Shown here: positions 1 through 64,000 of the stretch, one piece after another
Layout: each line of letters opens with the position of its first letter
Position numbering within the stretch: position 1 is the stretch's first letter
Source of the DNA: Dehalococcoidia bacterium
Lineage (GTDB): Bacteria > Chloroflexota > Dehalococcoidia > Lucifugimonadales > Lucifugimonadaceae
Length of the DNA stretch: 64,000 nucleotides
Assembly (NCBI GenBank): GCA_009693115.1
Contig: SHXW01000011.1
Location: 1-64,000, forward strand
Direction: 5' to 3'
Position numbers and translations under genes: made by a program
The notes under the pieces: model-generated
Databases searched by the model: none
What the model was told of the DNA's origin: nothing
The model's input: only the letters and a program-made list of their open reading frames with translations

Positions 1-16
1 TGGGGATTCTTGCACA

Positions 17-49
17 AAACGGGGGGCTTTACCATGCCCCCCCCCGTTT
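17..49 (-). terminator. Putative terminator hairpin after hemB
   Basis: An inverted repeat pairs positions 17-26 (A-rich then a G run) with 40-49 (C run then Ts), with a 13-base loop. It lies about 110 bases past the hemB stop. On the minus strand the stem ends in GTTTT, a short U tract. The G and C runs are unequal in length, so the exact register is uncertain. No gene is seen in 1-157. Confidence 0.4.
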
Positions 50-157
50 GCCGGAGGTTTGCCCCGATGCGAAAGCGTGGCCGAGGTCGTGCGGCGACCC
101 TGTCCGGCGCACCTGGCCGGGTGTGTACCGTGAAGCGGCGGCTTCGTCGAAGGGCTG

Positions 158-1192
158 CTACCCCTCTTGCAGCCACCTTGCCGCGTCCTTCGCGTGGTAC
201 GTGATGATCAGGTCCGCGCCGGCGCGCTTGATGCCGGTCAGGACCTCCATCGCAACGCGGCGTTCGTCCAGCCACCCGTTCGCAGCCGCAGCCTTGAGCA
301 TCGAATATTCCCCACTCACGTTGTAGGCGGCGAGGGGAGTGTCAAAGCGCCTGCGGGCATGTGCTATCACGTCCAGATAGGCTAGGGCAGGCTTCACCAT
401 GATCATGTCCGCGCCTTCTGCCAGGTCCGCCTCGATCTCACGCATGGCCTCGCGCATGTTCGGCGGGTCCATCTGGTAGGCGCGGCGGTCACCGAACTGG
501 GGCGCAGAGTCGGCCGCCACCCGGAATGGCCCGAAGAACCCGGACGCGTACTTGGCCGAATAGCCCATGACCGGGACGTTGTGGTGCCCGGACTGATCGA
601 GTCCGGAACGGATGGCTGCGACCTGGCCGTCCATCATGGCTGACGGTGCGACGATGTCCGCTCCTGCCTGCGCGTGCGATATGGCGGTGGCCGCGAGCAG
701 GGGCAGCGTGGCGTCGTTGTCCACGGTGCCGTCGCTCCGGACTATGCCGCAGTGCCCGTGGTCCGTGTATTCGCACAGGCAGACATCGGTGATGACGACC
801 ATCGCCGGGACGGCGCGCTTTATCGCGGCCACGGCGCGCTGCACGGCCTCGCCGCCGTCATACGCGCCCCTGCCGAGCGCGTCCTTGCGCTCCGGAAGGC
901 CGAAGAGCAACACGGACGGTATACCGAGCGCGGCGACCTCTTTCGCCTCCTTCACGGACTCGTCAACGGACAGTTGGAAGCAACCCGGCATGGGCGCGAT
1001 GGGCCTGCGTATGCGCCGTCCGCCAGTGATAAAGAGCGGGTAAATGAAATCAGCGGGAGAAAGGCGCGTCTCCGCCATCATCCGGCGCAAACCAGCGGAA
1101 GACCGCAGCCGGCGGAGGCGGGTGAAACCGGGAGGCCCCGGAGGATCTCCAAGTGTTTTTGCATCGCCTTCGCCCGCTCGTTGCGCGTTCAT
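158..1192 (-). CDS. hemB: Delta-aminolevulinic acid dehydratase (porphobilinogen synthase)
   Basis: Condenses two 5-aminolevulinate molecules to porphobilinogen in the cytosol, the second committed step of tetrapyrrole synthesis. At 344 residues it has the usual family length. The cysteine-rich zinc site is visible ([13 protein letters not shown]), as are both active-site lysine contexts ([16 protein letters not shown] and [12 protein letters not shown]). The variable N-terminus (about 25 residues) precedes the conserved RLRR start of the fold. The start overlaps the stop of cobA-hemD by four bases (ATGA), so the two are probably translationally coupled. It is the last gene of a minus-strand tetrapyrrole operon. 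Confidence 0.96.
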
Positions 1193-2751
1193 GTCTTTGG
1201 CCCTTCCTTCACCATTTCCACGACCGAACCGACGAGCCCTTCGATGCTCTGCTCGCCTGCCACCGCATCAACTCTGATCCCCAGTTCGCGCGCCGTCTCA
1301 GCCGTTACCGGCCCCATGCACGCGACCAGCGTCCCATTTATCAGGCGGGCCGCGTCGGCGCCGAGCAGTCCGGCGAGGTTGTTCACTGCGGACGAACTTG
1401 AAAACGTGGTCACATCTATGCCGCCGTTTTGCGGCATGAACACTGCCCGCGCCTCGTCAGGGGAGGCATCCGGCACGCGGGTCTCATAGGCGACAATTTC
1501 GTCCACGTCCGCTCCCATGCCGCGCAGCCCGTCAGGCAGCGTGTCCCTGCCGATGCTCGATTTGAAATGTGCGACGCGCCCGCCGTTGAACCCTCGTTTC
1601 CGAAAAGAGTCGACGACGGCCTCTGCCAGATAATCATCGGGCACGATGTCGGTCCGGATGCCCATGCCTGCCAGCGCCTGCGCGGTCGCCGGGCCCACGG
1701 CGGCGAACTTCACGCCGCCCAATGACCGCGCGTCCAGTCCGAGCGCGTTCAACCTGACCTGAAAACCGGTAACACCGTTGGGGCTCGTGAACGTGGCCCA
1801 GTCGTAACCCATTCCTGACGCAGAGTTATGCCGGACTAGCCGCCAGATGACGGCATCAATGGGAGCAGTGTCTGACAGCGGGACGACGGAGATGGCGGGG
1901 AACTCAACGCACTCTGCGCCTGCCTCCTCCAGCATCGCCGCGAGTCTGCTGGGCTGCGAACGAGCCCTGGTCACAAGCACGCGCTTGCCGGAGAGGGGGC
2001 GTCTGTCGAACCACGCGAGCTGGTCGCGCAGGCTGGCGACTTCACCGACGATGACCACCGCGGGGGAGCCGAGCCCGGCCTTCTGTGCGACCGCGGCGAT
2101 GTCTGAAATGGTGCCCGTCACGACCTTCTGGCCGGGGACGGTGCCCCACTGGACTACCGCAGCCGGTCTGTCTCCGGGGACGCCGTGTGAAATTAGAGCG
2201 CCGGTGATCTTCTCCAGCGTTTCCCACCCCATGAGGATGACGAGCGTGCCCGGTGTATTCGCCACCGCTTTCCATTCAACACCGGCCTCGTGGTGCGACG
2301 CCTCCTCGCTGCCTGTGACGAAGGTGACGGCCGCGGCCTTTCCGCGGTGCGTCACGGGGATGCCGGCGTAGGCAGGGGCAGCGATGGCTGATGTCACGCC
2401 CGGTACGACTTCCCATGGCACTCCGGCCTCGGCGCAGGCGAGAGCCTCTTCGCCGCCCCTGCCGAAGACGAACGGATCGCCGCCCTTCAGCCTGCACACA
2501 CGTTTGCCCTGCCGCGCGTATTCCACGAGGAGGGCGTTCAACTCTTCCTGAGAGAACCTGTACGTGGCGCGGCCCTTGCCTGCGTCCACAAGCTCTGCGC
2601 CGGGTTTCGCATGTCCGAGCAGTTTGGAGTTTGCCAATCGGTCATGGATGATCACGTCCGCCTCTTTCAGGCGGGCGAGGCCCTTGAGCGTGATCAGTCC
2701 GGGGTCGCCTGGTCCCGCCCCCACTAGAGAGACGAGTCCAGGTTCAGTCAT
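1189..2751 (-). CDS. cobA-hemD: Uroporphyrinogen-III C-methyltransferase / uroporphyrinogen-III synthase fusion
   Basis: A bifunctional enzyme of about 520 residues. Residues 1-250 are an SAM-dependent uroporphyrinogen-III methyltransferase ([15 protein letters not shown] near the N-terminus, [36 protein letters not shown]) that makes precorrin-2. The remainder is uroporphyrinogen-III synthase ([27 protein letters not shown]), which closes the ring of hydroxymethylbilane. The frame is open upstream to 2910, but the ATG at 2751 has GGAGAA six bases before it and overlaps the hemC stop by eight bases, so it is preferred over the ATG at 2763. The same fusion is common in Firmicutes and Chloroflexota. 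It sits between hemC and hemB in one operon. Confidence 0.93.
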
Positions 2752-3700
2752 CGCGTTCTCCATCAACCGGTGGTTCGCCGCCAGAGAGGAGCGCCGCCGC
2801 GCCTTGTCGCAGGAGTGCCCTTGCTGCGTTGCGGCCGATCGCCGCCGCCTGCGACGCGTCACCCTCTGCCGTGTGGCGCAGCACGTGCGTGCCGTCGGGG
2901 CCGGACGCATAGGCGTTGAGGGTCAGACGCCGGCCCTCGACCGTGGCGTGGGCGGCGATGGGAGCCGAGCACCCGCCACCCATGGCGTGCAGGAATGCCC
3001 GCTCTGCTTCCACGGCCTGACGCGAAGATCTGTGCTCGAGCGCACGGGTCAGCCGTGAAGTGGCCGTGTCGTCTTCCCGGATCTCTATTGCCAGAGCGCC
3101 CTGACCCACTGCAGGCACGAACACAGCCGGGTCTAGCATCTCGCTGATATCAGCCGACAGCCCGAGGCGCGCCAGTCCCGCCGCGGCGAGGATGATCGCA
3201 TCCGGCCCGCCTGCCGCCCGCAGTGTCACCAGACGCGTATCCACGTTGCCGCGGAGCGGCTCCACGATAAGGTCGGAACGATGAGAGAGCAGCATGGCCT
3301 TGCGGCGGGCGCTCCCGGTTGCGACGCGCGCTGCATGGGCCAGCCCGTTCAGCCCGCGGGAGTGCCGGCTGACCAGGGCGTCGCGCGGGTCTTCGCGCTC
3401 GAGGACAGCTGCGATCTTGAACTGGCCTGCGAGCGCGGTGGGCAGGTCCTTCGCGCTGTGGACAGCCATGTCGATGCGCCCTGCGCCTAGAGCGGCCTCC
3501 AGTTCCTTGACCCAGACCCCGACGCCTATCGCGGCCACCGGTGAGGAGCGGTCTTTGTCTCCCTTTGTGGTGATGGGCACCACTTCGAACTCTATTACCG
3601 GGTGCGCGGCCTTGAGTGCACCGAGGACGATTTGGGTCTGAGCGAGGGCGAGCCTGCTCGATCGCGTGCCGACCCTGACCAAATTGCGAAACGATTTCAT
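2744..3700 (-). CDS. hemC: Porphobilinogen deaminase (hydroxymethylbilane synthase)
   Basis: Polymerises four porphobilinogens to hydroxymethylbilane. The 318-residue length matches the family. Seen in the sequence: the N-terminal VRVGTRSSRLALAQT, the substrate-binding HSAKDLPT, the arginine-rich RGNVDTRL and, near residue 240, the cysteine that carries the dipyrromethane cofactor (MGGGCSAPIAAHA). Upstream is a 174-base gap to the precorrin-2 dehydrogenase gene. The downstream cobA-hemD overlaps by eight bases. Confidence 0.96.
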   Translation of the reverse strand: MKSFRNLVRVGTRSSRLALAQTQIVLGALKAAHPVIEFEVVPITTKGDKDRSSPVAAIGVGVWVKELEAALGAGRIDMAVHSAKDLPTALAGQFKIAAVLEREDPRDALVSRHSRGLNGLAHAARVATGSARRKAMLLSHRSDLIVEPLRGNVDTRLVTLRAAGGPDAIILAAAGLARLGLSADISEMLDPAVFVPAVGQGALAIEIREDDTATSRLTRALEHRSSRQAVEAERAFLHAMGGGCSAPIAAHATVEGRRLTLNAYASGPDGTHVLRHTAEGDASQAAAIGRNAARALLRQGAAALLSGGEPPVDGERDD

Positions 3701-3874
3701 ATATGGAGTCTAATGCACCGGGTAGGCGGGTGAATGGGATGAGGGGCGCAACCGCCCGGTCAGAGGAAGGAATTCGAGGTCATGCTGCGAACAGTGGATG
3801 AACTGCCCGTGAGATGCCCAAACCAGATCAACGTGCCATTTTCGGGTGAATGACGTTTGCGCCCGGCGCATTCG

Positions 3875-4561
3875 TCATACGTGCTTCTGGCACCGTCCGA
3901 ACGGGGCGCAGTCCTGGCAGTGGCGCGCCGTGAGGGCAGCGGCCACCTCCTTCTGCGCCTGCACGGGCTTCGTCTCAGCAAGGGTCAGCCATTGTTCCGT
4001 CATTAGTTCCTGCCACACATCTGGACATACGACAACCTTCTGCGACCTGATGTCCCGGCGCGCTGCCGCCAGCACCGGGCCAACGCCCGCCCACCTCATG
4101 CACCGGCAGGCCGGAGAGGACATTTCCTCGCGCAGTCTGCGGGCCAGCGCCGGGCTGGCGCCTCCCGTCGAGACCGCCACCGTCACATCTTTGCGCTGTA
4201 CAACCGCCGGGGCGATGAAGGTGCAGAGGTGCGGCACGTCCATGACGTTCAGGACGACGTTGCGTTCACGCGCTTCGCTGAAGACGAGTTCGTTCCTGTC
4301 GGGGTCTGTCGTGTCGGCCACTATGGCGAGCCACACACCTTCGAGATCGCCTTTGCGGTAGGCCCGCTTCCTCCAGACGACTTTCCCTGCTGCTGCCAGG
4401 GCCTTCAGGCCGTCTGTCGCATGCGACGCCGGAGCGTGGAACATTACGTCTGCGCCGCATTCGAGCAGGTAATTGACCTTGCGTTCGGCTTCGCTGTTGC
4501 CGCCAAAGACGGCACACCGACGGCCCTGAACGTCGAGGTACACCGGGTAATAGCGAGGCAT
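3875..4561 (-). CDS. Precorrin-2 dehydrogenase / sirohydrochlorin ferrochelatase (siroheme synthase N-terminal type)
   Basis: NAD-dependent oxidation of precorrin-2 to sirohydrochlorin, often with iron insertion to siroheme, as in Met8p and the N-terminal half of CysG. The protein begins MPRYYPVYLDVQGRRCAVFG with a Rossmann glycine motif, continues with NVMDVPHLCTFIAPA and has the family signature STGGASPALARRLREE. The start at 4561 is chosen because GGAGG lies five bases upstream and the homology begins there; the frame stays open to 4672. With 228 residues it is slightly long. The C-terminus ends in an unusual cysteine cluster (HCQDCAPFGRC). The methyltransferase that supplies precorrin-2 is in the same operon. 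Confidence 0.88.
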   Translation of the reverse strand: MPRYYPVYLDVQGRRCAVFGGNSEAERKVNYLLECGADVMFHAPASHATDGLKALAAAGKVVWRKRAYRKGDLEGVWLAIVADTTDPDRNELVFSEARERNVVLNVMDVPHLCTFIAPAVVQRKDVTVAVSTGGASPALARRLREEMSSPACRCMRWAGVGPVLAAARRDIRSQKVVVCPDVWQELMTEQWLTLAETKPVQAQKEVAAALTARHCQDCAPFGRCQKHV

Positions 4562-4587
4562 TTGACCTCCAGGTTCGGGCGGTTGGT

Positions 4588-5616
4588 TCAGCAAACGGAT
4601 CGGGGAGCGTTGACCTTGCGCCCGTCCACCCAGGCCTGCAACGCCTGGCGCGAAGAGTAAAGCGGCCTCCACCCCAATTCTGCCTTGGCCTTATCTGTGG
4701 AGGCCAGCCATGGGTGCTTGATGAAGTCCAGCCCGCACGCAGGCGACTGACTCTGGAGCCTTGCACGCCATGTCATGTTGACCGCGCCTGTCAAAAGCGG
4801 CCCCGGCACCGGCAGCAACCGGGCGCCGGACGCCTTCGCCACATCGCGCCACCTGACAGTGCCATCCCCGGCGATGTTGTAAACCCCACGCGCCCGGCTC
4901 GCCAGCGCAGCTTCAACGGCACTTACGTAATCATCAACGTGGAGGAACTGCATCTCCGGGTTGAAGCCCAGCGGGGCGGGCAGGAGCCGTCTGCCGAGCG
5001 CCTGGGCGATGAAATTATCCGCTCCCGCAGCCATTACCACGCAGCCACGCAGCACGGAGACCGCGCAGCCCGGGTTCTCTTCCGAGAACCTGAACAGCAG
5101 CTTCTCCGCCGCCACCTTCTGTTCCGAATACTGGAACCCTTTGACCGGGTTGACGGGGGTGGTCTCGCCGAACGGGCGCACAAACCCTTTGTGTGCGCCA
5201 TATGTGGTAGTGCTGCTCAGGTAAATGACCTGACGGACGCCAGCCGCGGCGCAGGCTTTAAGAAGCGACTCTGTCGCTCCCACGTTCACCTGCCAGGCAA
5301 ATGCACCGTCGCGGCTGCTCTTGAGCAGGTAGGCGAGGTGGATGACCGCTTCGATGCCATACCCGGCCAGGACATCGCCAAGCGGCTCCCGGACGTCCCG
5401 CATAACGGAGACGACGCGCTGTGTGCCGTTCCCATGCACGCTTGGGAGCAGGTCTATGGCCGCGATCAGTTCCGTGGAAGGAAGTGCTGCGAGTCGCCGC
5501 AGCGCGGCCTGTCCCAGGAACCCGGCGGAACCTGTGATGGCTATGCGCCGCGGCAGGGGACGACCGTCCTGTGCTGATGGGGCCAACGTGTTTCCGGGCC
5601 GGGTTTCGTCAACCAC
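4588..5616 (-). CDS. NAD-dependent epimerase/dehydratase (extended SDR)
   Basis: A 342-residue extended short-chain dehydrogenase. The glycine motif GSAGFLGQ lies about 30 residues from the start, HLAY follows the fourth strand, SSTTTYG gives the catalytic Ser/Thr, and YSEQK is the Tyr-x3-Lys pair. The HVDDYVSAVEAAL and NIAGDGTV segments are typical of nucleotide-sugar epimerase-like members, but the substrate cannot be told. It begins inside the last eight bases of the upstream small gene and ends 26 bases before the precorrin-2 dehydrogenase start, so it appears to be in one transcript with the tetrapyrrole genes. Confidence 0.85.
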   Translation of the reverse strand: MVDETRPGNTLAPSAQDGRPLPRRIAITGSAGFLGQAALRRLAALPSTELIAAIDLLPSVHGNGTQRVVSVMRDVREPLGDVLAGYGIEAVIHLAYLLKSSRDGAFAWQVNVGATESLLKACAAAGVRQVIYLSSTTTYGAHKGFVRPFGETTPVNPVKGFQYSEQKVAAEKLLFRFSEENPGCAVSVLRGCVVMAAGADNFIAQALGRRLLPAPLGFNPEMQFLHVDDYVSAVEAALASRARGVYNIAGDGTVRWRDVAKASGARLLPVPGPLLTGAVNMTWRARLQSQSPACGLDFIKHPWLASTDKAKAELGWRPLYSSRQALQAWVDGRKVNAPRSVC

Positions 5617-5980
5617 TCTTCACCTCGTCAGTGAAGTCAAATCCGATCTTGCCGAATCCCGGCACGACGAAGGCCATCCAAACCTTGTGCACTCCGGAGG
5701 ATAGAGTTTCGCCGTGGACCGAAATGACAATGTCCCTGTTCATGGCAAGGGTGAAGGTGTTCTTCTCATCCACCTGGTCAAACCGGGTCTGCCTGCCATC
5801 AATCTCAAACGATGAATCGGCCAGAGGGATGTCCCGACCATCGAGGGAGAGCGGCACCATCACCCTGGCGTACCCGGAGCCGAGGGAATTCTTCAGTTTG
5901 AACCGCCAACCGCCCTCAAAGTTTTCCAGGCTGGCTTTAACGTACAGACGCCTGAGGATGAATGCAGGTACTCCGGGCAT
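5609..5980 (-). CDS. Small beta-rich protein, tentatively DUF6379 / C-glycoside deglycosidase beta-subunit-like
   Basis: A 123-residue protein with no signal peptide or membrane segment. It starts MPGVPAFILRRLYVKASLEN and alternates short hydrophobic strands (ARVMVPLSLDGRDIPL, SFEIDGRQTRF, FTLAMNRDIVISVHGETL, HKVWMAFVVPGFGKIGFDF). From memory this resembles the small DUF6379 family, which includes beta subunits of C-glycoside-cleaving enzymes; that call is tentative. It is tightly placed between a class II aldolase (18-base gap) and an SDR epimerase (8-base overlap), which fits a small sugar-type catabolic module. Confidence 0.55.
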   Translation of the reverse strand: MPGVPAFILRRLYVKASLENFEGGWRFKLKNSLGSGYARVMVPLSLDGRDIPLADSSFEIDGRQTRFDQVDEKNTFTLAMNRDIVISVHGETLSSGVHKVWMAFVVPGFGKIGFDFTDEVKSG

Positions 5981-5998
5981 CAGAATCCCCTTCTTCGA

Positions 5999-6664
5999 TC
6001 AGTCCTTCAAGCCCGAACGCATCAAGTAAGCCCCTCGTTCAGCCTCGACCGCATCGGCGGGCAAAAGCGTCGCCCCCCCGGCGGCTTCTGCGAGCAGGAA
6101 GACATGCGCCGCCCGCTCAGCGAGCACGCACGCCTGCAGCGCATCATCAGGCGACGCGCCTGCCCCGCACAAGCCGTGGTTGCGCAGTAGAACGGCGCGC
6201 CTGTTGCCCAACGCCTTCACCGCTTCCGTTGCCAGTTCTTCTGATCCCGGGAAGCCGTAGCTGGCCACTTCCACCCCTCCACCCAGATAGACAACCATTT
6301 CGTCCATGACCGGAGGGATGGGCCTGCCCGCCACAGCGAGCGCCGTCGCATAGACCGAATGCGTGTGCATGACTGCCCCGACATCGGGCCGGGCACGGTA
6401 AATCGCAAGGTGCAGAAGAGATTCTGTTGAGGGGACGCCGTCGCCGTCCACAGGTTCTATTTCACTGTTCACCGCCACGAGGCCGTCGGCTGCTAGCTTC
6501 GAATAGTCCTTGCTCGCCGGAGTGATCAGAAAACGTTCAAGGCCGTGTTCTAGAGGCAGCCTCATGCTGGCGTTGCCAGACGACCCGGTCACCAGGCCGA
6601 GCAGGGCCATCTCCTTCACCGCTGCCAGCAGCAGGGCGCGTTCTCCTCTGTAGTCCTTTGGCAC
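5999..6664 (-). CDS. Class II aldolase/adducin family protein (L-fuculose-phosphate aldolase-like)
   Basis: A 221-residue zinc-dependent class II aldolase-like enzyme. The expected features are present in order: TGSSGNASMR phosphate-binding region near residue 27, ITPASKDYSKL, the catalytic glutamate in PSTESLLHLAIY, the zinc histidines in MHTHSVYA and the third histidine in LLRNHGLCGAG. Family members cleave ketose phosphates such as fuculose or ribulose phosphates, or act as decarboxylases; the substrate is not readable here. It is the first gene of a run with the DUF6379-like and epimerase genes. Confidence 0.85.
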   Translation of the reverse strand: MPKDYRGERALLLAAVKEMALLGLVTGSSGNASMRLPLEHGLERFLITPASKDYSKLAADGLVAVNSEIEPVDGDGVPSTESLLHLAIYRARPDVGAVMHTHSVYATALAVAGRPIPPVMDEMVVYLGGGVEVASYGFPGSEELATEAVKALGNRRAVLLRNHGLCGAGASPDDALQACVLAERAAHVFLLAEAAGGATLLPADAVEAERGAYLMRSGLKD

Positions 6665-6862
6665 AACGGCTCTCCTGAATGCGGCGAGGGCTAAACGTTA
6701 CACGACTCCGGGCCAGCGACCCTACGTGAAAAGGGACCGCAGGCCTGGCATCAGGTCATGCATGTCTCGCTCCAAATACATCCCGCTCCGGTCGCAGCCT
6801 GGAGAAGCTCCTGTCCCGGGAGACGCCGTGACATGCGCTGGTGTTCGTCGTGTTCAAAACGC

Positions 6863-6890
6863 GAAGGGGCGCACATCCATGCGCCCCTTC
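6863..6890 (-). terminator. Rho-independent terminator of cysS
   Basis: A perfect 11-base-pair stem (GAAGGGGCGCA at 6863-6873 with TGCGCCCCTTC at 6880-6890) encloses a 6-base loop. It stands about 40 bases past the cysS stop. On the minus strand it is followed by GCGTTTTG. Confidence 0.75.
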
Positions 6891-6930
6891 ATGCCTGGCA
6901 CATTCCCTACGGACTGTCTCAGGACACTGC

Positions 6931-8310
6931 TTATAACCGCGTCCACGTAGTGCCAGTTGGTCCGTCCTTGATTACGATGCCCGCCTCTTCCAACTGCTTA
7001 CGAACTCCGTCCGCGTCAGCAAAGCGCTTTTGCGTGCGGAAATCTGTCCGCTGCCTGACCATGCCATCAACTTCGGCATCAGAGATGGCCCCGATCGCCA
7101 CGCGCCGCGTATCGAGCGAAAGTCCGAGTGCCCCTGTGATCTCACGCAACGTACCCTGTGCCGCCTGCACGTTGGCGCCCGAGTCGCGTCCCTTGTAAAT
7201 CGCAGACGCCAGATCAAAAACCGCCGCGATACCTTGCGGCGTGTTTAAATCATCGTCCATCGCATCGATGAAACGCTGCTTATATGGCGCGCCGTCAACC
7301 GCGCTCTCACCGGCCGGAGACTGGAACTCTACCGCGCCTCGCAGGCGGCGTAGCGCGCGTTCCTGCGCCTCGATGCTCTCCGGGTCGTAAAGCAGGGGCG
7401 AGCGGTACTGGCCTGACAGCACCCAGAGGCGGACCGCTTCTGGCGAATGGCGCTTGATGGCCTCGCGCACCTGCACGATGTTGCCCAGGGACTTGCTCAT
7501 CTTCTCGCCTTCGAGGCGGAGCATGCCGTTGTGCAGCCACCAGCGGGTGAAGGGTTCGGCGCCTGTTGCGGTCTCGGACTGCGCCATCTCGTTTTCGTGG
7601 TGCGGAAAGATCAGGTCGTTGCCGCCACCGTGGATGTCTATGGAAGCCCCAAGGTGGTGCAGGACCATCGCTGAACATTCGATGTGCCACCCCGGCCTGC
7701 CGGATCCCCAGGGTGAGTCCCAAGCCGGTTCGCCCGGTTTTGATGCCTTCCACAGGGCGAAGTCCGCCGGGTGTTCCTTGCCCTGCTCGGCCTCGAACCG
7801 TGTCCCCTGAAGCATCTCGTCCAACGAGCGGTGGGAGAGCTTGCCGTAATCGGCATCGGCCAGGACGCGGAAGTAAACGGAGCCGTTCAAGTCATAGGCG
7901 CCACCGCGAGCTTCGATCTGCCTGATGATGTCAATGATCTGAGGGATTTCCCGTGTGACGCGCGGGTAGAGATCCGCCCTGCGGATCTTCAGAGCGTCCA
8001 TATCGTCAAAGAATGACTGCACGTACTTGTCAGAGACGGCGTCCGCGGACGTGCCCTCCTGGACCGCCTTGCGGATGATCTTGTCGTCAACGTCCGTGAA
8101 GTTCTGGACGCGCCTGACCTTGAAGCCCCGGTATTCGAGGTAACGGTGCAGCACTTCGAAGATGATGCTGCTCATGGCGTGGCCGAGATGGGAATAGTCG
8201 TACACCGTCACGCCGCAGACGTAGAGTTTGACCTCGCTCCCGGCGGGCTTGAAGTCTGACTTCTCGCGGGAGAGGGTGTTGTAAAGGCGGAGTGGCAAGG
8301 GTTCCCTCAT
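6931..8310 (-). CDS. cysS: Cysteinyl-tRNA synthetase
   Basis: Charges tRNA-Cys with cysteine. The 459-residue class I synthetase shows the amino-terminal YVCGVTVYDYSHLGHAMSS (the HIGH-type motif and first zinc cysteine), GWHIECSAM and HHENEMAQSE (further zinc ligands), and the catalytic EKMSKSLGN near residue 270. The C-terminal helical domain ends GIVIKDGPTGTTWTRL. The gene begins 48 bases after ispDF on the same strand and ends at a strong terminator. The order ispD/ispF-cysS is also known from other bacteria. Confidence 0.96.
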   Translation of the reverse strand: MREPLPLRLYNTLSREKSDFKPAGSEVKLYVCGVTVYDYSHLGHAMSSIIFEVLHRYLEYRGFKVRRVQNFTDVDDKIIRKAVQEGTSADAVSDKYVQSFFDDMDALKIRRADLYPRVTREIPQIIDIIRQIEARGGAYDLNGSVYFRVLADADYGKLSHRSLDEMLQGTRFEAEQGKEHPADFALWKASKPGEPAWDSPWGSGRPGWHIECSAMVLHHLGASIDIHGGGNDLIFPHHENEMAQSETATGAEPFTRWWLHNGMLRLEGEKMSKSLGNIVQVREAIKRHSPEAVRLWVLSGQYRSPLLYDPESIEAQERALRRLRGAVEFQSPAGESAVDGAPYKQRFIDAMDDDLNTPQGIAAVFDLASAIYKGRDSGANVQAAQGTLREITGALGLSLDTRRVAIGAISDAEVDGMVRQRTDFRTQKRFADADGVRKQLEEAGIVIKDGPTGTTWTRL

Positions 8311-8358
8311 TAAGAAATTGCGCGGGATAGGGCTGGGCGTGCAGGAGGCAGGTTCCTC

Positions 8359-9681
8359 TCAGGAGCCTGCCTTGCGGACCGTAGCGACGGCCTGGGCGGC
8401 TATGCCCTGACCCTCGCCAATTGCGCCCACGCCATCCGTCGATGTGACTTTGACGTTGATGCTATCCGTGCCGAGGCCGGTGCTTTCCCCTATGGCCGAG
8501 GCCATCCTGTCAAGGTAGTCCGCAAGCCTTGGCCGTTGGGCGATGATTGTAGCGTCCACGTACTCGGGGAGCCACCCGCTGGCCCTGACCATCCCGGTGA
8601 CGCGCCCCAACAGGATGCGGCTATCAATGCCTCTGATGGTTTGGTCGGAAGACGGAAAGTGTCGGCCCAGGTCGCCCAGTCCGGCCGCGCCAAGGAGCGC
8701 GCTGGCGACGGCGTGGAGGAGGACGTCTCCATCGGAATGGCCGGCCAGGCGCATCTCGAAGGGAACATCAACTCCGCCAAGGCGCAACGGGCCGGGACTG
8801 GCGAGTTTATGGCCGTCGAACCCCGTGCCGAAGCGGACAGCGCCACCGGAAACCGGCGTTGGGCGTCCATGTGACTGGGACATAGGAGCCGTGGCCATGA
8901 CGCTGCCCGGCCCGAGCGTCCCCGGTTCTCCGGCCCGCCGGGCGGCAATGAGTCCAGCGAGCAGGAGGTCATCAGGCGTGGTGACTTTGATGTTTTCTGG
9001 ATGGCCGTCAAACACCTCGACACTGCCGCCAATGATCTCGACCATTGATGCGTCGTCAGTCACGTCATGGCTGACCCGACGGTGGGCGTCCTGGATCAAT
9101 CGGGCTTCGAAGAGTTGCGGCGTCTGCACGGCCCAGAGAGTTTTGCGGTCGGGCGTGCCTGTGACGATGTGGTCTGGGCCTGCGGACTTGATCGTGTCCT
9201 TCACCGGCACGGCGGCTACGGCGGCTCCCGTGGCACGGAGGGCGGCGAGGCCGCGCCGGACCATCAGGTCATCCACGAATGGGCGCGCTGCGTCATGTAT
9301 CGCTATCAGGCTGAAGGTTGCACCTGACGCCGCAAGCGCGTCGATCCCCGCTCTGACCGAGTCCTGACGCCGTGCGCCGCCCGGCAGCGTAACAGCGACC
9401 TTCCTGAGTCCGGTTCCCGCCACAAGCGCCCGGCCCTTTTCAAGGCTCGGGGCTGAAAGGACGAGGGCGATGACCGCGACCTCAGGCATGGCCTCGAAGA
9501 CGTCCATGCTCCATGTGAGCAGGGGCCGGCCGTGCAGGTCTGTGAAGACCTTGTCCACGCCGCCCATTCGCGCGCTCTCACCCGCTGCCACGATCACGAC
9601 ACCGAGTTTCGCCAGCCTGTCATTCTTGGGCCCGGATTGGGCCGATGAACCCAGCTCCATATGCCAACCTGCTTGCTTCAT
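8359..9681 (-). CDS. ispDF: Bifunctional IspD-IspF (MEP pathway)
   Basis: Two non-consecutive steps of the methylerythritol phosphate isoprenoid pathway in one polypeptide. Residues about 15-240 are 2-C-methyl-D-erythritol 4-phosphate cytidylyltransferase (VVIVAAGESARMGGVDKVF; HDAARPFV; QTPQLFEARLI; TDDASMVE). Residues about 275-440 are the 2,4-cyclodiphosphate synthase (GTGFDGHKLASPGPLRLGGV, with the zinc Asp-x-His; AGHSDGDVLLHA; SINVKVTSTDGVGAIGEG). The frame is open to 9822, but homology begins after the ATG codons at 9681 and 9660. Neither has a strong Shine-Dalgarno, so the exact start is uncertain. The products feed the polyprenyl and squalene synthases encoded downstream on the other strand. 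Confidence 0.93.
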   Translation of the reverse strand: MKQAGWHMELGSSAQSGPKNDRLAKLGVVIVAAGESARMGGVDKVFTDLHGRPLLTWSMDVFEAMPEVAVIALVLSAPSLEKGRALVAGTGLRKVAVTLPGGARRQDSVRAGIDALAASGATFSLIAIHDAARPFVDDLMVRRGLAALRATGAAVAAVPVKDTIKSAGPDHIVTGTPDRKTLWAVQTPQLFEARLIQDAHRRVSHDVTDDASMVEIIGGSVEVFDGHPENIKVTTPDDLLLAGLIAARRAGEPGTLGPGSVMATAPMSQSHGRPTPVSGGAVRFGTGFDGHKLASPGPLRLGGVDVPFEMRLAGHSDGDVLLHAVASALLGAAGLGDLGRHFPSSDQTIRGIDSRILLGRVTGMVRASGWLPEYVDATIIAQRPRLADYLDRMASAIGESTGLGTDSINVKVTSTDGVGAIGEGQGIAAQAVATVRKAGS

Positions 9682-9837
9682 GAGCCGCCAATGGCGACGT
9701 CTCCGGAGTCCGTTCCCCTTCGCTGAGGGAAGTTTGGGGAGAGGGTCGGACCTGCCCGTGCAATGGCAATTCCCGAAAACGTTCCGTTGCCTGTCTGGCC
9801 TGATGCCTTGCGGGCTTTTCAATCTCCTAGGCTGTCC

Positions 9838-10458
9838 TTACCCGAAGAAGCTCTGGATCAAGCCTATGCCGTAATAGCAGGCAAACGCTATGCCTGTGGA
9901 CTTGATTGACTTCGATACAAATACGATCGGGATGAATTTACGGAGAGGATAGCCGATACTCCCTGCCGCGATGCCGACTATGTCGAACAGAGGGTTCGGG
10001 ATGACCGCCATGAAAAAGAGCACGACCCCGCCGCGCTTCTGCATCCAGCTGTGGACCCTGGGATAAAACCGGTGCTTCTGCACAATTGACCGCCCGGTCA
10101 GGCCGGCCATGTACCCGGTCAGCTCACCCAACGCCTCCGCAGAACCAGATATGACGCCGATGAGCCATGGGTTTAGCCCAAAGACGGGAGTCGCACCCAG
10201 GCACACACCGGCCGGCGCAGGGAAAGGGATGAAGATCGAGGCGGCGCCGATGAAACTGAAGAGCCAGACGGTGGGGTAGCCGATGGCGCTCGTCTCGAAT
10301 GACCCGGTCGCCCACATGAATACGCCCGCGCTAATGATGATGGCCACTGCGCCGAGTATGGCCACCCGCGCCAAGAGGCCGCGATTTCTGACAAGCCACG
10401 CGTGGGGCGGGCCGTCGGGGATCACTTCGCCGGGTTGGGTCGGTGCGGGTTGCTCCAT
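9838..10458 (-). CDS. VTT-domain (DedA/YqaA-like) membrane protein, copy 1
   Basis: A 206-residue integral membrane protein with about five hydrophobic segments. The first follows LLARVAILG at residue 30. The domain signature runs FPAPAGVCLGAT, SAEALGELTGYMAGLTGR, then VVLFFMAVIPNPLFDIVGIAAG, where the Pro-Asn-Pro re-entrant motif lies. VTT-domain (SNARE-associated) proteins are often linked to lipid scrambling or transport; the substrate here is unknown. It is strongly similar to the next gene upstream, so the pair arose by tandem duplication. No clear Shine-Dalgarno is seen before the ATG. Confidence 0.85.
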   Translation of the reverse strand: MEQPAPTQPGEVIPDGPPHAWLVRNRGLLARVAILGAVAIIISAGVFMWATGSFETSAIGYPTVWLFSFIGAASIFIPFPAPAGVCLGATPVFGLNPWLIGVISGSAEALGELTGYMAGLTGRSIVQKHRFYPRVHSWMQKRGGVVLFFMAVIPNPLFDIVGIAAGSIGYPLRKFIPIVFVSKSIKSTGIAFACYYGIGLIQSFFG

Positions 10459-10628
10459 ATGTTCATTTCATACACAGGGACGCTGCCGTTTCCGGTCACA
10501 TGGGAGCCATTTTCGTCAGCCGGAAAGCAAATTGTTGTTGAGACTGCAGAACCTGCCCAGTGACCCGTCGGTGTTGTCTCTGATTCTCACCAAGTTTGCT
10601 GGGACCTGTCTCCACACGGGAGACGTGA

Positions 10629-11300
10629 TCAAGTAAAGCGGGTGAACCAGTCAATACCCAACCGGCAGGCGAAGGCAATCCCGATGTATCTGATTACCTT
10701 GCCGGCAAAAACATAAAGGAGGAATTTGTGCAGTGGGTAGCCCAGGCCACCCGCGGCGATGCCAGCGATGTCAAAAAACGGGTTTGGGATCAGTGCAAGG
10801 ATGAACAGGCCGACCCCTCCCCTCCGCACGGCCCAGTTGTGGATGCGGGAATAGAAGCGCCAGCGGGCTACTATTGGCTGCCCCCCGAACCCGGCCAGGT
10901 ATCCAGTGATCTCGCCGAGCGCCGCCCCCGCCGCTCCCACAGACCCAAGAGCCCACAGGTTCAGCCCCAAAGAGGCTGCTGCACCGCCGCATATCGCCGC
11001 CACGCCGGGTATCGGTACGACGATTGACGCAGAGCCGATGAGATTTACGAGGAACGCTCCGGAATAGCCAACCTCAGTGAACTCAAGCCTGCCCGAGATC
11101 CATGTGAACAGGCCGATGGCGATTGATCCGAGGACGACCGAGTAGATCACCGTCCGGACAATTACCGGGTGTGCCATCAGAAAGCGGACGAAGATGTCCG
11201 GCTCACCGTTTTGAACCGGGCGTATTTCAGGGCGCGGAGACGCCGCGTCCGCCGGAGGCGGCCCGTCTTTGGGCGCGTGTGTTCCTGGGGCGTTTGTCAC
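10629..11300 (-). CDS. VTT-domain (DedA/YqaA-like) membrane protein, copy 2
   Basis: A 223-residue paralogue of the neighbouring gene at 9838-10458. It shares the blocks ALGEITGYLAGFGGQ, RFYSRIHNWAVRRGG, IPNPFFDIAGIAAGGLGYPLHKF and GIAFACRLGID. A proline-rich cytosolic N-terminus of about 40 residues precedes the first membrane helix. The start is a GTG at 11300 without a convincing ribosome-binding site; an internal ATG near residue 43 (MAHPVIVRTVIYS) is an alternative. The 170-base gap between the paralogues holds no recognisable gene. Confidence 0.85.
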   Translation of the reverse strand: MTNAPGTHAPKDGPPPADAASPRPEIRPVQNGEPDIFVRFLMAHPVIVRTVIYSVVLGSIAIGLFTWISGRLEFTEVGYSGAFLVNLIGSASIVVPIPGVAAICGGAAASLGLNLWALGSVGAAGAALGEITGYLAGFGGQPIVARWRFYSRIHNWAVRRGGVGLFILALIPNPFFDIAGIAAGGLGYPLHKFLLYVFAGKVIRYIGIAFACRLGIDWFTRFT

Positions 11301-11455
11301 AGTGGAACCAGTGTGGCGGCCAGCCAGTGGAACGTCTGCATGCAGCCTGTCGGGCCGCGGTCAAACACAGGGGTCCCAATGTGGAAGAGAGCCCTGATTC
11401 GTAATTTCAAGTCTCAAGTCTACGCTGTAAGGGGCGAGCCTAACTGTTCCGGAGT

Positions 11456-13945
11456 CTACGGACTGGCGAATGTGAGCCCCGCGGGACCGGCGTCCACCTT
11501 CACAGTCACACCGTCTTTGAACTCACCCTTCAGGATGCGTTTCGAGAGCGGGTTCTCCAGGTGACGCTGGATGGCGCGCTTGAGGGGCCGTGCACCGTAC
11601 ATGCGGTCGAACCCCTCTTTCGCCAGCCACTCCCTGGCAGGTTGCGACAACTCTATTTTGACCCCCATCTCGCTCAGCCGCTGGCTGACTTCGCGTGCCA
11701 GCTTGTCCACTATCTTCAGGATGTCCGCCTGAGTCAGGGAGTCGAAGATGATGATCTCGTCGATGCGGTTCAGGAACTCAGGCCTGAAGGCGCTCTTCAA
11801 TGCCTCATCCACGCCGCTCCGCACCCGCTCCCGTTCCGACACCGTCTTTGGCACGGACTGGAAGCCGAAGGCCTCCTTCGCCACACCGTCTGTGCCGAGG
11901 TTGCTTGTCAAGATGATGACCGAATTGCGGAAATCAACCGTGCGGCCCTGGCCGTCGGTCAGCCTTCCATCGTCCAGCACCTGGAGCAGCACATTGAAGA
12001 CTTCAGGGTGCGCCTTTTCAATCTCGTCGAATAGCACGACCCTATACGGACGGCGGCGGACGGCCTCTGTGAGTTGTCCACCCTCGTCGTAGCCGACATA
12101 GCCCGGCGGAGCGCCGATCAGGCGGGACACTGTGTGCCGCTCCTGGTATTCGGACATGTCTATGCGGACCATGTTCTCCTCATCGTCGAAGAGGTATTCA
12201 GAGAGCGCGCGGGCGAGCTCCGTCTTGCCCACGCCAGTCGGGCCGAGAAAGATGAAGCTACCTATGGGGCGCTTGGGGTCTTTGAGCCCGGCGCGGGCGC
12301 GGCGGATGGAGTCCGCCAACGCCGCCACAGCCTGGTCCTGGCCTATGACGCGCTCGTGCAGCCGCTCTTCAAGGTGCAGCAGGCGTTCGCCCTCGCCCTC
12401 TACAAGGCGGGCCACAGGGATGCCCGTCCTCTGGGCGATGATTTCCGCGATCGTCTCAGCGGTCACTTCGTCCGAGACCTTGTGCACCTCCTGCCATGCC
12501 GCCTTCCTCTGATCAAGCTGACTTTGCGAACGCAGGCGTTCCGACTTCTTCTGCGCAGCGACCTCATAGTCGCCGCGGCCTGATGCGGTCTCCTCCTGGT
12601 CTGACAGGTGCTGGGCCAGCGCTTCAAGTTCCTTGAGATCGCGGGGCAGCGCCTGGTTTTGGATGCGGAGCTTCGCCGCCGCCTCGTCCATGAGGTCAAC
12701 GGCCTTGTCCGGCAGGAAGCGGTCAGTGATGTACCTGGAACTTAAGCGCGCCGCGGCGTCCAATGCTGCGTCAGTGATCTTCAGGCTGTGATGTTTTTCG
12801 TAGCGGGGCCGGAGGATTTCCAGCATCCGGCGCGTGGTATCAATGTCCGGCTCGTCCACCCATATGGGGGAGAAACGTCGTTCGAGCGCGGAGTCCGTCT
12901 CGATGTTCCTGCGGTACTCGTCCGGCGTGGTGGCTCCGATGGTCTGCATCTCGCCGCGGGCGAGCGCCGGCTTCATCATGTTCGATGCGTCAATCGCCCC
13001 CTCTCCGGCGCCAGCGCCGACGACGGTATGGATCTCATCTATGAACAGGACGATCTCGCCTGCCGCCTGCTTTATTTCGTCCATGACTGCCTTCAGGCGC
13101 TCCTCGAACTCGCCCCGGAACTTCGACCCGGCGACGAGTGATCCCATTTCCAGCGCCAGGACCCGCCGGCCCTTGAGCGTGTCCGGCACGTCCCCCGCGA
13201 CGATGCGCAGGGCGAGCCCTTCAACTATGGCAGTCTTGCCGACACCCGCCTCGCCTATCAGCACGGGGTTGTTTTTCGTACGTCTGGTCAGCGTCTGCAT
13301 GACCCGGCTGATTTCATCGTCCCGGCCTATTACCGGGTCGAGCTTGCCGTCGCGTGCAAGCTGCGTCAGGTCTACGCTGAACTTTTCGAGGGCTTTGTAC
13401 TTGGATTCCGCTCGCGGGTCCGTGACCCGCGCAGTTCCGCGCACTTCCCGCAATGCCTGATAAATGCGCTCTTGTGTCACATTGCGCTTCTTGAAGATGT
13501 CGCCTGTTGCGCCGCTGGAGCCGTCCAGCGCGAGCCCCAGAAGTAGGTGCTCGGTCGAAATGAACTCGTCTTTCAGGCGCTTCGCCTCGCTGCGGGCGGC
13601 ATCAATCGCGCTCAGCACGCGTGGCGTGGCGAAGATCTGTGTGACGGTAGAATCTGTGTGGCCCAGCCTGGGCGCGTCTGCCAGCGCGCGCTCCGTCTCA
13701 GCAGACATTTCCTGGACGTCCACGCCGAGTTTCTCCAGGATGCGCGCCGGGAGGCCGTCGCGCAGTTGCAGCAATCCGAGAAGCAGATGCTCCGCGTCCC
13801 ACTGTGAATGGCGCATCTGCCTCACGATCTCCTGAGACCGCCCGAGCGCCTCCTGTGCCTGTTCAGTGAAGTCTTCCTGCTTGAGCACCAAGGGCCTATC
13901 TCCGTGGATGTCGCTGTTGGCATGTTTCCGGGCATTGTTTTCCAT
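11456..13945 (-). CDS. clpC: ClpC-type AAA+ unfoldase
   Basis: The ATP-dependent unfoldase partner of ClpP or a stand-alone disaggregase, 829 residues. Order of domains: Clp-N repeats at about 10-150 ([12 protein letters not shown] and [13 protein letters not shown]), first AAA+ domain with [13 protein letters not shown] and [19 protein letters not shown], a short middle region with a UVR-like helix pair around residue 430, then the second AAA+ domain with [14 protein letters not shown] and [14 protein letters not shown]. The short middle domain favours ClpC over ClpB. AFGFQ after [10 protein letters not shown] sits where ClpP-binding loops carry a Gly-Phe. It is the last gene of a dnaJ-hspR-clpC operon. 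Confidence 0.9.
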
Positions 13946-13985
13946 GCGATTTCATTCGCCCCAAACCGGGGACCGGTCGCGCTGC

Positions 13986-14378
13986 CTACTGCCTTCCCTT
14001 AGTCGTCCTTGATGGGATCGTTGAAGGAGTCCGGGTTGGCATGGCTCCAACCCTGCCCGGCAGGGAGCGCGGCCCGTTGCGGGAGGTCACAATCTCGACG
14101 GTGAGCCTCTCCACCTGAGTCTGAAGGTCCACAATCTGTGCCTTTAGCTTGAGCATCACTTCCACTCCTGCGACGTTCAGGCCCATGGTCTCTATGCCTG
14201 TCTTGATCTCACGGATGCGCTCCACGTCAGTCTGGGAATAGAGCCGCACACGCCCGCCCATGCGTCCAGGTTTGATGAGGCCCCACCGCTCATAGTTGCG
14301 GAGCGTCTGCGGGTGCAGGCTGACCATGCGCACGACGACGCCTATGGAATAGACCGGCTCGCGTGGGTCGAGTGTCAT
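13986..14378 (-). CDS. hspR: HspR-like MerR-family heat-shock repressor
   Basis: A 130-residue MerR-family regulator. The winged helix-turn-helix is at residues 8-75: YSIGVVVRMVSLHPQTLRNYERWGL followed by RRLYS-type wing residues (RVRLYSQTDVERIREI). A coiled-coil helix follows (LKAQIVDLQTQVERLTVEI). In other bacteria HspR represses dnaK and clpB operons with DnaK as co-repressor. Here it lies between a J-protein gene (ATGA overlap) and clpC (40-base gap), the expected autoregulated arrangement. The C-terminal 30 residues are low-complexity. Confidence 0.88.
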   Translation of the reverse strand: MTLDPREPVYSIGVVVRMVSLHPQTLRNYERWGLIKPGRMGGRVRLYSQTDVERIREIKTGIETMGLNVAGVEVMLKLKAQIVDLQTQVERLTVEIVTSRNGPRSLPGRVGAMPTRTPSTIPSRTTKGRQ

Positions 14379-15256
14379 CGGCTGCCCTCTTCTGGAGCTG
14401 GGGCGACCCTGCCGTTGCGGATATCCCGCAATCGTTCGAACAATTTCCGCTCTTCGTCGGTCAGGGGATCGGGCAGGAGGGCGCCAAGGGTGGCGAGGAT
14501 GTCACCGTGGATGGATGGCGTGCCGAGCTTGGGCATCCCTTTTCCGGTCAGCCTGAAAACGCGCCCGCTCTGTGTTCCCGCAGGGATCTTCAGGGCCACG
14601 CGCCCTGTCATGGTTGGCACTTCGGTCTCGCCGCCAAGGGCGAGGTCGTGCAGTGGGACCGGCACGTCAGCGTAGAGGTCTGCTCCGATGCGCCGGAAAC
14701 GCGGGTCTGGCTGGACCTTGACCACAAGTTCGATCTCAGGGCTGTTGTCAGGCCTGATACGTACGCGGCCGCCGTCACCTATTCCGGCCGGGACTTTTAC
14801 TTCTAGGCGGGACAGGCGGCCCCGGCCACGCTCAACATGTATGAGGCGCGTCGTGCCGGTAAAAGCTTCATCAAGCGAGACCTCTACCTCAAGTTCCTGG
14901 GCGGGCTGCTGCACCCTGCCACCAGGCCATCGATTGCCAGCGCCTCCGCCGAATACATCAAACATGTCGCCCATGTCGGCGCCGATTGAGTTCGCCTCCC
15001 TTTGCCTGACCCCGGCCTTGCGCAGGTCCCCGGCGTGCTTCCAGTTGGGGCCGTACTCGTCAAAGTCCTTCCGGGTCTTGACGTCCGAAAGCACCTCATA
15101 GGCCTCATTGATCTTCTTGAATCGTTCGACGGCCTCTTTGTTTCCAGGGTTGACGTCGGGGTGGAACTTGCGCGCGAGACGGCGGTAAGCGGCCCGGATT
15201 TCTTTTTCCGGGGCGTCTGTCGGTACGCCGAGGACGCTATAGAAGTCGAGGGCCAT
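14375..15256 (-). CDS. J-domain co-chaperone (DnaJ/CbpA type without zinc fingers)
   Basis: A 293-residue co-chaperone that stimulates DnaK. The J domain begins at once (LDFYSVLGVPTDAPEKEIR, with HPD in RKFHPDVNPGN). A Gly-rich linker contains MFDVFGGGAGN. Two C-terminal substrate-binding beta domains follow (VEVSLDEAFTGTTRLI and DLALGGETEVPTMTG). The CxxCxGxG zinc repeats of DnaJ are absent, so it is CbpA-like. The frame is open to 15358. The ATG at 15256, with GGGAAAC upstream, is chosen because it starts at the domain and lies downstream of a plausible promoter whose start site would fall past the ATG at 15298. Confidence 0.88.
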   Translation of the reverse strand: MALDFYSVLGVPTDAPEKEIRAAYRRLARKFHPDVNPGNKEAVERFKKINEAYEVLSDVKTRKDFDEYGPNWKHAGDLRKAGVRQREANSIGADMGDMFDVFGGGAGNRWPGGRVQQPAQELEVEVSLDEAFTGTTRLIHVERGRGRLSRLEVKVPAGIGDGGRVRIRPDNSPEIELVVKVQPDPRFRRIGADLYADVPVPLHDLALGGETEVPTMTGRVALKIPAGTQSGRVFRLTGKGMPKLGTPSIHGDILATLGALLPDPLTDEERKLFERLRDIRNGRVAPAPEEGSR

Positions 15257-15301
15257 GAAGGCGTTTCCCATGTCTGTGGCCGGTGTGGTTCCCTTCATTT
15301 G

Positions 15302-15330
15302 AGCATATCCATTGATAATATGATTAGCAA
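15302..15330 (-). promoter_or_regulatory. Putative sigma70-type promoter of dnaJ-hspR-clpC
   Basis: On the minus strand TTGCTA (15325-15330) is separated by 17 bases from TATGCT (15302-15307), in an AT-rich patch that stands out from the surroundings. Transcription would start near 15295, leaving a leader of about 40 bases before the dnaJ ATG. No clear HspR operator (paired CTTGAGT half-sites) was found by eye. Confidence 0.4.
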
Positions 15331-15512
15331 GTAAGCGCAGCAGACGGTGGCACATCACCGCTTGAAATCCGTTGACCGTTGGAATGAGCCGCTGCTAGCA
15401 TCCGGCCATTCTCATAATCGCCTCATTCAGAGTGATATTGCCTTTCGCTGCCATTACCGCAGCTTGAAAGTTCTAGATCCGGCTTGCCGCGCCGCGATAC
15501 GGGCCGGACGGG

Positions 15513-16580
15513 GTGCAAATCTTGGCGACCACCGGGCAGAGGGCGGCCACAGAGCTGCCCCTGTTTTTCTCGAGGCACCAGCCGATGATTGCGGCCGGGC
15601 TCCGGGCTGAGATCGCGTCGCAGTCGCTGCGTTTGTATGACACGTTGCGCTACCACATGGGCTGGGCTGATGAACAGGGCAAGCCCTCAAGTTCGGGCGG
15701 TGGCAAGGCCTTCAGGCCGACGCTGTGCCTGCTTTCTTGTGAAGCCGCAGGGGGTGCGCCTGAGCGAGCGCTCCCGGCAGCCGTTGCGCTTGAGTTCGTC
15801 CACAATTTTTCACTCATGCACGATGACGTGCAGGACATGGACCGTACACGGCGCGGCAGGCCCACGGTCTGGGCGGTGTGGGGCATCCCGGTCGCGGTAG
15901 TGTCAGGCAATACGATGTTGAAGGTGGCCGACCTCGCCGTCGGGAGGCTGTTGGACATGGGCGTATCCGTTTCCGCTGCGATCGAAGCTGGCGAGGCGCT
16001 GACCCGGGGCTACCTCCGGATGATGGAGGGGCAGTTCCTGGACATAGAGTTCGAGTCCAGAGCGACGATCAGTGTTCAGGAATACCTGGACATGATCGAG
16101 CGCAAGACCGGTGCTCTCATTGAGACGGCTGTCTATCTAGGCCCTCTTGTGGCGCGTGACCGGCAGCCGGATAGGAAGCTCGCCGAGGGCTTCCGTGTCA
16201 TCGGCTGGGAACTGGGCAGGGTGTTCCAGATCAGGGATGACATCCTGGGCGTCTGGGGCGGACCAGTGACGGGCAAGCCCGTGGGTGCAGACATCCAGCG
16301 CCGGAAGAAGGCCCTCCCTGCCGTGCATGCCCTCGGCGTAGCCACAGGTGCGACGCGGCGAGAGCTGCACGCCATTTATGCCAAACAGACCGTCTCCGAG
16401 CCGGATGTGGCGCGGGTATTGGAAATCATGGAAAGACTTGACACTCAGAGTTACTGCCAGCGGATGGCGGAGGAACGATGGCAGCACGGGCGCCTGATGA
16501 TAAAGTCACTCAAACTGGCAGGAGATACAGCGCGCGAGTTTGAAGAGCTTGGCGAGTTTCTCCTGGTCAGGGAGAGTTAG
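15513..16580 (+). CDS. Polyprenyl (trans-isoprenyl) diphosphate synthase
   Basis: Chain-elongating prenyltransferase making FPP/GGPP or longer diphosphates from IPP and DMAPP. The 355-residue protein has the first aspartate-rich motif at MHDDVQDMDRTRRGRPT (about residue 107), GNTMLKVADLA after it, the second motif at FQIRDDILGVWGGPVTGKP, and the KKALPAVHAL segment. The GTG at 15513 follows GGACGGG and is taken as start; an internal ATG at 15585 is an alternative. It opens a plus-strand isoprenoid block containing hpnG, hpnC, hpnD and hpnE, and plausibly supplies farnesyl diphosphate to them. Product chain length cannot be fixed by eye. Confidence 0.9.
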   Translation: MQILATTGQRAATELPLFFSRHQPMIAAGLRAEIASQSLRLYDTLRYHMGWADEQGKPSSSGGGKAFRPTLCLLSCEAAGGAPERALPAAVALEFVHNFSLMHDDVQDMDRTRRGRPTVWAVWGIPVAVVSGNTMLKVADLAVGRLLDMGVSVSAAIEAGEALTRGYLRMMEGQFLDIEFESRATISVQEYLDMIERKTGALIETAVYLGPLVARDRQPDRKLAEGFRVIGWELGRVFQIRDDILGVWGGPVTGKPVGADIQRRKKALPAVHALGVATGATRRELHAIYAKQTVSEPDVARVLEIMERLDTQSYCQRMAEERWQHGRLMIKSLKLAGDTAREFEELGEFLLVRES

Positions 16581-16968
16581 TTTCTGTCCCGAGATCCCCA
16601 ATCCCGTTGGGAAGGGGGCGGGGTTCGGGCATCAAACTGGGAATCCGCTTCCACGACAACCCGCTTTTCCTGCGCGGCGACCGCACCTATGAGACTTGCG
16701 CCGCATGGACCAACCCCACATACACGGTGCCCGGCAGGCACAAACCCTGCCACCCGCTTGCTGACGGCCACGCCGGGAAACTCTCCGAGGGTATGTCGAA
16801 GGAGGTTTGGGACAGATACGGCGGTGCCGACAAGGACAGGCACTGCGGCTTCGAGTCCACAACCATCGTTGGCGCCTTGACTCGCAGCGGGCTTACCGCC
16901 GGGTAGCAATCCGTCCAGAGACATGCGCCGGGGCTGCACAGTGCGGCTCCCCCGCCACGGTGCGAAAC
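16581..16968 (+). other. Gene-poor gap between the prenyl synthase and hpnG
   Basis: About 390 bases. The first 45 contain one of the dispersed palindromic repeats (CCCCAATCCCGTTGGG near 16596). Both strands carry open frames of 99-120 codons, but neither has recognisable domains, so they are not called. The loss of genes seen just downstream makes this a possible site of another decayed gene; nothing can be identified. Confidence 0.4.
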
Positions 16969-17784
16969 ATGATTGTCATTGTTGCGGCCCTATACGAGGA
17001 AGTCTCCACCCTGCTGCGGCGCGGGCGGTTCCGGTCAGCCAAAGGGCCGGCTGGCCTGTCCGCCTACTACAACCACCATTCTGTGGGCCACGTAATAGTG
17101 GACAGGATGGTCATAGTGTCGGGAGCGGGCGCGGAGAAGGCGAAGGCGGCGGCGGAATGGGCCATTGCCGAACACCGGCCCGAAGCGGTCATTTCGCTGG
17201 GGTTCGGCGGTGCCTGCCGGGAGGATATTGACGCCGGTGACCTGGTGCTCGCGACCGAGGTCCGGCGCCTTGAGGGCAAGCCCTTCTTCTGGGACGAGAA
17301 GAGCCTCGGCGAAGCTGTGACGCCTGGACATGAACTGCTGACTGCTGCCCGGAGCGCGGCAGAGGTGGCCAGCATTGACTTTTTCATGGGCCGCATCATT
17401 TCGCTGCCCACTGTCGCGAAGACTGCGGCGATGAAACTGTGGTTGGGCAAGGTGCTGGGTGCGGCGGCAGTGGACATGGAGAGTTACTACGTTGGGCAGG
17501 CTGCTGCTGCTGCTGGCGTCCCGTTCCTTGCCGTCCGGGGCATCGTGGACATCGCCTCGCTGGAGTTGCCGGACTTTGTGGCGAACATGGACACCGGACC
17601 GGCGGTCAAGCGCCTGCGACCAGTGGCCGGGTATCTGCTGCGCACGCCGTCGGAAGTCGGGTCCCTCTCCCGACTCGGGCGGTCTGCGTTCCGGGCGCGC
17701 AAGTCGATGGCCGTGTTCGTTGACGAGCTGTCGCTTGAAATGACCGGGGCGCGGACCTCTCAAGTCCTGGTCGTTACCCCGTGA
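16969..17784 (+). CDS. hpnG: Hopanoid-associated nucleoside phosphorylase (HpnG-like)
   Basis: A PNP/UDP-family phosphorylase of 271 residues. HpnG cleaves adenine from adenosylhopane to give ribosylhopane in extended hopanoid synthesis. Seen: N-terminal MIVIVAALYEE, the phosphate/ribose region VIVSGAGAEKAKAAAEW and VISLGFGGACREDIDAGDLV, and the MESYYVGQAAAAAGVPFLAVRGI block that matches the base/ribose site (normally VDMES). The frame is open upstream to 16807, but similarity begins at the ATG at 16969. The stop overlaps the start of the hpnA remnant by four bases (GTGA), so this was a coupled hopanoid operon. Confidence 0.8.
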   Translation: MIVIVAALYEEVSTLLRRGRFRSAKGPAGLSAYYNHHSVGHVIVDRMVIVSGAGAEKAKAAAEWAIAEHRPEAVISLGFGGACREDIDAGDLVLATEVRRLEGKPFFWDEKSLGEAVTPGHELLTAARSAAEVASIDFFMGRIISLPTVAKTAAMKLWLGKVLGAAAVDMESYYVGQAAAAAGVPFLAVRGIVDIASLELPDFVANMDTGPAVKRLRPVAGYLLRTPSEVGSLSRLGRSAFRARKSMAVFVDELSLEMTGARTSQVLVVTP

Positions 17785-18098
17785 AGCTCCTTGTAACAGG
17801 AGCAACTGGATTTGTAGGGGGAACCGTCGCCCGGTTATTAGCAGCGCGCGGGCACAGCGTGCGGGGCCTGGCGCGGGTGGGAAGTGACACTGCCAGCCTG
17901 GAAAAGGCCGGGGTTGAAGTGGTCTGTGGTGACATCCTCCACGGCGAGAGTGTCGCGGTGGCTTTGCGTGGGGCCGAAGGGCTATTTCACATCGCCGGCT
18001 TTGAACGGGGACGTAATGGACAGAGATACGTACTCGGCGGCTCCGACAAGCTGACGCAGCCGAGATCTTGCAGGCCGTCAGCCAGGCTGGGCCGAGTG
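17781..18098 (+). pseudogene. hpnA: Remnant of hpnA (hopanoid-associated sugar epimerase)
   Basis: The first 73 codons encode a clear SDR N-terminus (MKLLVTGATGFVGGTVARLL, then GAEGLFHIAG). They are joined directly to GRNGQRYVLGGSDKLT, which in intact HpnA lies some 170 residues further on. The middle of the gene, with the catalytic Tyr-x3-Lys, is therefore deleted. Near 18056 a one-base shift moves the frame, and the continuing HpnA-like AEILQAVSQAG is read in another frame. The sequence then passes without a break into a squalene-hopene cyclase fragment. The intact protein would be about 330 residues. Confidence 0.82.
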
Positions 18099-18790
18099 AT
18101 ATCAGGGTGAGCGACGCCGCGGTAGAGCGCGGGATGCGGTGGGTGCTCTCCATGCAGAGCAAGAACAGCGGCTGGGGCTCGTTCGACAAGGACAACACGA
18201 GCCTGCTGGCGACCAGGCTGCCATTCTTTGACTTCGGGGAAACAAATTGACCCGCCGAGTGTGGATGTGACCGCCCACATACTCGAGGCCATTGGCACAT
18301 TGGGGTATCCGGTGAAGGTGCCGGCTGTCGAAAAGGCGCTCAAATACATCTGGGATGAGCAGGAACAGAACGGCCCATGGTTCGGCAGGTTAGGGGCTGA
18401 TTACCTGTATGGGGCGGGCGTCGTGCTCCCCGCGCTCGCCTCGATCGGGTTTGACATGCAGGACGTAAGGGTGCAAAAAGCTGCTGATTGGGTGGAATCC
18501 CGCCAGAACCTTGATGGCGGTTGAGGGGAGACGCGGTAAACCGTGGCATGGAGTACCTCCTGAGGACACAGCAGGTGGACGGTGGCAGGGAAGAGGCCGA
18601 CTATACGGCGACCGGCTTTCCGGGTTACGGAATCGTCGACCGTAAGTTCAAGTCTCCGGGTGGAGAACGCTCGGAACTCGCGCCCGGCGAGATGCCAGCC
18701 GCCTTCATGATCAAGTAACATATGTATCGCCTTTACTGGCCGTTGTTGGCGTTGGGGCGATATGTCGCGAGCGCGAACACGCTCGCTTGA
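18099..18790 (+). pseudogene. shc: Remnant of squalene-hopene cyclase (C-terminal part)
   Basis: Only the last third of the cyclase is present: WVLSMQSKNSGWGSFDKDN, PFFDFGET, IDPPSVDVTAHILEAIG, LYGAGVVLPALASIGFD, NLDGG, RGMEYLLRTQQVDGG, TGFPGYG and YRLYWPLLALGRY. Lesions can be read directly: an extra A near 18242-18246 shifts the frame inside FGET/IDPPS; TGG is replaced by TGA in the Gly-Gly-Trp-Gly repeat at about 18522; a deletion of roughly 50 residues with a further shift follows near 18535; and a TAA at 18716-18718 replaces the tyrosine in MIK-Y-HMYRLYW. The catalytic DxDD motif, which would lie just before the retained part, is missing. No functional protein can be made. Confidence 0.9.
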
Positions 18791-19377
18791 ACATGGTGAT
18801 TGGTGACAGATCGAACTCAGGGGGTACCGGCTTGCAGAAAGCAAAAGCGGCTGAGATGACGGGGAGCGGCATCAGCGGCCGTGGCGCGTCAAGCAACGGC
18901 CACGCACGGCCGGAAGTCGTCGAGGGCACGTCTTTGAAGATCGTATCCCAGGTCTTTTCCTTTGAGACGGTCGGCGCGCCGGACTTTGTTGACCTGACAG
19001 CCGTAGTCTCGGACTTCGTAGCAAAATCTGGGGTCACTGCCGGTCAGGTTCTGGTGCACAGCAAGCACACGACGGCAGCCATCAAGATCAACGAGAATGA
19101 GCCACTGCTCCTCAAGGACGTGGCGCACTTCCTGGATCGGGCCGCCCCAAAGGACGCCTATTACCTGCATAACGACTTCGCCATCCGCACTGTGAACATG
19201 CACGAGGACGAGTGCCCGAACGGCCACGCTCACTGCCAGCACCTGATCCTGGGTACGAGCGAGGTGGTTCCGGTGATAGGTGGCGAGCTGGCGTTGGGAC
19301 AGTTCCAGCGGGTGTTCCTGATTGAGCTGGACGAACCGAAGACGCGCCAGGTAGTAATTCAGGTCATGGGCCTCTAA
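18787..19377 (+). CDS. YjbQ family protein (UPF0047; secondary thiamine-phosphate synthase-like)
   Basis: A cytosolic family of about 140 residues with a weak thiamine-phosphate synthase activity reported in E. coli but no firm role. The conserved core starts near residue 49 (SLKIVSQVFSFETVG) and contains VHSKHTTAAIKINENEP, NDFAIRTVNMHEDE, NGHAHCQHLILGTSEVVPV and the C-terminal LIELDEPKTRQVVIQVMG; the conserved histidines and glutamate of the metal site are present. The N-terminal 45 residues are Gly/Ser-rich and probably not conserved; a TTG at 18832 after a GGGGG stretch is an alternative start. The open frame begins inside the last codons of the cyclase remnant. Confidence 0.85.
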   Translation: MNMVIGDRSNSGGTGLQKAKAAEMTGSGISGRGASSNGHARPEVVEGTSLKIVSQVFSFETVGAPDFVDLTAVVSDFVAKSGVTAGQVLVHSKHTTAAIKINENEPLLLKDVAHFLDRAAPKDAYYLHNDFAIRTVNMHEDECPNGHAHCQHLILGTSEVVPVIGGELALGQFQRVFLIELDEPKTRQVVIQVMGL

Positions 19378-19423
19378 GCCCTGTCTTTCGGCCGCGGGTT
19401 TCCGCGCCAGATACGTAAACAAG

Positions 19424-20332
19424 ATGGCCACCACTTCCGCAGCAAGCTCCCCCGCAGCGGCGCGAGATGACGCGTTCACGGCCTGCGAACGGCTTGCAAA
19501 GTCGCACTACGAGAACTTTTCCGTGGCGACCTGGCTGCTCCCTGCAAGACTGCGCCGCCACATCTACCCGGTCTATGCCTTTTGTCGTGGTGTGGATGAC
19601 CTGGGAGATGAATTCTCAGGTGACAGGTCCGCCGCGCTCGATGAATGGGAGCGCCAGACGCGCCTGTGCTACTCGGGCACCCCCACGCATCCATATTTCA
19701 TCGCTCTTCAGGAAACGGTTGAGAAGTTTGACATCCCCCATGTGCTCTTTCTGAAACTGATCGAAGCGAACCGCCGTGACCAGCGCATCAAGCGATACCC
19801 CCACTACGCAGAACTTCTCGACTACTGCGACCATTCCGCCAACCCGGTGGGTCGCATGGTGCTCTACCTCTTCGGCCACCGGGAGGAGGAGTTGCATATC
19901 CTTTCTGATTACACCTGCACCGCCCTCCAACTGACTAATTTCTGGCAGGATGTGTGGCGGGACTACGAGAGTGGGCGCATCTACCTACCGCTTGCTGACA
20001 TGCGTGATTTCGGCGTGGACGAGCAGGCCATAGCTGACCGCCGCGCGACGCCCGGGTTCAAGCGCCTGATGAAGTTCGAGGTCGAGCGTACCCGCGACCT
20101 CTTTCGGAAGGGTTACCCGCTGTCTGTCCGTGTCGTCAGGCAGGCACGGATAGACGTCACGCTCTTCACAGCAGGCGGGCTATCAGTGCTCAAGGCGATT
20201 GAAGCGCAGGACCATGACGTGTTGGCGTCCCGGCCAGCGCTTTCCAAGCGGGCGAAGGCACGTCTGCTCGCCATGGCCTGGCTGAGGACGAAGCTGGGGT
20301 TAGAGCCTTTGCCGCGGAGCCTGATCGGATAG
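19424..20332 (+). CDS. hpnC: Hydroxysqualene synthase HpnC (squalene/phytoene synthase family)
   Basis: With HpnD and HpnE this forms the bacterial three-enzyme squalene route; HpnC converts presqualene diphosphate to hydroxysqualene. The 302-residue protein has YAFCRGVDDLGDE (first aspartate motif), the tyrosine-rich RYPHYAELLDYCDHSANPVGRMVL and NFWQDVWRDYESGRIYLP (second aspartate motif). The CRGVDDLGDE and QDVWRDY variants are characteristic of HpnC rather than phytoene synthase. It is followed 37 bases later by hpnD on the same strand. Confidence 0.9.
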   Translation: MATTSAASSPAAARDDAFTACERLAKSHYENFSVATWLLPARLRRHIYPVYAFCRGVDDLGDEFSGDRSAALDEWERQTRLCYSGTPTHPYFIALQETVEKFDIPHVLFLKLIEANRRDQRIKRYPHYAELLDYCDHSANPVGRMVLYLFGHREEELHILSDYTCTALQLTNFWQDVWRDYESGRIYLPLADMRDFGVDEQAIADRRATPGFKRLMKFEVERTRDLFRKGYPLSVRVVRQARIDVTLFTAGGLSVLKAIEAQDHDVLASRPALSKRAKARLLAMAWLRTKLGLEPLPRSLIG

Positions 20333-20369
20333 ACTTCCGTCCCGTGTGGAGTTGTATTGGGAGAGCGCA

Positions 20370-21275
20370 TTGACGTTGCAGGTTCCGGCATCCCCCGGCC
20401 CGACACGGGCCGCGCTAGACACGCGCATGGCGTACGACATCTGCGCAAAAATCACGCGCGCCGCATCGACGAACTTTTATTACGGCTTTCAGGCCTTGCC
20501 ACGCGACAAGCGCAATGCCATCTATGCCGCCTACGCCTTCTGCCGGCTGTGCGACGATATTGTTGACGAGCCGTCACGCAAAGCGACCGCAGCGCAAGAG
20601 TTGGCGAGTTTGCGCCTCGAGCTAGCGGCGGCGCACAGGGGTCAGGTGGACGGCCCTGTCTGGACGGCACTCGCTGACTCGCAGCGCAAGTACGGTATCA
20701 GGCAGGAACACCTTGTTGATGTGGTTGACGGTTGTGAGATGGACCTTACGAAGGCCAGCTACGCGAACTTCACCGAGCTTGAGGGGTATTGCAGGCGCGT
20801 GGCGAGCGCGGCCGGACTGGTGGTCTTGGAGGTTTGCGGGTATACGGATGAGAAGGCCGTGCAGCATGCCATAGACCTGGGCATCGCGATGCAGATCACG
20901 AACATCATGCGCGACCTGGCCGAGGATACCCGCAACGGTCGCGTCTATCTCCCTCAGGACGAGCTGCAACGCTTTGGCTATTCCGAAGCTGACCTCATGC
21001 GCAGCATTGTCGATGATCGCTTCCGTGGGCTGATGAAGTTCCAGACGGATCGGGCAAAGATGTATTTCGAAAGCGGGGAAAAGCTGTTCCCGTACCTTGA
21101 CCGTCGTTCAAGGACCTGCGCGGAGACGATGGCCCGGGTCTACCGCATGCTACTGAGCAAGATCGAATCGTCCGGTTATGACGTTTTCTCCCGCAGGGTG
21201 AGCCTGAGTAAACGGGAGAAGCTGGCACTGGCTGCGCGACTATGGCTTCAGAGCAGGTTGCTGGCGTTTGCCTGA
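20370..21275 (+). CDS. hpnD: Presqualene diphosphate synthase HpnD
   Basis: Head-to-head condensation of two farnesyl diphosphates to presqualene diphosphate. About 301 residues. The first aspartate motif is CRLCDDIVDEPS, preceded by STNFYYGFQALPRDKRNAIYA; the second is NIMRDLAEDTRNGRVYLPQDELQRFG. The TTG at 20370 has GGGAGAGC seven bases upstream and is preferred over the GTG at 20346; the ATG at 20427 is a third option. It is 30 bases ahead of hpnE. Together hpnC, hpnD and hpnE are sufficient for squalene formation from farnesyl diphosphate. Confidence 0.9.
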   Translation: MTLQVPASPGPTRAALDTRMAYDICAKITRAASTNFYYGFQALPRDKRNAIYAAYAFCRLCDDIVDEPSRKATAAQELASLRLELAAAHRGQVDGPVWTALADSQRKYGIRQEHLVDVVDGCEMDLTKASYANFTELEGYCRRVASAAGLVVLEVCGYTDEKAVQHAIDLGIAMQITNIMRDLAEDTRNGRVYLPQDELQRFGYSEADLMRSIVDDRFRGLMKFQTDRAKMYFESGEKLFPYLDRRSRTCAETMARVYRMLLSKIESSGYDVFSRRVSLSKREKLALAARLWLQSRLLAFA

Positions 21276-21305
21276 CCCTCTGCTCAGGCGAGGGCCTCTC
21301 ATCGC

Positions 21306-23810
21306 ATGAAACCCACATCATCTCCTGTCAGGCGCAAGACCGTCATCATCATCGGCGGTGGGATTGCAGGCCTTGCTGCCGCCGTCCGGCTGGGGCAGAT
21401 GGGCCATACGGCGGTCGTCCTCGAAAAACGGCCCTTTCTTGGAGGTCGCGCCTTCTCGTTCATTGACCCCGAGACTAGTGTGGAAGTGGACAACGGACAG
21501 CATGTCTTCGTCGGCGCTTGCACGGAATATCAGCAGTTCCTGAAGGACATAGGCGCGTGGGACAGGGTACGGATGCTGCCCAGGTTGGACTCTCTGGTGT
21601 TGAAGGGCAGGGTTGCGGCCAGATTGCGGGGGCCGGGGAACATGAAGGGTGAATACGCGAACATTTTTGCAGTCCTCGGATACAGTCACCTTTCCCTCGC
21701 CAACCGCCTCCGTGTCATCTACGGCATTGCGCGCATCAAGCATGCCCGTCGGCTGCCCGGCGGGCCACTTGAGCAAGAGACGTTCGACCGCTGGCTGTTG
21801 CGCCATGGGCAGAACGACCGGACCATCAAGTACTTCTGGGACCTCATCGTCCTGCCTGCACTCAATGACAGCATTTCTGCCGTGAGCGCCGACGCCGGGC
21901 TGATGCTGTTTCAGACTGCTCTCCTGGGCGGACCTGCGAACGCGGCCATTGGTTACCCGGTGACCGGACTTACAACACTCACCGGCGACCCCGCGCGGGC
22001 GGCGATAGAGAGGGATGGGGGGGTGGTCAGGCCCGGCGCAGAGGTTGAACAGATCGAATTCGAGGGTGGACAGGTAAGCGGCGTCAGGCTTGCAGGCGGT
22101 GAGGTGGTGCGGGGCGACGCGTACATCGCCGCTCTGCCCGCCGCGGCGATGTTGGGCGTGCTTCCGTATGAGGTCCAACAGAGCGGTTTCTTCGCGTCGG
22201 CCCGTGGCATTGAAACGTCCCCCATCGTTGGCGTCCACATCTGGTACGACCGCCCTGTGATGGTTGAGAAGTTCGCCGCTGTGCTGGATAGTCCGCTGCA
22301 GTGGGTGTTCAACGTTGACGCGATGCAAGGGGACGACCGGGCCGTTGGACAGGCTGTGGGCGGGCAGGGGCCGGGCGGCGGGCAGCACGTCGTGATTTCC
22401 CTGAGCGGCGCGTGGCAGTGGAGGGACATGGGCAAGGCTGAACTGCGGGAGACGTTCGCGGCTGAGATGGTCAAAGTATTTCCGGCGGCGAACGGTGCTC
22501 AGGTGACGCGGTCGCTGACCGTGAAGACGCTGGATGCCACATTCAGGTCCGTGCCGGGTTCCGAGCGGTACAGGCTTCCGCAGAAGACACCTGTAGCGAA
22601 CTTCTTTCTGGCGGGTGATTGGACGGCCACCGGCTGGCCCTCGACCATGGAGAGCGCGGTGCGGAGCGGGAACCGGGCGGCGAAGGCTGCCGTCAGCTTG
22701 TTGCAGTCCACCCTGGGCCACGCTTCCATCGAGGTTGCGTTGGCCGCTCCTGTTCGGACTGAGGGTGTCTACCTGCATGGGATGCATGCCTCCTCCGGTG
22801 TGTCTTCACTCAAGAGCGTGCTAGTCCTCGCGCCGTTCGATGACGAATCGCTCACAGAACTGCGCGAAGAGTGCGACGTGACGGTAGAGAGCTGGCTCGA
22901 CACCGGGAAGCTCTGGGACCCAGCGGAACTCGGAACGCGCATCTGCGACGAAAGATTCGACGCCGTCATCGCAGAGTCCGATTTTCTGTTCGCAGAGACA
23001 TTCGATGCCGCTCCGGGCCTGAAGTTCGCCGGAATATGCCGGTCAGCAATTAACCAGGTTGACGTGGTGGCTGCGACCGGACGGGGTGTCGTCGTCGTGA
23101 ACACGCCGGGGCGCAACGCCGTTGCGGTGGCGGAGCACGCAGTTGGGCTGATGCTCGCGGTGGCAAGGCGCACTGCCGAATCGGACAGATACGTGCAGGA
23201 GCGCAGGTGGGAATCGCCGTCGGAGCCATACAGGTCACTGCGCGGAGTCGAGCTAAGTGGCAAGGTGGTGGGCATCGTTGGCCTGGGCGCCATAGGCAGG
23301 CGTGTGGCATCGCTTTGCAACGCCTTTGGGATGCATGTGTTGGCATACGACCCCTTCGTGACTCGCGCGGACGCAAAGGCTGTCGGCGCGGTGTGGTCAG
23401 AGCTTGACTTCCTGCTTGAATCGGCGGACTTTGTGACGCTGCACGCTCCGGCGCCAATGGATGGGACGCCTCTCCTCAGCGCTGATCGCGTAGCGCGGAT
23501 GAAGCATGGGGCGGTGATCGTGAACACAGCGTCCGCAGAGCTGGTGGACCAGGGCGCGCTCGTTGCTGCACTCAAGTCAGGTGGGCTGCGTGGCGCGGGC
23601 CTGGACATATTCCCAACGCACCCCGTTGAGCCGTCCAGTCCGTTGCTGGGCCTCGCTAACGTCGTGCTTACGCCGCACATCGGCGGCGCGACGGACGGAA
23701 CCATAGAACGGTACTCGGCTGCGATGGCTGTTGACCTGATCCGGTTCAAGAATGGTGAGAGGCCGCTGCACCTGGTAAACCCCGAGGTCTGGGAGCGTAG
23801 GCGTGCCTAG
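21306..23810 (+). CDS. hpnE: HpnE (hydroxysqualene dehydroxylase) fused to a 2-hydroxyacid-dehydrogenase-like domain
   Basis: An 834-residue two-domain protein. Residues 1-480 are an FAD amine-oxidase-fold enzyme (VIIIGGGIAGLAAAVRLGQMG, KRPFLGGRAFSF, and the C-terminal FAD block NFFLAGDWTATGWPSTMESAV), matching HpnE, which reduces hydroxysqualene to squalene. After a linker, residues 493-834 resemble D-2-hydroxyacid dehydrogenases (GIVGLGAIGRRVASLC nucleotide motif; TPHIGGATDGT with the catalytic His). In that domain the catalytic Arg position reads NTASAELVD instead of N-x-x-RG, and the catalytic Glu position reads FPTHP instead of FPTEP. An ATG at 22782 could start a separate protein but lacks a good ribosome-binding site. 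The 3' end overlaps the kinase gene by eight bases. Confidence 0.88.
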   Translation: MKPTSSPVRRKTVIIIGGGIAGLAAAVRLGQMGHTAVVLEKRPFLGGRAFSFIDPETSVEVDNGQHVFVGACTEYQQFLKDIGAWDRVRMLPRLDSLVLKGRVAARLRGPGNMKGEYANIFAVLGYSHLSLANRLRVIYGIARIKHARRLPGGPLEQETFDRWLLRHGQNDRTIKYFWDLIVLPALNDSISAVSADAGLMLFQTALLGGPANAAIGYPVTGLTTLTGDPARAAIERDGGVVRPGAEVEQIEFEGGQVSGVRLAGGEVVRGDAYIAALPAAAMLGVLPYEVQQSGFFASARGIETSPIVGVHIWYDRPVMVEKFAAVLDSPLQWVFNVDAMQGDDRAVGQAVGGQGPGGGQHVVISLSGAWQWRDMGKAELRETFAAEMVKVFPAANGAQVTRSLTVKTLDATFRSVPGSERYRLPQKTPVANFFLAGDWTATGWPSTMESAVRSGNRAAKAAVSLLQSTLGHASIEVALAAPVRTEGVYLHGMHASSGVSSLKSVLVLAPFDDESLTELREECDVTVESWLDTGKLWDPAELGTRICDERFDAVIAESDFLFAETFDAAPGLKFAGICRSAINQVDVVAATGRGVVVVNTPGRNAVAVAEHAVGLMLAVARRTAESDRYVQERRWESPSEPYRSLRGVELSGKVVGIVGLGAIGRRVASLCNAFGMHVLAYDPFVTRADAKAVGAVWSELDFLLESADFVTLHAPAPMDGTPLLSADRVARMKHGAVIVNTASAELVDQGALVAALKSGGLRGAGLDIFPTHPVEPSSPLLGLANVVLTPHIGGATDGTIERYSAAMAVDLIRFKNGERPLHLVNPEVWERRRA

Positions 23811-25317
23811 CCGCAGGCCGCTCTTTCTGGCGGTTGACTTTGGGACCAGCCACGTCCGCGCCGCAGTGGGAGCGAGCGCAGGCACTCCCTTCGCTGTCGC
23901 GGCACGTCCGGTGCGGTACTTCGTCCCGGAAGGCGGGCCGCAAACGGCGAGCGAGTTCAGCACCGAGGCGGTCTGGAGATCTGTCTGCGTCTGCGTCCGG
24001 GATGTGGTCGGGCTGGCAGGAGTGAAGGAGGATCAGATAGCTGGCATTGGCGTGACCAGCCAGCGGCTGGGCCTCGTCATGATCGGCCTCGACGGGAAAG
24101 AACTTTACGGCGGGCCGAACAGCGACGCGCGCGGAATCTTCGAGGGTGCTGAGATAGACGCCGAGATGGGCGATGCCATCTGGCAGGCTACCGGCCACGG
24201 GCCCGCACTCCTGCTTGCGTGGTCGAAGCTTCTGTGGTTCAAAAAGAACGCGCCGAAAACCTTCGAGCGCGCCCGTTCCATCGCCGGGCTGGCCGATTGG
24301 CTGGTTTACCGCATGACCGGAGTGCTGGCGATGGAGCCTGCGCTGGGCGTCGAGTCCGGGCTGGCACTCATTTCGACTGGCCTGCCTGCGACGGCCCTGC
24401 GACGGCCTCTGGGGCTGGATCAGATAGAACTGCCGGCAACGTGCGCTGCGGGGACTGTTGCCGGGTCTCTCAAGTCAGGGCCTGCGCGCAATTTTGGCCT
24501 CCGTGAGGGCACGCCGGTTGTCGTCTGTGGGCCGGACACGCAGGCTGGGCTCGTGGGGATGGGGGTGAGCGAACCGGGCAGTGTGGGCGTGATAGCAGGT
24601 TGGAGCGCAGCGGCGCAACTTGTCACGGACAGGCCCGTATTCGATGAGACGCGATCACTATGGACGGGGCGGCACGTCGTCCCGGAGCGGTGGGTGCTTG
24701 AGGGTAATGTGGGCGAAATGGGGGGCGCATATGCCTGGTTGGCTGGGCTGATGTCTGAAGGCGTGCATAGGGAGGAGACATTTGCGAGGCTGGACAGGAT
24801 GGCATCGAAGGTGGAGCCGGGGTCAAGGGGGACGAGTGCGTTCCTGGGGCCGTCGTTCGTAAACATGCTGACTGTCGGGCTCAAGACCGGTGGCGTTACC
24901 TTCCCCGTCCCGCTCGCCTTCGAGCCGCCGGACCGGGGGTCTATCGCACGCGCCGCGCTTGAGAATTTCGCCTTCGCGCTCAGACACAACCTTGACAGGC
25001 TGGGCCTTGTCGCGGGCGGGTGGCGGGATGTGGCCGTGGGTGGCGGGATGGTGAAGACGAAGACGTTCCGCGAATTGGTCGCAGCCTGTCTGGCGCGGCC
25101 GGTCGCATTTGGGACAGCGGGCGATGCCACGGTGCGGGGCACCCTCTCCTTGACGGGTGCTGGCACTGGTGAAGGACTGCCGCTTGACCGTGCACTCGCG
25201 CGTCGGCGAAACGAATTGCGAACATTGGAGCCTTCTGCAACGGACGCCGCGCGGTATGACGACCTGTACCTTGGCTGGCGGATGCGGGAACGGCGTCTTC
25301 TTGAGATGGAGGTTTAG
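23803..25317 (+). CDS. FGGY-family carbohydrate kinase
   Basis: ATP-dependent kinase of sugars or polyols, 504 residues, closest in appearance to xylulokinases. The N-terminal actin-like ATPase domain starts LAVDFGTSHVRAAVG; TSQRLGLVMI and DARG follow; the catalytic aspartate lies in CGPDTQAGLVGMG; the second domain has GGGMVKTKTFRELVA near the C-terminus. The substrate is not readable. The GTG start lies within the end of the HpnE-fusion gene (8-base overlap), so it is coupled to that dehydrogenase-like domain rather than obviously to squalene synthesis. Confidence 0.85.
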   Translation: MPSRRPLFLAVDFGTSHVRAAVGASAGTPFAVAARPVRYFVPEGGPQTASEFSTEAVWRSVCVCVRDVVGLAGVKEDQIAGIGVTSQRLGLVMIGLDGKELYGGPNSDARGIFEGAEIDAEMGDAIWQATGHGPALLLAWSKLLWFKKNAPKTFERARSIAGLADWLVYRMTGVLAMEPALGVESGLALISTGLPATALRRPLGLDQIELPATCAAGTVAGSLKSGPARNFGLREGTPVVVCGPDTQAGLVGMGVSEPGSVGVIAGWSAAAQLVTDRPVFDETRSLWTGRHVVPERWVLEGNVGEMGGAYAWLAGLMSEGVHREETFARLDRMASKVEPGSRGTSAFLGPSFVNMLTVGLKTGGVTFPVPLAFEPPDRGSIARAALENFAFALRHNLDRLGLVAGGWRDVAVGGGMVKTKTFRELVAACLARPVAFGTAGDATVRGTLSLTGAGTGEGLPLDRALARRRNELRTLEPSATDAARYDDLYLGWRMRERRLLEMEV

Positions 25318-25611
25318 GGGCCTTCGCGTCTGCGCGCCCTGAGCCTGTCGACGCGCCCCATCCTTCTTCTTGTCTCAGCGGGAGTGGGTCTGGCGAGGGA
25401 CAAACACAAACCCTGAATACTGCCAATGGAACTGCAGCGAAGTGGTTCCGGTTCAGTTCGTCAGACTCAGCTTCGTGGCCCATACCCGCGCCCGCGGGGC
25501 CTGTCCGTCCATGGTCCCCATGTCGCCGGTGTGACATCCGACACTCGGAGATAGCGGTTCGTCCTGTCTAAACTCTGCAGCGGAGTTCGTTCCGCCGCTT
25601 TGGAGAATGAC
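25318..25611 (+). other. Gene-free interval before radC
   Basis: About 290 bases between the kinase stop and radC. No tRNA, hairpin terminator or domain-bearing frame was found. A short GCGCCCGCGGGGC palindrome-like patch lies near 25490. This interval probably holds the radC promoter, but no convincing -35/-10 pair was seen. Confidence 0.3.
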
Positions 25612-26451
25612 ATGACCACCCTGGCTGCATCACCTGTCCCGGCATCCGTTCCAGGTCAACCGGTCGGGCCTCCACCCACAAATCCGGTGGGCAACTCGCT
25701 TACCATCCACGAGTTCCCACAAAGTGAGCGCCCGCGAGAACGGCTTTGCCACTACGGAGCGGGCAGCCTTTCAAACAGCGAGCTGGTCGCGATCCTTTTC
25801 CGGACGGGTCTCAAGGGCGAGAATGTCCTGTCGTTGGCTACGCGCGTACTGACAAAGGCAGGCGGTCTGAGCGGACTGGCGCGGCAAAGTTTTGACGAAC
25901 TGTGTTCGCACAAGGGCGTATCGGAAGCCAAAGCCTGTCAGTTGCTGGCTGCACTGGAGCTGGGTAAGCGCGTTTCCTCACTTGCGCCTGAAGGCCGCGC
26001 AGTGATCAGGAACTCCAGGGACATAGCCCACCTGCTTGAGGCAGAAATGTCCGTGCTTGCCAGAGAGAGCTTCCGTGTTGTGCTACTCAACACCCGGAAT
26101 GAAGTCATGGGAATAGAGGATCTCTATTCCGGGAGTGTGAATTCTGCCGTGGTCCGTCCCGCAGAGGTGTTTGCCGGGGCGGTACGGAAGATGTGCATGG
26201 CAATAGCCGTAGTCCACAATCACCCGTCCGGGAACCCCGCCCCGAGTCAGGAGGACATAGAACTGACGCGCAAGTTGGAAGAGGCGGGGGCGGCTTTGGA
26301 CATACAACTAGTGGACCATGTGATCATCGGCCAGGGTAGGTGGACTTCTCTGAGGGACACCGGGCTCGGGTTCAAGCAGGATGAGTCAGTCCGGGCCGCT
26401 TCCGCTGTGGCGAGATCGCTCAAAGCCGGATCTGCCCGTCTCCGTGGCTGA
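25612..26451 (+). CDS. radC: RadC family JAB/MPN-domain protein
   Basis: A 279-residue RadC homologue. The N-terminal helix-hairpin-helix-like region (RERLCHYGAGSLSNSELVAILFRTG) is followed by a JAMM metalloprotease-like domain with the metal motif VVHNHPSGNPAPSQED (His-x-His, Ser, Asp) and the upstream glutamate in EDLYSGSVNSAVVRPAEVF. The biochemical role of RadC is unsettled; the old DNA-repair assignment has been questioned. The ATG at 25612 is chosen because GGAGA lies just upstream; a TTG at 25600 would add four residues. It converges on ftsZ across a shared terminator. Confidence 0.93.
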   Translation: MTTLAASPVPASVPGQPVGPPPTNPVGNSLTIHEFPQSERPRERLCHYGAGSLSNSELVAILFRTGLKGENVLSLATRVLTKAGGLSGLARQSFDELCSHKGVSEAKACQLLAALELGKRVSSLAPEGRAVIRNSRDIAHLLEAEMSVLARESFRVVLLNTRNEVMGIEDLYSGSVNSAVVRPAEVFAGAVRKMCMAIAVVHNHPSGNPAPSQEDIELTRKLEEAGAALDIQLVDHVIIGQGRWTSLRDTGLGFKQDESVRAASAVARSLKAGSARLRG

Positions 26452-26474
26452 TAGATCCGCAAGCCAGGTACAAC

Positions 26475-26506
26475 AGAAGGCCCGCGGCGAGCGCCGCGGG
26501 CCTTCT
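26475..26506. terminator. Bidirectional terminator between radC and ftsZ
   Basis: A perfect 14-base-pair stem (AGAAGGCCCGCGGC at 26475-26488 with its complement at 26493-26506) with the loop GAGC. On the plus strand it is followed by TTTGC. It stands between the convergent radC and ftsZ stops, 24 and 32 bases from them. Confidence 0.85.
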
Positions 26507-26537
26507 TTGCTTTCCGGGTGTCTTGGATGCCGCAGGG

Positions 26538-27578
26538 TTACTTTACGGAGCGGACGAAGGTGTTCCCGCCGGCGGTGCGCATCACGCTGTTTGCTTCCGG
26601 GATGCCGGTGGCGATGAGCGTGAGGCGGACGCGGTCGGCCATCTTCTCGTTATTCACCATGCCGAAGAAGATCGTGGCCTTGCGGTCCACGCGTGAGGCG
26701 ATGTATTCACCAGCAGCGTTCACTTCGCCGAGCGTCAGGCTCGGGCCGCCGTTGATGCAGAAGAGCACGCCCTGCGCGCCGTCTATGGAAACGTCCAGGA
26801 GCGGGTTGGACACAGCCGTCTGCGCGCACTCAAGGGCGGCGTTAGGGCCGGAGGCCTCGCCCAAGGCCATGATGGCGCGGCCGGGCTGGTGCATGATCGT
26901 TCGCACGTCAGCCAGGTCAACGTTGATCTCGCCGGGCACGTTGACAAGCTCAGCTACGGACAGGATGCCGTACATCACGGCCTCGTCCGCCCTCTGGAGC
27001 GCCTCGTTCATCGAGACGTCCTTCTTGAGCAGGCGCATCAGGCGGTCGTTGTGGATGACGATCAAGTTGTCCACCTTCTCGTGCAGGCGGCCAACGCCGG
27101 CCATTGCGGTCTCGAGGCGGCGCTGCCCCTCCCAGGAAAACGGGGTGGAGACGACGCCGACGACGAGGGCGCCGGTCTGTTTCGCTGCCTCGGCCACGAA
27201 GGGGGCCGCCCCAGTGCCGGTGCCGCCGCCCATGCCCGCGGTGATGAAGATCAGGTCAGGAGTGCCGATCGCCGCCTTGATGGACTCGACGTCGGACTGC
27301 GCGGCCTTGAAGCCCACCTCAGGGTCGCCGCCTGCGCCCATGCCACGGGTCAGGCCGGCGCCGATCTGGACGACCTTGGCCCCGGCGGACTTGCCGAGCG
27401 ACTTGATGTCCGTGTTGACGCAAACATAACCCACGCCTGGGACGGGTCGCTCCTTGATGATGCGCTGCACCGCGTTGCACCCGCCGCCGCCCACACCCAC
27501 CACGACGATGGACGCGGGCACAGCGTCCTGCAACGCTTGTATGGCGGCTGTGTCATTGGGATCTAGAACATTGACCAT
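26538..27578 (-). CDS. ftsZ: Cell division protein FtsZ, short form
   Basis: Tubulin-like GTPase that forms the division ring. The N-terminal VVVGVGGGGCNAVQRII, the VNTDIKSL loop, the tubulin signature GMGGGTGTGAAP, the STPFSWEGQRR segment and the T7-loop NVDLADVRTIM are all present. The start at 27578 has GAGGAG upstream; the TTG at 27596 is not needed. The protein ends at about residue 346, right after the C-terminal core (TGIPEANSVMRTAGG). It lacks the long variable linker and the conserved C-terminal peptide that normally binds FtsA and ZipA/SepF. No ftsA, ftsQ or mur genes accompany it. Confidence 0.95.
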   Translation of the reverse strand: MVNVLDPNDTAAIQALQDAVPASIVVVGVGGGGCNAVQRIIKERPVPGVGYVCVNTDIKSLGKSAGAKVVQIGAGLTRGMGAGGDPEVGFKAAQSDVESIKAAIGTPDLIFITAGMGGGTGTGAAPFVAEAAKQTGALVVGVVSTPFSWEGQRRLETAMAGVGRLHEKVDNLIVIHNDRLMRLLKKDVSMNEALQRADEAVMYGILSVAELVNVPGEINVDLADVRTIMHQPGRAIMALGEASGPNAALECAQTAVSNPLLDVSIDGAQGVLFCINGGPSLTLGEVNAAGEYIASRVDRKATIFFGMVNNEKMADRVRLTLIATGIPEANSVMRTAGGNTFVRSVK

Positions 27579-28096
27579 CTGGCTTGCTCCTCGCAACGCG
27601 GAAAATGATTGCTGAACGAAACTGCGTCCAACGATAAGGAGTTCGCCGGTCCGGGTTCAATGTGTGTGGAAACACGTTTTTGCGGGTTTTTGAAATCGGC
27701 CGTCATTTCGGCGGCGACCTCCGCTCATGGTCAGGCTACGGTCTTAAGCCGTGCGAGAAGGCTGTTGGAAGCAACGGATGCATTGAAGACGGCTTCCTCC
27801 ACCTTCGACGGAGCTAGGTAGGCGCTGAATCTCGGATGCACTGGAGGGCGGCGTGTGCGTCATTTTTGTCGGTGGGCTTGCGGTCCGGGCGGTGGAGCGT
27901 ATGGATGTGCGGCAAACTGGGCGGGTATTCCAACGCACTGTTCGTGGTCAGAAACACGCGGGGGAGCGATGAATCGCTCCCCCCTGCCCAATCTCCAGAT
28001 TTCCATGCCCCCCAGAACCCGTCCTGAGATTACAGACTTGATTCCAGAGTGATGACCCCCCCTTTGCCAGTGGGTGGGAGGATCAATGGATGGTTC
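27579..28096. other. Long gene-free interval upstream of ftsZ
   Basis: About 520 bases between ftsZ and the E1 beta gene, which is divergent in position only (both read leftwards). Open frames of 60-70 codons on the plus strand show no domain and are not called. A strong hairpin at 27960-27983 lies within it. It probably contains the ftsZ promoter and the end of the E1 transcript. Confidence 0.4.
27960..27983 (-). terminator. Hairpin after the E1 beta gene
   Basis: A 10-base-pair stem (GGGGGAGCGA at 27960-27969 with TCGCTCCCCC at 27974-27983) and the loop TGAA, 113 bases past the E1 beta stop. On the minus strand it is followed by GCGTGTTTC, a weak U-rich stretch. Confidence 0.5.
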
Positions 28097-29212
28097 TCAG
28101 GCGATGCCGAGTAACCGACGGGTTGTGGCGATGACGTCCGCGGGCTGGGGCATGAAGGCGGTCTCCAAGCCCTTGTTATAGGGGACAGGCGTGTGCGGGC
28201 CAGTGACGCGCTTGATGGGGGCGTCGAGAGAGTCGAACGCCTTGTCCGCTATGACCGCAGCGATCTCTGCCGCCATGCCCGCCCGCGGTGTGTCCTCGTC
28301 CACTATGACGACACGGTTGGTCTTGGTGACGGATTCGAGGATGATGTGTTCGTCTAGGGGCGACAGGCTGAGCATGTCTATGACTTCGGCGTCCACGCCC
28401 TCCTTCGCCAGTTCCTCTGCAGCCTTCTGGCAGACGACGGATGTGTAGGACATTCCGATGAGGGTCACGTCCTTGCCGCGGCGCATATAGCGGCCCTTGC
28501 CAAGTTCTATCGTGTAGTTCTGTGCCGGTACGAAGCCGGTCAGGTTGATGAGCTTCTTGTCATTGACGACGAACACAGGGTCATCGTCCCTGATGGACGC
28601 GGCCAGCAGCCCGCGAACGGAGTAGGGGTCTGAGGGCACCACGACCTTGATGCCAGGAATGTGCGCCAGGATGGAGTAAAAACTTTCCGAGTGTTGTGCG
28701 GCATGGCCGGTGCCTGCGCCGGAACGGGCGAACATGGTGAGCGGAACTTTGGTCTGCCCGCCGAACATATAGCGGGACTTGGCGGCGTTCGATAGGAGCT
28801 GGTCAAAGGCGACGGTGACGAAATCGAAGTACATGAGATCCACGACGGGCCGCAGGCCGGTGAGGGCCGCACCCACAGCCGCTCCAAGGAAGCCAGCCTC
28901 GGAAATGGGGCAGTCGCGGATGCGTTCGGGGCCGAACTCCTGGACGAGGCCTTTTGTGGCGGCGAAGGGTCCTCCCCAGGCGTCGAGTGGTTTCTTGGTC
29001 TCCTTGTCGAAACCACCCGAGATGTCCTCGCCCATGATGAGGACATTGGGGTCGTGGCGGAGCTCATCACGCAATGTGTGGTTGAAGGCGTCTCGGTAGC
29101 GCACGAATTCGCCAGCGACGCCGTAACCGGGGCCGAGGGGCGAGCCAGGACCGTATTCGGACGCGTTTGCTAGTTCAGGGGGCGTCTGCGGTGCTGCGGC
29201 TGTGGTTGTCAT
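28097..29212 (-). CDS. 2-oxoacid dehydrogenase E1 component, beta subunit (pyruvate/acetoin type)
   Basis: The beta half of a thiamine-diphosphate E1 heterotetramer that decarboxylates pyruvate or a related 2-oxoacid. The 371-residue protein has VLIMGEDISGGFDKETKK, the conserved DCPISEAGFLGAAVGAALTGLRPVVDLMYFDF block, and the transketolase C-terminal part with VIDMLSLSPLDEHIILESV and VDEDTPRAGMAAEI. About 35 N-terminal residues precede the usual start of homology. It lies 102 bases downstream of the alpha gene. No E2 or E3 gene is in the window. Confidence 0.9.
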   Translation of the reverse strand: MTTTAAAPQTPPELANASEYGPGSPLGPGYGVAGEFVRYRDAFNHTLRDELRHDPNVLIMGEDISGGFDKETKKPLDAWGGPFAATKGLVQEFGPERIRDCPISEAGFLGAAVGAALTGLRPVVDLMYFDFVTVAFDQLLSNAAKSRYMFGGQTKVPLTMFARSGAGTGHAAQHSESFYSILAHIPGIKVVVPSDPYSVRGLLAASIRDDDPVFVVNDKKLINLTGFVPAQNYTIELGKGRYMRRGKDVTLIGMSYTSVVCQKAAEELAKEGVDAEVIDMLSLSPLDEHIILESVTKTNRVVIVDEDTPRAGMAAEIAAVIADKAFDSLDAPIKRVTGPHTPVPYNKGLETAFMPQPADVIATTRRLLGIA

Positions 29213-29314
29213 GTTTCTCGCTTCCGTGTTTCTGATGGTCCGTGTCTTGTGTTTTGCTGGAGTTGGGCTTCCTGCCCTCTCCCATGCCCTCCCACTTCGT
29301 GCAGGAGGGGAGCG

Positions 29315-30349
29315 TCAGCGGAGCCCTTGCGGGGGGTTGCTGTAGTTGACGTAAACGTCTGCGTAGAGCTGTTCCAGCGCCGGCATGGGACTGGAAAGGC
29401 CGAACTCGACCGCTTCGAGCATTTCCTTTTCTATGGCATCTCTGGTGTGCTTAAGTTCCGCTTCGGTCATGGACTTGTCGCTGGTAACGCGCTTCTCAAA
29501 GCCCTTGATTGGGTCGCGAGCGTGATATTCAGCCTCTTCTGCTTTTGTGCGGTACTTCTCCGGCACGTCAGCGTGGAAGTGGCCGTGGTAGCGGTAGGTC
29601 TTGAGTTCAAGGAGTGTGGGGCCTTCTCCGTTGCGGGCGCGTTTCACGGCTTCGCCAGCCGCCTCGTATACGGCGAAGACGTCCATGCCGTCAACCTGCA
29701 CGCCGGGCATGGAATAGCCCTCGGCGCGGGCCGAAATATCGTTCGCAGAGACGGCGTACCAGGAAGGGGTGGCTTCAGCGTACTGGTTGTTTTCGCAGGC
29801 GAAGATGACCGGTAGCTTCCAGATTGACGCCAGGTTCATGGACTCATGAAGAACGCCCTGGCTGGTCGCGCCGTCTCCGAAGAAGGCGACTGCGACGGAC
29901 TCCTTCTCACGGTGCTGGTACTTGGATGTGAGGGCCGCGCCGACGGCGAGGGGGATGCTGGCGCCGACGATGGCGTTCGCGCCGAGCATCCCTTTCGAGA
30001 AGTCTGCGATGTGCATGGAGCCGCCCTTACCCTTGCACTGGCCCGTGGAGCGGCCCATGATCTCGGCCATCATGCCTTTGGTGTCCAGGCCCTTTGCTAT
30101 GCAGTGGCCGTGGCCGCGGTGCGTCGAGCCGATCCAGTCCTTCTCGGTCAGGTGTGCGCAGATGCCTGTCGGCCCCGCCTCCTGCCCGTCCGAAGGGTGG
30201 GTGACGCCCATTGAGTTGCCCTTGAAGGTCTGCTCCAGCATGGTCTCTTCAAAGCGGCGGATGCGGTACATGGTCTCGTACATCCAGCGCAGCTTCTCGA
30301 CCGGGATGCCGCCCGAGCCGCGTGTGGGCGCTTTTGAGGCTGTTGCCAT
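29315..30349 (-). CDS. 2-oxoacid dehydrogenase E1 component, alpha subunit (pyruvate/acetoin type)
   Basis: The thiamine-diphosphate-binding alpha subunit, 344 residues. The cofactor motif is FFGDGATSQGVLHESMNLAS to FACENNQYAEATP; RGHGHCIAKGLD, GRSTGQCKGKGGSMH and YRYHGHFHAD, with its conserved histidine, are typical. The start at 30349 is set by AGGAGA about ten bases upstream and by homology, although the frame is open to 30484. The gene partners the E1 beta gene that follows. The retained GKGGSMH segment is shared by pyruvate and acetoin dehydrogenases, so the substrate is left open. Confidence 0.9.
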   Translation of the reverse strand: MATASKAPTRGSGGIPVEKLRWMYETMYRIRRFEETMLEQTFKGNSMGVTHPSDGQEAGPTGICAHLTEKDWIGSTHRGHGHCIAKGLDTKGMMAEIMGRSTGQCKGKGGSMHIADFSKGMLGANAIVGASIPLAVGAALTSKYQHREKESVAVAFFGDGATSQGVLHESMNLASIWKLPVIFACENNQYAEATPSWYAVSANDISARAEGYSMPGVQVDGMDVFAVYEAAGEAVKRARNGEGPTLLELKTYRYHGHFHADVPEKYRTKAEEAEYHARDPIKGFEKRVTSDKSMTEAELKHTRDAIEKEMLEAVEFGLSSPMPALEQLYADVYVNYSNPPQGLR

Positions 30350-30500
30350 GTCGGTGGTTCTCCTGTGGTGATGCTTGCGGGGGGCAGGGCTGATGGGGTA
30401 GTAGACCACTTGGGCGCATAGAGACCGGACTGTCTCTCGGGTTTGCACACGGGAATCGTAGCAAAGCCGAGTTAGACAAGCCACCGCGATGGTCAGTCTG

Positions 30501-30540
30501 GCAATATGTCAACGTCACGTTCGCCCGGCCAATATGTCAT
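30501..30540. repeat. Direct repeat in the E1 alpha / DapA-like divergent promoter region
   Basis: The sequence CAATATGTCA occurs at 30502 and again at 30530, 28 bases apart, in the space between the two divergent genes. The second copy of the pair read on the minus strand gives TGACATATTG. Such spacing fits two binding sites for one regulator; this is inference. Confidence 0.3.
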
Positions 30541-30644
30541 GCGGCGCCAGCTTGCGCTGAGTGTGTCGAACGTGCCTCAGAACCTCCAGGTCATCGTTTG
30601 GGGCGATTCCAAAGCGGCCCATCAGGAACAGTAGGAGATCAGGC

Positions 30645-31553
30645 TTGTCTGTCCCACCCGCGGGCCCCATCGTCGTTGCGCCCACGCCCATGCCGCTCAG
30701 GTCAGACGACTCCATAGACCACGACAAACTTGCCAGGAACGTGGACAGGCAGTGCAGGACGGCGCTGGGCGGGTTTGTGGTGGGGTCTGCCGGTGGTGAA
30801 GAGTTTTACCTGAGCGAGGCGGAGCGTGTCGAATCTTTGCGCACGGTGGTGCATGCAAATAACAAAAGAAAGCTCGTCATAGGTGGTCTGGACAACCCTT
30901 CGCCAACAGAGACGGTGCGGCTGGCGGCGTTGATGGCGGAGGCAGGCGCGGACATGGTGCGGGTCCGTATCCCGCAGACGGAGGCAGGCGGCAATACGGG
31001 CAAGGTGACGCGGTACTTCGAGGATGTCACCAGGCATAGCCCGCTGCCGGTGATCGTGATCCATCAGACCTGGCAGACCGGCGCGTTCGCAGCGACGCCG
31101 GAGGAGATCGGGCAGGTCTGTTCGATGGACAATGTGTTCGCTTACATCTTCTGGCACAACGTCCGGTACGAGTCATACGTCAGGCGTTTCGTGCCTGCCA
31201 GAGTGAAGTTCTGGACGCCGAACGGGAGCCTGCTCCTGCCGGGTGCGCTGATCGGCGCAGATGGTGCGTGCTGCTTCTTCGCCAACTGGGGGCCGGAGAT
31301 TGCGCTGAAGGTGATGCAACTGGGCATGGCGGGAAAGTTCTCTGAAGGGCAGGAGGTTCAACGGCGCATCCTGTGGGCTGACTTGTTGGGGATGCGTTAC
31401 GGGGTGCCCGCTCTCAAGGCCGGGCTTAACATGCTCGGGTACGAGATGACGGTTCCGCGGAGGCCCACTCCGCCACTTGGTGAAAACGAATTGGGAGAGT
31501 TGCGGAAGGCGTTTATTGAAGCAGGGCTGCTGGCGTCCGCGACAGCAGCCTGA
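30645..31553 (+). CDS. DapA-family (dihydrodipicolinate synthase-like) protein lacking the catalytic lysine
   Basis: A TIM-barrel protein of about 302 residues that aligns over its length with the DHDPS/N-acetylneuraminate lyase family (GPIVVAPTPM at the start, GGFVVGSAGGEEFYLSEAERV, GADMVRVRIPQ). The Schiff-base lysine position reads VFAYIFWHN and the catalytic tyrosine position reads VIVIHQTWQTG, so both residues of the classic active site are absent. The TTG at 30645 has AGGAGATC five bases upstream and fits the family start; the frame is open to 30561. Divergent from the E1 alpha gene. Function unknown. Confidence 0.75.
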   Translation: MSVPPAGPIVVAPTPMPLRSDDSIDHDKLARNVDRQCRTALGGFVVGSAGGEEFYLSEAERVESLRTVVHANNKRKLVIGGLDNPSPTETVRLAALMAEAGADMVRVRIPQTEAGGNTGKVTRYFEDVTRHSPLPVIVIHQTWQTGAFAATPEEIGQVCSMDNVFAYIFWHNVRYESYVRRFVPARVKFWTPNGSLLLPGALIGADGACCFFANWGPEIALKVMQLGMAGKFSEGQEVQRRILWADLLGMRYGVPALKAGLNMLGYEMTVPRRPTPPLGENELGELRKAFIEAGLLASATAA

Positions 31554-31775
31554 CTTGAGTGAACGTCCTCTTGGCATGACTCTGTTGTTTTCCGTGCTTT
31601 TACATTTGAACTAGTCTGGATCTTTCCGATGATGCACTGGCATGACCCCCTCCCGGCGGGACCCCCTCCAACCGGGATTTGAGGCTGGGACCTTGTGCCC
31701 CACAGTTGTTCGATAGGTTCAAGATGACGCCTGACATCCTCCTTGTAGTGGAAATTGGATTCCGAGGGTCAGAAG

Positions 31776-32144
31776 ATGTCACAGGTATGGGTTGAAGTGG
31801 AAGAGAGCCCGAACTGCCCGTACAGCCCGCTCCAGACTTTTGAAGCGAAGGGGCCGGAGCGGAACGCTGACGCGCTGTTCGTCCGGGAGGTGTCCGGCCA
31901 CAGTGGGCCGCATTTGGCAGTGGGCTGGTCGAGCGAGGGTGGAGGGTCGCCCTGTCCGATCAGATACGTGCTGGTGGGAGACTCAGGGGCTGGGACATCC
32001 CTGCTCGTCGCAGGCGGGGACTTTGGGATCAGGCTGCGGCCAGCGGCCTCGGATGCCGTCTGGAGCATGGACGCGGAAGCCCAGTGGGGTGAACCATATA
32101 TGCTGCTTGACCCTGGAGCGCCGGTAAGGCCGGTGGCGAGATAG
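31776..32144 (+). CDS. Hypothetical protein
   Basis: Not recognised. A 122-residue soluble, acidic, Gly/Pro-rich protein without signal peptide or membrane segment: MSQVWVEVEESPNCPYSP, then short strand-like blocks (ADALFVREVSG, HLAVGWSSEGG, RYVLVGDSGAGTSLLVAGGDFGIRL) and the tail MLLDPGAPVRPVAR. Codon third positions are GC-rich like neighbouring genes, and GAGGG precedes the ATG at 31776. The pattern suggests a small beta-barrel or sandwich. It stands alone between the DapA-like gene and the ACIII operon. Confidence 0.5.
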   Translation: MSQVWVEVEESPNCPYSPLQTFEAKGPERNADALFVREVSGHSGPHLAVGWSSEGGGSPCPIRYVLVGDSGAGTSLLVAGGDFGIRLRPAASDAVWSMDAEAQWGEPYMLLDPGAPVRPVAR

Positions 32145-32485
32145 GGCCAGGCACGAAAACACATGGGTAGATTGCTGCGCACCCGGGACAGTCGTAAGGG
32201 GGTACCATTCTCCTATCTTCGAAGAGGAGAAGCCGGGCCAGATTTCAGGCCATGCGCTACTTTCCCATGCTGGGAAGATCGCCTCTTGGCATACCTGTAT
32301 GACGACATCCCGGTATGAACCACCAACAAGGAAGACCTGAATTTCCTTGACACTCAATTTTCTATCGTGATACTTTTCACATAGCTTTGCGCCCCGGTAA
32401 GACTAGAAAGCGGGGTTGCGACGCGCTATGGGATGGGAACGAGTTCGCGCTGATAGCGCGAAGGCAAGCCGGACGAACAACAGGT
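32145..32485 (+). other. Regulatory interval before the ACIII operon
   Basis: About 340 bases with no domain-bearing frame. It contains a hairpin at 32208-32231 (TTCTCCT with AGGAGAA, no U tract) that may end the preceding gene's transcript, and a good promoter at 32347-32376. Confidence 0.5.
32347..32376 (+). promoter_or_regulatory. Sigma70-type promoter of the ACIII operon
   Basis: A perfect -35 box TTGACA (32347-32352) is followed after 18 bases by TACTTT (32371-32376), with TG one base upstream of the -10 box (extended -10). The stretch is AT-rich against a GC-rich background. Transcription would start near 32383, about 100 bases before the first ATG of the operon. Confidence 0.65.
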
Positions 32486-32773
32486 ATGAAAGAGTTCACG
32501 CCTGACGAGTGGGGGCAGATAGGCACCGCCCTGAAGTTCCTGTGGCTCGCTCTTGTGTGTGCCATATATGCGGGCACGTCCTTGATGGCTGCTCACGCTT
32601 TCATCCCTTCGGCAGTCGCAACGAAGACCATCCCGGCGAAATTCGAGCGTCTACGGAAACCCCTGTATGCCACTGGCATAATGGCCGTGGCGGGGGTGAT
32701 CGTGATGCTGGCCTTCGCTGGTATGAACATAGACGACATCATAAAAAACTTTCACCCGACGTACTGGCAGTAA
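32486..32773 (+). CDS. Small two-helix membrane protein at the head of the ACIII operon
   Basis: A 95-residue protein with two hydrophobic segments, FLWLALVCAIYAGTSLMAA (about residues 18-36) and YATGIMAVAGVIVMLAFAG (about 61-79), joined by a charged loop. It lies 60 bases before actA and directly behind the operon promoter. Small membrane subunits such as ActG are known in ACIII of Chloroflexus, so a structural subunit or assembly factor is a reasonable inference, but no sequence signature proves it. Confidence 0.65.
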   Translation: MKEFTPDEWGQIGTALKFLWLALVCAIYAGTSLMAAHAFIPSAVATKTIPAKFERLRKPLYATGIMAVAGVIVMLAFAGMNIDDIIKNFHPTYWQ

Positions 32774-32833
32774 CCCAGACTTCGGTAGATCTGCCCCGGA
32801 CAACCAGTTTCGGGGAGCGGGGACAACGGCCGC

Positions 32834-33577
32834 GTGCGCCAGTTGATGGAATACATGAAAGAACGGAACCGGACGGCATCCCTCCGGTTTAAAATCATTT
32901 TTCCGTTTATCGCGCTGGGTGGTCTGGTGGTCACTGCTGCGATGGCGGCCATCACGGTATTCATTTTGACGGCGTGGATGGGTCAACCGATACCAGTATT
33001 TGGTTTCGAGCAGACCTTCGATCAGCCCATCGCCTTCCCGCATACTCGTCACGCTGGGACGGGGATGATGAAATCGGTTGACGGGACCCAGGAGCTTCAG
33101 GCCCTCGGGCTTGACTGCACCTTCTGCCACAGGACCGTGACGACCCAATTGAATGCGGGCGTGCCCGCAGTGCAGCAGTGTATGTTCTGCCACCAGGCCA
33201 TAGGCCCTCAAAGCAGCCCTGAACTCCAGAAGTTGCGCGCCGCCGCCGGGTTGGACGGGGCCGTCAAGACGCCGGTTGACTGGCGGCGCATCCACAGGCT
33301 TCCGGATCACGTGCGTTTCGTTCACGAGGCGCATATCCGATATTTGACGGCGAACCCGGAGGCGATCAACAACGTCCCTGAGCAGAACAAGGCAGCGGTG
33401 CAGTCCGCAGTGCAGTCGAACGGGCAGGTGATGCCGTCTATGGTCTGCTCGACCTGTCACGGTGACGTAGCTTCAATGGACAAGGTAAAGCAGGTTGAAC
33501 CTTTGAAGATGGGGCAGTGTGTGAACTGCCATAGGGACAACAACGCTCCGACAGACTGCGCGGTGTGTCACCACTAA
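32834..33577 (+). CDS. actA: ACIII subunit ActA, pentaheme cytochrome c
   Basis: Multiheme c-type subunit of the quinol:electron-acceptor oxidoreductase alternative complex III. One N-terminal membrane anchor (IIFPFIALGGLVVTAAMAA) is followed by a periplasmic domain with five heme-binding motifs: CTFCH, CMFCH, CSTCH, CVNCH and CAVCHH at the very end. Extra histidines (FPHTRH, FVHEAH) are likely axial ligands. At 247 residues it matches known ActA. The GTG at 32834 is taken as start, with in-frame ATG codons at 32846 and 32855 as alternatives. Heme attachment would depend on the ccm genes downstream. Confidence 0.92.
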   Translation: MRQLMEYMKERNRTASLRFKIIFPFIALGGLVVTAAMAAITVFILTAWMGQPIPVFGFEQTFDQPIAFPHTRHAGTGMMKSVDGTQELQALGLDCTFCHRTVTTQLNAGVPAVQQCMFCHQAIGPQSSPELQKLRAAAGLDGAVKTPVDWRRIHRLPDHVRFVHEAHIRYLTANPEAINNVPEQNKAAVQSAVQSNGQVMPSMVCSTCHGDVASMDKVKQVEPLKMGQCVNCHRDNNAPTDCAVCHH

Positions 33578-33666
33578 AAGACCTGTTCAATCACGATCGA
33601 GACTTCCCCATCACCCTTCACCCTCTCCCGCCGGGAGGGGGGATTCGTGCCTCAGGCAGCGAGCAA

Positions 33667-35985
33667 ATGAAACTAACCAGGCGACAATTCATGGCAGGGA
33701 GCGCGGTATCAGCCGGAGCTGTGGCGTTCGTCGCCTGCAAACTGCCCGAGCATGAGCTCGTAATCGAGAGCCCGGTGGAGATGCCGGAGGATCTTGTACG
33801 CGGCGAGGACGCCTGGTACGCAACCTCTTGGGGGGATGCCACCGGCGGAGATGGTCTGATAGTCCGCGTTATGCAGGGCAGGGCCAAGAAGATTGCCGGT
33901 AACCCGGACTTCCCGGTCAACCTGGGCAAGCAATCGTCCCGCTATGACACCGCCCTGCAATCTCTGTACCACCCCGACCGCATCCAGCAGCCGCTTGCCC
34001 GCCGGTCCAAGGGGGGCGTGGCGTCGAAGCTATCCTGGCCGGAGGCTGAACGCCGGTTCCTCGACGTCATCGAGCAGTCGGACGGGAAGATCGTCATCGT
34101 CACGAACCCGTTACGCGGGCACCTTGGCTTGGTTGCTACCCAGTTCGCAGGGCTTTTCAACGGGCGGCACCTCGCGTTTGACCCTGTAGAGCAGGGCGTG
34201 TTGCACACGGCTGTGAAAAAACTCTTCGGAGCAGACCGTCTGCCTGACATGGACATAGCGAATGCGCACACGGTCCTGTCATTCGGCGCGGACTGGTTGA
34301 GCACGTGGGTTTCTCCAGTAGGCATGTCTGTCAAATACGGCAAATTCCGGGGCCAGAAGGGCCACGGGTATTTGGTTCACGTCGAGTCCCGGATGTCGAT
34401 GACAGCGGCGGCGGCGGACCGCTGGCTTGCTGTCAAGCCTGGGTGGGAGGGCAAGGTCGCCCTGGCGATAGGCAAGATAATCGTCGATGGGAACATGGTT
34501 CCGGCTGCGAACTCGGCGGCGTACCGGGCGCACCTGCCTGCGGGAGCGCTGGACCGGGTGACTGTCAATGGAGTGGCGGGCGAGGCGAACTCAGGCATCA
34601 GCGAAGCGCGCCTGAGGGAAGTCGCTGTAAAGTTCGCGAAGAGCACACCGGCGGTTGCGTTTGGCGGCGGTAGCGCAGGCGCGCACACCAACGGCACGTT
34701 CAATCTGACTGCCATATTCGCCCTGAACTACCTCTCGGGGGCCGTTGGGTCAAAGGGCGGTCTCATCTTCAACCCTGGCTCGCCTGTCGTAGGCGTGCCG
34801 GACTCTGCCCGTGGAGCGTCGTTCGAAGAGTGGGAGCGCGAGCTTGCGCAGTGGCGCGCCGGGAACGTGAAGACAGTCATCATCCGCGGCGCCAACATCG
34901 TGCACGGCTTCCCCAAATCGGTCGACGTGGCGGGCGCGCTGGCCAAGGTGCCGAACGTGATTGTCTTTGCATCCGTTCTGGATGACACCGCGGCCCAGGC
35001 TGACCTCGTCCTCCCCGAAAAAACGTTCCTTGAAACCTGGGGGTCGGACATACCGGAGCCTGCTCCGGGGTATCAGGCCCTGGGCATCCAGCAGCCGGTC
35101 GTCGGTTCGGCGCTATCTGTTGATGGAACCGAGCTATTGACCGACTCGCGCGGCTTCGGGGACATGCTGCTCTGGGCCTCGGGTGGTGGGCTTGGCGCAG
35201 CGGACATGCGGGAGCTTGTGCGAAAGGCGTCCGACAGTCTTTATGACTTGAACAGTGCCACAGACTCCGTCAGCGCGCCTAGCAAGGATCTTTTCTGGAC
35301 GGGAGTCCTGCAACGCGGCGGCTGGTGGGACACCAAGTCAGGGGTGGCGCAGTCTGGCTCTGCCACGTCGGCTGTGATCGGGACCAACCCGGACGGAGCC
35401 CTATCCGCTCCGCCACACGGCGAAGGCGAGGTGTTCACCCTTGTGCCCTTCGTCTCCAACGCATGGCTTGACGGGCGCCTGGCCGCTGCGCCATGGGCGC
35501 AGGCTACGCCGGACCCGGTGTCGTCCGCCGTATGGGGCACATGGGCCGAGGTCAGCAAGCACGATGCCGAGGAGATGGGGATCAAGGAGGGCGACATCCT
35601 CCTGATTCGTTCGACTGTCGGCGAGATCGAGGCGTTGGCCTATCCGCACCCCGGCGTTCGGCCGGGCACCATCTGCGTGCCGACCGGGCAGGGCCACGAG
35701 CACAATGGCCGCTACGCGGAAAAGCGCGGGTCGAATGTGTTTGCCGCTCTCGTTGACCAGAAGGACTCGGAGACGGGCGCTCTGGCTTGGGCGGCGACAC
35801 GAGTGCGGGTGCAACGCAAAGGCGTGACGACTAAATTTACGAAGTTTGAAGGAAACGTCGAGGCATATCCGATCGAGCCTGGCGTACCGATCCTCGTCGT
35901 CTCCCCGGGCCAGTCCGCCCACGAGGCGCAGGAGGAGAACCATGAACATGTCAAACGGGAGATCAGCGAACGGGCGGAGAGATAG
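33667..35985 (+). CDS. actB1: ACIII subunit ActB, molybdopterin-oxidoreductase-like part (ActB1)
   Basis: A 772-residue periplasmic protein of the molybdopterin oxidoreductase fold. In ACIII this part carries no molybdenum cofactor. A twin-arginine signal (LTRRQFMAGSAVSAG) is followed by VAFVACKLPEH, where the cysteine sits in a lipobox-like position. Fold blocks include RVMQGRAKKIAGNPDFPVN, HTVLSFGADWL and DLVLPEKTFLETWGSD; the C-terminal domain has RPGTICVPTGQGHEHNGRYA. In many ACIII the Fe-S domain is fused to this protein; here it is the next gene. The start at 33667 is chosen for the signal peptide; the 89 bases before it hold a dispersed palindromic repeat. Confidence 0.9.
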   Translation: MKLTRRQFMAGSAVSAGAVAFVACKLPEHELVIESPVEMPEDLVRGEDAWYATSWGDATGGDGLIVRVMQGRAKKIAGNPDFPVNLGKQSSRYDTALQSLYHPDRIQQPLARRSKGGVASKLSWPEAERRFLDVIEQSDGKIVIVTNPLRGHLGLVATQFAGLFNGRHLAFDPVEQGVLHTAVKKLFGADRLPDMDIANAHTVLSFGADWLSTWVSPVGMSVKYGKFRGQKGHGYLVHVESRMSMTAAAADRWLAVKPGWEGKVALAIGKIIVDGNMVPAANSAAYRAHLPAGALDRVTVNGVAGEANSGISEARLREVAVKFAKSTPAVAFGGGSAGAHTNGTFNLTAIFALNYLSGAVGSKGGLIFNPGSPVVGVPDSARGASFEEWERELAQWRAGNVKTVIIRGANIVHGFPKSVDVAGALAKVPNVIVFASVLDDTAAQADLVLPEKTFLETWGSDIPEPAPGYQALGIQQPVVGSALSVDGTELLTDSRGFGDMLLWASGGGLGAADMRELVRKASDSLYDLNSATDSVSAPSKDLFWTGVLQRGGWWDTKSGVAQSGSATSAVIGTNPDGALSAPPHGEGEVFTLVPFVSNAWLDGRLAAAPWAQATPDPVSSAVWGTWAEVSKHDAEEMGIKEGDILLIRSTVGEIEALAYPHPGVRPGTICVPTGQGHEHNGRYAEKRGSNVFAALVDQKDSETGALAWAATRVRVQRKGVTTKFTKFEGNVEAYPIEPGVPILVVSPGQSAHEAQEENHEHVKREISERAER

Positions 35986-36053
35986 CAGGCTGCCACACCG
36001 CCTTATTTCACGAAACACCTGAAGAACTTGAAAGACTGGAATTTGGGCAAGGG

Positions 36054-36800
36054 ATGACTACGCAACCAGAAACGTTCGGCAAACACCGGTGGGGCATGAC
36101 GATCGACGTCGACCGCTGCACCGGGTGTCAGGCTTGCGTAATTGCATGCCAGGCCGAGAACAACGTCCCGCTCAACACCGAGCAGCAGTATGAGCGCGGC
36201 CGCGCCATCGCTTGGATTCGGGTCGAGCGTTACTGGGAAGGCGAGTTCCCGAACGTGAAGGCCCGCTTCATCCCGATCCTCTGCCAGCACTGTGAGAACG
36301 CTCCGTGCGAGCCAGTTTGCCCAGTCTATGCGACGTACCACAACGCAGAAGGTTTGAACGTCCAAGTCTACAACCGTTGCGTGGGTACCAAGTACTGCGC
36401 CAACGGCTGTCCCTACATTGTCCGGTTCTTCAACTGGTGGGAGCCGGTGTGGCCCGAAACTCTCCGCAATCAGCTCAACCCCGATGTGACAGTGCGTAGC
36501 CGGGGCATCATGGAGAAGTGCAGCTTCTGCCAGCAGCGCATCCGCCGGGGCGTGCGCCAGGCGGCGCGTGAAAGCCGTGAACTACGCGATGGGGATATCC
36601 AGACCGCATGCCAGCAGGCCTGCCCGACCGAGGCCATCGTCTTCGGCGATATCGCCAACCCGGAAACGCGCGTGTCGAAGATGAGGAAGGATGACCGGGC
36701 CTACAGGATGCTTGAAAGCCTGAACACCGACCCCGCTATCGTCTACCTTGCCGCGGTTGATCCAGACAAGGCCGCGACCGGGGAGGCCGCCCATGGCTAG
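36054..36800 (+). CDS. actB2: ACIII iron-sulfur subunit (ActB2), ferredoxin-like with four clusters
   Basis: A 248-residue protein of the DMSO reductase/NrfC beta-subunit type. Four cysteine clusters can be read: CTGCQACVIACQ near the N-terminus, CQHCENAPCEPVCP, CVGTKYCANGCPY, and CSFCQQR with ACQQACPTEAI. Together they can bind [4Fe-4S] and [3Fe-4S] centres that pass electrons from quinol to the heme subunits. There is no signal peptide, as expected if it is exported with the Tat-bearing ActB1 or fused to it in other species. It overlaps the following gene by eight bases. Confidence 0.9.
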   Translation: MTTQPETFGKHRWGMTIDVDRCTGCQACVIACQAENNVPLNTEQQYERGRAIAWIRVERYWEGEFPNVKARFIPILCQHCENAPCEPVCPVYATYHNAEGLNVQVYNRCVGTKYCANGCPYIVRFFNWWEPVWPETLRNQLNPDVTVRSRGIMEKCSFCQQRIRRGVRQAARESRELRDGDIQTACQQACPTEAIVFGDIANPETRVSKMRKDDRAYRMLESLNTDPAIVYLAAVDPDKAATGEAAHG

Positions 36801-38238
36801 CCACGCAGGCTCCAAGCCGCAGAACGTAGACCCGGCTCACAAGGCCGAGTCTCACGGTGCACACCACAAGCCGGCTGCCGAAAGGCCTTTGCCTGAGCAG
36901 GTGATGCCGGATCTTGTGAAGACCACAGCCGCAGGGTCGAAATTCAAGGTGGCGGCGTTGGTTCTGGCTGGCCTGAGCGTTCTCGGAGTGATCGGCGTTG
37001 TAGGCCGTCTGTTCGGGGGCACGGGCGCCGCAGATCAGAAAGAGTGGGGTTACGTCGCCGCGACCCTGGGTTTCATGCTGACCGTGTTTGGCGGCGCACC
37101 GATGGTGTCTGTGGCCCCGAGTATGGCGAAGGCGAACTGGATACGGCCGGTCACGCGCATCTCTGCACTGTTTTCGCTTGCCGGAGTGGCAACTGCGTTG
37201 GTGCTGCTGGCTCTGGTTGTGGCGCTACCGCCTCTGGTGACGGAAGGTGCGAGGCGCCGCTCGATCTGGTTTGACGCTCCTGTCTATTCGCCTCATTTCT
37301 GGTCCATTGTTGGGCTCGTTGGCCTTGTTGTGACAGGCATAGGCCTCTGGTATGCCAATTCCCTCCCTGATTTTGCGGCCATGCGCGACCACTCGAATGG
37401 GTGGCGTCAGCGCTGGGGCAAGAAATTAGCCCGCGGTTTTGTGGGAACACAGGGACAGTGGCGCAGCCTGCGCCTGCGGATCGGGATGCTTGGGACGCTT
37501 TACTTCCTAGTGCTAATTTTCGTCCACTTCCTCATCAGCACGGACTTCGCTATGAGCATGGTCGCGGGTTGGCGGGACGCCATCTTCCCGATGTACCACT
37601 CGCTGGGATCTCTTCAGGCAGGCATCGCCTCGACGATCATAGCGATGTGGGCGGCGCGGAAATGGGGCGGGCTGGACAAGTACCTGGGTCACGACCAGTT
37701 CTGGGCGCTCGGCAAACTCCTGTTTGCGTTCTCGCTCCTCTGGTTCTACTTCTTCATCTCAGGTTTCATAGTGTTCTGGTACGGGCGTACTGACTCGGAC
37801 ATCATGGTGCTGGACCTGCTGATCAGGGGCCCGTACAAATACGCCTTCGCCGCTGCCTTCCTGCTGTGTTTCTTTCTGCCCTGGTGGACGCTGATCTGGA
37901 ACCGGGTGCGGGCGAGCGTCACGGGTCCGGCGGTTGTAGCAGCGATCATCATCGTGGGACACCTGTTCGATAAGATCAGGATTTACGGCTCGGCCTGGTC
38001 TACTGATCCGGCCCGCATCCACGAGCGGTTCCTCACTGTGATCCCACAGACTCACTACCCGGACGTCTTTGATATTTTTGTCATCGTGGGAGCGCCGGCG
38101 CTTGGCATCCTGCTGATGCTGCTGGCTTCCCGCATGGTCCCGGTTGTTTCCATCTGGGACATGAAGCAGTTCCTGATGCTCTCGAAACCAGTGAAATACA
38201 TGAAGGGGCACGCCCTGATCGTGGCAAAGCCGGACTAA
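36793..38238 (+). CDS. actF: ACIII membrane subunit ActF-like (NrfD-related)
   Basis: A 481-residue polytopic protein with a His-rich cytosolic N-terminus (HKAESHGAHHKPAAERPLP) and about ten membrane helices. Its middle part (LYFLVLIFVHFLISTDFAMSM, then GWRDAIFPMYHSLGSLQAG) and SIWFDAPVYSPHFW resemble the quinol:cytochrome c oxidoreductase subunit ActF. It is less similar to the ActC encoded next. The first helix pair sits at about residues 52-110. The ATG at 36793 overlaps the stop of actB2. Compared with Rhodothermus-type operons, the position before actC is unusual. Confidence 0.8.
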   Translation: MASHAGSKPQNVDPAHKAESHGAHHKPAAERPLPEQVMPDLVKTTAAGSKFKVAALVLAGLSVLGVIGVVGRLFGGTGAADQKEWGYVAATLGFMLTVFGGAPMVSVAPSMAKANWIRPVTRISALFSLAGVATALVLLALVVALPPLVTEGARRRSIWFDAPVYSPHFWSIVGLVGLVVTGIGLWYANSLPDFAAMRDHSNGWRQRWGKKLARGFVGTQGQWRSLRLRIGMLGTLYFLVLIFVHFLISTDFAMSMVAGWRDAIFPMYHSLGSLQAGIASTIIAMWAARKWGGLDKYLGHDQFWALGKLLFAFSLLWFYFFISGFIVFWYGRTDSDIMVLDLLIRGPYKYAFAAAFLLCFFLPWWTLIWNRVRASVTGPAVVAAIIIVGHLFDKIRIYGSAWSTDPARIHERFLTVIPQTHYPDVFDIFVIVGAPALGILLMLLASRMVPVVSIWDMKQFLMLSKPVKYMKGHALIVAKPD

Positions 38239-38338
38239 ATCGCGAAAGTGAAGCAGGCGTTGGCCTTGCGCTGATCATCCGCCCTCTCCCGCCGGGAGAG
38301 GGGATTCTGAGTGAAACCAGGACCCGCCGGAAAAACAA

Positions 38339-39715
38339 ATGCAACAGAGACGAGTCATAGACCAGGTCCACACCAACCGGGTGTTGCTGAACGGCCAGCT
38401 GGCCACGCCGAAGTGGTGGCTGCCGACTGTCACGCTCCTTGGATTGTTTGTTGTTGTCGGCTGGGTTCTCATCGGCTTCATGCTGAACAAGGGCCTGGGT
38501 GTTACCGGACTGAACCGGCCTGTGTTCTGGGGCGTGATGATTGTCACGTTCGTGTTCTGGGTCGGCATCAGCCACGCTGGCATCATGATCTCAGCCATCC
38601 TCCGCCTGACGCAGGCGGAGTGGCGGCGGCCTGTGACGCGCACCGCGGAACTCTTGACGGTGTGTTCACTGCTCACCGCCCTGCTCTTCCCAGCCATGCA
38701 GGACGGCCGTGTGTGGCGTGACTACTGGATGATGCCGATGGACTGGGCGCGCGGTGTGTGGCCGAACCCGCGGTCACCTTTGATCTGGGACCCGTTCGCC
38801 ATTGGTACGTATCTCACGGGAGCGACTCTGTTCTTGTACGTCGCGCTGCTGCCGGACCTCGGGAATCTTCGCGACCGGACGAAGGGCGTGATGCACGTCT
38901 TCTACTCTGTCCTGGCGCTTGGGTGGCGGGGGAACCCGAGGCAGTGGAAGTTGCAGACTGTTGGCGGGATCCTCCTTTCGGCTCTTATGCTCCCGATCTT
39001 TGTGTCCGTCCACTCGGTGGTGTCATGGGACTTCGCAGTGACGCCGGGAGTGGAAGGCTGGCACTCGACCATCTTCGCCCCGTATTTCGTCATCGGCGCT
39101 GTCCACTCTGGTGTATCGGCGGTGGTGACGGTGATGGCGCTCATGCGTTGGCTGTGGAAGTGGGATGACTTCATCCGACCGGAGCATTTTGACGCCCTCG
39201 CCCGGCTCCTGATCGTAGTCGCGACGGGCTGGCTGGGCTTCACGTTCCTGGAGCTTATCTTCGCCGTGTACTCGCAGGAGGGCCAGGAGGTGGCCCTGCG
39301 CGAGATGCAGATATTCACGTGGCCCTGGAACGCCTGGTTCATAGTGTTCTTGTTGACCGGGTACTTCATTCCAGTGGGCATGTGGCTGTTCAAGAGCGTG
39401 CGCAACAACATCGCGTTGATGTTCTGGACCTCGATACTCGTCAACGTGGGCATGTGGCTTGAGCGGTACTTCATCGTGGTGGGCGGCTTGTCAAGGAAGA
39501 CTCCTCTTGTGAACTCATGGGCGACGTATCGGCCTAGCGCTTATGAGTGGGCGATCATGGCATGGTCCTTCGCATGGGTGTCCTTTTTGTTGCTGCTTTT
39601 CGCGCGGTTCTTCCCGCTCGTCCCGTTGTTCGAGCAGAAGGAAAGCCAGACCTTTTCGGCAGAAATCAAGATCGGCAGGGCCAGAGTGCCCGCTGTACTT
39701 AGGGAACAGGAGTAA
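38339..39715 (+). CDS. actC: ACIII membrane subunit ActC (NrfD/PsrC family)
   Basis: A 458-residue membrane protein with about ten helices, the quinol-interacting integral subunit. The typical ActC block GLNRPVFWGVMIVTFVFWVGISHAGIMISAIL is present near residue 60, followed by LLFPAMQDGRVW, YVALLPDLGNLRDR, HSVVSWDFAVTPGVEGWHST and LERYFIVVGGLSR. The 100 bases before it contain a palindromic repeat (38276-38308). It is followed six bases later by actD. Confidence 0.92.
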   Translation: MQQRRVIDQVHTNRVLLNGQLATPKWWLPTVTLLGLFVVVGWVLIGFMLNKGLGVTGLNRPVFWGVMIVTFVFWVGISHAGIMISAILRLTQAEWRRPVTRTAELLTVCSLLTALLFPAMQDGRVWRDYWMMPMDWARGVWPNPRSPLIWDPFAIGTYLTGATLFLYVALLPDLGNLRDRTKGVMHVFYSVLALGWRGNPRQWKLQTVGGILLSALMLPIFVSVHSVVSWDFAVTPGVEGWHSTIFAPYFVIGAVHSGVSAVVTVMALMRWLWKWDDFIRPEHFDALARLLIVVATGWLGFTFLELIFAVYSQEGQEVALREMQIFTWPWNAWFIVFLLTGYFIPVGMWLFKSVRNNIALMFWTSILVNVGMWLERYFIVVGGLSRKTPLVNSWATYRPSAYEWAIMAWSFAWVSFLLLLFARFFPLVPLFEQKESQTFSAEIKIGRARVPAVLREQE

Positions 39716-39721
39716 GGCAGG

Positions 39722-40231
39722 ATGGCTGACAAGAAGAGCGTCCTGGGGCTTTTTCAGGATCCGGATCGGGCGGCTGATGCCATGGACGGCCTGAAGGAAG
39801 CCGGGTTTGAATTAGGCACCTTTGATGTGCTGACGGGTACGCCGTATCCGGAAGGGGCCTTCGGCGAATATGTGCCGCAGCACAGGCTTTTCCGCTTCCC
39901 GGCCTTCGGAGCGATCATCGGGTTTACGCTTGCGGTGGTGTTTACGGCGGCCACCCAGCTTGCCTACCCGGTGATATCGGGTGGCAAACCGGTTCTGGCG
40001 CTGTTCGCCATGCTCGTGATCGTGTACGAACTGACGATGCTCTCCGCAGTCGTCGCGACGGTAGTGGGCATCATTTTTGAGTCTCGCCTGCCGAACTTGA
40101 ACCCGGGCGCGTACGACACGCGCATCACTGAGGGCTGGATAGGCGTAGTGGTGAGCACGACGTCAGATAAGGCCGGGTCTGCCGAGCACGTTTTGAAGCG
40201 CGCCGGCGCGCTTGAAGTGAAGATGGCTTGA
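39722..40231 (+). CDS. actD: ACIII subunit ActD (DUF3341)
   Basis: A 169-residue membrane subunit of the DUF3341 family. A soluble N-terminal domain (SVLGLFQDPDRAADAMDGLKEAGF, FDVLTGTPYP) is followed by two helices (FGAIIGFTLAVVFTAATQ and VLALFAMLVIVYELTMLSA) and a C-terminal ferredoxin-fold-like stretch (RITEGWIGVVVSTT, AEHVLKRAGALEV). This is the standard ActD layout. It overlaps actE by four bases (ATGA). Confidence 0.92.
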   Translation: MADKKSVLGLFQDPDRAADAMDGLKEAGFELGTFDVLTGTPYPEGAFGEYVPQHRLFRFPAFGAIIGFTLAVVFTAATQLAYPVISGGKPVLALFAMLVIVYELTMLSAVVATVVGIIFESRLPNLNPGAYDTRITEGWIGVVVSTTSDKAGSAEHVLKRAGALEVKMA

Positions 40232-40866
40232 TGACGCGGTCCGTGAACAACAAAAGCGGTAAAGTCGGCCCCCAGCAAGAGATGGCCGGTGCGTCGGCAT
40301 CCGCGGTGTCGCGGGCTTTCTCTCTTCTGGGAGCGTTCGCGCTTGCGGGCGTGGCAGCGGTTGCGTGCGTCCAGCAGTCGAACACCTACCCCATTGAAGT
40401 GCTTAGCGAAATGCACTATTCGCAAGCCAGCCGGCCTCAAGAGTCCCCGCGCCTGGCGCCGGTTCAGGGGGCAGTTGTCTTTCAGTCATCCGGAGGCGTA
40501 GATGCGTCTTTGGGTATTGCTGCCAGGAAGGAACGCGCCTATAGCGTGGCGGGCGCCTCAGAGCTTTATCGGGTGAACTGTTCCGTCTGCCACGGCATTG
40601 ATGGGAAGGGCGATGGGCCAGCGGCGCCGCACCTGACTTCGCCGACCAGTTACTTCGCGACGAAGAACGGGAGCCCGTACGCACCGCCGGCAGACCTGCA
40701 GGCAACCTTGAAGAGGCCGGACTTCACGTCCGAAGTGGCTTACAACACAATCAACCGCGGCGTGTTGGTGATGCCCCGCTTTGGCGCTCTGCTGTCTGAA
40801 GAGGACATCAGGCAGATCGTCGGCTACCTGTTCGATGCGAAGTCCGGGATCGCGTCCAAGAATTAG
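40228..40866 (+). CDS. actE: ACIII subunit ActE, monoheme cytochrome c lipoprotein
   Basis: A 212-residue c-type cytochrome. The N-terminus has a signal with a lipobox (ALAGVAAVACVQQ), so it is probably lipid-anchored. The single heme site is CSVCH in YRVNCSVCHGIDGKGDGPAA; the methionine in VLVMPRFGALLSEEDI is a likely axial ligand. This matches ActE, the exit heme of ACIII. A cytochrome c oxidase gene, usual after actF in many genomes, is not present; the ccm genes follow after 207 bases. Confidence 0.9.
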   Translation: MMTRSVNNKSGKVGPQQEMAGASASAVSRAFSLLGAFALAGVAAVACVQQSNTYPIEVLSEMHYSQASRPQESPRLAPVQGAVVFQSSGGVDASLGIAARKERAYSVAGASELYRVNCSVCHGIDGKGDGPAAPHLTSPTSYFATKNGSPYAPPADLQATLKRPDFTSEVAYNTINRGVLVMPRFGALLSEEDIRQIVGYLFDAKSGIASKN

Positions 40867-41073
40867 CGGCATGCTCGGCGAATGTCATACTGAACTCGTT
40901 TCGGGGTCTCTGGATCAATCTTCAGATACGTCTTCGGATGACTTCCAGCGGGCTGACCACAGGGGCATAGGTTCTGATGGGCGGCCCATCTGGGCCGTTA
41001 ATCTACAAACTCCCCCCCGTCCCGCGCTGCTGCGGTCGCATTTCAGGCGAGTGAGCAGGACAATCGAGGGGAT

Positions 41074-41646
41074 ATGAACTCTTGTCTTGCTAACAGCGCA
41101 TTTGTCGGGGACAGGCGGTCACTGCGTTTGACCGTCATGACTCTGCTCGCACTATTCGCGGTGGCAACGGCCGCTGCCTGTTCCAGCCGTATTCCGAGTC
41201 TTGAAGCGCGCGCCGTGGCCCTTGACCGGCAGATCATGTGCCCGATCTGTGATGGGCAGACGCTTGACGAGTCCCGGTCTGGACTTGCCGGCCAGATGCG
41301 TGAGGTGATTCGCGAGAAACTTGCGGCTGGCGAAAGCGAAGAGCAGATCAGAGCATATTTTTCAGACCCCGGCAGGTACGGCGTCTTCGTTCTAGCTTCG
41401 CCACCGGCCAGCGGGTTCAACCTGGCCCTATGGGTTCTCCCGCCAGTGGCCGCTGCTGCTGCCGCCGGGACGCTCTACTTGATCATGTGGGGCAAGCGGC
41501 GGAGGGCGGCAGCGGAGGCGGCCCCTGTGGAGGCCGAGCGAGATCTTTCACAGTATCTTGAACGTGTTGATAGAGATCTTGGTCTGAAGGGTCTGGTTGA
41601 GCCCGGCGCGAGTGGAGTCTCTGCGCGCCGGGAGGAGAGGGGCTAG
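41074..41646 (+). CDS. ccmH: Cytochrome c biogenesis protein CcmH/CycL
   Basis: Thiol oxidoreductase that reduces apocytochrome CxxCH cysteines in system I. The 190-residue protein has an N-terminal membrane segment ending in a lipobox-like AACSS, the redox motif IMCPICDGQTLDESRS, and a helix-rich domain (MREVIREKLAAGESEEQIRAYF, then DPGRYGVFVLASPP). A second membrane helix (LWVLPPVAAAAAAGTLYLIMW) and a charged tail of about 50 residues follow. GAGGGG precedes the ATG closely. It ends directly before ccmF. Confidence 0.92.
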   Translation: MNSCLANSAFVGDRRSLRLTVMTLLALFAVATAAACSSRIPSLEARAVALDRQIMCPICDGQTLDESRSGLAGQMREVIREKLAAGESEEQIRAYFSDPGRYGVFVLASPPASGFNLALWVLPPVAAAAAAGTLYLIMWGKRRRAAAEAAPVEAERDLSQYLERVDRDLGLKGLVEPGASGVSARREERG

Positions 41647-43746
41647 ATGGCAGACCTGGGAACCATTGCCGTTTTGCTATCCCTTGTGTTGGCGGTGTAC
41701 GCCTGCGCCGGGTCGGTCGCGGGTTACAAGCTCGGGATCCCTGAACTCGCGGTCAGCGCGCGCCGCGCCGCATACCTGACACTGCCGGTCACTTTGGCGG
41801 CGACGGGCGCTCTCATGGCCGCGTTCGTCTCTCACGATTTTTCGATCGAGTACGTCGCGAAGCACAGCAACCGGGTGATGGAGCCGCAGTACACGTGGGT
41901 CGCGATGTACGCCGGGAACGAGGGATCGCTCCTGTACATCTCTCTGGTGGTTTCTCTGTCGTCCGTCCTGGCGATCAAGATGGCGCCTGCCCGGTTTGCC
42001 CGGAGCATGCCGTGGACGATAGCCATCCTTGCAGGGGCGCAGGCGTTTTACTTCTTCGTCATCGCCTTTCACGCCAGCCCGTTCGCCACGACAGACATCG
42101 TCCCGGCTGATGGACGCGGGATCAACCCATTGCTTTTGCATCCCGGCATGTTCACCCACCCACCCATGCTCATGGCGGGTCTGGCCGGGATCACGGTGCC
42201 GTTCGCGTTCGCTGCGGGAGCGTTGATAGCCGGGAACTATGGTGATGACTGGGTGGACGTGGCGAGGGTGTCTGCGCTCATAGTCTGGTTGATTCTGGGG
42301 ACCGGTCTGCTGTTGGGCGCCTGGTGGGCCTACACGATCTTGGGTTGGGGTGGCTACTGGGGTTGGGACCCGATAGAAAACGTGGCGCTCATGCCGTTCC
42401 TGGTGCTGACAGCGTTCCTCCATTCGATCATGGTGCAGAAGCGGCGCGGGATGTTCCGCATGTGGAACGTCGTGCTCTTGAACATTGCCTTTGTTCTGGC
42501 TCAACTCGGGATGTTCATCAACAGGGGCGGGCCGGTCGTCTCTGTGCACTCCTTCGCCTCCTCGGCGCTCGGCATCATTTTCCTGTGTTTCATGCTATTT
42601 AGTCTTGTATTCGCTTTCGGCATATTCATCTGGCGCTACCCGCAGTTGAAAAGCGACAGGCCGGTGGAATCCTTTCTATCGAGAGAGGCTTCTTTTCTGG
42701 TCAATAACTTCCTTCTCCTTGCCGTGACGTTCGCGACACTCTGGGGGGTCGTGTTCCCGCTTTTCTCAGACCTTGTCAATGGCGTGGAAGTGAGCGTTGC
42801 TGCGCCGTACTTCAACAGGGTCAACGGCCCGCTACTGCTCGGCGTGGTCTTCGTGATGGGGATAGGCCCTCTGCTGCCGTGGCGCAGGGCGACCGGGAGG
42901 TCTTTGCGGCGCTGGCTGGCCTGGCCTGCCGCGGCTGGTGTGGCGACTGCTGCCGGGCTATTGATCTCTGGCCTTACGGAGCCCCTTGCGATCGTCGCAT
43001 TTGGTGTGATCGCCTTCGTGTTCGCGGCCATTGCCGAGGAGTGGTTCAAGGGCAGCGCGGCGCGCCACCGCTCCGGAGAGTCATGGCCGGTGGCGTGGTG
43101 GCGTCTTGTGAATGGCAACCGGCCGCGCCACGGCGGGTACATCGTCCACATCGCCATCCTGACACTCTCGATTGGCGTGGTGGGCACGCAGTTCTTCGAC
43201 CAGCGCACTGATGTGGCGCTGAAGATTGGCGAGAGCGCGGTGCTGGACAACTACCGGATCGAATATGTGAACAGGGGCGGCACGGAGCGAACGGACCGTA
43301 TTGCCCAATGGGTGGATCTTGTTGTGTACCGCATTGATGCCAGGGAGTATGAGGCGGACGCAGAGAACTGGCGCATCTACGAGGCCGGCCCCTCAGGTCC
43401 CCGGACACCGACGCGCAAATACGACACACAGGGCCACGGCTACCCCGGCGACCGGAGGATTGACACACTCCAGCCCTGGCACGGGTTTTATACCCAGTTC
43501 AACCAGGTGAGCGTGCGCGCCGGGATACGCTCGACGCCTGTCGAAGACCTGTACGTGATCCCGAGCGACTTCCTGAGCGATGGCCGGGTGCTGTTGCGCA
43601 TAAGCATTAACCCCCTCGCCTGGTGGCTGTGGGTGGCTGGGCCCGTCTTCATATTGGGGGCAGTGGTGGCGTTGTGGCCCGCGCCGGCCCTGGAGAGACG
43701 GACTGTCAACGCGGCGCGGAAACCGACTGCCGAGGCTGGCATATGA
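41647..43746 (+). CDS. ccmF: Heme lyase CcmF
   Basis: A 699-residue polytopic protein that ligates heme to apocytochrome c. The heme-handling WWD segment is GWGGYWGWDPIENVALMPFL, preceded by HPGMFTHPPMLMAG; an early GNEGSLLYISL and a C-terminal periplasmic domain (GESAVLDNYRIEYVNRGG, NPLAWWLWVAGPVFI) are typical. A good ribosome-binding site (GGAGGAGAGG) precedes the ATG. Length is usual. It acts with CcmH and the thioredoxin encoded at 45556 to mature the ACIII cytochromes. Confidence 0.95.
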   Translation: MADLGTIAVLLSLVLAVYACAGSVAGYKLGIPELAVSARRAAYLTLPVTLAATGALMAAFVSHDFSIEYVAKHSNRVMEPQYTWVAMYAGNEGSLLYISLVVSLSSVLAIKMAPARFARSMPWTIAILAGAQAFYFFVIAFHASPFATTDIVPADGRGINPLLLHPGMFTHPPMLMAGLAGITVPFAFAAGALIAGNYGDDWVDVARVSALIVWLILGTGLLLGAWWAYTILGWGGYWGWDPIENVALMPFLVLTAFLHSIMVQKRRGMFRMWNVVLLNIAFVLAQLGMFINRGGPVVSVHSFASSALGIIFLCFMLFSLVFAFGIFIWRYPQLKSDRPVESFLSREASFLVNNFLLLAVTFATLWGVVFPLFSDLVNGVEVSVAAPYFNRVNGPLLLGVVFVMGIGPLLPWRRATGRSLRRWLAWPAAAGVATAAGLLISGLTEPLAIVAFGVIAFVFAAIAEEWFKGSAARHRSGESWPVAWWRLVNGNRPRHGGYIVHIAILTLSIGVVGTQFFDQRTDVALKIGESAVLDNYRIEYVNRGGTERTDRIAQWVDLVVYRIDAREYEADAENWRIYEAGPSGPRTPTRKYDTQGHGYPGDRRIDTLQPWHGFYTQFNQVSVRAGIRSTPVEDLYVIPSDFLSDGRVLLRISINPLAWWLWVAGPVFILGAVVALWPAPALERRTVNAARKPTAEAGI

Positions 43747-43803
43747 GCGCCGCGTCAGGGTGCCTTTGTTCCGGTGGCCGTTGGCCCGGGTTTGGATGAG
43801 AGC

Positions 43804-44148
43804 ATGGGGACGTTATTGGGGACAGCCCTCGTACTGCTAGCTCTGGGAGTGGTGACATACCCATTCCTCCGGCGACGGACATACGCTCTGCCTCCTGACG
43901 TGACGCTGGAGAGACTGCGGGCGGAGCGGCTCCGTATCTACAGGCAGATCACGGACCTGGAGGCGGACAGGGCATCAGGTGAGATCCCTGATCAGGACTA
44001 TCAGGCGCAGTTGGGTGTGATGCGCGTGGCCGCCGCGAAAGTGATGCGCGAAGAGGCGGCACATGATGGCGAACCGGAACTGGAGCGGGAGATAGCAGCG
44101 GAGCGACAGGCTCGCAAGGGCCCGCCGGAAGGGGAAACCAGGGTTTGA
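43804..44148 (+). CDS. CcmI-like cytochrome c biogenesis protein (short)
   Basis: A 114-residue protein with one membrane helix (LLGTALVLLALGVVTYPFL) and a charged, helical C-terminal part (LRAERLRIYRQITDLEADRASGEIPDQDYQ and onward). This corresponds to the N-terminal region of CcmI/CycH, without the TPR domain. The GTG at 43774 is an alternative start. The segment ITDLEADRASGEIPDQDYQA is closely repeated at the C-terminus of the next protein. The stop overlaps the next start (TTGA). Confidence 0.75.
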   Translation: MGTLLGTALVLLALGVVTYPFLRRRTYALPPDVTLERLRAERLRIYRQITDLEADRASGEIPDQDYQAQLGVMRVAAAKVMREEAAHDGEPELEREIAAERQARKGPPEGETRV

Positions 44149-45416
44149 AGTTCATCGTACGCGTCATCCTGACACTGTCCGCAGCGGCAGTCCTGTCAGG
44201 CCTGCCTGCCTTACCGTCCGCATCCGCTCAGTCCCTGATCGGCGGGCATGTTGTCTCCGGCACGGCTGGTCTCAAGTTGGCTCCCGGGGTGCAGGTGGCA
44301 TTACAGACCGTGGACACCTCGGCTGGGCGCATTATTGCGACAAAAACGGCAAGCACGGATGCCGACGGCCGGTTCGTTTTTCAAGGTGACCTTGAGTCCG
44401 GCTCCAACCTGAGCTTTTTCCTCGTGGCAAACGTGGCTTCGGGCCTGTATGCGCAAGAAGTGGACCTTGCTTCCGCGAAAGATAAGTCAGGCGTGGAGAT
44501 CAAGGTCTTCGAAACGACGACCTCCCTGGAAAACATCCATGTCACGTCATACGTGATGCTTGTTCCCACGATCGACGCCCAGACTCGCCTGCTCGGCGTC
44601 CTGACCGTTGCGGACATCCAGAACACAGGCGACAGGGTCTTGCTGGTTGACCCTTCCAAGCCCGGTATCACCGGCCTGGAACTTGTGCGCTTCAGCCTGC
44701 CGGAGGGCTTCCGGGACCTTGCCGTCGAAAGCGATCTACCGGTAGGGAACACGCTCGAGATAGGCACGGGCTTCGCCATCACGAACCCGGTTCCCCCCGG
44801 CGAATTCAAATTGCTGATGAGCTATGTGGTCCCCTACGAGGGAGACTCCGTCGTGTTCCCGCTCAAGCTCCCGTTCGGCAGTGATTTCGTCCGCGTACTT
44901 CTGCCCGAGAAGCAAGGCAGGTTGACCGGGGATGGCATGGGAGCCCCGCAGTCGGTAACCATTGGCGAAGGGATTTACGCGTCGATGGAAGGCAAGGATT
45001 ACCAGCGGAACACTACGCTGAATATCGTGCTTGCCGACCTGCCCCAGCCCGCCCTGATGCAGAAGATCGAGAACTTTTTCGACGGCCGCACCTACGTCCT
45101 GATCTTGATATGGGCCGTGGCAGTATTGATGATCGGCCTGCTGGCGTACGCTTTCATCGCCTCACGCAAGCGTTCGAAGGTTGCACTGGCTGTCGCACCG
45201 GAAGGCGCCCCTGTGGTAGGCGGCCCGGCGCCTGGCGTGACTGTTGATGTCGCTGCGCCATCTGCGAGTCCTGTAGCGCTAGGATCGGAACGCCAGCGCA
45301 TCGTCGCCGAAATAGCCGGCCTCGATGACCGGCATGCAGATGGCAAGGTGCCGGAAGCCGAATATCAGGCGCGCCGGGAAGAGCTTAAGCAGCAGGCGCT
45401 GAAGGCCGGACGCTAG
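44145..45416 (+). CDS. Secreted/membrane-anchored carboxypeptidase-regulatory-like protein in the ccm operon
   Basis: A 423-residue protein with a signal peptide (FIVRVILTLSAAAVLSGLPALPSASAQ region), a periplasmic beta-sandwich like carboxypeptidase regulatory domains (IGGHVVSGTAGLKLAPGVQVAL, TDADGRFVFQG), further beta-rich sequence, one membrane helix at about residues 320-345 (YVLILIWAVAVLMIGLLAYAF) and a cytosolic tail. The tail ends IAGLDDRHADGKVPEAEYQA, like the CcmI-like neighbour. It starts at a TTG overlapping the preceding stop. It is probably part of the cytochrome assembly apparatus; the role is unknown. Confidence 0.75.
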   Translation: MKFIVRVILTLSAAAVLSGLPALPSASAQSLIGGHVVSGTAGLKLAPGVQVALQTVDTSAGRIIATKTASTDADGRFVFQGDLESGSNLSFFLVANVASGLYAQEVDLASAKDKSGVEIKVFETTTSLENIHVTSYVMLVPTIDAQTRLLGVLTVADIQNTGDRVLLVDPSKPGITGLELVRFSLPEGFRDLAVESDLPVGNTLEIGTGFAITNPVPPGEFKLLMSYVVPYEGDSVVFPLKLPFGSDFVRVLLPEKQGRLTGDGMGAPQSVTIGEGIYASMEGKDYQRNTTLNIVLADLPQPALMQKIENFFDGRTYVLILIWAVAVLMIGLLAYAFIASRKRSKVALAVAPEGAPVVGGPAPGVTVDVAAPSASPVALGSERQRIVAEIAGLDDRHADGKVPEAEYQARREELKQQALKAGR

Positions 45417-45555
45417 GGGCTTAACGTAAACCTCCGCCCCAGATTCCTACCCTTAGCTTTGTGTCGGAATGACGCACGTGCCGGTGAATCGTTGTCGTTC
45501 CAAGATCTCGGAGTCTGGCCCGAAGACGCCTACTTGGCATTACAGTTAGCCCGTG

Positions 45556-46233
45556 ATGAAACAGCCCTCGAATGACGCCTCGGCACCCCCACAGCCCGCA
45601 CAAGCGGGTGGAGGGCTGCTGCAACCTGCGAACCCGGGTCAACGCCCGAAAGTCCTCATCGCCGCGGCCATCCCCATTCTGATCGTTGTCGTGCTCTTGA
45701 TCTGGGGTACGGTGCGCACCGGCGGACAGCGCGGTCGGCCAGGCATCAATGACACGTTCGGTGATGTGGTAGTGCCGGCCGGGCTTGCCAAAGAATTTCA
45801 TCTGAATCTGCTTGATGGCCGGACGATGCGCCTTTCAGACCTGCGCGGCAAGGTGGTCGTGGTGGATTTCTGGGCCTCATGGTGCAACCCGTGCATCGCA
45901 GAAGGTCCGATGCTTGCCGAGGCGTACGACGAGTGGCGGGGCCGCGGCGTGGAGTTTGTCGGCATCTCAATCTGGGATCAGCAGAAGGATGTGGCGGCTT
46001 TCGTCTTGCGAAACTCCACTCACTATGCCAACGGCATAGACGACAGGGGACAGGTGGCGATCGATTATGGCGTGAAGGGCATCCCTGAGAAGTTTTTCAT
46101 CACCGCTGATGGCCAATTGGCGCGCAAGGTGATCGGCCCCATGAGCCGAGCGCAGCTTGATTCGATGCTGGACAAGTTGACGCTGCAGGCCGTAGCGACG
46201 TCGCAGCCGGTGACAACGACACCCTCTCCTTGA
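45556..46233 (+). CDS. ResA/TlpA/DsbE-type thioredoxin-like protein
   Basis: A membrane-anchored periplasmic thiol-disulfide oxidoreductase of 225 residues. One N-terminal helix (VLIAAAIPILIVVVLLIWG) is followed by the AhpC/TSA-Redoxin fold: FHLNLLDGRTMRLSDLRGKVVVVDFWASW then CNPC as the active-site CxxC, FVGISIWDQQKD, and YGVKGIPEKFFITADG with the cis-proline. In cytochrome c maturation such proteins keep CcmH or the apocytochrome reduced. A GTG three bases upstream of the ATG is an alternative start. Two hairpin-forming repeats follow the stop (46222-46303). Confidence 0.88.
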   Translation: MKQPSNDASAPPQPAQAGGGLLQPANPGQRPKVLIAAAIPILIVVVLLIWGTVRTGGQRGRPGINDTFGDVVVPAGLAKEFHLNLLDGRTMRLSDLRGKVVVVDFWASWCNPCIAEGPMLAEAYDEWRGRGVEFVGISIWDQQKDVAAFVLRNSTHYANGIDDRGQVAIDYGVKGIPEKFFITADGQLARKVIGPMSRAQLDSMLDKLTLQAVATSQPVTTTPSP

Positions 46234-46303
46234 ACCCTCACTCATCGAGGGAGAGGGGATTCGCGACCCACACCCATTCCCTCTGCCTACAACGTAGAGG
46301 GAA
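46222..46303 (+). repeat. Dispersed palindromic repeat, double hairpin after the thioredoxin gene
   Basis: Two inverted repeats stand side by side: CCCTCTCC with GGAGAGGG (46222-46257) and TTCCCTCT with AGAGGGAA (46277-46303). Between them lies GGGATTCGCGACCCACACCC, almost the same as a stretch near 55618-55640. It probably also ends transcription of the ccm operon. Confidence 0.6.
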
Positions 46304-46343
46304 AAGAATCCTTCGCTGTGCTCAGGGTGAACTGACTGGACCG

Positions 46344-47195
46344 TCAGTTCATTTGCCAGCCGCCTGTGACGTTTAACGTCTGCCCGGTGATGCTGCGCGC
46401 CCGGTCGGAAACGAGGAAGGCGCAGGTTTTACCGATATCTCCGGGCGTCTGTTCCCGGCCCATCGGCACCCGGTCTTCGACCACCCTGTCGAACGCCTGC
46501 CGTGGCGACATGCCAGCGATCTCGGGTTGCACCTTCGCCCGCCGCGCCATGGCCTTTTCCGTGAGGGGCGTCCAGAGCACCCCCGGCGCGATGGAATTGA
46601 CGTTGATGTTGAACCTGGCGAGGCGCAGTGCGTAGGCCTGGGTGACGTTGATCTCGGCGGCCTTTGAAGCGGAGTAGTGGGCCGACCCGCCCATGCCGAT
46701 GCGGCCCGCGACGGACGAGATGTTGACGATCTTGCCGGACTTTCTATCCTGCATGTGCTTTTCGACGGACCGCATGGCGTGGACCGCGCCGAAGACGTTG
46801 ACGTTGAAGACAGTGTCCCAGTCCTGGCTGGTGATTTCCGTGCGGTCACTCCAGCCGGGAGCGCCCCAGACGCCTGCGTTGTTGACGAGGATGTCTATCT
46901 TGCTGAAGCGGTCCAGAGCGGCCTTGACCATGGCGTCTGTCGAATCCTGCTGGGTCACGTCTGTGCGGACGAAGAGGGCCTTGCGGCCCAGCGCTTCGAC
47001 TTCGCTCACGACTTTGCGGCCATTGGCCTCATCGAGGTCGGCAATGACGGTGTCCGCGCCGCGGGCGGCGAGTTCAAGGGCGATGCCGCGTCCGATGCCG
47101 ACCGCGCCACCGGTGATGACGGCGACCTTTCCCGCGAGTTCCTGCGGGACTGGCTGGCGATCTGTTTGCGACTGGTTGCGTGCCGAGGTGGTCAA
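46344..47195 (-). CDS. Short-chain dehydrogenase/reductase, paralogue 1
   Basis: Classical SDR oxidoreductase of about 283 residues: VAVITGGAVGIGRGIALELAARG for NAD(P), DILVNNAGVWGAPGW, the catalytic Ser (IVNISSVAG) and YSASKAAEI (Tyr-x3-Lys), ending TGQTLNVTGGWQMN. Substrate unknown. The frame is open to 47264, but the upstream part reads through a palindromic repeat; the TTG at 47195, with GGGAGAA before it, is taken as start. It lies 69 bases after a very similar SDR gene, so the pair arose by duplication. Confidence 0.85.
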   Translation of the reverse strand: MTTSARNQSQTDRQPVPQELAGKVAVITGGAVGIGRGIALELAARGADTVIADLDEANGRKVVSEVEALGRKALFVRTDVTQQDSTDAMVKAALDRFSKIDILVNNAGVWGAPGWSDRTEITSQDWDTVFNVNVFGAVHAMRSVEKHMQDRKSGKIVNISSVAGRIGMGGSAHYSASKAAEINVTQAYALRLARFNINVNSIAPGVLWTPLTEKAMARRAKVQPEIAGMSPRQAFDRVVEDRVPMGREQTPGDIGKTCAFLVSDRARSITGQTLNVTGGWQMN

Positions 47196-47216
47196 GATTG
47201 AGCGTTCTCCCTCATC

Positions 47217-47261
47217 ACCACATCTGGTGGGTATCCGCCCTCTCCCGTTGGGAGAGGGATC
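47217..47261. repeat. Dispersed repeat between the two SDR genes
   Basis: Contains CACATCTGGTGGGTATCCG followed by the palindrome CCCTCTCCCGTTGGGAGAGGG. Related copies are at 48083-48124 (inverted) and 54297-54337. Confidence 0.6.
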
Positions 47262-47264
47262 CAA

Positions 47265-48065
47265 CTATCTCATGAAAAACCCGCCGTCCACGTTCAGGGC
47301 CTGACCGGTGATGTTGCGCGCGTCCTCTGACGCCAGGAAGACGGCGGCATCGCCTATGTCTTCGGGCGTCTGCTCGCGGCCGTTGGGGATGCGTTCGGCG
47401 ATCATGGCGTCAAACACCTGCCTGGGCGAAAGGCCCTTATACGCTGCGTTGTCCCGTGCGTAGCGGCCGCCCACTTGCTCCCACATGGGTGTCCAGAGCA
47501 GGCCGGGGCAGATGGCGTTGACGTTGATGTTGAACTTCGCCAACTCATTCGCGAGCGACTGCGTGTAGCTGATGACTGCGGCTTTGCTCGCAGAATAGTG
47601 CGGCAGCGAGGGCCGCCCCTCGCGCCCGGCTATCGAGGAGAGGTTGACGATCTTGCCGTGTCTTTCCGCCTTCATGTGGGGGATGACGGAGTTCGCGGCG
47701 TTGACAGTGCCGAGGACGTTGACCTGGTAGGTTTTGACCCAGTCGTCCTCAGTGGACTCAGACCGCTGGTTCCAGCCCGGCGCGCCGGCGATGCCTGCGT
47801 TGTTGACGAGGATGTCTATCCTGCCGAAGCGGTCGAGCGCGGTCCGGGCCATGCGGTCTGTGGCGGCCTTGTCGGTGACGTCTGTGGCGACGGCTGCGGC
47901 CTTGATGCCAGATGCGGTAAGCTCTGCCGCTGTCTTTTGCGCAGCGTCTGCGTTCATGTCAGCGACGACGATGCTCGCGCCGCCCTCGCCCATCTTCGTG
48001 GCTATGGCACGGCCTATGCCCGTCGCGCCGCCAGTGACTATGGCCACACGGTCTTTGAGCAGCAC
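47265..48065 (-). CDS. Short-chain dehydrogenase/reductase, paralogue 2
   Basis: Classical SDR of 266 residues: VAIVTGGATGIGRAIATKMGEGG, ILVNNAGIAGAPGW, IVNLSSIAGREG and YSASKAAVI, ending TGQALNVDGGFFMR. The GTG start has AGGAAAGG upstream. Shared blocks with the neighbour include NNAG-x-x-GAPGW, NINVN, PG-L-WTP, SPRQ-F and GREQTPEDIG. The two could form a heteromeric or sequential dehydrogenase pair; the substrate is unknown. Confidence 0.88.
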   Translation of the reverse strand: MLLKDRVAIVTGGATGIGRAIATKMGEGGASIVVADMNADAAQKTAAELTASGIKAAAVATDVTDKAATDRMARTALDRFGRIDILVNNAGIAGAPGWNQRSESTEDDWVKTYQVNVLGTVNAANSVIPHMKAERHGKIVNLSSIAGREGRPSLPHYSASKAAVISYTQSLANELAKFNINVNAICPGLLWTPMWEQVGGRYARDNAAYKGLSPRQVFDAMIAERIPNGREQTPEDIGDAAVFLASEDARNITGQALNVDGGFFMR

Positions 48066-48082
48066 GTTGCGCCTTTCCTGAA

Positions 48083-48124
48083 ATCCCCTGTCCCGCCGGG
48101 AGACGGGTGCCCACCAGATGTGGG
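48083..48124. repeat. Dispersed repeat upstream of SDR paralogue 2 (inverted copy)
   Basis: Reads on the minus strand as CCCACATCTGGTGGGCACCC followed by GTCTCCCGGCGGGACAG. It is the inverted counterpart of the copy at 47217-47261, so the SDR gene is bracketed by two opposite copies. Confidence 0.55.
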
Positions 48125-48261
48125 CGCGTGTGACGGCATTTGCGTCAACTCTTGCTTGTAATCTCGAGACAGCTTCCGGGGCCCGCGCCCCTCGCGATGG
48201 GCCGGTGAAACCGTGGCGATTATACTGCGGAGCATCTCGTAGTTACAGGCCGGAGCAAGCA

Positions 48262-48627
48262 ATGTCAGTCAGCCGCAAGAAGGCGCTCGAATACGCGTAC
48301 GCGCTCATCGAGGTGCCACGCGCCCACATCCGTGTCACGCTCAAGCAGACGAATGGGGGTGTGTCACTGCTACACGGGCGGCGACTCCTGACCAGGGTCT
48401 ACTTGAACCGCAGCGGGATGAACTCGGCGGCGGCGATGGCCGAGGCGATCGGCATATCCGCGCCAAAGCTGGGCGAGTCAAAGACTGCGCTGATATCAAG
48501 CGGCCTGCTTTACCGGGTGCTGGCGATATCCCAGCTGGACTTCCGCAACCCCGCCGCCTTGGAGGTGGCGTCGCGCCTGGTGGATGAAGCCAGGGACATG
48601 CAGTCAGGCGACCGGGAGGATGCGTGA
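48262..48627 (+). CDS. Hypothetical protein
   Basis: Not recognised. A 121-residue basic, helix-rich, soluble protein: MSVSRKKALEYAYALIEVPRAH, IRVTLKQTNGGVSLLHGRRLL, then AMAEAIGISAPKLGESKTALI and LEVASRLVDEARDMQSGDRE. The middle part could be a small helix-turn-helix, but this is speculative. GGAG precedes the ATG by about seven bases. The stop overlaps the GTG start of the acetyltransferase gene, so the two are probably co-expressed. Confidence 0.6.
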   Translation: MSVSRKKALEYAYALIEVPRAHIRVTLKQTNGGVSLLHGRRLLTRVYLNRSGMNSAAAMAEAIGISAPKLGESKTALISSGLLYRVLAISQLDFRNPAALEVASRLVDEARDMQSGDREDA

Positions 48628-49193
48628 GGCCGGTGTTTCCAACTGGGCGCATCTTTGCTGCAGCGACGTTGCTAAGGCCGGTTCTGACCGAGGACGCTGG
48701 ACACATAAAGACGTGGCTGAACAACCCGGACGTGATGCGTTTCTGGGGAGGCTTGAGCGAGACCGTCAGCGATGAGCAGTCCAGGACATGGGTCGCCGGG
48801 TATGTATCGGCCGGAAATCAAAAAGCCTGCCTGGTAATAGAAGCAGGCGGTGTACCGGTAGGGTTCATATTGCTGTCCTGCGAAACAGGCGACGCGAATT
48901 ACCGGCATAAGGTCGAAGTGGACATCTGCATCGGGGACCCCTCCCGGTGGAATTCGGGGCTTGGCACGGACGCGCTGACGGCCCTGCTGCGGTGGATTTT
49001 TACTAGTACGGACGTAGTCAGGGTGTTCCTGCAGCCGAGATCTGTGAACGCGCGCGCTGTACACGTCTACGAAAAGGTGGGCTTCAAGAAGGAGGGCACC
49101 GTGAGGAAGGGCGAGATGATAGACGGCGTCCTCTATGACTGCGTGATGATGGGCGCGCTGCGCGATGAGTGGCTGGCCGAGTTTGGCCGATAG
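48624..49193 (+). CDS. GNAT-family N-acetyltransferase (RimJ/RimL-like)
   Basis: A 189-residue acetyl-CoA-dependent acetyltransferase. It begins with LRPVLTEDAGHIKTWLNNPDVMRFWGG, has a central VPVGFILLSCETGD strand pair, and the acetyl-CoA site IGDPSRWNSGLGTDALTALLRWIF, with NARAVHVYEKVGFKKEGTVRKGE at the end. These are signs of the ribosomal-protein/aminoglycoside-type GNAT3 branch. The acceptor is unknown. The GTG start is within the stop of the preceding gene. Confidence 0.85.
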   Translation: MRPVFPTGRIFAAATLLRPVLTEDAGHIKTWLNNPDVMRFWGGLSETVSDEQSRTWVAGYVSAGNQKACLVIEAGGVPVGFILLSCETGDANYRHKVEVDICIGDPSRWNSGLGTDALTALLRWIFTSTDVVRVFLQPRSVNARAVHVYEKVGFKKEGTVRKGEMIDGVLYDCVMMGALRDEWLAEFGR

Positions 49194-49221
49194 GCCGCCC
49201 GCGGCCTTATACTTCGCCTCC

Positions 49222-49614
49222 ATGCCGCACCACCTCGGAGAGTTATTGCCCGGCCACAAGTTCGGCCCATATGAGATCGCGTTCTCGCGGGAAGACGCCG
49301 CCCGGTACTCGGCCGCGGTGGGCGGTGACGGGTCTCCGGACTACGGCGGGATGATGCCGCCGATGGCAGTCGTCGCGGCGGGCCTCAGCAGGCTGATAGC
49401 GGACCTGGGCCTCGGCGCGGGTACGGTGCATGCCGGGCAGGAGGTGCAGTTCCGCAGGGCCGTCAGCGTCGGCGAAAGGATCACAGCCCACGGCGAACTC
49501 AAGAGCAATTCAATTCGCGGAGATGCCAGGTTTGCCACAGTCGCCACTGAGTTCAGGGACGCTGCTGGGCATGCGGTCGCAAACGCCAGCAGCACAGTGA
49601 TTGTGCAGGCATGA
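49222..49614 (+). CDS. MaoC-like N-terminal hot-dog dehydratase subunit (HadA/FAS1-like)
   Basis: A 130-residue hot-dog-fold protein: HHLGELLPGHKFGPYEIAF, REDAARYSAAVGGDGSPDY, the long central helix (PPMAVVAAGLSRLIADLG), and VHAGQEVQFRRAVSVGERITAHGEL. The Asp-x4-His dehydratase dyad is not visible. It overlaps the following MaoC gene by four bases (ATGA), matching the HadA-HadB pattern, where a structural hot-dog subunit pairs with a catalytic one. The start at 49222 is chosen because the upstream frame overlaps the acetyltransferase gene. Confidence 0.75.
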   Translation: MPHHLGELLPGHKFGPYEIAFSREDAARYSAAVGGDGSPDYGGMMPPMAVVAAGLSRLIADLGLGAGTVHAGQEVQFRRAVSVGERITAHGELKSNSIRGDARFATVATEFRDAAGHAVANASSTVIVQA

Positions 49615-50084
49615 GCGCGCACTCCTCACCCCTGCCAGCGCCCAGAGGGATCCCGTCAGGCGCAGGGGGAAGCAAAGTAGGAGACTCGCTGCCCGGGTTC
49701 GCGCTGCTCGTTACGCAGGACCGGGTGAACGATTACGCCCGCGCCGCCATGGACTTCAACCCCATCCATATTGACGCCGAATTTGCAGCGAAGACACAGT
49801 TCGGGCGGCGGATCGCGCACGGTATGCTTACTCTCGCTTTCGTGACGGAAATGATGGCCCTGGCCTTTCCGGACACGTGGCACGCTGGAGGGAGGCTGAA
49901 GGTGCGCTTCAAAGCCCCGGTGTTCCCCGGCGAGACGGTAACGATCTCTGGTGAAATTACGAGTATCACCGATTCGGCAGAGGGGCCTGTCGCTGAGTGC
50001 AGGGTGGGCCTCAAGCGGCCAGATGGCGAAGAGGCTGTCACCGGTCAGGCGTGGGCCTTGCTGGGCCCGCGGCAATGGCGGTAG
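49611..50084 (+). CDS. MaoC-type hydratase/dehydratase (catalytic hot-dog subunit)
   Basis: A 157-residue hot-dog enzyme carrying the hydratase-2 motif: DFNPIHIDAEFAAKTQFGRRIAHGML, with catalytic Asp and His. It likely dehydrates 3-hydroxyacyl thioesters in fatty acid synthesis or hydrates enoyl-CoA. The N-terminal 25 residues are Pro/Ser-rich. Its partner is the upstream hot-dog gene, and plsX-fabG-fabL follow, which favours an acyl-ACP dehydratase role; this is inference. Confidence 0.85.
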   Translation: MSAHSSPLPAPRGIPSGAGGSKVGDSLPGFALLVTQDRVNDYARAAMDFNPIHIDAEFAAKTQFGRRIAHGMLTLAFVTEMMALAFPDTWHAGGRLKVRFKAPVFPGETVTISGEITSITDSAEGPVAECRVGLKRPDGEEAVTGQAWALLGPRQWR

Positions 50085-50213
50085 AGACCAGCCCGAAATT
50101 GAGCCCAGTCGATCAGTTTTGAACTCCTATCTGACGTTCCCCGTCTCGCTGGGGACGGGACTTCCGGATAGCTTCCAACCGGCTCTAGAGAAGAAGAGAG
50201 GGAACGGATCCTG

Positions 50214-51251
50214 ATGACCACACAGCCACCCCTGCCGCCGGGCTTGGTGACGATAGCTCTTGACGCTATGGGCGGCGACTTTGCCCCCGCCGAGACCGTG
50301 GCCGGGGCGGTGCTCGCGGCGTCGAGGGGCGGTGTGGCAATCCTGCTCGTGGGCGACACTGCAGCCATTCACGCTGAGTTGAAAAAGCACCCGGCCGCGG
50401 CGAAGCTCCCGCTCATCCCTGTGCCATCCGAAGGCGTGGTGGTGGAGGGCGAGCACCCGGCGATGGCGTTCAGGTCAAAGCCGCGGGCATCAGTCTTCGT
50501 GGCCGCGGGTGCGGTGAAGGCTGGCAAGGCAAAGGCGTTCGTGAGCATGGGCTCGACTGGTGCGACCATTGCCGCGGCGACTGTCGTGCTGGGGACGATG
50601 GACGGCATAGAACGCGGCGCTCTGGGCGCGCCGATCATCGGCTTCGCGCCGAAGCAGGTCATCATTGACCTGGGCTCGAACATGGACACAAAACCGCAGA
50701 TGTTGGTGGACATGGCGGCGCTGGGAGCAGCCATGGCCAGGATTGTCCTCGATGTGCCTGACCCCCGCATCGCCATCCTGAGCGTGGGATCCGAAGAGGG
50801 CAAGGGCAACCGGTTGGTGAAAGAGGCGACGGAGCTTATCAAGCAGACGAGCCTGAAGTTTGTGGGGAACGTTGAAGGGAACGACCTCCCGTTTGGGAGG
50901 GCCGAGGTGGTAATCTGCGATGGCTTCGTGGGGAACGTGGTGATGAAACTGACGGAGGGCCTGGGCGAGGCGGTGGCGCACGAGATCGAGAAGAGGCTCG
51001 GTGCCACGCCCCAGGCGAAGGAGCTTGCGAAGCACCTGTTTGACCTGATGAACGTGGGCGAGGTCTTTGGTGGCGGGCCGCTATTTGGCGTCAAGGGTGT
51101 CGCAATAGTGGGGCATGGGCGGGCGAAGGCGGTATCAATCGCCAACGCGATCATGACTGCGAAAATGGTTGTGGACAAGGGTTACGTTGATGCTGCGTCC
51201 GCGGAGCTGGCAAAGACCAGGTCTCAGGTAAAAGCGCAGCCTGCAGGTTAA
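50214..51251 (+). CDS. plsX: Phosphate acyltransferase PlsX
   Basis: Converts acyl-ACP to acyl-phosphate, the first step of the PlsX/PlsY phospholipid route. 345 residues with the signature IALDAMGGDFAPAETVAGAV, then SMGSTGATIAAATVVLG, SNMDTKPQMLVDMAALGAAMA, LSVGSEEGKGNRLVKEA, VEGNDLPFGRAEVVICDGFVGNV and FGGGPLFGVKGVAIVGHGRA. A GA-rich leader (GAGAGGGAACG) precedes the ATG. Genes for fatty-acid elongation follow on the same strand. Confidence 0.96.
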   Translation: MTTQPPLPPGLVTIALDAMGGDFAPAETVAGAVLAASRGGVAILLVGDTAAIHAELKKHPAAAKLPLIPVPSEGVVVEGEHPAMAFRSKPRASVFVAAGAVKAGKAKAFVSMGSTGATIAAATVVLGTMDGIERGALGAPIIGFAPKQVIIDLGSNMDTKPQMLVDMAALGAAMARIVLDVPDPRIAILSVGSEEGKGNRLVKEATELIKQTSLKFVGNVEGNDLPFGRAEVVICDGFVGNVVMKLTEGLGEAVAHEIEKRLGATPQAKELAKHLFDLMNVGEVFGGGPLFGVKGVAIVGHGRAKAVSIANAIMTAKMVVDKGYVDAASAELAKTRSQVKAQPAG

Positions 51252-51324
51252 TCGTCTTGGAGTGGGCCTGCTTCTCCGTGCCTGTCCAGGAACGGCGCGG
51301 AACTAGCGACGGAGCACGATTCAG

Positions 51325-52068
51325 TTGGCGGACAAACCCAGGAGCGCCCTCATCACGGGCGCATCAAGAGGCATAGGCCGGGCGATAGCCCTGCGTCTGG
51401 CCGCGGCCGGGCACAGGGTGGCCGTCAACTACAACACGCACGGCGATGAGGCCGAGCAGGTCGTGTCTGAAATACGCGCCGCAGGTGGGACGGCCGTGGC
51501 TGTCGGCGGGTCGGTCACTGACAGGGCGGCGGTGGATGCGTTTGTGAAGGCCGCGGAAGCGGCGCACGGGCCGATAGAGATCCTCGTCAACAATGCCGGG
51601 ATCATCGCTGACGCCCTGTTCATGCGCATGAAGGACGACGACTTCATACGCGTCATCGAGACCAACCTGCACGGCACCTACTATTGCTCGCGGGTGGTCA
51701 TACCGGGCATGGTTCGTCTCCGTTGGGGGCGGATCATAAACATCTCGTCTGTCGTGGGGATGCGGGGCAACGCGGGGCAGGCCAACTACTCGGCGTCCAA
51801 GGCGGCAATTCACGGACTCACACAGTCTCTTGCAAAAGAGGTCGCCACGCGCAATATCACCGTGAACGTGATCGCGCCCGGCTACGTCCACACAGCGACC
51901 TCCAGCGTTATCACCGCTGAGCAGAAACAGAAGGTTCTGAGCTGGGTGCCAATGGGCAGGTTCGGCGAGCCGGATGAAATCGCGCCGCTGGCCGCGTTCC
52001 TAGCATCGGAAGATGCACGCTACATCACAGGTGACCTGATACGCGTTGACGGGGGCATGGCGATATAG
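51325..52068 (+). CDS. fabG: 3-oxoacyl-[acyl-carrier-protein] reductase FabG
   Basis: NADPH-dependent reduction of 3-oxoacyl-ACP. 247 residues with ALITGASRGIGRAIALRLAAAG, LVNNAGIIADALFMRMKDDD (the NNAG and FabG-typical D-x-L-x-x-R-M-K), INISSVVGMRGNAGQANYSASKAAIHG (catalytic Ser, Tyr and Lys), and YITGDLIRVDGGMAI. The start is a TTG with GGAGC upstream. Its position after plsX supports the fatty-acid role over a general SDR. Confidence 0.92.
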   Translation: MADKPRSALITGASRGIGRAIALRLAAAGHRVAVNYNTHGDEAEQVVSEIRAAGGTAVAVGGSVTDRAAVDAFVKAAEAAHGPIEILVNNAGIIADALFMRMKDDDFIRVIETNLHGTYYCSRVVIPGMVRLRWGRIINISSVVGMRGNAGQANYSASKAAIHGLTQSLAKEVATRNITVNVIAPGYVHTATSSVITAEQKQKVLSWVPMGRFGEPDEIAPLAAFLASEDARYITGDLIRVDGGMAI

Positions 52069-52292
52069 CCGTCAGTGTCATCATGACCCAGAGCGGAGGG
52101 TCGGGTCTCTCCCTCGTAACACTCCTCCATGTCGTCCCAATAGGAGCTCCCTTGACGGTGGGACTTCAAACTTCCCTCCGGTTGTTTCCCTGAAGACGAG
52201 AGGGGTTTGTGTGTGCTCTCTGAGCCTGCCCAAGGGGCTTCAGGTCCTTCTAATCACAGATAAGAATCTGGTCTAGCATTCCCACTGCCCGC

Positions 52293-53102
52293 ATGTCTTC
52301 ACATCTTCGACAATCTCAGGACGATGCCTCTCCCGTACAGAAGGGGGATGCGGAGTTTAAAGGCAGGGTCGCGCTCGTCACCGGTGGATCGCGCGGTATC
52401 GGCAAGGCCATCGCGCTTGAACTGGCGCGGCGCGGCGCGGACATAGCCTTCAACTACCTGAAGAACCACGCAGCGGCGCGGGATACCGAGGCAGAGGTCG
52501 CTGCCCTCGGCGTCCGCTGCCTCAAGGTTCGTGCTCATGTGGGTGACGAAGAAGCCATTTCCGCTCTGTTCAAGCAGGTCGAGGAGCGTTTCGGCCGCCT
52601 CGATTTCCTGATCAACAACGCTGCATCGGGCGTGATGCGCCCCGCGACCGAGATCGAGGCGAAACACTGGGATTGGACGCTGGATATCAACGCCCGAGGG
52701 CCGTGGCTTTGCTCCGTGGCGGCCGCTAGGTTGATGAAGCAGGGAGGGCGCATCATCAACCTCTCAAGCCCCGGTTCTGCAAGGGTGCTGCCCGGCTATT
52801 TCGCGGTCGGCGTGTCCAAGGCTGCCCTTGAGGCGGTGACCCGTTATCTGGCGGTGGAACTCGCCGCGCAGGGGGTTTCGGTCAATACGGTCGCTGCTGG
52901 GTTCGTGATGACAGGCGCGCTTGATGCCTTCCCCGGTGAACTCGGCGTGAAAGAGATCGCGGCGCGGCCCACCCCGGCGGGCCGGCCTGTGACGCCGGAG
53001 GACGTGGCGAAGGTGATCGCCTGGCTTTGTGGGGAGGGCGGCGAAATGATCCGCGGCCAGGTAATCGTCGTGGACGGCGGCGAGACGCTCCTGCACAGGT
53101 AG
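52293..53102 (+). CDS. fabL: Enoyl-[acyl-carrier-protein] reductase III (FabL-type)
   Basis: Reduces enoyl-ACP in the last step of elongation. The 269-residue SDR matches FabL features: LVTGGSRGIGKAIALELARRG, NNAASGVMRPATEIEAKHWDWTLDIN, SPGSARVLPGYFAVGVSKAALEA with Tyr-x6-Lys (not the Tyr-x3-Lys of FabG), TRYLAVELAAQGVSVN and MIRGQVIVVDGGETLL. About 25 N-terminal residues precede the fold. FabL enzymes are naturally less sensitive to triclosan than FabI. The 224-base gap after fabG holds no recognisable acpP. Confidence 0.88.
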   Translation: MSSHLRQSQDDASPVQKGDAEFKGRVALVTGGSRGIGKAIALELARRGADIAFNYLKNHAAARDTEAEVAALGVRCLKVRAHVGDEEAISALFKQVEERFGRLDFLINNAASGVMRPATEIEAKHWDWTLDINARGPWLCSVAAARLMKQGGRIINLSSPGSARVLPGYFAVGVSKAALEAVTRYLAVELAAQGVSVNTVAAGFVMTGALDAFPGELGVKEIAARPTPAGRPVTPEDVAKVIAWLCGEGGEMIRGQVIVVDGGETLLHR

Positions 53103-53125
53103 GAAGCACGCGCCGCGCCGAAAGT

Positions 53126-53172
53126 CCCCTCTCCCTGCAGGGGAGAGGGTCAGGGTGCGGGTCGCGATCCCC
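53126..53172. repeat. Dispersed palindromic repeat between fabL and ygfZ
   Basis: CCCCTCTCCCTGCAGGGGAGAGGG followed by TCAGGGTGCGGGTCGCGATCC. On the minus strand this reads GATCGCGACCCGCACCCTGACC and onward, matching the copies near 46258 and 55622. It lies between convergent genes and may act as a terminator. Confidence 0.6.
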
Positions 53173-53174
53173 CT

Positions 53175-54221
53175 TCAGGCCAGGCCGTCCATATTCAGGG
53201 GTAGTGGGGTGACGGTGACCGGCCCGGAGGGCGAGTCGAGCCTGCTCCCGGCATCCGCATGAGACCGTCGGACCAGGCCCAGGCCTATCTGCCGCCTGAG
53301 CGAAGGCGAATACGCAGCGGAGGTAATGCGGCCAGCATCATGTCCACCGGAGGTGAGGGCAGCGCCGGGCGTTAGCGGGGCGTCCGAGACGAGGCCCGTC
53401 AGGATGCGCTGCACCTTGTCATATGTGTCCAGCCGGGCGACGACTTCCTGTCCGACGTAGCAGCCTTTGGTGAAGCTGACGAGATGTTTGATCCCGGCTT
53501 CGAGGGGATTGGCCTCTCCTGTGAATTCGTGGCCGTGGGCCGGCACGCCCATCTCGGTGCGGACGGACTCCCACGCTGACAATCCTGCAAGCTCTGCGCC
53601 CTCAACACGGGCCAGCGCAGTGAGCGGCTCTCGCTCTGATACAGGGACGATGAATTCCCAGCAGGGCAGGCCGGGCGAGTCTGTGCGGACGACGTCGGCC
53701 CGGGCCCCGGCGATGTCGATCTGTGCGTATGCGTTCGGGCTGAGGGATGCGGCGGTGTGCCCGGCCATCCTTCGCACTGTCTTTTGAGCCTCTGGCCCGG
53801 CTATTGCCATCTGCGCAGTTTCATGCGAAATGTCTTTCAGACGGGCATCCTCGTCAAAGGTGAAGCGGTCTATCCAGTCCATGGCGGCCTGCGCAGACGG
53901 CGCCCCGGAGAGAAGAAGAAGGTCGTTTTCGGCCCTGCGGACGATCAGCAGCACGTCAACGATGCGGCCGCGGTCGGACGTGAGCGCGGTGCCCATTGCC
54001 GCCCCCGTCGACAGGTCGAGCAGGCTATTGGTCGAAAGACGGTTTAGAAGGTCGAGGGCGTCTTTCCCGGCGTGCAGGATGCGCGAGCACCCTGAGCGGT
54101 CAATGATCGCCGCACCTGTGGTGAGCGCACGGTACCCCGCTTCGAAGTCAGCAGGGGTTTCGGGCGCGCCTGTGCCGGACGGTCCGTCTGTGTTGACTAT
54201 CATTGAGTGAAGGTTTGTCAT
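53175..54221 (-). CDS. ygfZ: YgfZ/CAF17-family folate-binding protein (GcvT-like)
   Basis: A tetrahydrofolate-binding protein that helps assemble or repair certain Fe-S enzymes. 348 residues in the GcvT fold: an N-terminal domain (RALTTGAAIIDRSGCSRILHAGKDALDLLNRLSTN), the middle part with FTFDEDARLKDIS, and the diagnostic Lys-Gly-Cys motif TKGCYVGQEVVARLDTYDKVQR. The N-terminal ATG at 54221 has no strong ribosome-binding site; an in-frame ATG lies at 54203. The upstream gene is an A-type Fe-S carrier, which supports the assignment. Confidence 0.9.
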   Translation of the reverse strand: MTNLHSMIVNTDGPSGTGAPETPADFEAGYRALTTGAAIIDRSGCSRILHAGKDALDLLNRLSTNSLLDLSTGAAMGTALTSDRGRIVDVLLIVRRAENDLLLLSGAPSAQAAMDWIDRFTFDEDARLKDISHETAQMAIAGPEAQKTVRRMAGHTAASLSPNAYAQIDIAGARADVVRTDSPGLPCWEFIVPVSEREPLTALARVEGAELAGLSAWESVRTEMGVPAHGHEFTGEANPLEAGIKHLVSFTKGCYVGQEVVARLDTYDKVQRILTGLVSDAPLTPGAALTSGGHDAGRITSAAYSPSLRRQIGLGLVRRSHADAGSRLDSPSGPVTVTPLPLNMDGLA

Positions 54222-54296
54222 GCGGTCTGGTGAGGCTAGGGAAATGGGGCACTTCGAGTTCGTTCAGGGCGAACAGTTCATGTCCTCACCCGCGCT

Positions 54297-54337
54297 CACA
54301 GGAGGTGGGCATCCGTCTCCCGGCGGGAGAGAGGGGG
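54297..54337. repeat. Dispersed repeat between ygfZ and iscA
   Basis: CACAGGAGGTGGGCATCCG followed by TCTCCCGGCGGGAGAGAGGG; a diverged copy of the 47217 and 48083 repeats. Confidence 0.5.
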
Positions 54338-54345
54338 CAACGGAC

Positions 54346-54747
54346 TTATACGCCGAAGGATGTGCCGCAACCGCAGGTCTTTTTGGCGTTGGGGTTTTGG
54401 AACTCGAAGCCCTTCCCGTTCAAGCCGTCTGAGAAGTCCAGCGTCATGCCGGCCAGAAAGACGAATGACTTCTTTGGGACAAATACATCCACACCGTGCT
54501 GGGAGATGACCTTATCGTCTTCCGCCGGAGCGTCCACTATGTCCAGCACGTAGGTTAGTCCGGAGCAGCCGCCACCCTTCACCCCCACCTTTAGCCCCCA
54601 TTTCTGCTTGCCGTCCCGCACGGCGAAGTCCTTCACCTTACTGGCGGCCTTTTCGCTGATCGCGATGGTGTTCAGCGGGACAGACGGCGCGGTCATCGCG
54701 GGGGCGGGCATGGGCGTGTGGGCGGGGGGCGTGGGCATCATGGTCAT
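54346..54747 (-). CDS. A-type iron-sulfur carrier protein (IscA/ErpA/HesB family)
   Basis: Carries Fe-S clusters to apoproteins. The three conserved cysteines are present: GGGCSGLTYVLDIVD and the C-terminal CGCGTSF. The family core starts near residue 28 (NTIAISEKAASKVKDF); the first 27 residues are rich in Met, Pro, Ala and Thr and are an unusual extension. GAGGGA precedes the ATG at 54747. It is followed by ygfZ 124 bases downstream. Confidence 0.92.
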   Translation of the reverse strand: MTMMPTPPAHTPMPAPAMTAPSVPLNTIAISEKAASKVKDFAVRDGKQKWGLKVGVKGGGCSGLTYVLDIVDAPAEDDKVISQHGVDVFVPKKSFVFLAGMTLDFSDGLNGKGFEFQNPNAKKTCGCGTSFGV

Positions 54748-55016
54748 GGCTGGTTCCCTCGGGCGGTGCGAGTTCGGGCGATGCCTTCATGTTACTCCGC
54801 CCTCCGGGTGAGTCGCGGGATTATGACGCTTTCGCGCACGCGATTCGCGGTAATTGCCTGTTGGTTCCGGTTCCGGCCCGGCGGTCAACCGCAACTTACA
54901 ATGGTCTTTGGGACAAATGGCTGTCCCGGCATCACTAGCCTCAGTTGATGCCAATGAAACCACCCTCGCCTTCCCCACATGGCAGAGGGGTCAATAGCGC
55001 ATCGCAGGGCGCGCAC

Positions 55017-55592
55017 TTGAAGTCAATCTATACAAAGCGCGGGGATGCGGGAGAGACAGGGCTGCTTTACGGCGGCCGAGTTTCGAAGGCGGACGCGCGC
55101 GTCCGGGCCTACGGCGCTTGTGATGAGGCCGTATCAGCGCTCGGGCTGGCAAGGGCACTCTGCAAGGACGCGTGGGTGTGTGAGAGGGCGGTGGAGTTGG
55201 AGCGGGAACTGTTCATCGTCGGCGCAGAACTGGCCACGGACCGGGAATCTTACGCCCTCCTCCAGAAGCACTTCTCGGTCGTGGTGCCGCAGATGACTGA
55301 GCGATTGGAAACGCTCATAGATGAAATCGCAGGGCAGATCGAGCTGCCACGGTCGTTCATAATTCCTGGCGCGTCGGCTGGGTCCGGAGCCATGGACGTC
55401 GCCCGCGCCACCTTGCGCAGGGCCGAACGGGAAGTAGTTGCGCTCAATGAGGCCGGGGAGCTTGAGAACAAGGAACTGCTCCGGTATCTGAACCGGCTGG
55501 CCGACCTGCTGTTCATGCTCGCTCGCTTCGAGGACAGGGCGCTGCCGTTTGAGGCGCTCACAGGCGAAAGTAAAGACAAACCCTCTCCCTAG
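55017..55592 (+). CDS. PduO-type ATP:cob(I)alamin adenosyltransferase
   Basis: Adenosylates cob(I)alamin to make coenzyme B12. The core is IYTKRGDAGETGLLYGGRVSKADARVRAYGACDEAVSALG at the start, then FIIPGASAGSGAMDVARATLRRAEREVV and LLRYLNRLADLLFMLAR. About 191 residues. The TTG at 55017 fits the family start. The frame is open upstream to 54945, but that part reads through sequence resembling the dispersed repeat (Pro-Ser-Pro-Ser-Pro-His-Gly-Arg-Gly). The last codons are also supplied by a repeat copy. Confidence 0.88.
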   Translation: MKSIYTKRGDAGETGLLYGGRVSKADARVRAYGACDEAVSALGLARALCKDAWVCERAVELERELFIVGAELATDRESYALLQKHFSVVVPQMTERLETLIDEIAGQIELPRSFIIPGASAGSGAMDVARATLRRAEREVVALNEAGELENKELLRYLNRLADLLFMLARFEDRALPFEALTGESKDKPSP

Positions 55593-55676
55593 CCCTAACC
55601 CTCTCCCTGCAGCAAGGGAGAGGGGACGCGACCCACACCCTTACCCTCTCCCTTGCAGGGAGAGGGAATAGCCGGA
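55579..55676 (+). repeat. Dispersed palindromic repeat, double copy between pduO and hisH
   Basis: CCCTCTCCCT is repeated at 55581, 55599 and 55643, with matching GGGAGAGG segments at 55616 and 55659. The central GACGCGACCCACACCC is shared with the copy at 46258. The first copy supplies the stop codon of the adenosyltransferase gene. Confidence 0.65.
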
Positions 55677-55684
55677 AGTTTCTG

Positions 55685-56344
55685 ATGCCAGCCAGGATTG
55701 TCATAATCAACACTCGCGCAGCCAACATACACAGCGTCGCCAAGGCGCTGGCAAAGGCCGGCGCTCATGCAGAAGTGACCTCGGACCCAGCTGCGCTGGC
55801 AGGAGCGGACGCCGCGGTGCTGCCGGGGGTTGGCGCAAGTGACGCAGCACTGCGGGCCATAGACGCGGCGGGGTTGCGCGAGCCGGTGCGCCGCTTCGCC
55901 GCATCGGGCAGGCCGCTGCTTTGTGTATGCCTGGGGATGCAGGTGCTGTTCGAGGGTTCCGATGAAGGGTCGCTCTCCGGCCTTGGCATACTCAAGGGGG
56001 GCGTGAAGCTGCTCCCGTCGGACATGCGGGACGTCTCGGGGAACAGGCTCAAGGTGCCGCACATGGGCTGGAACTCGGTTACGTTCTCTCCGCAGGGCAG
56101 GAACCACCCGGTGTTCGAGGGCATCCCGGACGGGTCGTACTTCTATTTCGTCCATTCGTATTACTGCGTGCCTGCGGACGAGTCGGACAGGGCGGGGACG
56201 GCATCGTATGGCGTTGAAGTGTGCGCTGCGGTGGCGCGTGGGAACATCGTGGGCACCCAGTTCCACCCGGAGAAGTCGGGGGACATAGGGCTCCAGATTT
56301 ACCGGAATTTTGTCAGGTACGCGGAGAAGGCAGCGGGGAAATGA
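55685..56344 (+). CDS. hisH: Imidazole glycerol phosphate synthase, glutaminase subunit
   Basis: Produces ammonia for HisF in histidine and AICAR synthesis. 219 residues. Class I glutaminase elements: VLPGVGASDAALRAI (oxyanion region), CVCLGMQVLFEGSDEG (nucleophile Cys in the elbow), and HPEKSGDIGLQIYRNF, with the catalytic His-Glu (GTQFHPEKSG). Partner hisF is two genes downstream. Confidence 0.95.
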   Translation: MPARIVIINTRAANIHSVAKALAKAGAHAEVTSDPAALAGADAAVLPGVGASDAALRAIDAAGLREPVRRFAASGRPLLCVCLGMQVLFEGSDEGSLSGLGILKGGVKLLPSDMRDVSGNRLKVPHMGWNSVTFSPQGRNHPVFEGIPDGSYFYFVHSYYCVPADESDRAGTASYGVEVCAAVARGNIVGTQFHPEKSGDIGLQIYRNFVRYAEKAAGK

Positions 56345-56389
56345 CCCACGTATGTGCTGTGATGGGACTCAGGACGATATGACAACCAC

Positions 56390-57139
56390 ATGCAAGTAAT
56401 CCCTGCCATAGACCTGCGCGGCGGCAAGTGTGTCCGTCTGCACCAGGGTGACTACTCCAGGGAGACGGTGTTTGACGGTGACCCTGTTGATATCGGCCGC
56501 CGCTGGGTGGCCGCGGGCGCGGAGCGCGTACACATCGTTGACCTGGACGGCGCGAGAGACGGCGTGCGTGCCAATGCGCCGGTAGTCGCGGAGCTTGTGA
56601 AGTCGCTCGGGGTGCCTGTTCAAGTAGGCGGAGGCATCAGGGACGCCCATGGCGCAGCGGAGGTGCTGGCCCTCGGCGTTGACAGGGTGATCTTCGGCAC
56701 CGCGGCCATCGAAGCTCCAATTGAGGTCGAAAAGACCGTCAAGATTCACGGCGCAGGGCGTGTCATGGTGGGCGTGGACGCTCGCGACGGCATGGTGGCG
56801 ACGCGCGGATGGAAGGAGACCACAAGGGTGGCCGCTGCCGATCTAATGCTGGAGATGGCCGGGCGCGGCGTCCGGCGTTTCATGTACACGGACATTTCCC
56901 GTGACGGCACACTGTCCCACCCTAACTTTGAGGCCGCTGCGGTTCTTGTCCGCAAGGTGCGATACTCTATTGTGATAGCGGGCGGCGTAGCGACGATCGA
57001 GGACCTGCTAAGGCTGGCAGGGCTCGGCGCCGAGGCAGCCGTCACCGGAATGGCGATCTACACGGGCGCGTTGGATCTCGGGCGAGCCATCAAGGAAGCG
57101 AAAGCGGCTCGACCGGCAGCCGACGCCTGGCCCCTTTAG
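56390..57139 (+). CDS. hisA: ProFAR isomerase HisA
   Basis: Isomerises ProFAR to PRFAR, the fourth step of histidine synthesis. A 249-residue beta-alpha barrel: VIPAIDLRGGKCVRLHQGDY with the catalytic Asp, VQVGGGIRDAHGAAEVLALG, VGVDARDGMVATRGW, YTDISRDGTLSHPNFE and VIAGGVATIEDLLRLAGLG. It is 45 bases from hisH. Confidence 0.95.
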   Translation: MQVIPAIDLRGGKCVRLHQGDYSRETVFDGDPVDIGRRWVAAGAERVHIVDLDGARDGVRANAPVVAELVKSLGVPVQVGGGIRDAHGAAEVLALGVDRVIFGTAAIEAPIEVEKTVKIHGAGRVMVGVDARDGMVATRGWKETTRVAAADLMLEMAGRGVRRFMYTDISRDGTLSHPNFEAAAVLVRKVRYSIVIAGGVATIEDLLRLAGLGAEAAVTGMAIYTGALDLGRAIKEAKAARPAADAWPL

Positions 57140-57209
57140 GCTGAGACGGCTGTCCCGTAGTCCCTCCCCCACGACCGGAAGTGTCCTTCAGAGAGGCTAA
57201 AACTCACTC

Positions 57210-57767
57210 ATGGCATCAAAGCCCGCCTCCGTCGAAAAAATCCAGGAACCCGTATCGGTCAAGAGCGAAGCCCTGGACCCCACTGGCATCGTCGCGCTCA
57301 TCCCGATGCGGCCCTACGACATCATTGGCGACTTCTCCTGCGGCAATGCGTCGTTGACACTCCCGCTTGCGCGCTACGCCTACTGGGGACGCGTCTATGC
57401 GATAGACACCCGTCAGGACGTGCTGGACGCGGTAAAAGGGAAGTCGCAACTGGCCCGTCTGGGCAATATCGAGCCTCTGCTCTCGAAGGAAGGCTCCGTA
57501 CCTCTGGGGGATGCATCACTGGACGGCGCCATGCTGGCATCGGCCCTGAGCAGCGCGTCGCGCCCGAAGAGCGTGCTGAAAGAGGCGTTCAGGCTGCTTA
57601 AGAAGGGCGGCTGGGCGGCTGTCATAGAACTTGCCAGGGCCGAGGGCAAAGACGCGCCGGGTAAACCTGCAGAGGCCATTCTGGAGATCGCCCTCGAGAT
57701 CGGCTTCAAGAAAGTCACACTGCGCCCGTTGAACGGCACGCGCTATCTCCTCGTCCTCAGCAAGTAA
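57210..57767 (+). CDS. Class I SAM methyltransferase-like protein within the his cluster
   Basis: A 185-residue Rossmann-fold protein. Motif I appears as [18 protein letters not shown], a degenerate Asp-x-Gly-x-Gly-like loop; [14 protein letters not shown] would hold the acidic ribose ligand; [16 protein letters not shown] and [18 protein letters not shown] match motifs IV and VI. The substrate is unknown. It stands between hisA and hisF (20-base gap). A housekeeping or regulatory role cannot be distinguished. Confidence 0.7.
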
Positions 57768-57787
57768 CGATCCGGTCTGCGATTCCG

Positions 57788-58594
57788 ATGCTCACCCGCC
57801 GCGTTATCCCCTGTCTCGATGTGGACAACGGTCGCGTCGTAAAGGGCGTGAGTTTCCTCAACTTGCGCGATGCGGGCGACCCGGCGGAACTGGCCGCCTT
57901 CTATGACAGGGAGGGCGCGGACGAACTCGTCTTTCTAGACATCACCGCCAGTTCAGATGGCCGCCAGACGATGGTGGACGTGGTACGCCGGGTGTCGGAG
58001 CAGGTGTTCATCCCCCTTACGGTCGGGGGCGGCATCAGGTCCGTAGAGGATATGGGCCGGATGTTGGAGGCGGGTGCGGACAAGGTGGGAGTGAACACCG
58101 CAGCGGTGCAAGACCCGTCGCTCATTGGGAAGTGCGCGGAGCAGTTCGGGTCGCAATGCGTTGTGCTGGCGATGGACGTAAAGCGGGTCGATAAGCCCTT
58201 GCGAGTGAAGCTGGAGGGTGAGCCGGAGGCTGTGGCCGAGGCGCCCTGGCAGGTCTTCACCCACGGGGGCCGCAGACCGACGGCGTTTGACCCGGTGAAG
58301 TGGGCGCGGCTGGCCGTGGACCTGGGCGCTGGCGAGATACTTTTGACGAGCATGAACTCGGACGGGACGCAGGGCGGCTATGACCTGCCTTTGCTGGTTG
58401 CGATTTCTGAGGCCGTGAATGTGCCAGTCATAGCAAGCGGCGGGGCCGGACGGCCCGATCACATGTATGACGCCCTTGTGACGGGCAGGGCTGACGCCGT
58501 GCTCGCCGCGAGTGTGTTCCACTTTGGCTCGTTCCGCATCAGAGATGTGAAGGCGCACCTTGCCGAGCGCGGCGTGCCGGTTCGGCGGACGTAG
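57788..58594 (+). CDS. hisF: Imidazole glycerol phosphate synthase, cyclase subunit
   Basis: Cyclase partner of HisH; makes imidazole-glycerol phosphate and AICAR. The 268-residue barrel starts [20 protein letters not shown] with the catalytic Asp, has [54 protein letters not shown] (second catalytic Asp) and [18 protein letters not shown] somewhat longer insertion lies at [20 protein letters not shown]. Length is slightly above the usual 255. Confidence 0.95.
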
Positions 58595-58699
58595 GGCTGG
58601 CTACCGGGAAGGTGTGATCATGAACATTGGATCAAGACTTCTCCTCCCCGCTTCCGCTCCAGGACATCACGCACCAGTTGAGATCATCAGAGGTCGCCA

Positions 58700-59467
58700 T
58701 TGACCCCCAAACCAGCAAGACCGTTGTCGCGCCCGAAGGCCATAGCCTTCGACTGCTACCGCACGCTGTTTCAGAACGACCCGGCGGACTGGGAGCGTAT
58801 GTTCGGCGAAATCTGCCGCACGCAGAAGCTTTCCATTTCCGGGCCTGAGCTGTGGGAGCGCTGGAAGAAGTACGAAGTGAACTTCCGGGCGACCCGTTTG
58901 AACCTTGATGACATGGCGAAGAGCCCGCCGTTCAAGAGCTACCGTCAGGCTTGGTCGGAGTGCTTCGAGCGTGTGTTCGCTGATACCGGCTCAAAGGCTG
59001 ACGCTGCGCAATCGTCAGAGATGTGCATCCGCCATCTGGCGACCCGTCCGGCCTTTCCGGAGACGTTGAGCGCGTTGACCGGCCTTGCCAGCCGGGTGCC
59101 ACTGGCGGTGCTGTCGAACGCAGACGAGGATTTCCTGCGGCCCTGCCTGCGGCAGTTGCCGGTGAAGTTCAAGGCCATCGTCAGTTCAGAGTCCGCCGAG
59201 TGGTACAAACCTGCGCCAGGGGTCTTCGATTCTCTGCTCAGGGGACTGAAGGCGGCGCCTTCCGATGTCTGGTACGTTGGCGACCACCTGCATGAGGATG
59301 TGCACGGCTCGGCCTCTGCGGGCATGGTAGCCGTCTGGGTGAACAGGCCGGGTGCGGGCGCGTACTATGCGGGGCAGGTGGGCCTCTCAGCCGGGCGGCA
59401 CATCGAGCCTCATGTAGAGATCAGTGACCTTAAGGATTTAGTCGGCCTGCTTGACGGCGTGCCTTAG
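58700..59467 (+). CDS. HAD-superfamily hydrolase (haloacid dehalogenase-like)
   Basis: A 255-residue HAD protein of subfamily IA. Motif I is AFDCYRTLFQND with the nucleophile Asp but Tyr at +2, as in L-2-haloacid dehalogenases; motif II is VLSNADEDF; motif III is WYKPAPGVFDSL; motif IV is WYVGDHLHEDVHG. The cap lies at about residues 25-110. A phosphatase or dehalogenase role is possible. The start is a TTG at 58700. Its place between hisF and hisIE raises the option of histidinol-phosphate phosphatase, but HAD-type HisB proteins look different. Confidence 0.8.
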   Translation: MTPKPARPLSRPKAIAFDCYRTLFQNDPADWERMFGEICRTQKLSISGPELWERWKKYEVNFRATRLNLDDMAKSPPFKSYRQAWSECFERVFADTGSKADAAQSSEMCIRHLATRPAFPETLSALTGLASRVPLAVLSNADEDFLRPCLRQLPVKFKAIVSSESAEWYKPAPGVFDSLLRGLKAAPSDVWYVGDHLHEDVHGSASAGMVAVWVNRPGAGAYYAGQVGLSAGRHIEPHVEISDLKDLVGLLDGVP

Positions 59468-59595
59468 AAACTACCTCTGAACTGGAAATGCACTTTGGGC
59501 CTTCACCCGCTCTCTGACTCTCCCCCGATAATGGGGCCTTGGACAGGGGAAGGGTTGTCACAGGGCGCGAATTAGCCGGACCAGGAGTGGACTAC

Positions 59596-60216
59596 ATGGT
59601 GAAGTTTGACGACCGCGGCCTGATCCCGGCCATCGTGCAGGACATAGCGACGGGTCAGGCGCTCACTCTCGGATACATGAATGAAGAGGCGTTGCGCCGC
59701 ACGCTGGAAGGGCCGGACGTCTGGTTTTACAGCCGCTCCCGGAAAGCCCTCTGGCACAAGGGTGAAACGTCGGGCAACTACCTGAAAGTGAAGGAAGTGA
59801 TTGCGGACTGCGATGGCGATGCGCTGCTGGTCAGGGTCGCGCCCACCGGGCCGGCATGTCACACGGGAAAGGCATCATGCTTTCACAGCCCGGTGAACGG
59901 CACGGGAGCCGTAACAGAATCGGCGCGTTCGACAGGGCCGGGCGTGCTGGCGGAACTGGCGGACGTGATCGAGCAGCGCAAGGCGGCCCCGCAGGCGGGC
60001 TCCTATACGTCAAGGCTCCTGGCTGAAGGTACGCCGCGCGTGGCCCAAAAAGTGGTGGAGGAGGCGGGCGAGGCGGCAATAGCCGCGGTCACCGAGCCAG
60101 GGAAGCGCCTCGCGTCCGAGGTGGCGGACTTGCTTTACCACTCGCTTGTGTTGTTGGCTGCTACAGGGGTTTCGCTGGACGAGGTATGGAAGGAACTGGC
60201 GCTGCGGCGGAAGTGA
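59596..60216 (+). CDS. hisIE: Bifunctional phosphoribosyl-AMP cyclohydrolase / phosphoribosyl-ATP pyrophosphatase
   Basis: Steps two and three of histidine synthesis. About 206 residues. HisI domain: ALTLGYMNEEALRRTLEG, WFYSRSRKALWHKGETSGNYLKV, CDGDALLVRV and PTGPACHTGKASCF (zinc cysteines). HisE domain from about residue 125: YTSRLLAEGTPRVAQKVVEEAGEAAIAAV and VADLLYHSLVLLAATGVSLDEV. The ATG at 59596 has AGGAG eight bases upstream, and is preferred to the TTG at 59539. It closes this group of histidine genes. Confidence 0.95.
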   Translation: MVKFDDRGLIPAIVQDIATGQALTLGYMNEEALRRTLEGPDVWFYSRSRKALWHKGETSGNYLKVKEVIADCDGDALLVRVAPTGPACHTGKASCFHSPVNGTGAVTESARSTGPGVLAELADVIEQRKAAPQAGSYTSRLLAEGTPRVAQKVVEEAGEAAIAAVTEPGKRLASEVADLLYHSLVLLAATGVSLDEVWKELALRRK

Positions 60217-60668
60217 GGGCTCACGGCTGCGCGGATCTGGCGATGCACCTCGCCGGAGCATGAGGGATCTGACGCTGCCTTCAACAACCCTCGTCCCGAT
60301 TCCGGCTTGCCGCGGTGTCGACAAGGGAACAGCGCGTGCCTTCAACCACCCTCATCCCGACCGGAGGCCAGCGGGTGCTGGCCGCAGCGGAGGGACCTGA
60401 CGCTGATGTTCCCGCTGTCCGTCATCCAGAGGTGCCGTCAAAGGAGCCACAGGAGCCTTCAGCCTCCGTCATCCCGATTCCGGCCTGCCGTGAACGGGAT
60501 CTGGGGCGGGGACAATAGCACGCAGCCTCCCCCCGGATTCCTCCCTGCGCTGCGCTCCGGTTCGGAATGACGGTGGCGGTCGGGACGAGGGTTGGAGATG
60601 GTGAGATGTGGTTCCGCCAACCGCCCGGACACGTCGCCACTTCTCAGCGAGAAGACACGTTGGGGGCG
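60217..60668. repeat. Repeat-rich intergenic region after hisIE
   Basis: About 450 bases without a gene. The motif CCTTCAAC-ACCCTCRTCCCGA occurs near 60277 and 60339, a related GCCTCCGTCATCCCGATTCCGG near 60462, and the inverse CGGTTCGGAATGACGGTGG near 60560. These are direct and inverted copies of a repeat family (about 30-50 bases) that can fold into long stem-loops. Open frames here read only repeat. The region separates convergent genes. Confidence 0.55.
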
Positions 60669-61712
60669 TTAACCTGCTGACTCGGCCCTGTCCGGCACCC
60701 CCGCCGTCCGCGCATCGAGCGCGATAGCGTGGTTAATCGCCTCGATCGCCACCTCCATCATCTGCTCGTCGGGCTGGGCCGTCGTCATCCTTTGCAGGAG
60801 AAGGTTCGGCCAGGTGACAACCCGTACCCAGGTGACCTCGAGGTGAGTGCCGCTGTACCGGATGAACTCATAGCTCAAAGCCGCGATCGCCGGGATCAGG
60901 ATGACCCTGGAGAGCATCGTGACCCAGAAGGGGTCCCGCGGCACGAACATGAAGACGATGACACTGACGAGCACGACGGTGAGCAGGAACGACGTGCCGC
61001 AGCGCGGGTGGGCCGTGGGGAACTGTTTCAGGGACGAAGCGATAAGCGGCTGGCCATGCTCATGCGCCGAAACGGCCATATGTTCGGCCCCGTGATAGCC
61101 GAAGACACGCCGCATTTCCTTCATTCGCCCTATAGCCCATATGTACACCAGGAAAATGGTGAGCCTCAGCAGGCCCTCGGCCAGGTTCGCCCAGATATCC
61201 CCCGCCGGTTCAACAAGCCTCGAAACAAAAAGGGGAAGTACGAAAAAGAGCGCCACCCCGAAAGTGAGCCCGACAATGAGTACAACCACCAGGCCGGCGG
61301 TCATCGCTGCGCTGCTGGACTTGCCCGCGGGCTTCCCGGCCTGCATTTCCGGCGCGGCCACCTCAGCGGAGATGGCAAGGGCCTTCATGCCGACTATGAG
61401 AGTCTCGAGCAAGACGAGGACGCCCCGGATCAGCGGGTAGGCGCGTGCCTTGCCGTTGGCCCACGCTTCGAGGGGGAGCGCCCGCAGGCTGATCGTGCCG
61501 TCGGGTCTGCGTACGGCGAGAGCGGCCTGTGTGCGGCCGCGGATCATGACGCCTTCGATGACGGCCTGGCCGCCATACAAGACCCGCTTTGCCTTCTCCT
61601 GGGACGCTGCCGGAGCGCTGGTCTCCGTCGCCCCGGCTGGGGTCTGGCTGGCCTGAAAAGCAGTGAGGGCGCTTTTCGCGCCCTCGTCCGTGTTTTGCAT
61701 ATTAGAGGTCAT
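60669..61712 (-). CDS. DUF1385 family membrane protein
   Basis: A 347-residue protein of unknown function found widely in Firmicutes and Chloroflexota next to rpmE/prfA. The family signature is VLYGGQAVIEGVMIRGRTQAALAVRRPDG at residue 45, followed by YPLIRGVLVLLETLIVGMKAL, two or more membrane helices, FGYHGAEHMAVSAHEHGQPL, AHPRCGTSFLLTVVLVSVIVF and EFIRYSGTHLEVTWVR. About 40 variable residues precede the fold. The gene for L31 is just upstream on the same strand, which is the usual context. Confidence 0.88.
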   Translation of the reverse strand: MTSNMQNTDEGAKSALTAFQASQTPAGATETSAPAASQEKAKRVLYGGQAVIEGVMIRGRTQAALAVRRPDGTISLRALPLEAWANGKARAYPLIRGVLVLLETLIVGMKALAISAEVAAPEMQAGKPAGKSSSAAMTAGLVVVLIVGLTFGVALFFVLPLFVSRLVEPAGDIWANLAEGLLRLTIFLVYIWAIGRMKEMRRVFGYHGAEHMAVSAHEHGQPLIASSLKQFPTAHPRCGTSFLLTVVLVSVIVFMFVPRDPFWVTMLSRVILIPAIAALSYEFIRYSGTHLEVTWVRVVTWPNLLLQRMTTAQPDEQMMEVAIEAINHAIALDARTAGVPDRAESAG

Positions 61713-61762
61713 CCTGTCAGCATCCTGCCCCGATGACCGTGCCGCTCCATCGCGCTGTACGG

Positions 61763-61984
61763 CTAGCTCTGGGGCTTGTCCTTGTCCATGCTATAGCGGC
61801 GGCGGAGGCGTTCCACGCGGCCCTCGGTGTCCACGATCCTCTGCTCCCCCGTGAAAAACGGGTGGCAGTTAGAGCAAAGCTCCACGCGGATCACTGCCTT
61901 GGTAGAACCCGCCGCCCAGCTCTTGCCGCAAGAGCAGGTTACTGTGGCTTCAGGGTAGTAGACAGGGTGTATGGCTGTTTTCAT
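61763..61984 (-). CDS. rpmE: 50S ribosomal protein L31, zinc-binding type
   Basis: A 73-residue large-subunit protein. The four zinc cysteines are visible (TCSCGKSW and [13 protein letters not shown]), so this is the C+ form of L31. [11 protein letters not shown] and [14 protein letters not shown] are standard. The 140-base gap before it towards rpmA holds no gene. Confidence 0.96.
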
Positions 61985-62125
61985 TTCTTCCGTCCAAGCC
62001 TGAAAGGCTGGTAATTCTGGTGGGTCGAAGATTGGCTAAGCCATGTGCGTTGTGACGCAACTCTTGCCATGCCAGGTTCCTGACCAAGTTCAGGATGGCA
62101 CCGGCCGGGCTGGTCGCTGGCCCTA

Positions 62126-62377
62126 CTACGGCATGACGCTCACTTTTTTGCGTCCGCGGGCAGCGAAGGCGTAGCCCACCGTGCCGTCCACGAGCGCGAA
62201 CAAGGTGTGGTCCCTGCCCATGCCGACGTTCACGCCGGGGTGAATCTTTGTGCCGTTCTGGCGGACGAGGATAGCGCCTGCGCCCACGCTTTCGCCGCCG
62301 TACTTCTTCACGCCCATGTAGTCCGGCCCGCTGTCGCGGCCGTTGCGGGAAGTGGCGCCGCCCTTTTTGTGAGCCAT
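62126..62377 (-). CDS. rpmA: 50S ribosomal protein L27
   Basis: An 83-residue protein at the peptidyl-transferase centre. It begins [16 protein letters not shown], so it has the standard short N-terminus without the cleavable Firmicutes leader, and continues [38 protein letters not shown] and [15 protein letters not shown]. rplU lies 94 bases upstream in the usual order. Confidence 0.97.
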
Positions 62378-62471
62378 ATAGTTCTCCCTTGATCAGGCCG
62401 GGCCATCACTGAGATGCCCTGCCCCTACCGTGAGCCGCGCCACCTCCCCGAAGGGGACAGGCAAGCGCTGA

Positions 62472-62795
62472 CTATGCAGGCGTAATTTCTTTGATGGTGA
62501 CCTGCGTGATCAACTGCCGGTGGCCGCGGATGCGCCGCCTGCGGGTCTTCGCCATGTACTTGAAGGATATGGTCTTGTCGCTCTTGATCTGACCGGCGAT
62601 CTCGCCGGTGACCCGGGCGCCTTCAACCTTCGGCTTGCCAACAGCGATGTTTCCGCCGACGGAGGTTAGCAGCACTTCGGTGAACTCCACCTGCGCGCCG
62701 GGGTCCCCGTCAAGCTTTTCCACCTGAATGGTGTCGCCTGGGCGCACGCGGTACTGCTTGCCGCCCGTGTGAATAATTGCGTAATCGATACTCAT
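62472..62795 (-). CDS. rplU: 50S ribosomal protein L21
   Basis: A 107-residue protein binding 23S rRNA. It begins MSIDYAIIHTGGKQYRVRPGD and ends with the basic region KTRRRRIRGHRQLITQVTIKEI. The start at 62795 is supported by GGAGAGG seven bases upstream and a promoter just before it; the frame open to 62882 is not used. rpmA follows. Confidence 0.97.
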   Translation of the reverse strand: MSIDYAIIHTGGKQYRVRPGDTIQVEKLDGDPGAQVEFTEVLLTSVGGNIAVGKPKVEGARVTGEIAGQIKSDKTISFKYMAKTRRRRIRGHRQLITQVTIKEITPA

Positions 62796-62815
62796 TAAAC
62801 CTCTCCAACCCGTCC

Positions 62816-62845
62816 ATTCTACGTTTGAGTTACGAATTCGGTCAA
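62816..62845 (-). promoter_or_regulatory. Sigma70-type promoter of rplU-rpmA
   Basis: On the minus strand TTGACC (62840-62845) is followed after 18 bases by TAGAAT (62816-62821). Transcription would start near 62809, leaving a leader of about 14 bases before the rplU ATG, which carries the ribosome-binding site. Confidence 0.65.
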
Positions 62846-62911
62846 CCGGCAATGTGGGCGTCTCCGGCCGATTCCACTCCATTGCCCCTCTGGATGGGAG
62901 ATGGACGGCAT

Positions 62912-62940
62912 CTGGGCCACTCCCCAGAATACTGGCCCAG
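62912..62940 (-). terminator. Possible terminator hairpin after the glycosyltransferase gene
   Basis: CTGGGCCA (62912-62919) pairs perfectly with TGGCCCAG (62933-62940) around a 13-base loop, eight bases past the stop of the minus-strand glycosyltransferase gene. No U tract follows, so termination is only a possibility. Confidence 0.35.
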
Positions 62941-62947
62941 ATTCAGG

Positions 62948-64000
62948 TTAATTGTCCCTCCCGCGCAGGGAGAGGACATTGGGGACAGGCACCACATAGC
63001 CACGCAGTAGCGATGTCTCCAATTCTCGCATGGCAGTGGAGCTGCTCTCCGCCTGTGCCTGTGTGAAGGCCCGGGTGCTCCCGGCTGACCCCGTGATGAG
63101 ACTGAGAAGCGCAGGGAATTCGCAGTACCCGTATTCGTAGTCGTTGTAGATGCGGCGGCCTTCGATGTGGCACCACGGCGCAAGCCGGTATGCCTTGTCT
63201 CCGGCGCGCTTGTCCGGCCGCGCCGGGCCGGAGCGCTGCTTCAGTGCAGTGGCCAGGCGTCCAGTGATCGCCTCTACGTACCGGTCTTGCATGGCCGTCA
63301 GACTGAATCGGGAGGCGATGTGTTTCCTGACTGAGCGGGAGTCCATTCTCGCCTCAAGCGCTCCTTCAACTGCGTCTGTTGCCGCTGGCACGTCTCCGTA
63401 AGGGACAAAGCTCAGGCCGGGAGTGCCTTCAAGGTCACGTAACGCACCGACGCGGGCGCAGACTGCGGGCGTGCCTGCGGCAGCGGACTCCAGCGGAACA
63501 AGGCCGAAGGCCTCGATGAAGCTGCCGATGCACAGGGTGGCGTCGGCAAAGGCGTAGAGAGACGGCATCTGCTCCGGCGCGAGCCAGCCAAAGAACTCGA
63601 CTGCATCTTCAACCCCACTATGAAGCGCCATCTTGGTGACAGAGCCACGGTAGGTCGCGGCCTCGTCAGACACCTTCTCATCTACGTGGCTGGCGACAAG
63701 GAGCCGGACGCGGTCTTTCGGCCGTCGGCGTTTTAGTTCTGCCAGGACCTTAAGGCATTCAGCGATCCCTTTCCGAGCATCTGGCCGGTGCGGGTAGAGC
63801 AGGACTGTCTCGCCCGGCCGCTTTGGCCCGATGCCCGGGAGAGGCTTTGGTGTGGGGAGGCGCGCCGGAACATGGACGCCGTTAGGGACGACCATTACGG
63901 TCTCCATCTCACGAACCCCCAAGCCGCTTACGGATACCTCGATGCAGCGTTTGAGGTATTCGGACGGGACGATGGTGAGCGCAGATGGGAGGGCGAACGC
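62948..64000 (-). CDS. Glycosyltransferase (GT4-like, group 1), partial at the window edge
   Basis: The frame is open to the right edge, so at least 350 C-terminal residues are seen and the 5' end is outside. The C-terminal half of a GT-B glycosyltransferase is clear: VMVVPNGVHVPARLP, then VLLYPHRPDARKGI, FFGWLAPEQMPSLYAFADATL and the donor-site motif SFIEAFGLVPLESAAAGTPAV. An extra C-terminal region of about 90 residues (HIEGRRIYNDYEYGYCEF) is not part of the usual fold. The last few codons (ending VLSLRGRDN) lie in a palindromic repeat, so the natural C-terminus may have been replaced. The sugar donor is unknown. Confidence 0.82.
   Translation of the reverse strand, partial: AFALPSALTIVPSEYLKRCIEVSVSGLGVREMETVMVVPNGVHVPARLPTPKPLPGIGPKRPGETVLLYPHRPDARKGIAECLKVLAELKRRRPKDRVRLLVASHVDEKVSDEAATYRGSVTKMALHSGVEDAVEFFGWLAPEQMPSLYAFADATLCIGSFIEAFGLVPLESAAAGTPAVCARVGALRDLEGTPGLSFVPYGDVPAATDAVEGALEARMDSRSVRKHIASRFSLTAMQDRYVEAITGRLATALKQRSGPARPDKRAGDKAYRLAPWCHIEGRRIYNDYEYGYCEFPALLSLITGSAGSTRAFTQAQAESSSTAMRELETSLLRGYVVPVPNVLSLRGRDN

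Follow-up and report, generated by a model that had tools for sequence, protein, structure and literature searches.

Why is a squalene-pathway enzyme encoded in one reading frame with a dehydrogenase, and what might the dehydrogenase do there? The frame in question occupies 21306-23810 on the forward strand of the window, the 64,000-nucleotide stretch of Dehalococcoidia DNA analyzed here. The first-pass annotation of this DNA described it as a single 834-residue frame that joins the hydroxysqualene dehydroxylase HpnE to a full-length D-2-hydroxyacid dehydrogenase (2-HADH) fold, the latter proposed as a non-catalytic NAD(P)H sensor, a source of reductant for the FAD domain, or an enzyme with new chemistry. 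The reading that we favor, with somewhat better than even confidence, is instead a lineage-specific and functionally neutral fusion in a degenerating gene cluster, with the dehydrogenase-like (DH) half acting as a redox enzyme for a sugar-type substrate.

Two intact halves in a single frame

Translation of the assembled contig indeed yields 834 residues uninterrupted by a stop, and profile matches (TIGR03467, PF02826 and PF00389) recover both halves as annotated. The HpnE domain, an FAD enzyme, is intact (21306-22726, + strand, residues 1 to about 473), and scores 354.4 bits against TIGR03467 over residues 13-463, with a family cut-off of 283.05. Its partners are encoded directly upstream on the same strand, hpnC at 19424-20332 (TIGR03464, 318 bits) and hpnD at 20346-21275 (TIGR03465, 297 bits). 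The half thus resembles established HpnE proteins in both score and gene context, and would still make squalene together with HpnC and HpnD, and it is up to 62% identical to the stand-alone HpnE of relatives. The window protein differs from the family by its C-terminal DH domain, fused in none of the relatives examined.

The DH domain (22815-23807, + strand) matches PF02826 at residues 613-793 (1.5e-55) and PF00389 at residues 505-825, both above cut-off. An AlphaFold (AF2) model of this domain alone reached a pLDDT of 87.6, and structure comparisons by Foldseek and VIA matched it over the entire chain to glyoxylate reductases, McyI and phosphoglycerate dehydrogenases (PGDHs), with a VIA Z of about 32 against 5aov/2dbq, congruent with the two-domain 2-HADH fold. 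In a tree comparison the branch lengths of the window HpnE and DH resembled those of their relatives, with no sign of faster evolution. Both halves are thus probably still under selection, and the idea that either is a pseudogene under relaxed evolution is unsupported.

A probably lineage-specific fusion

The halves are connected by a linker at 22727-22814 (+ strand, residues 474-502 approximately) that consists of the former intergenic region and a lost stop, and is about 24 residues longer than the equivalent in relatives. A consistent stop between the domains in relatives had been named beforehand as evidence against a meaningful fusion, and exactly this was found: hpnE and dh are separated by a stop in 28 of 28 distinct relatives with both genes adjacent, a count that includes one locus with hpnE broken in two (L049) and a few with a longer gap between the genes. 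A conserved HpnE-DH fusion is thereby ruled out, and the joining looks lineage-specific and probably incidental. It would also have been easily achieved, since in the nearest group (L031, L032 and L055) the two genes already share a frame and are kept apart only by one stop and 27 nucleotides, so that loss of the stop suffices to join them. The position where dh ancestrally starts reads AAG in the window, and an in-frame ATG at 22782, preceded by a weak GAGG, might serve as a separate start for DH. The 36 open codons of the linker have a chance probability of about 0.36 at the local GC content; openness is thus not unlikely by chance and, taken alone, is no evidence of a selected fusion. We picture the stop and the usual start as having been lost between adjacent genes in this lineage only, leaving DH tethered and otherwise an ordinary member of its family.

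Could the frame be an artifact, with a stop missed through a base error in a metagenome-type assembly and two genes that are really separate? The assembly is in 40 contigs, every relative has the stop, and the linker is of a length that stays open by chance often enough. However, housekeeping frames nearby are intact, and the frame remains open throughout a linker with its extra residues and with AAG at the ancestral start; the added length means that more than one base differs. We consider such an error quite unlikely.

The opposite reading, of a selected bifunctional enzyme in which NAD(P)H would reduce the FAD of HpnE by way of the DH half, is attractive insofar as HpnE catalyzes a net reduction and two intact halves lie within one frame. 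On the other hand, the fusion is conserved in no relative, hpnE and dh are apart in many genomes, members of a sister genus, g12, keep HpnE without any DH, and 2-HADHs transfer their hydride to a bound substrate rather than to flavin partners. We regard the bifunctional enzyme as highly improbable, and with the genes separate in relatives and the partners of DH being different ones, the suggested supply or sensing of reductant for HpnE has lost its support. The intactness of both halves in one frame nevertheless weighs against strict neutrality, as the fusion could have been retained for some benefit. Either way, it teaches little by itself beyond gene joining during cluster decay.

Remnants of a hopanoid cluster

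The surroundings of the fused frame are best understood from relatives, which share the hopanoid order hpnH-hpnG-hpnA-shc-hpnCDE. In one of them, G001, the complete series runs prenyl synthase, hpnH, hpnG, hpnA, shc, a YjbQ-like gene, hpnC, hpnD and hpnE, and continues with dh, an FGGY kinase, a class II aldolase and an SDR gene. The window departs from hopanoid clusters in that three of the genes are remnants and that the cluster is extended by DH, the kinase and the aldolase. At its head, a polyprenyl diphosphate synthase is encoded at 15513-16580 (+ strand; PF00348 and synteny), the best NCBIfam match of which is the family 2 encapsulin cargo polyprenyl transferase, at 300 bits and below the cut-off of 450.

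All following cluster genes are on the same strand. hpnH is reduced to residues 208-346 with internal deletions (16562-16903; tblastn E 8e-29), and is followed by an open frame for an hpnG-like nucleosidase (16969-17784; PF01048, 43% identical to a relative). The segment 17781-18047 is what is left of hpnA, residues 1-74 joined to 213-232. The squalene-hopene cyclase gene, shc, persists as residues 403-682 at 18053-18784, in 61-73% identical pieces spread over two reading frames with internal stops, the first 402 residues being absent. Next comes a cluster-conserved gene at 18787-19377, recognized by synteny, that we take to be YjbQ-like. A search of the window's genome, which is 95.6% complete, returned no HpnH or SHC elsewhere at E 1e-30, ruling out an intact hopanoid pathway at another site at that threshold. 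From the remnants between 16562 and 18784, the genome appears to have lost hopanoid synthesis recently, while hpnCDE were kept.

A dehydrogenase clade without two catalytic residues

Residue equivalences were set by alignment to the solved PGDHs 1wwk, 3ddn and 1ygy. Like PGDH/SerA, glyoxylate reductase and McyI, the domain has the full fold, the GxGxxG nucleotide-binding motif, as GLGAIGRR at 23280-23303, and the catalytic histidine, His791 (codon 23676-23678, TPHIGG). The two other members of the triad are missing: SerA Arg240 corresponds to Ser743 (codon 23532-23534, NTASAELVD) and Glu269 to His772 (codon 23619-23621, DIFPTHP). The first-pass annotation had read all four features correctly, and the substitutions extend to the whole clade. 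DH scores far under every NCBIfam equivalog cut-off checked.

In a tree of 90 sequences (53 from Dehalococcoidia and 37 others), all Dehalococcoidia DHs fall on one side of a branch with an SH-aLRT of 95. Both Arg and Glu are missing in 53 of these 53, a class-wide loss that sets them apart from known D-2-hydroxyacid dehydrogenases, while 36 of the 37 remaining members have both and the archaeal L093 has Glu only. Active-site decay limited to the window is thus ruled out. The histidine is invariant in the Dehalococcoidia set as in all 90 sequences, and two subfamily arginines, in GICR and PGRN, are near-invariant throughout the alignment and represent candidate substrate-binding residues. The Arg position is taken by S, G, N, A, D or F, and the Glu position by H, W, A, Q, T, S or R, variation indicating that no new pair has become fixed. 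This loss, rather than the fusion, is the real novelty of the locus: a family in which, throughout a bacterial class, only one of the three catalytic residues is left, and which stays attached to hopanoid genes, often within the operon and beside sugar enzymes.

We propose that the Arg that binds the carboxylate and the Glu that activates the His disappeared in the Dehalococcoidia branch, and that the acid/base His, the two arginines and the NAD site were retained. The enzyme would then still catalyze NAD(P)-dependent redox reactions of a substrate that carries no 2-carboxylate, such as an aldehyde, a ketose or a polyol, with the histidine as sole acid/base. New chemistry, as suggested in the first-pass annotation, may thus apply to the DH family itself. 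The variable replacements fit a loss of catalysis as well, and the Dehalococcoidia DH might bind NAD(H) without catalysis, as a subunit or sensor of, for instance, the kinase or the aldolase, in keeping with the retained NAD motif. A pure sensor would however have no need of the acid/base His, present without exception, and the two near-invariant arginines likewise argue against it; we find this role rather doubtful.

Sugar enzymes as partners

HpnE is not among the general partners of DH; these are instead an FGGY carbohydrate kinase and a class II aldolase. In the window the kinase follows the fused frame at 23803-25317 (+ strand; PF00370/PF02782 and synteny) and retains its GPDTQ motif. The aldolase is encoded at 5999-6664 on the reverse strand, with FucA/RhuA-type matches and with the NHG, HTH and STE motifs present; at 61% identity, it is the relocated ortholog of the gene that comes after the kinase in relatives. 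Together with the SDR gene it now lies inverted at 4588-6664 (- strand), about 17 kb upstream of the place that it occupies in relatives.

Scanning genomes with the DH alignment yielded 80 loci. The kinase, the aldolase or both come after DH in nearly all Dehalococcoidia loci where the contig reaches far enough, also in the absence of hpn genes (L076, L079, L081, L082, L085 and L090-L092), and in most Actinobacteria loci the aldolase follows DH. In two distant lineages the partnership is fixed in a single protein: a deltaproteobacterium (L109, 7408-11250) encodes an FGGY kinase, a 2-HADH, an SCP2 sterol-transfer domain and a class II aldolase in 1281 residues, and a Thermoflexus locus (L103, 7435-11058) has the same kinase-DH-SCP2-aldolase arrangement in at least 1208 residues, running to the end of the locus. 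In the Bacillota locus L096, the module genes come after a sugar-type ABC transporter and an IclR regulator.

These arrangements are reminiscent of sugar catabolic modules of the fucose/rhamnose type, which have the same kinase and aldolase partners, with their motifs present here, and to which the proximity of Bacillota homologues to sugar transporters also corresponds. They differ in that the third enzyme of those modules is a ketol isomerase, where a 2-HADH-like protein is found here, and in that the Dehalococcoidia version is embedded in a hopanoid cluster. Literature searches returned no paper on a combination of FGGY kinase, class II aldolase and 2-hydroxyacid dehydrogenase, and the genes around DH homologues outside hpn clusters (encoding radical SAM, DUF362, sirtuin, amidohydrolase and NUDIX proteins) gave no pointer to the substrate. 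Modules that stand free of hopanoid genes suggest that a role in sugar metabolism is the older one, and the undescribed 2-HADH subfamily to which DH belongs would work with the kinase and the aldolase on a sugar-type substrate.

Association with hopanoid genes and possible roles

Within the window's order DH tracks the hopanoid cyclase, an observation that speaks against a free sugar module: SHC is present in 19 of 20 genomes with DH vs 1 of 25 without (Fisher 1.6e-10, uncorrected for kinship), and the lone DH-positive genome without an SHC over cut-off is the window's own, with its shc remnant. Among the remaining genomes of the class the association dissolves, with SHC in 8 of 25 DH-positive vs 44 of 224 DH-negative genomes (p 0.19), hence a strict class-wide tie between DH and hopanoid genes is ruled out. 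In g12, hpnH, hpnA, shc and dh have all been lost and hpnCDE are intact; the kinase is intact in G011, carries two stops in G319 and was not found in G021, G031 and G313. At the sister-genus loci L036, L038, L039 and L139, squalene synthesis apparently goes on with no standard hopanoid cyclase. The operon position of DH, together with these parallel losses, favors a hopanoid role within the window's order. We picture DH as an enzyme that was brought into the hopanoid operon of Dehalococcoidia, where its substrate may be the side chain of hopanoids.

Such a role could be played jointly with the kinase and the aldolase on the ribose-derived side chain, either as the reductase from ribosylhopane to bacteriohopanetetrol (BHT) or in trimming, which we regard as a less likely alternative. 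DH ends the hpnH-hpnG-hpnA-shc-hpnCDE operon across much of Dehalococcoidia, the link with SHC in the order and the joint loss in g12 are as expected, the missing carboxylate-binding Arg suits an aldehyde substrate, and the SCP2 domain of the fused homologues belongs to a sterol-transfer family. In addition, the enzyme turning ribosylhopane into BHT has not been established (PMC12583986), making the genes of the DH family a testable candidate set for that step. On the other side, 17 DH-positive genomes elsewhere in the class have neither SHC nor HpnH and 44 SHC-positive ones have no DH, relatives beyond the class adjoin sugar transporters, and the co-loss may stem from operon deletions. The step matters, as bacteriohopanetetrol is a major biomarker lipid. 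Still less likely is the specific proposal that the kinase, the Arg/Glu-less 2-HADH and the aldolase constitute an unrecognized Dehalococcoidia hopanoid side-chain module, with DH being the missing reductase to BHT or, alternatively, part of a shortening of the side chain that releases triose phosphate and a C32 hopanoid.

Lastly, among the DH homologues outside hpn clusters, L076, L081, L082 and L085 have Trp at the catalytic Glu position, and in the first three of these, the ones for which the gene directly upstream was tested, that gene encodes a DUF362 protein.
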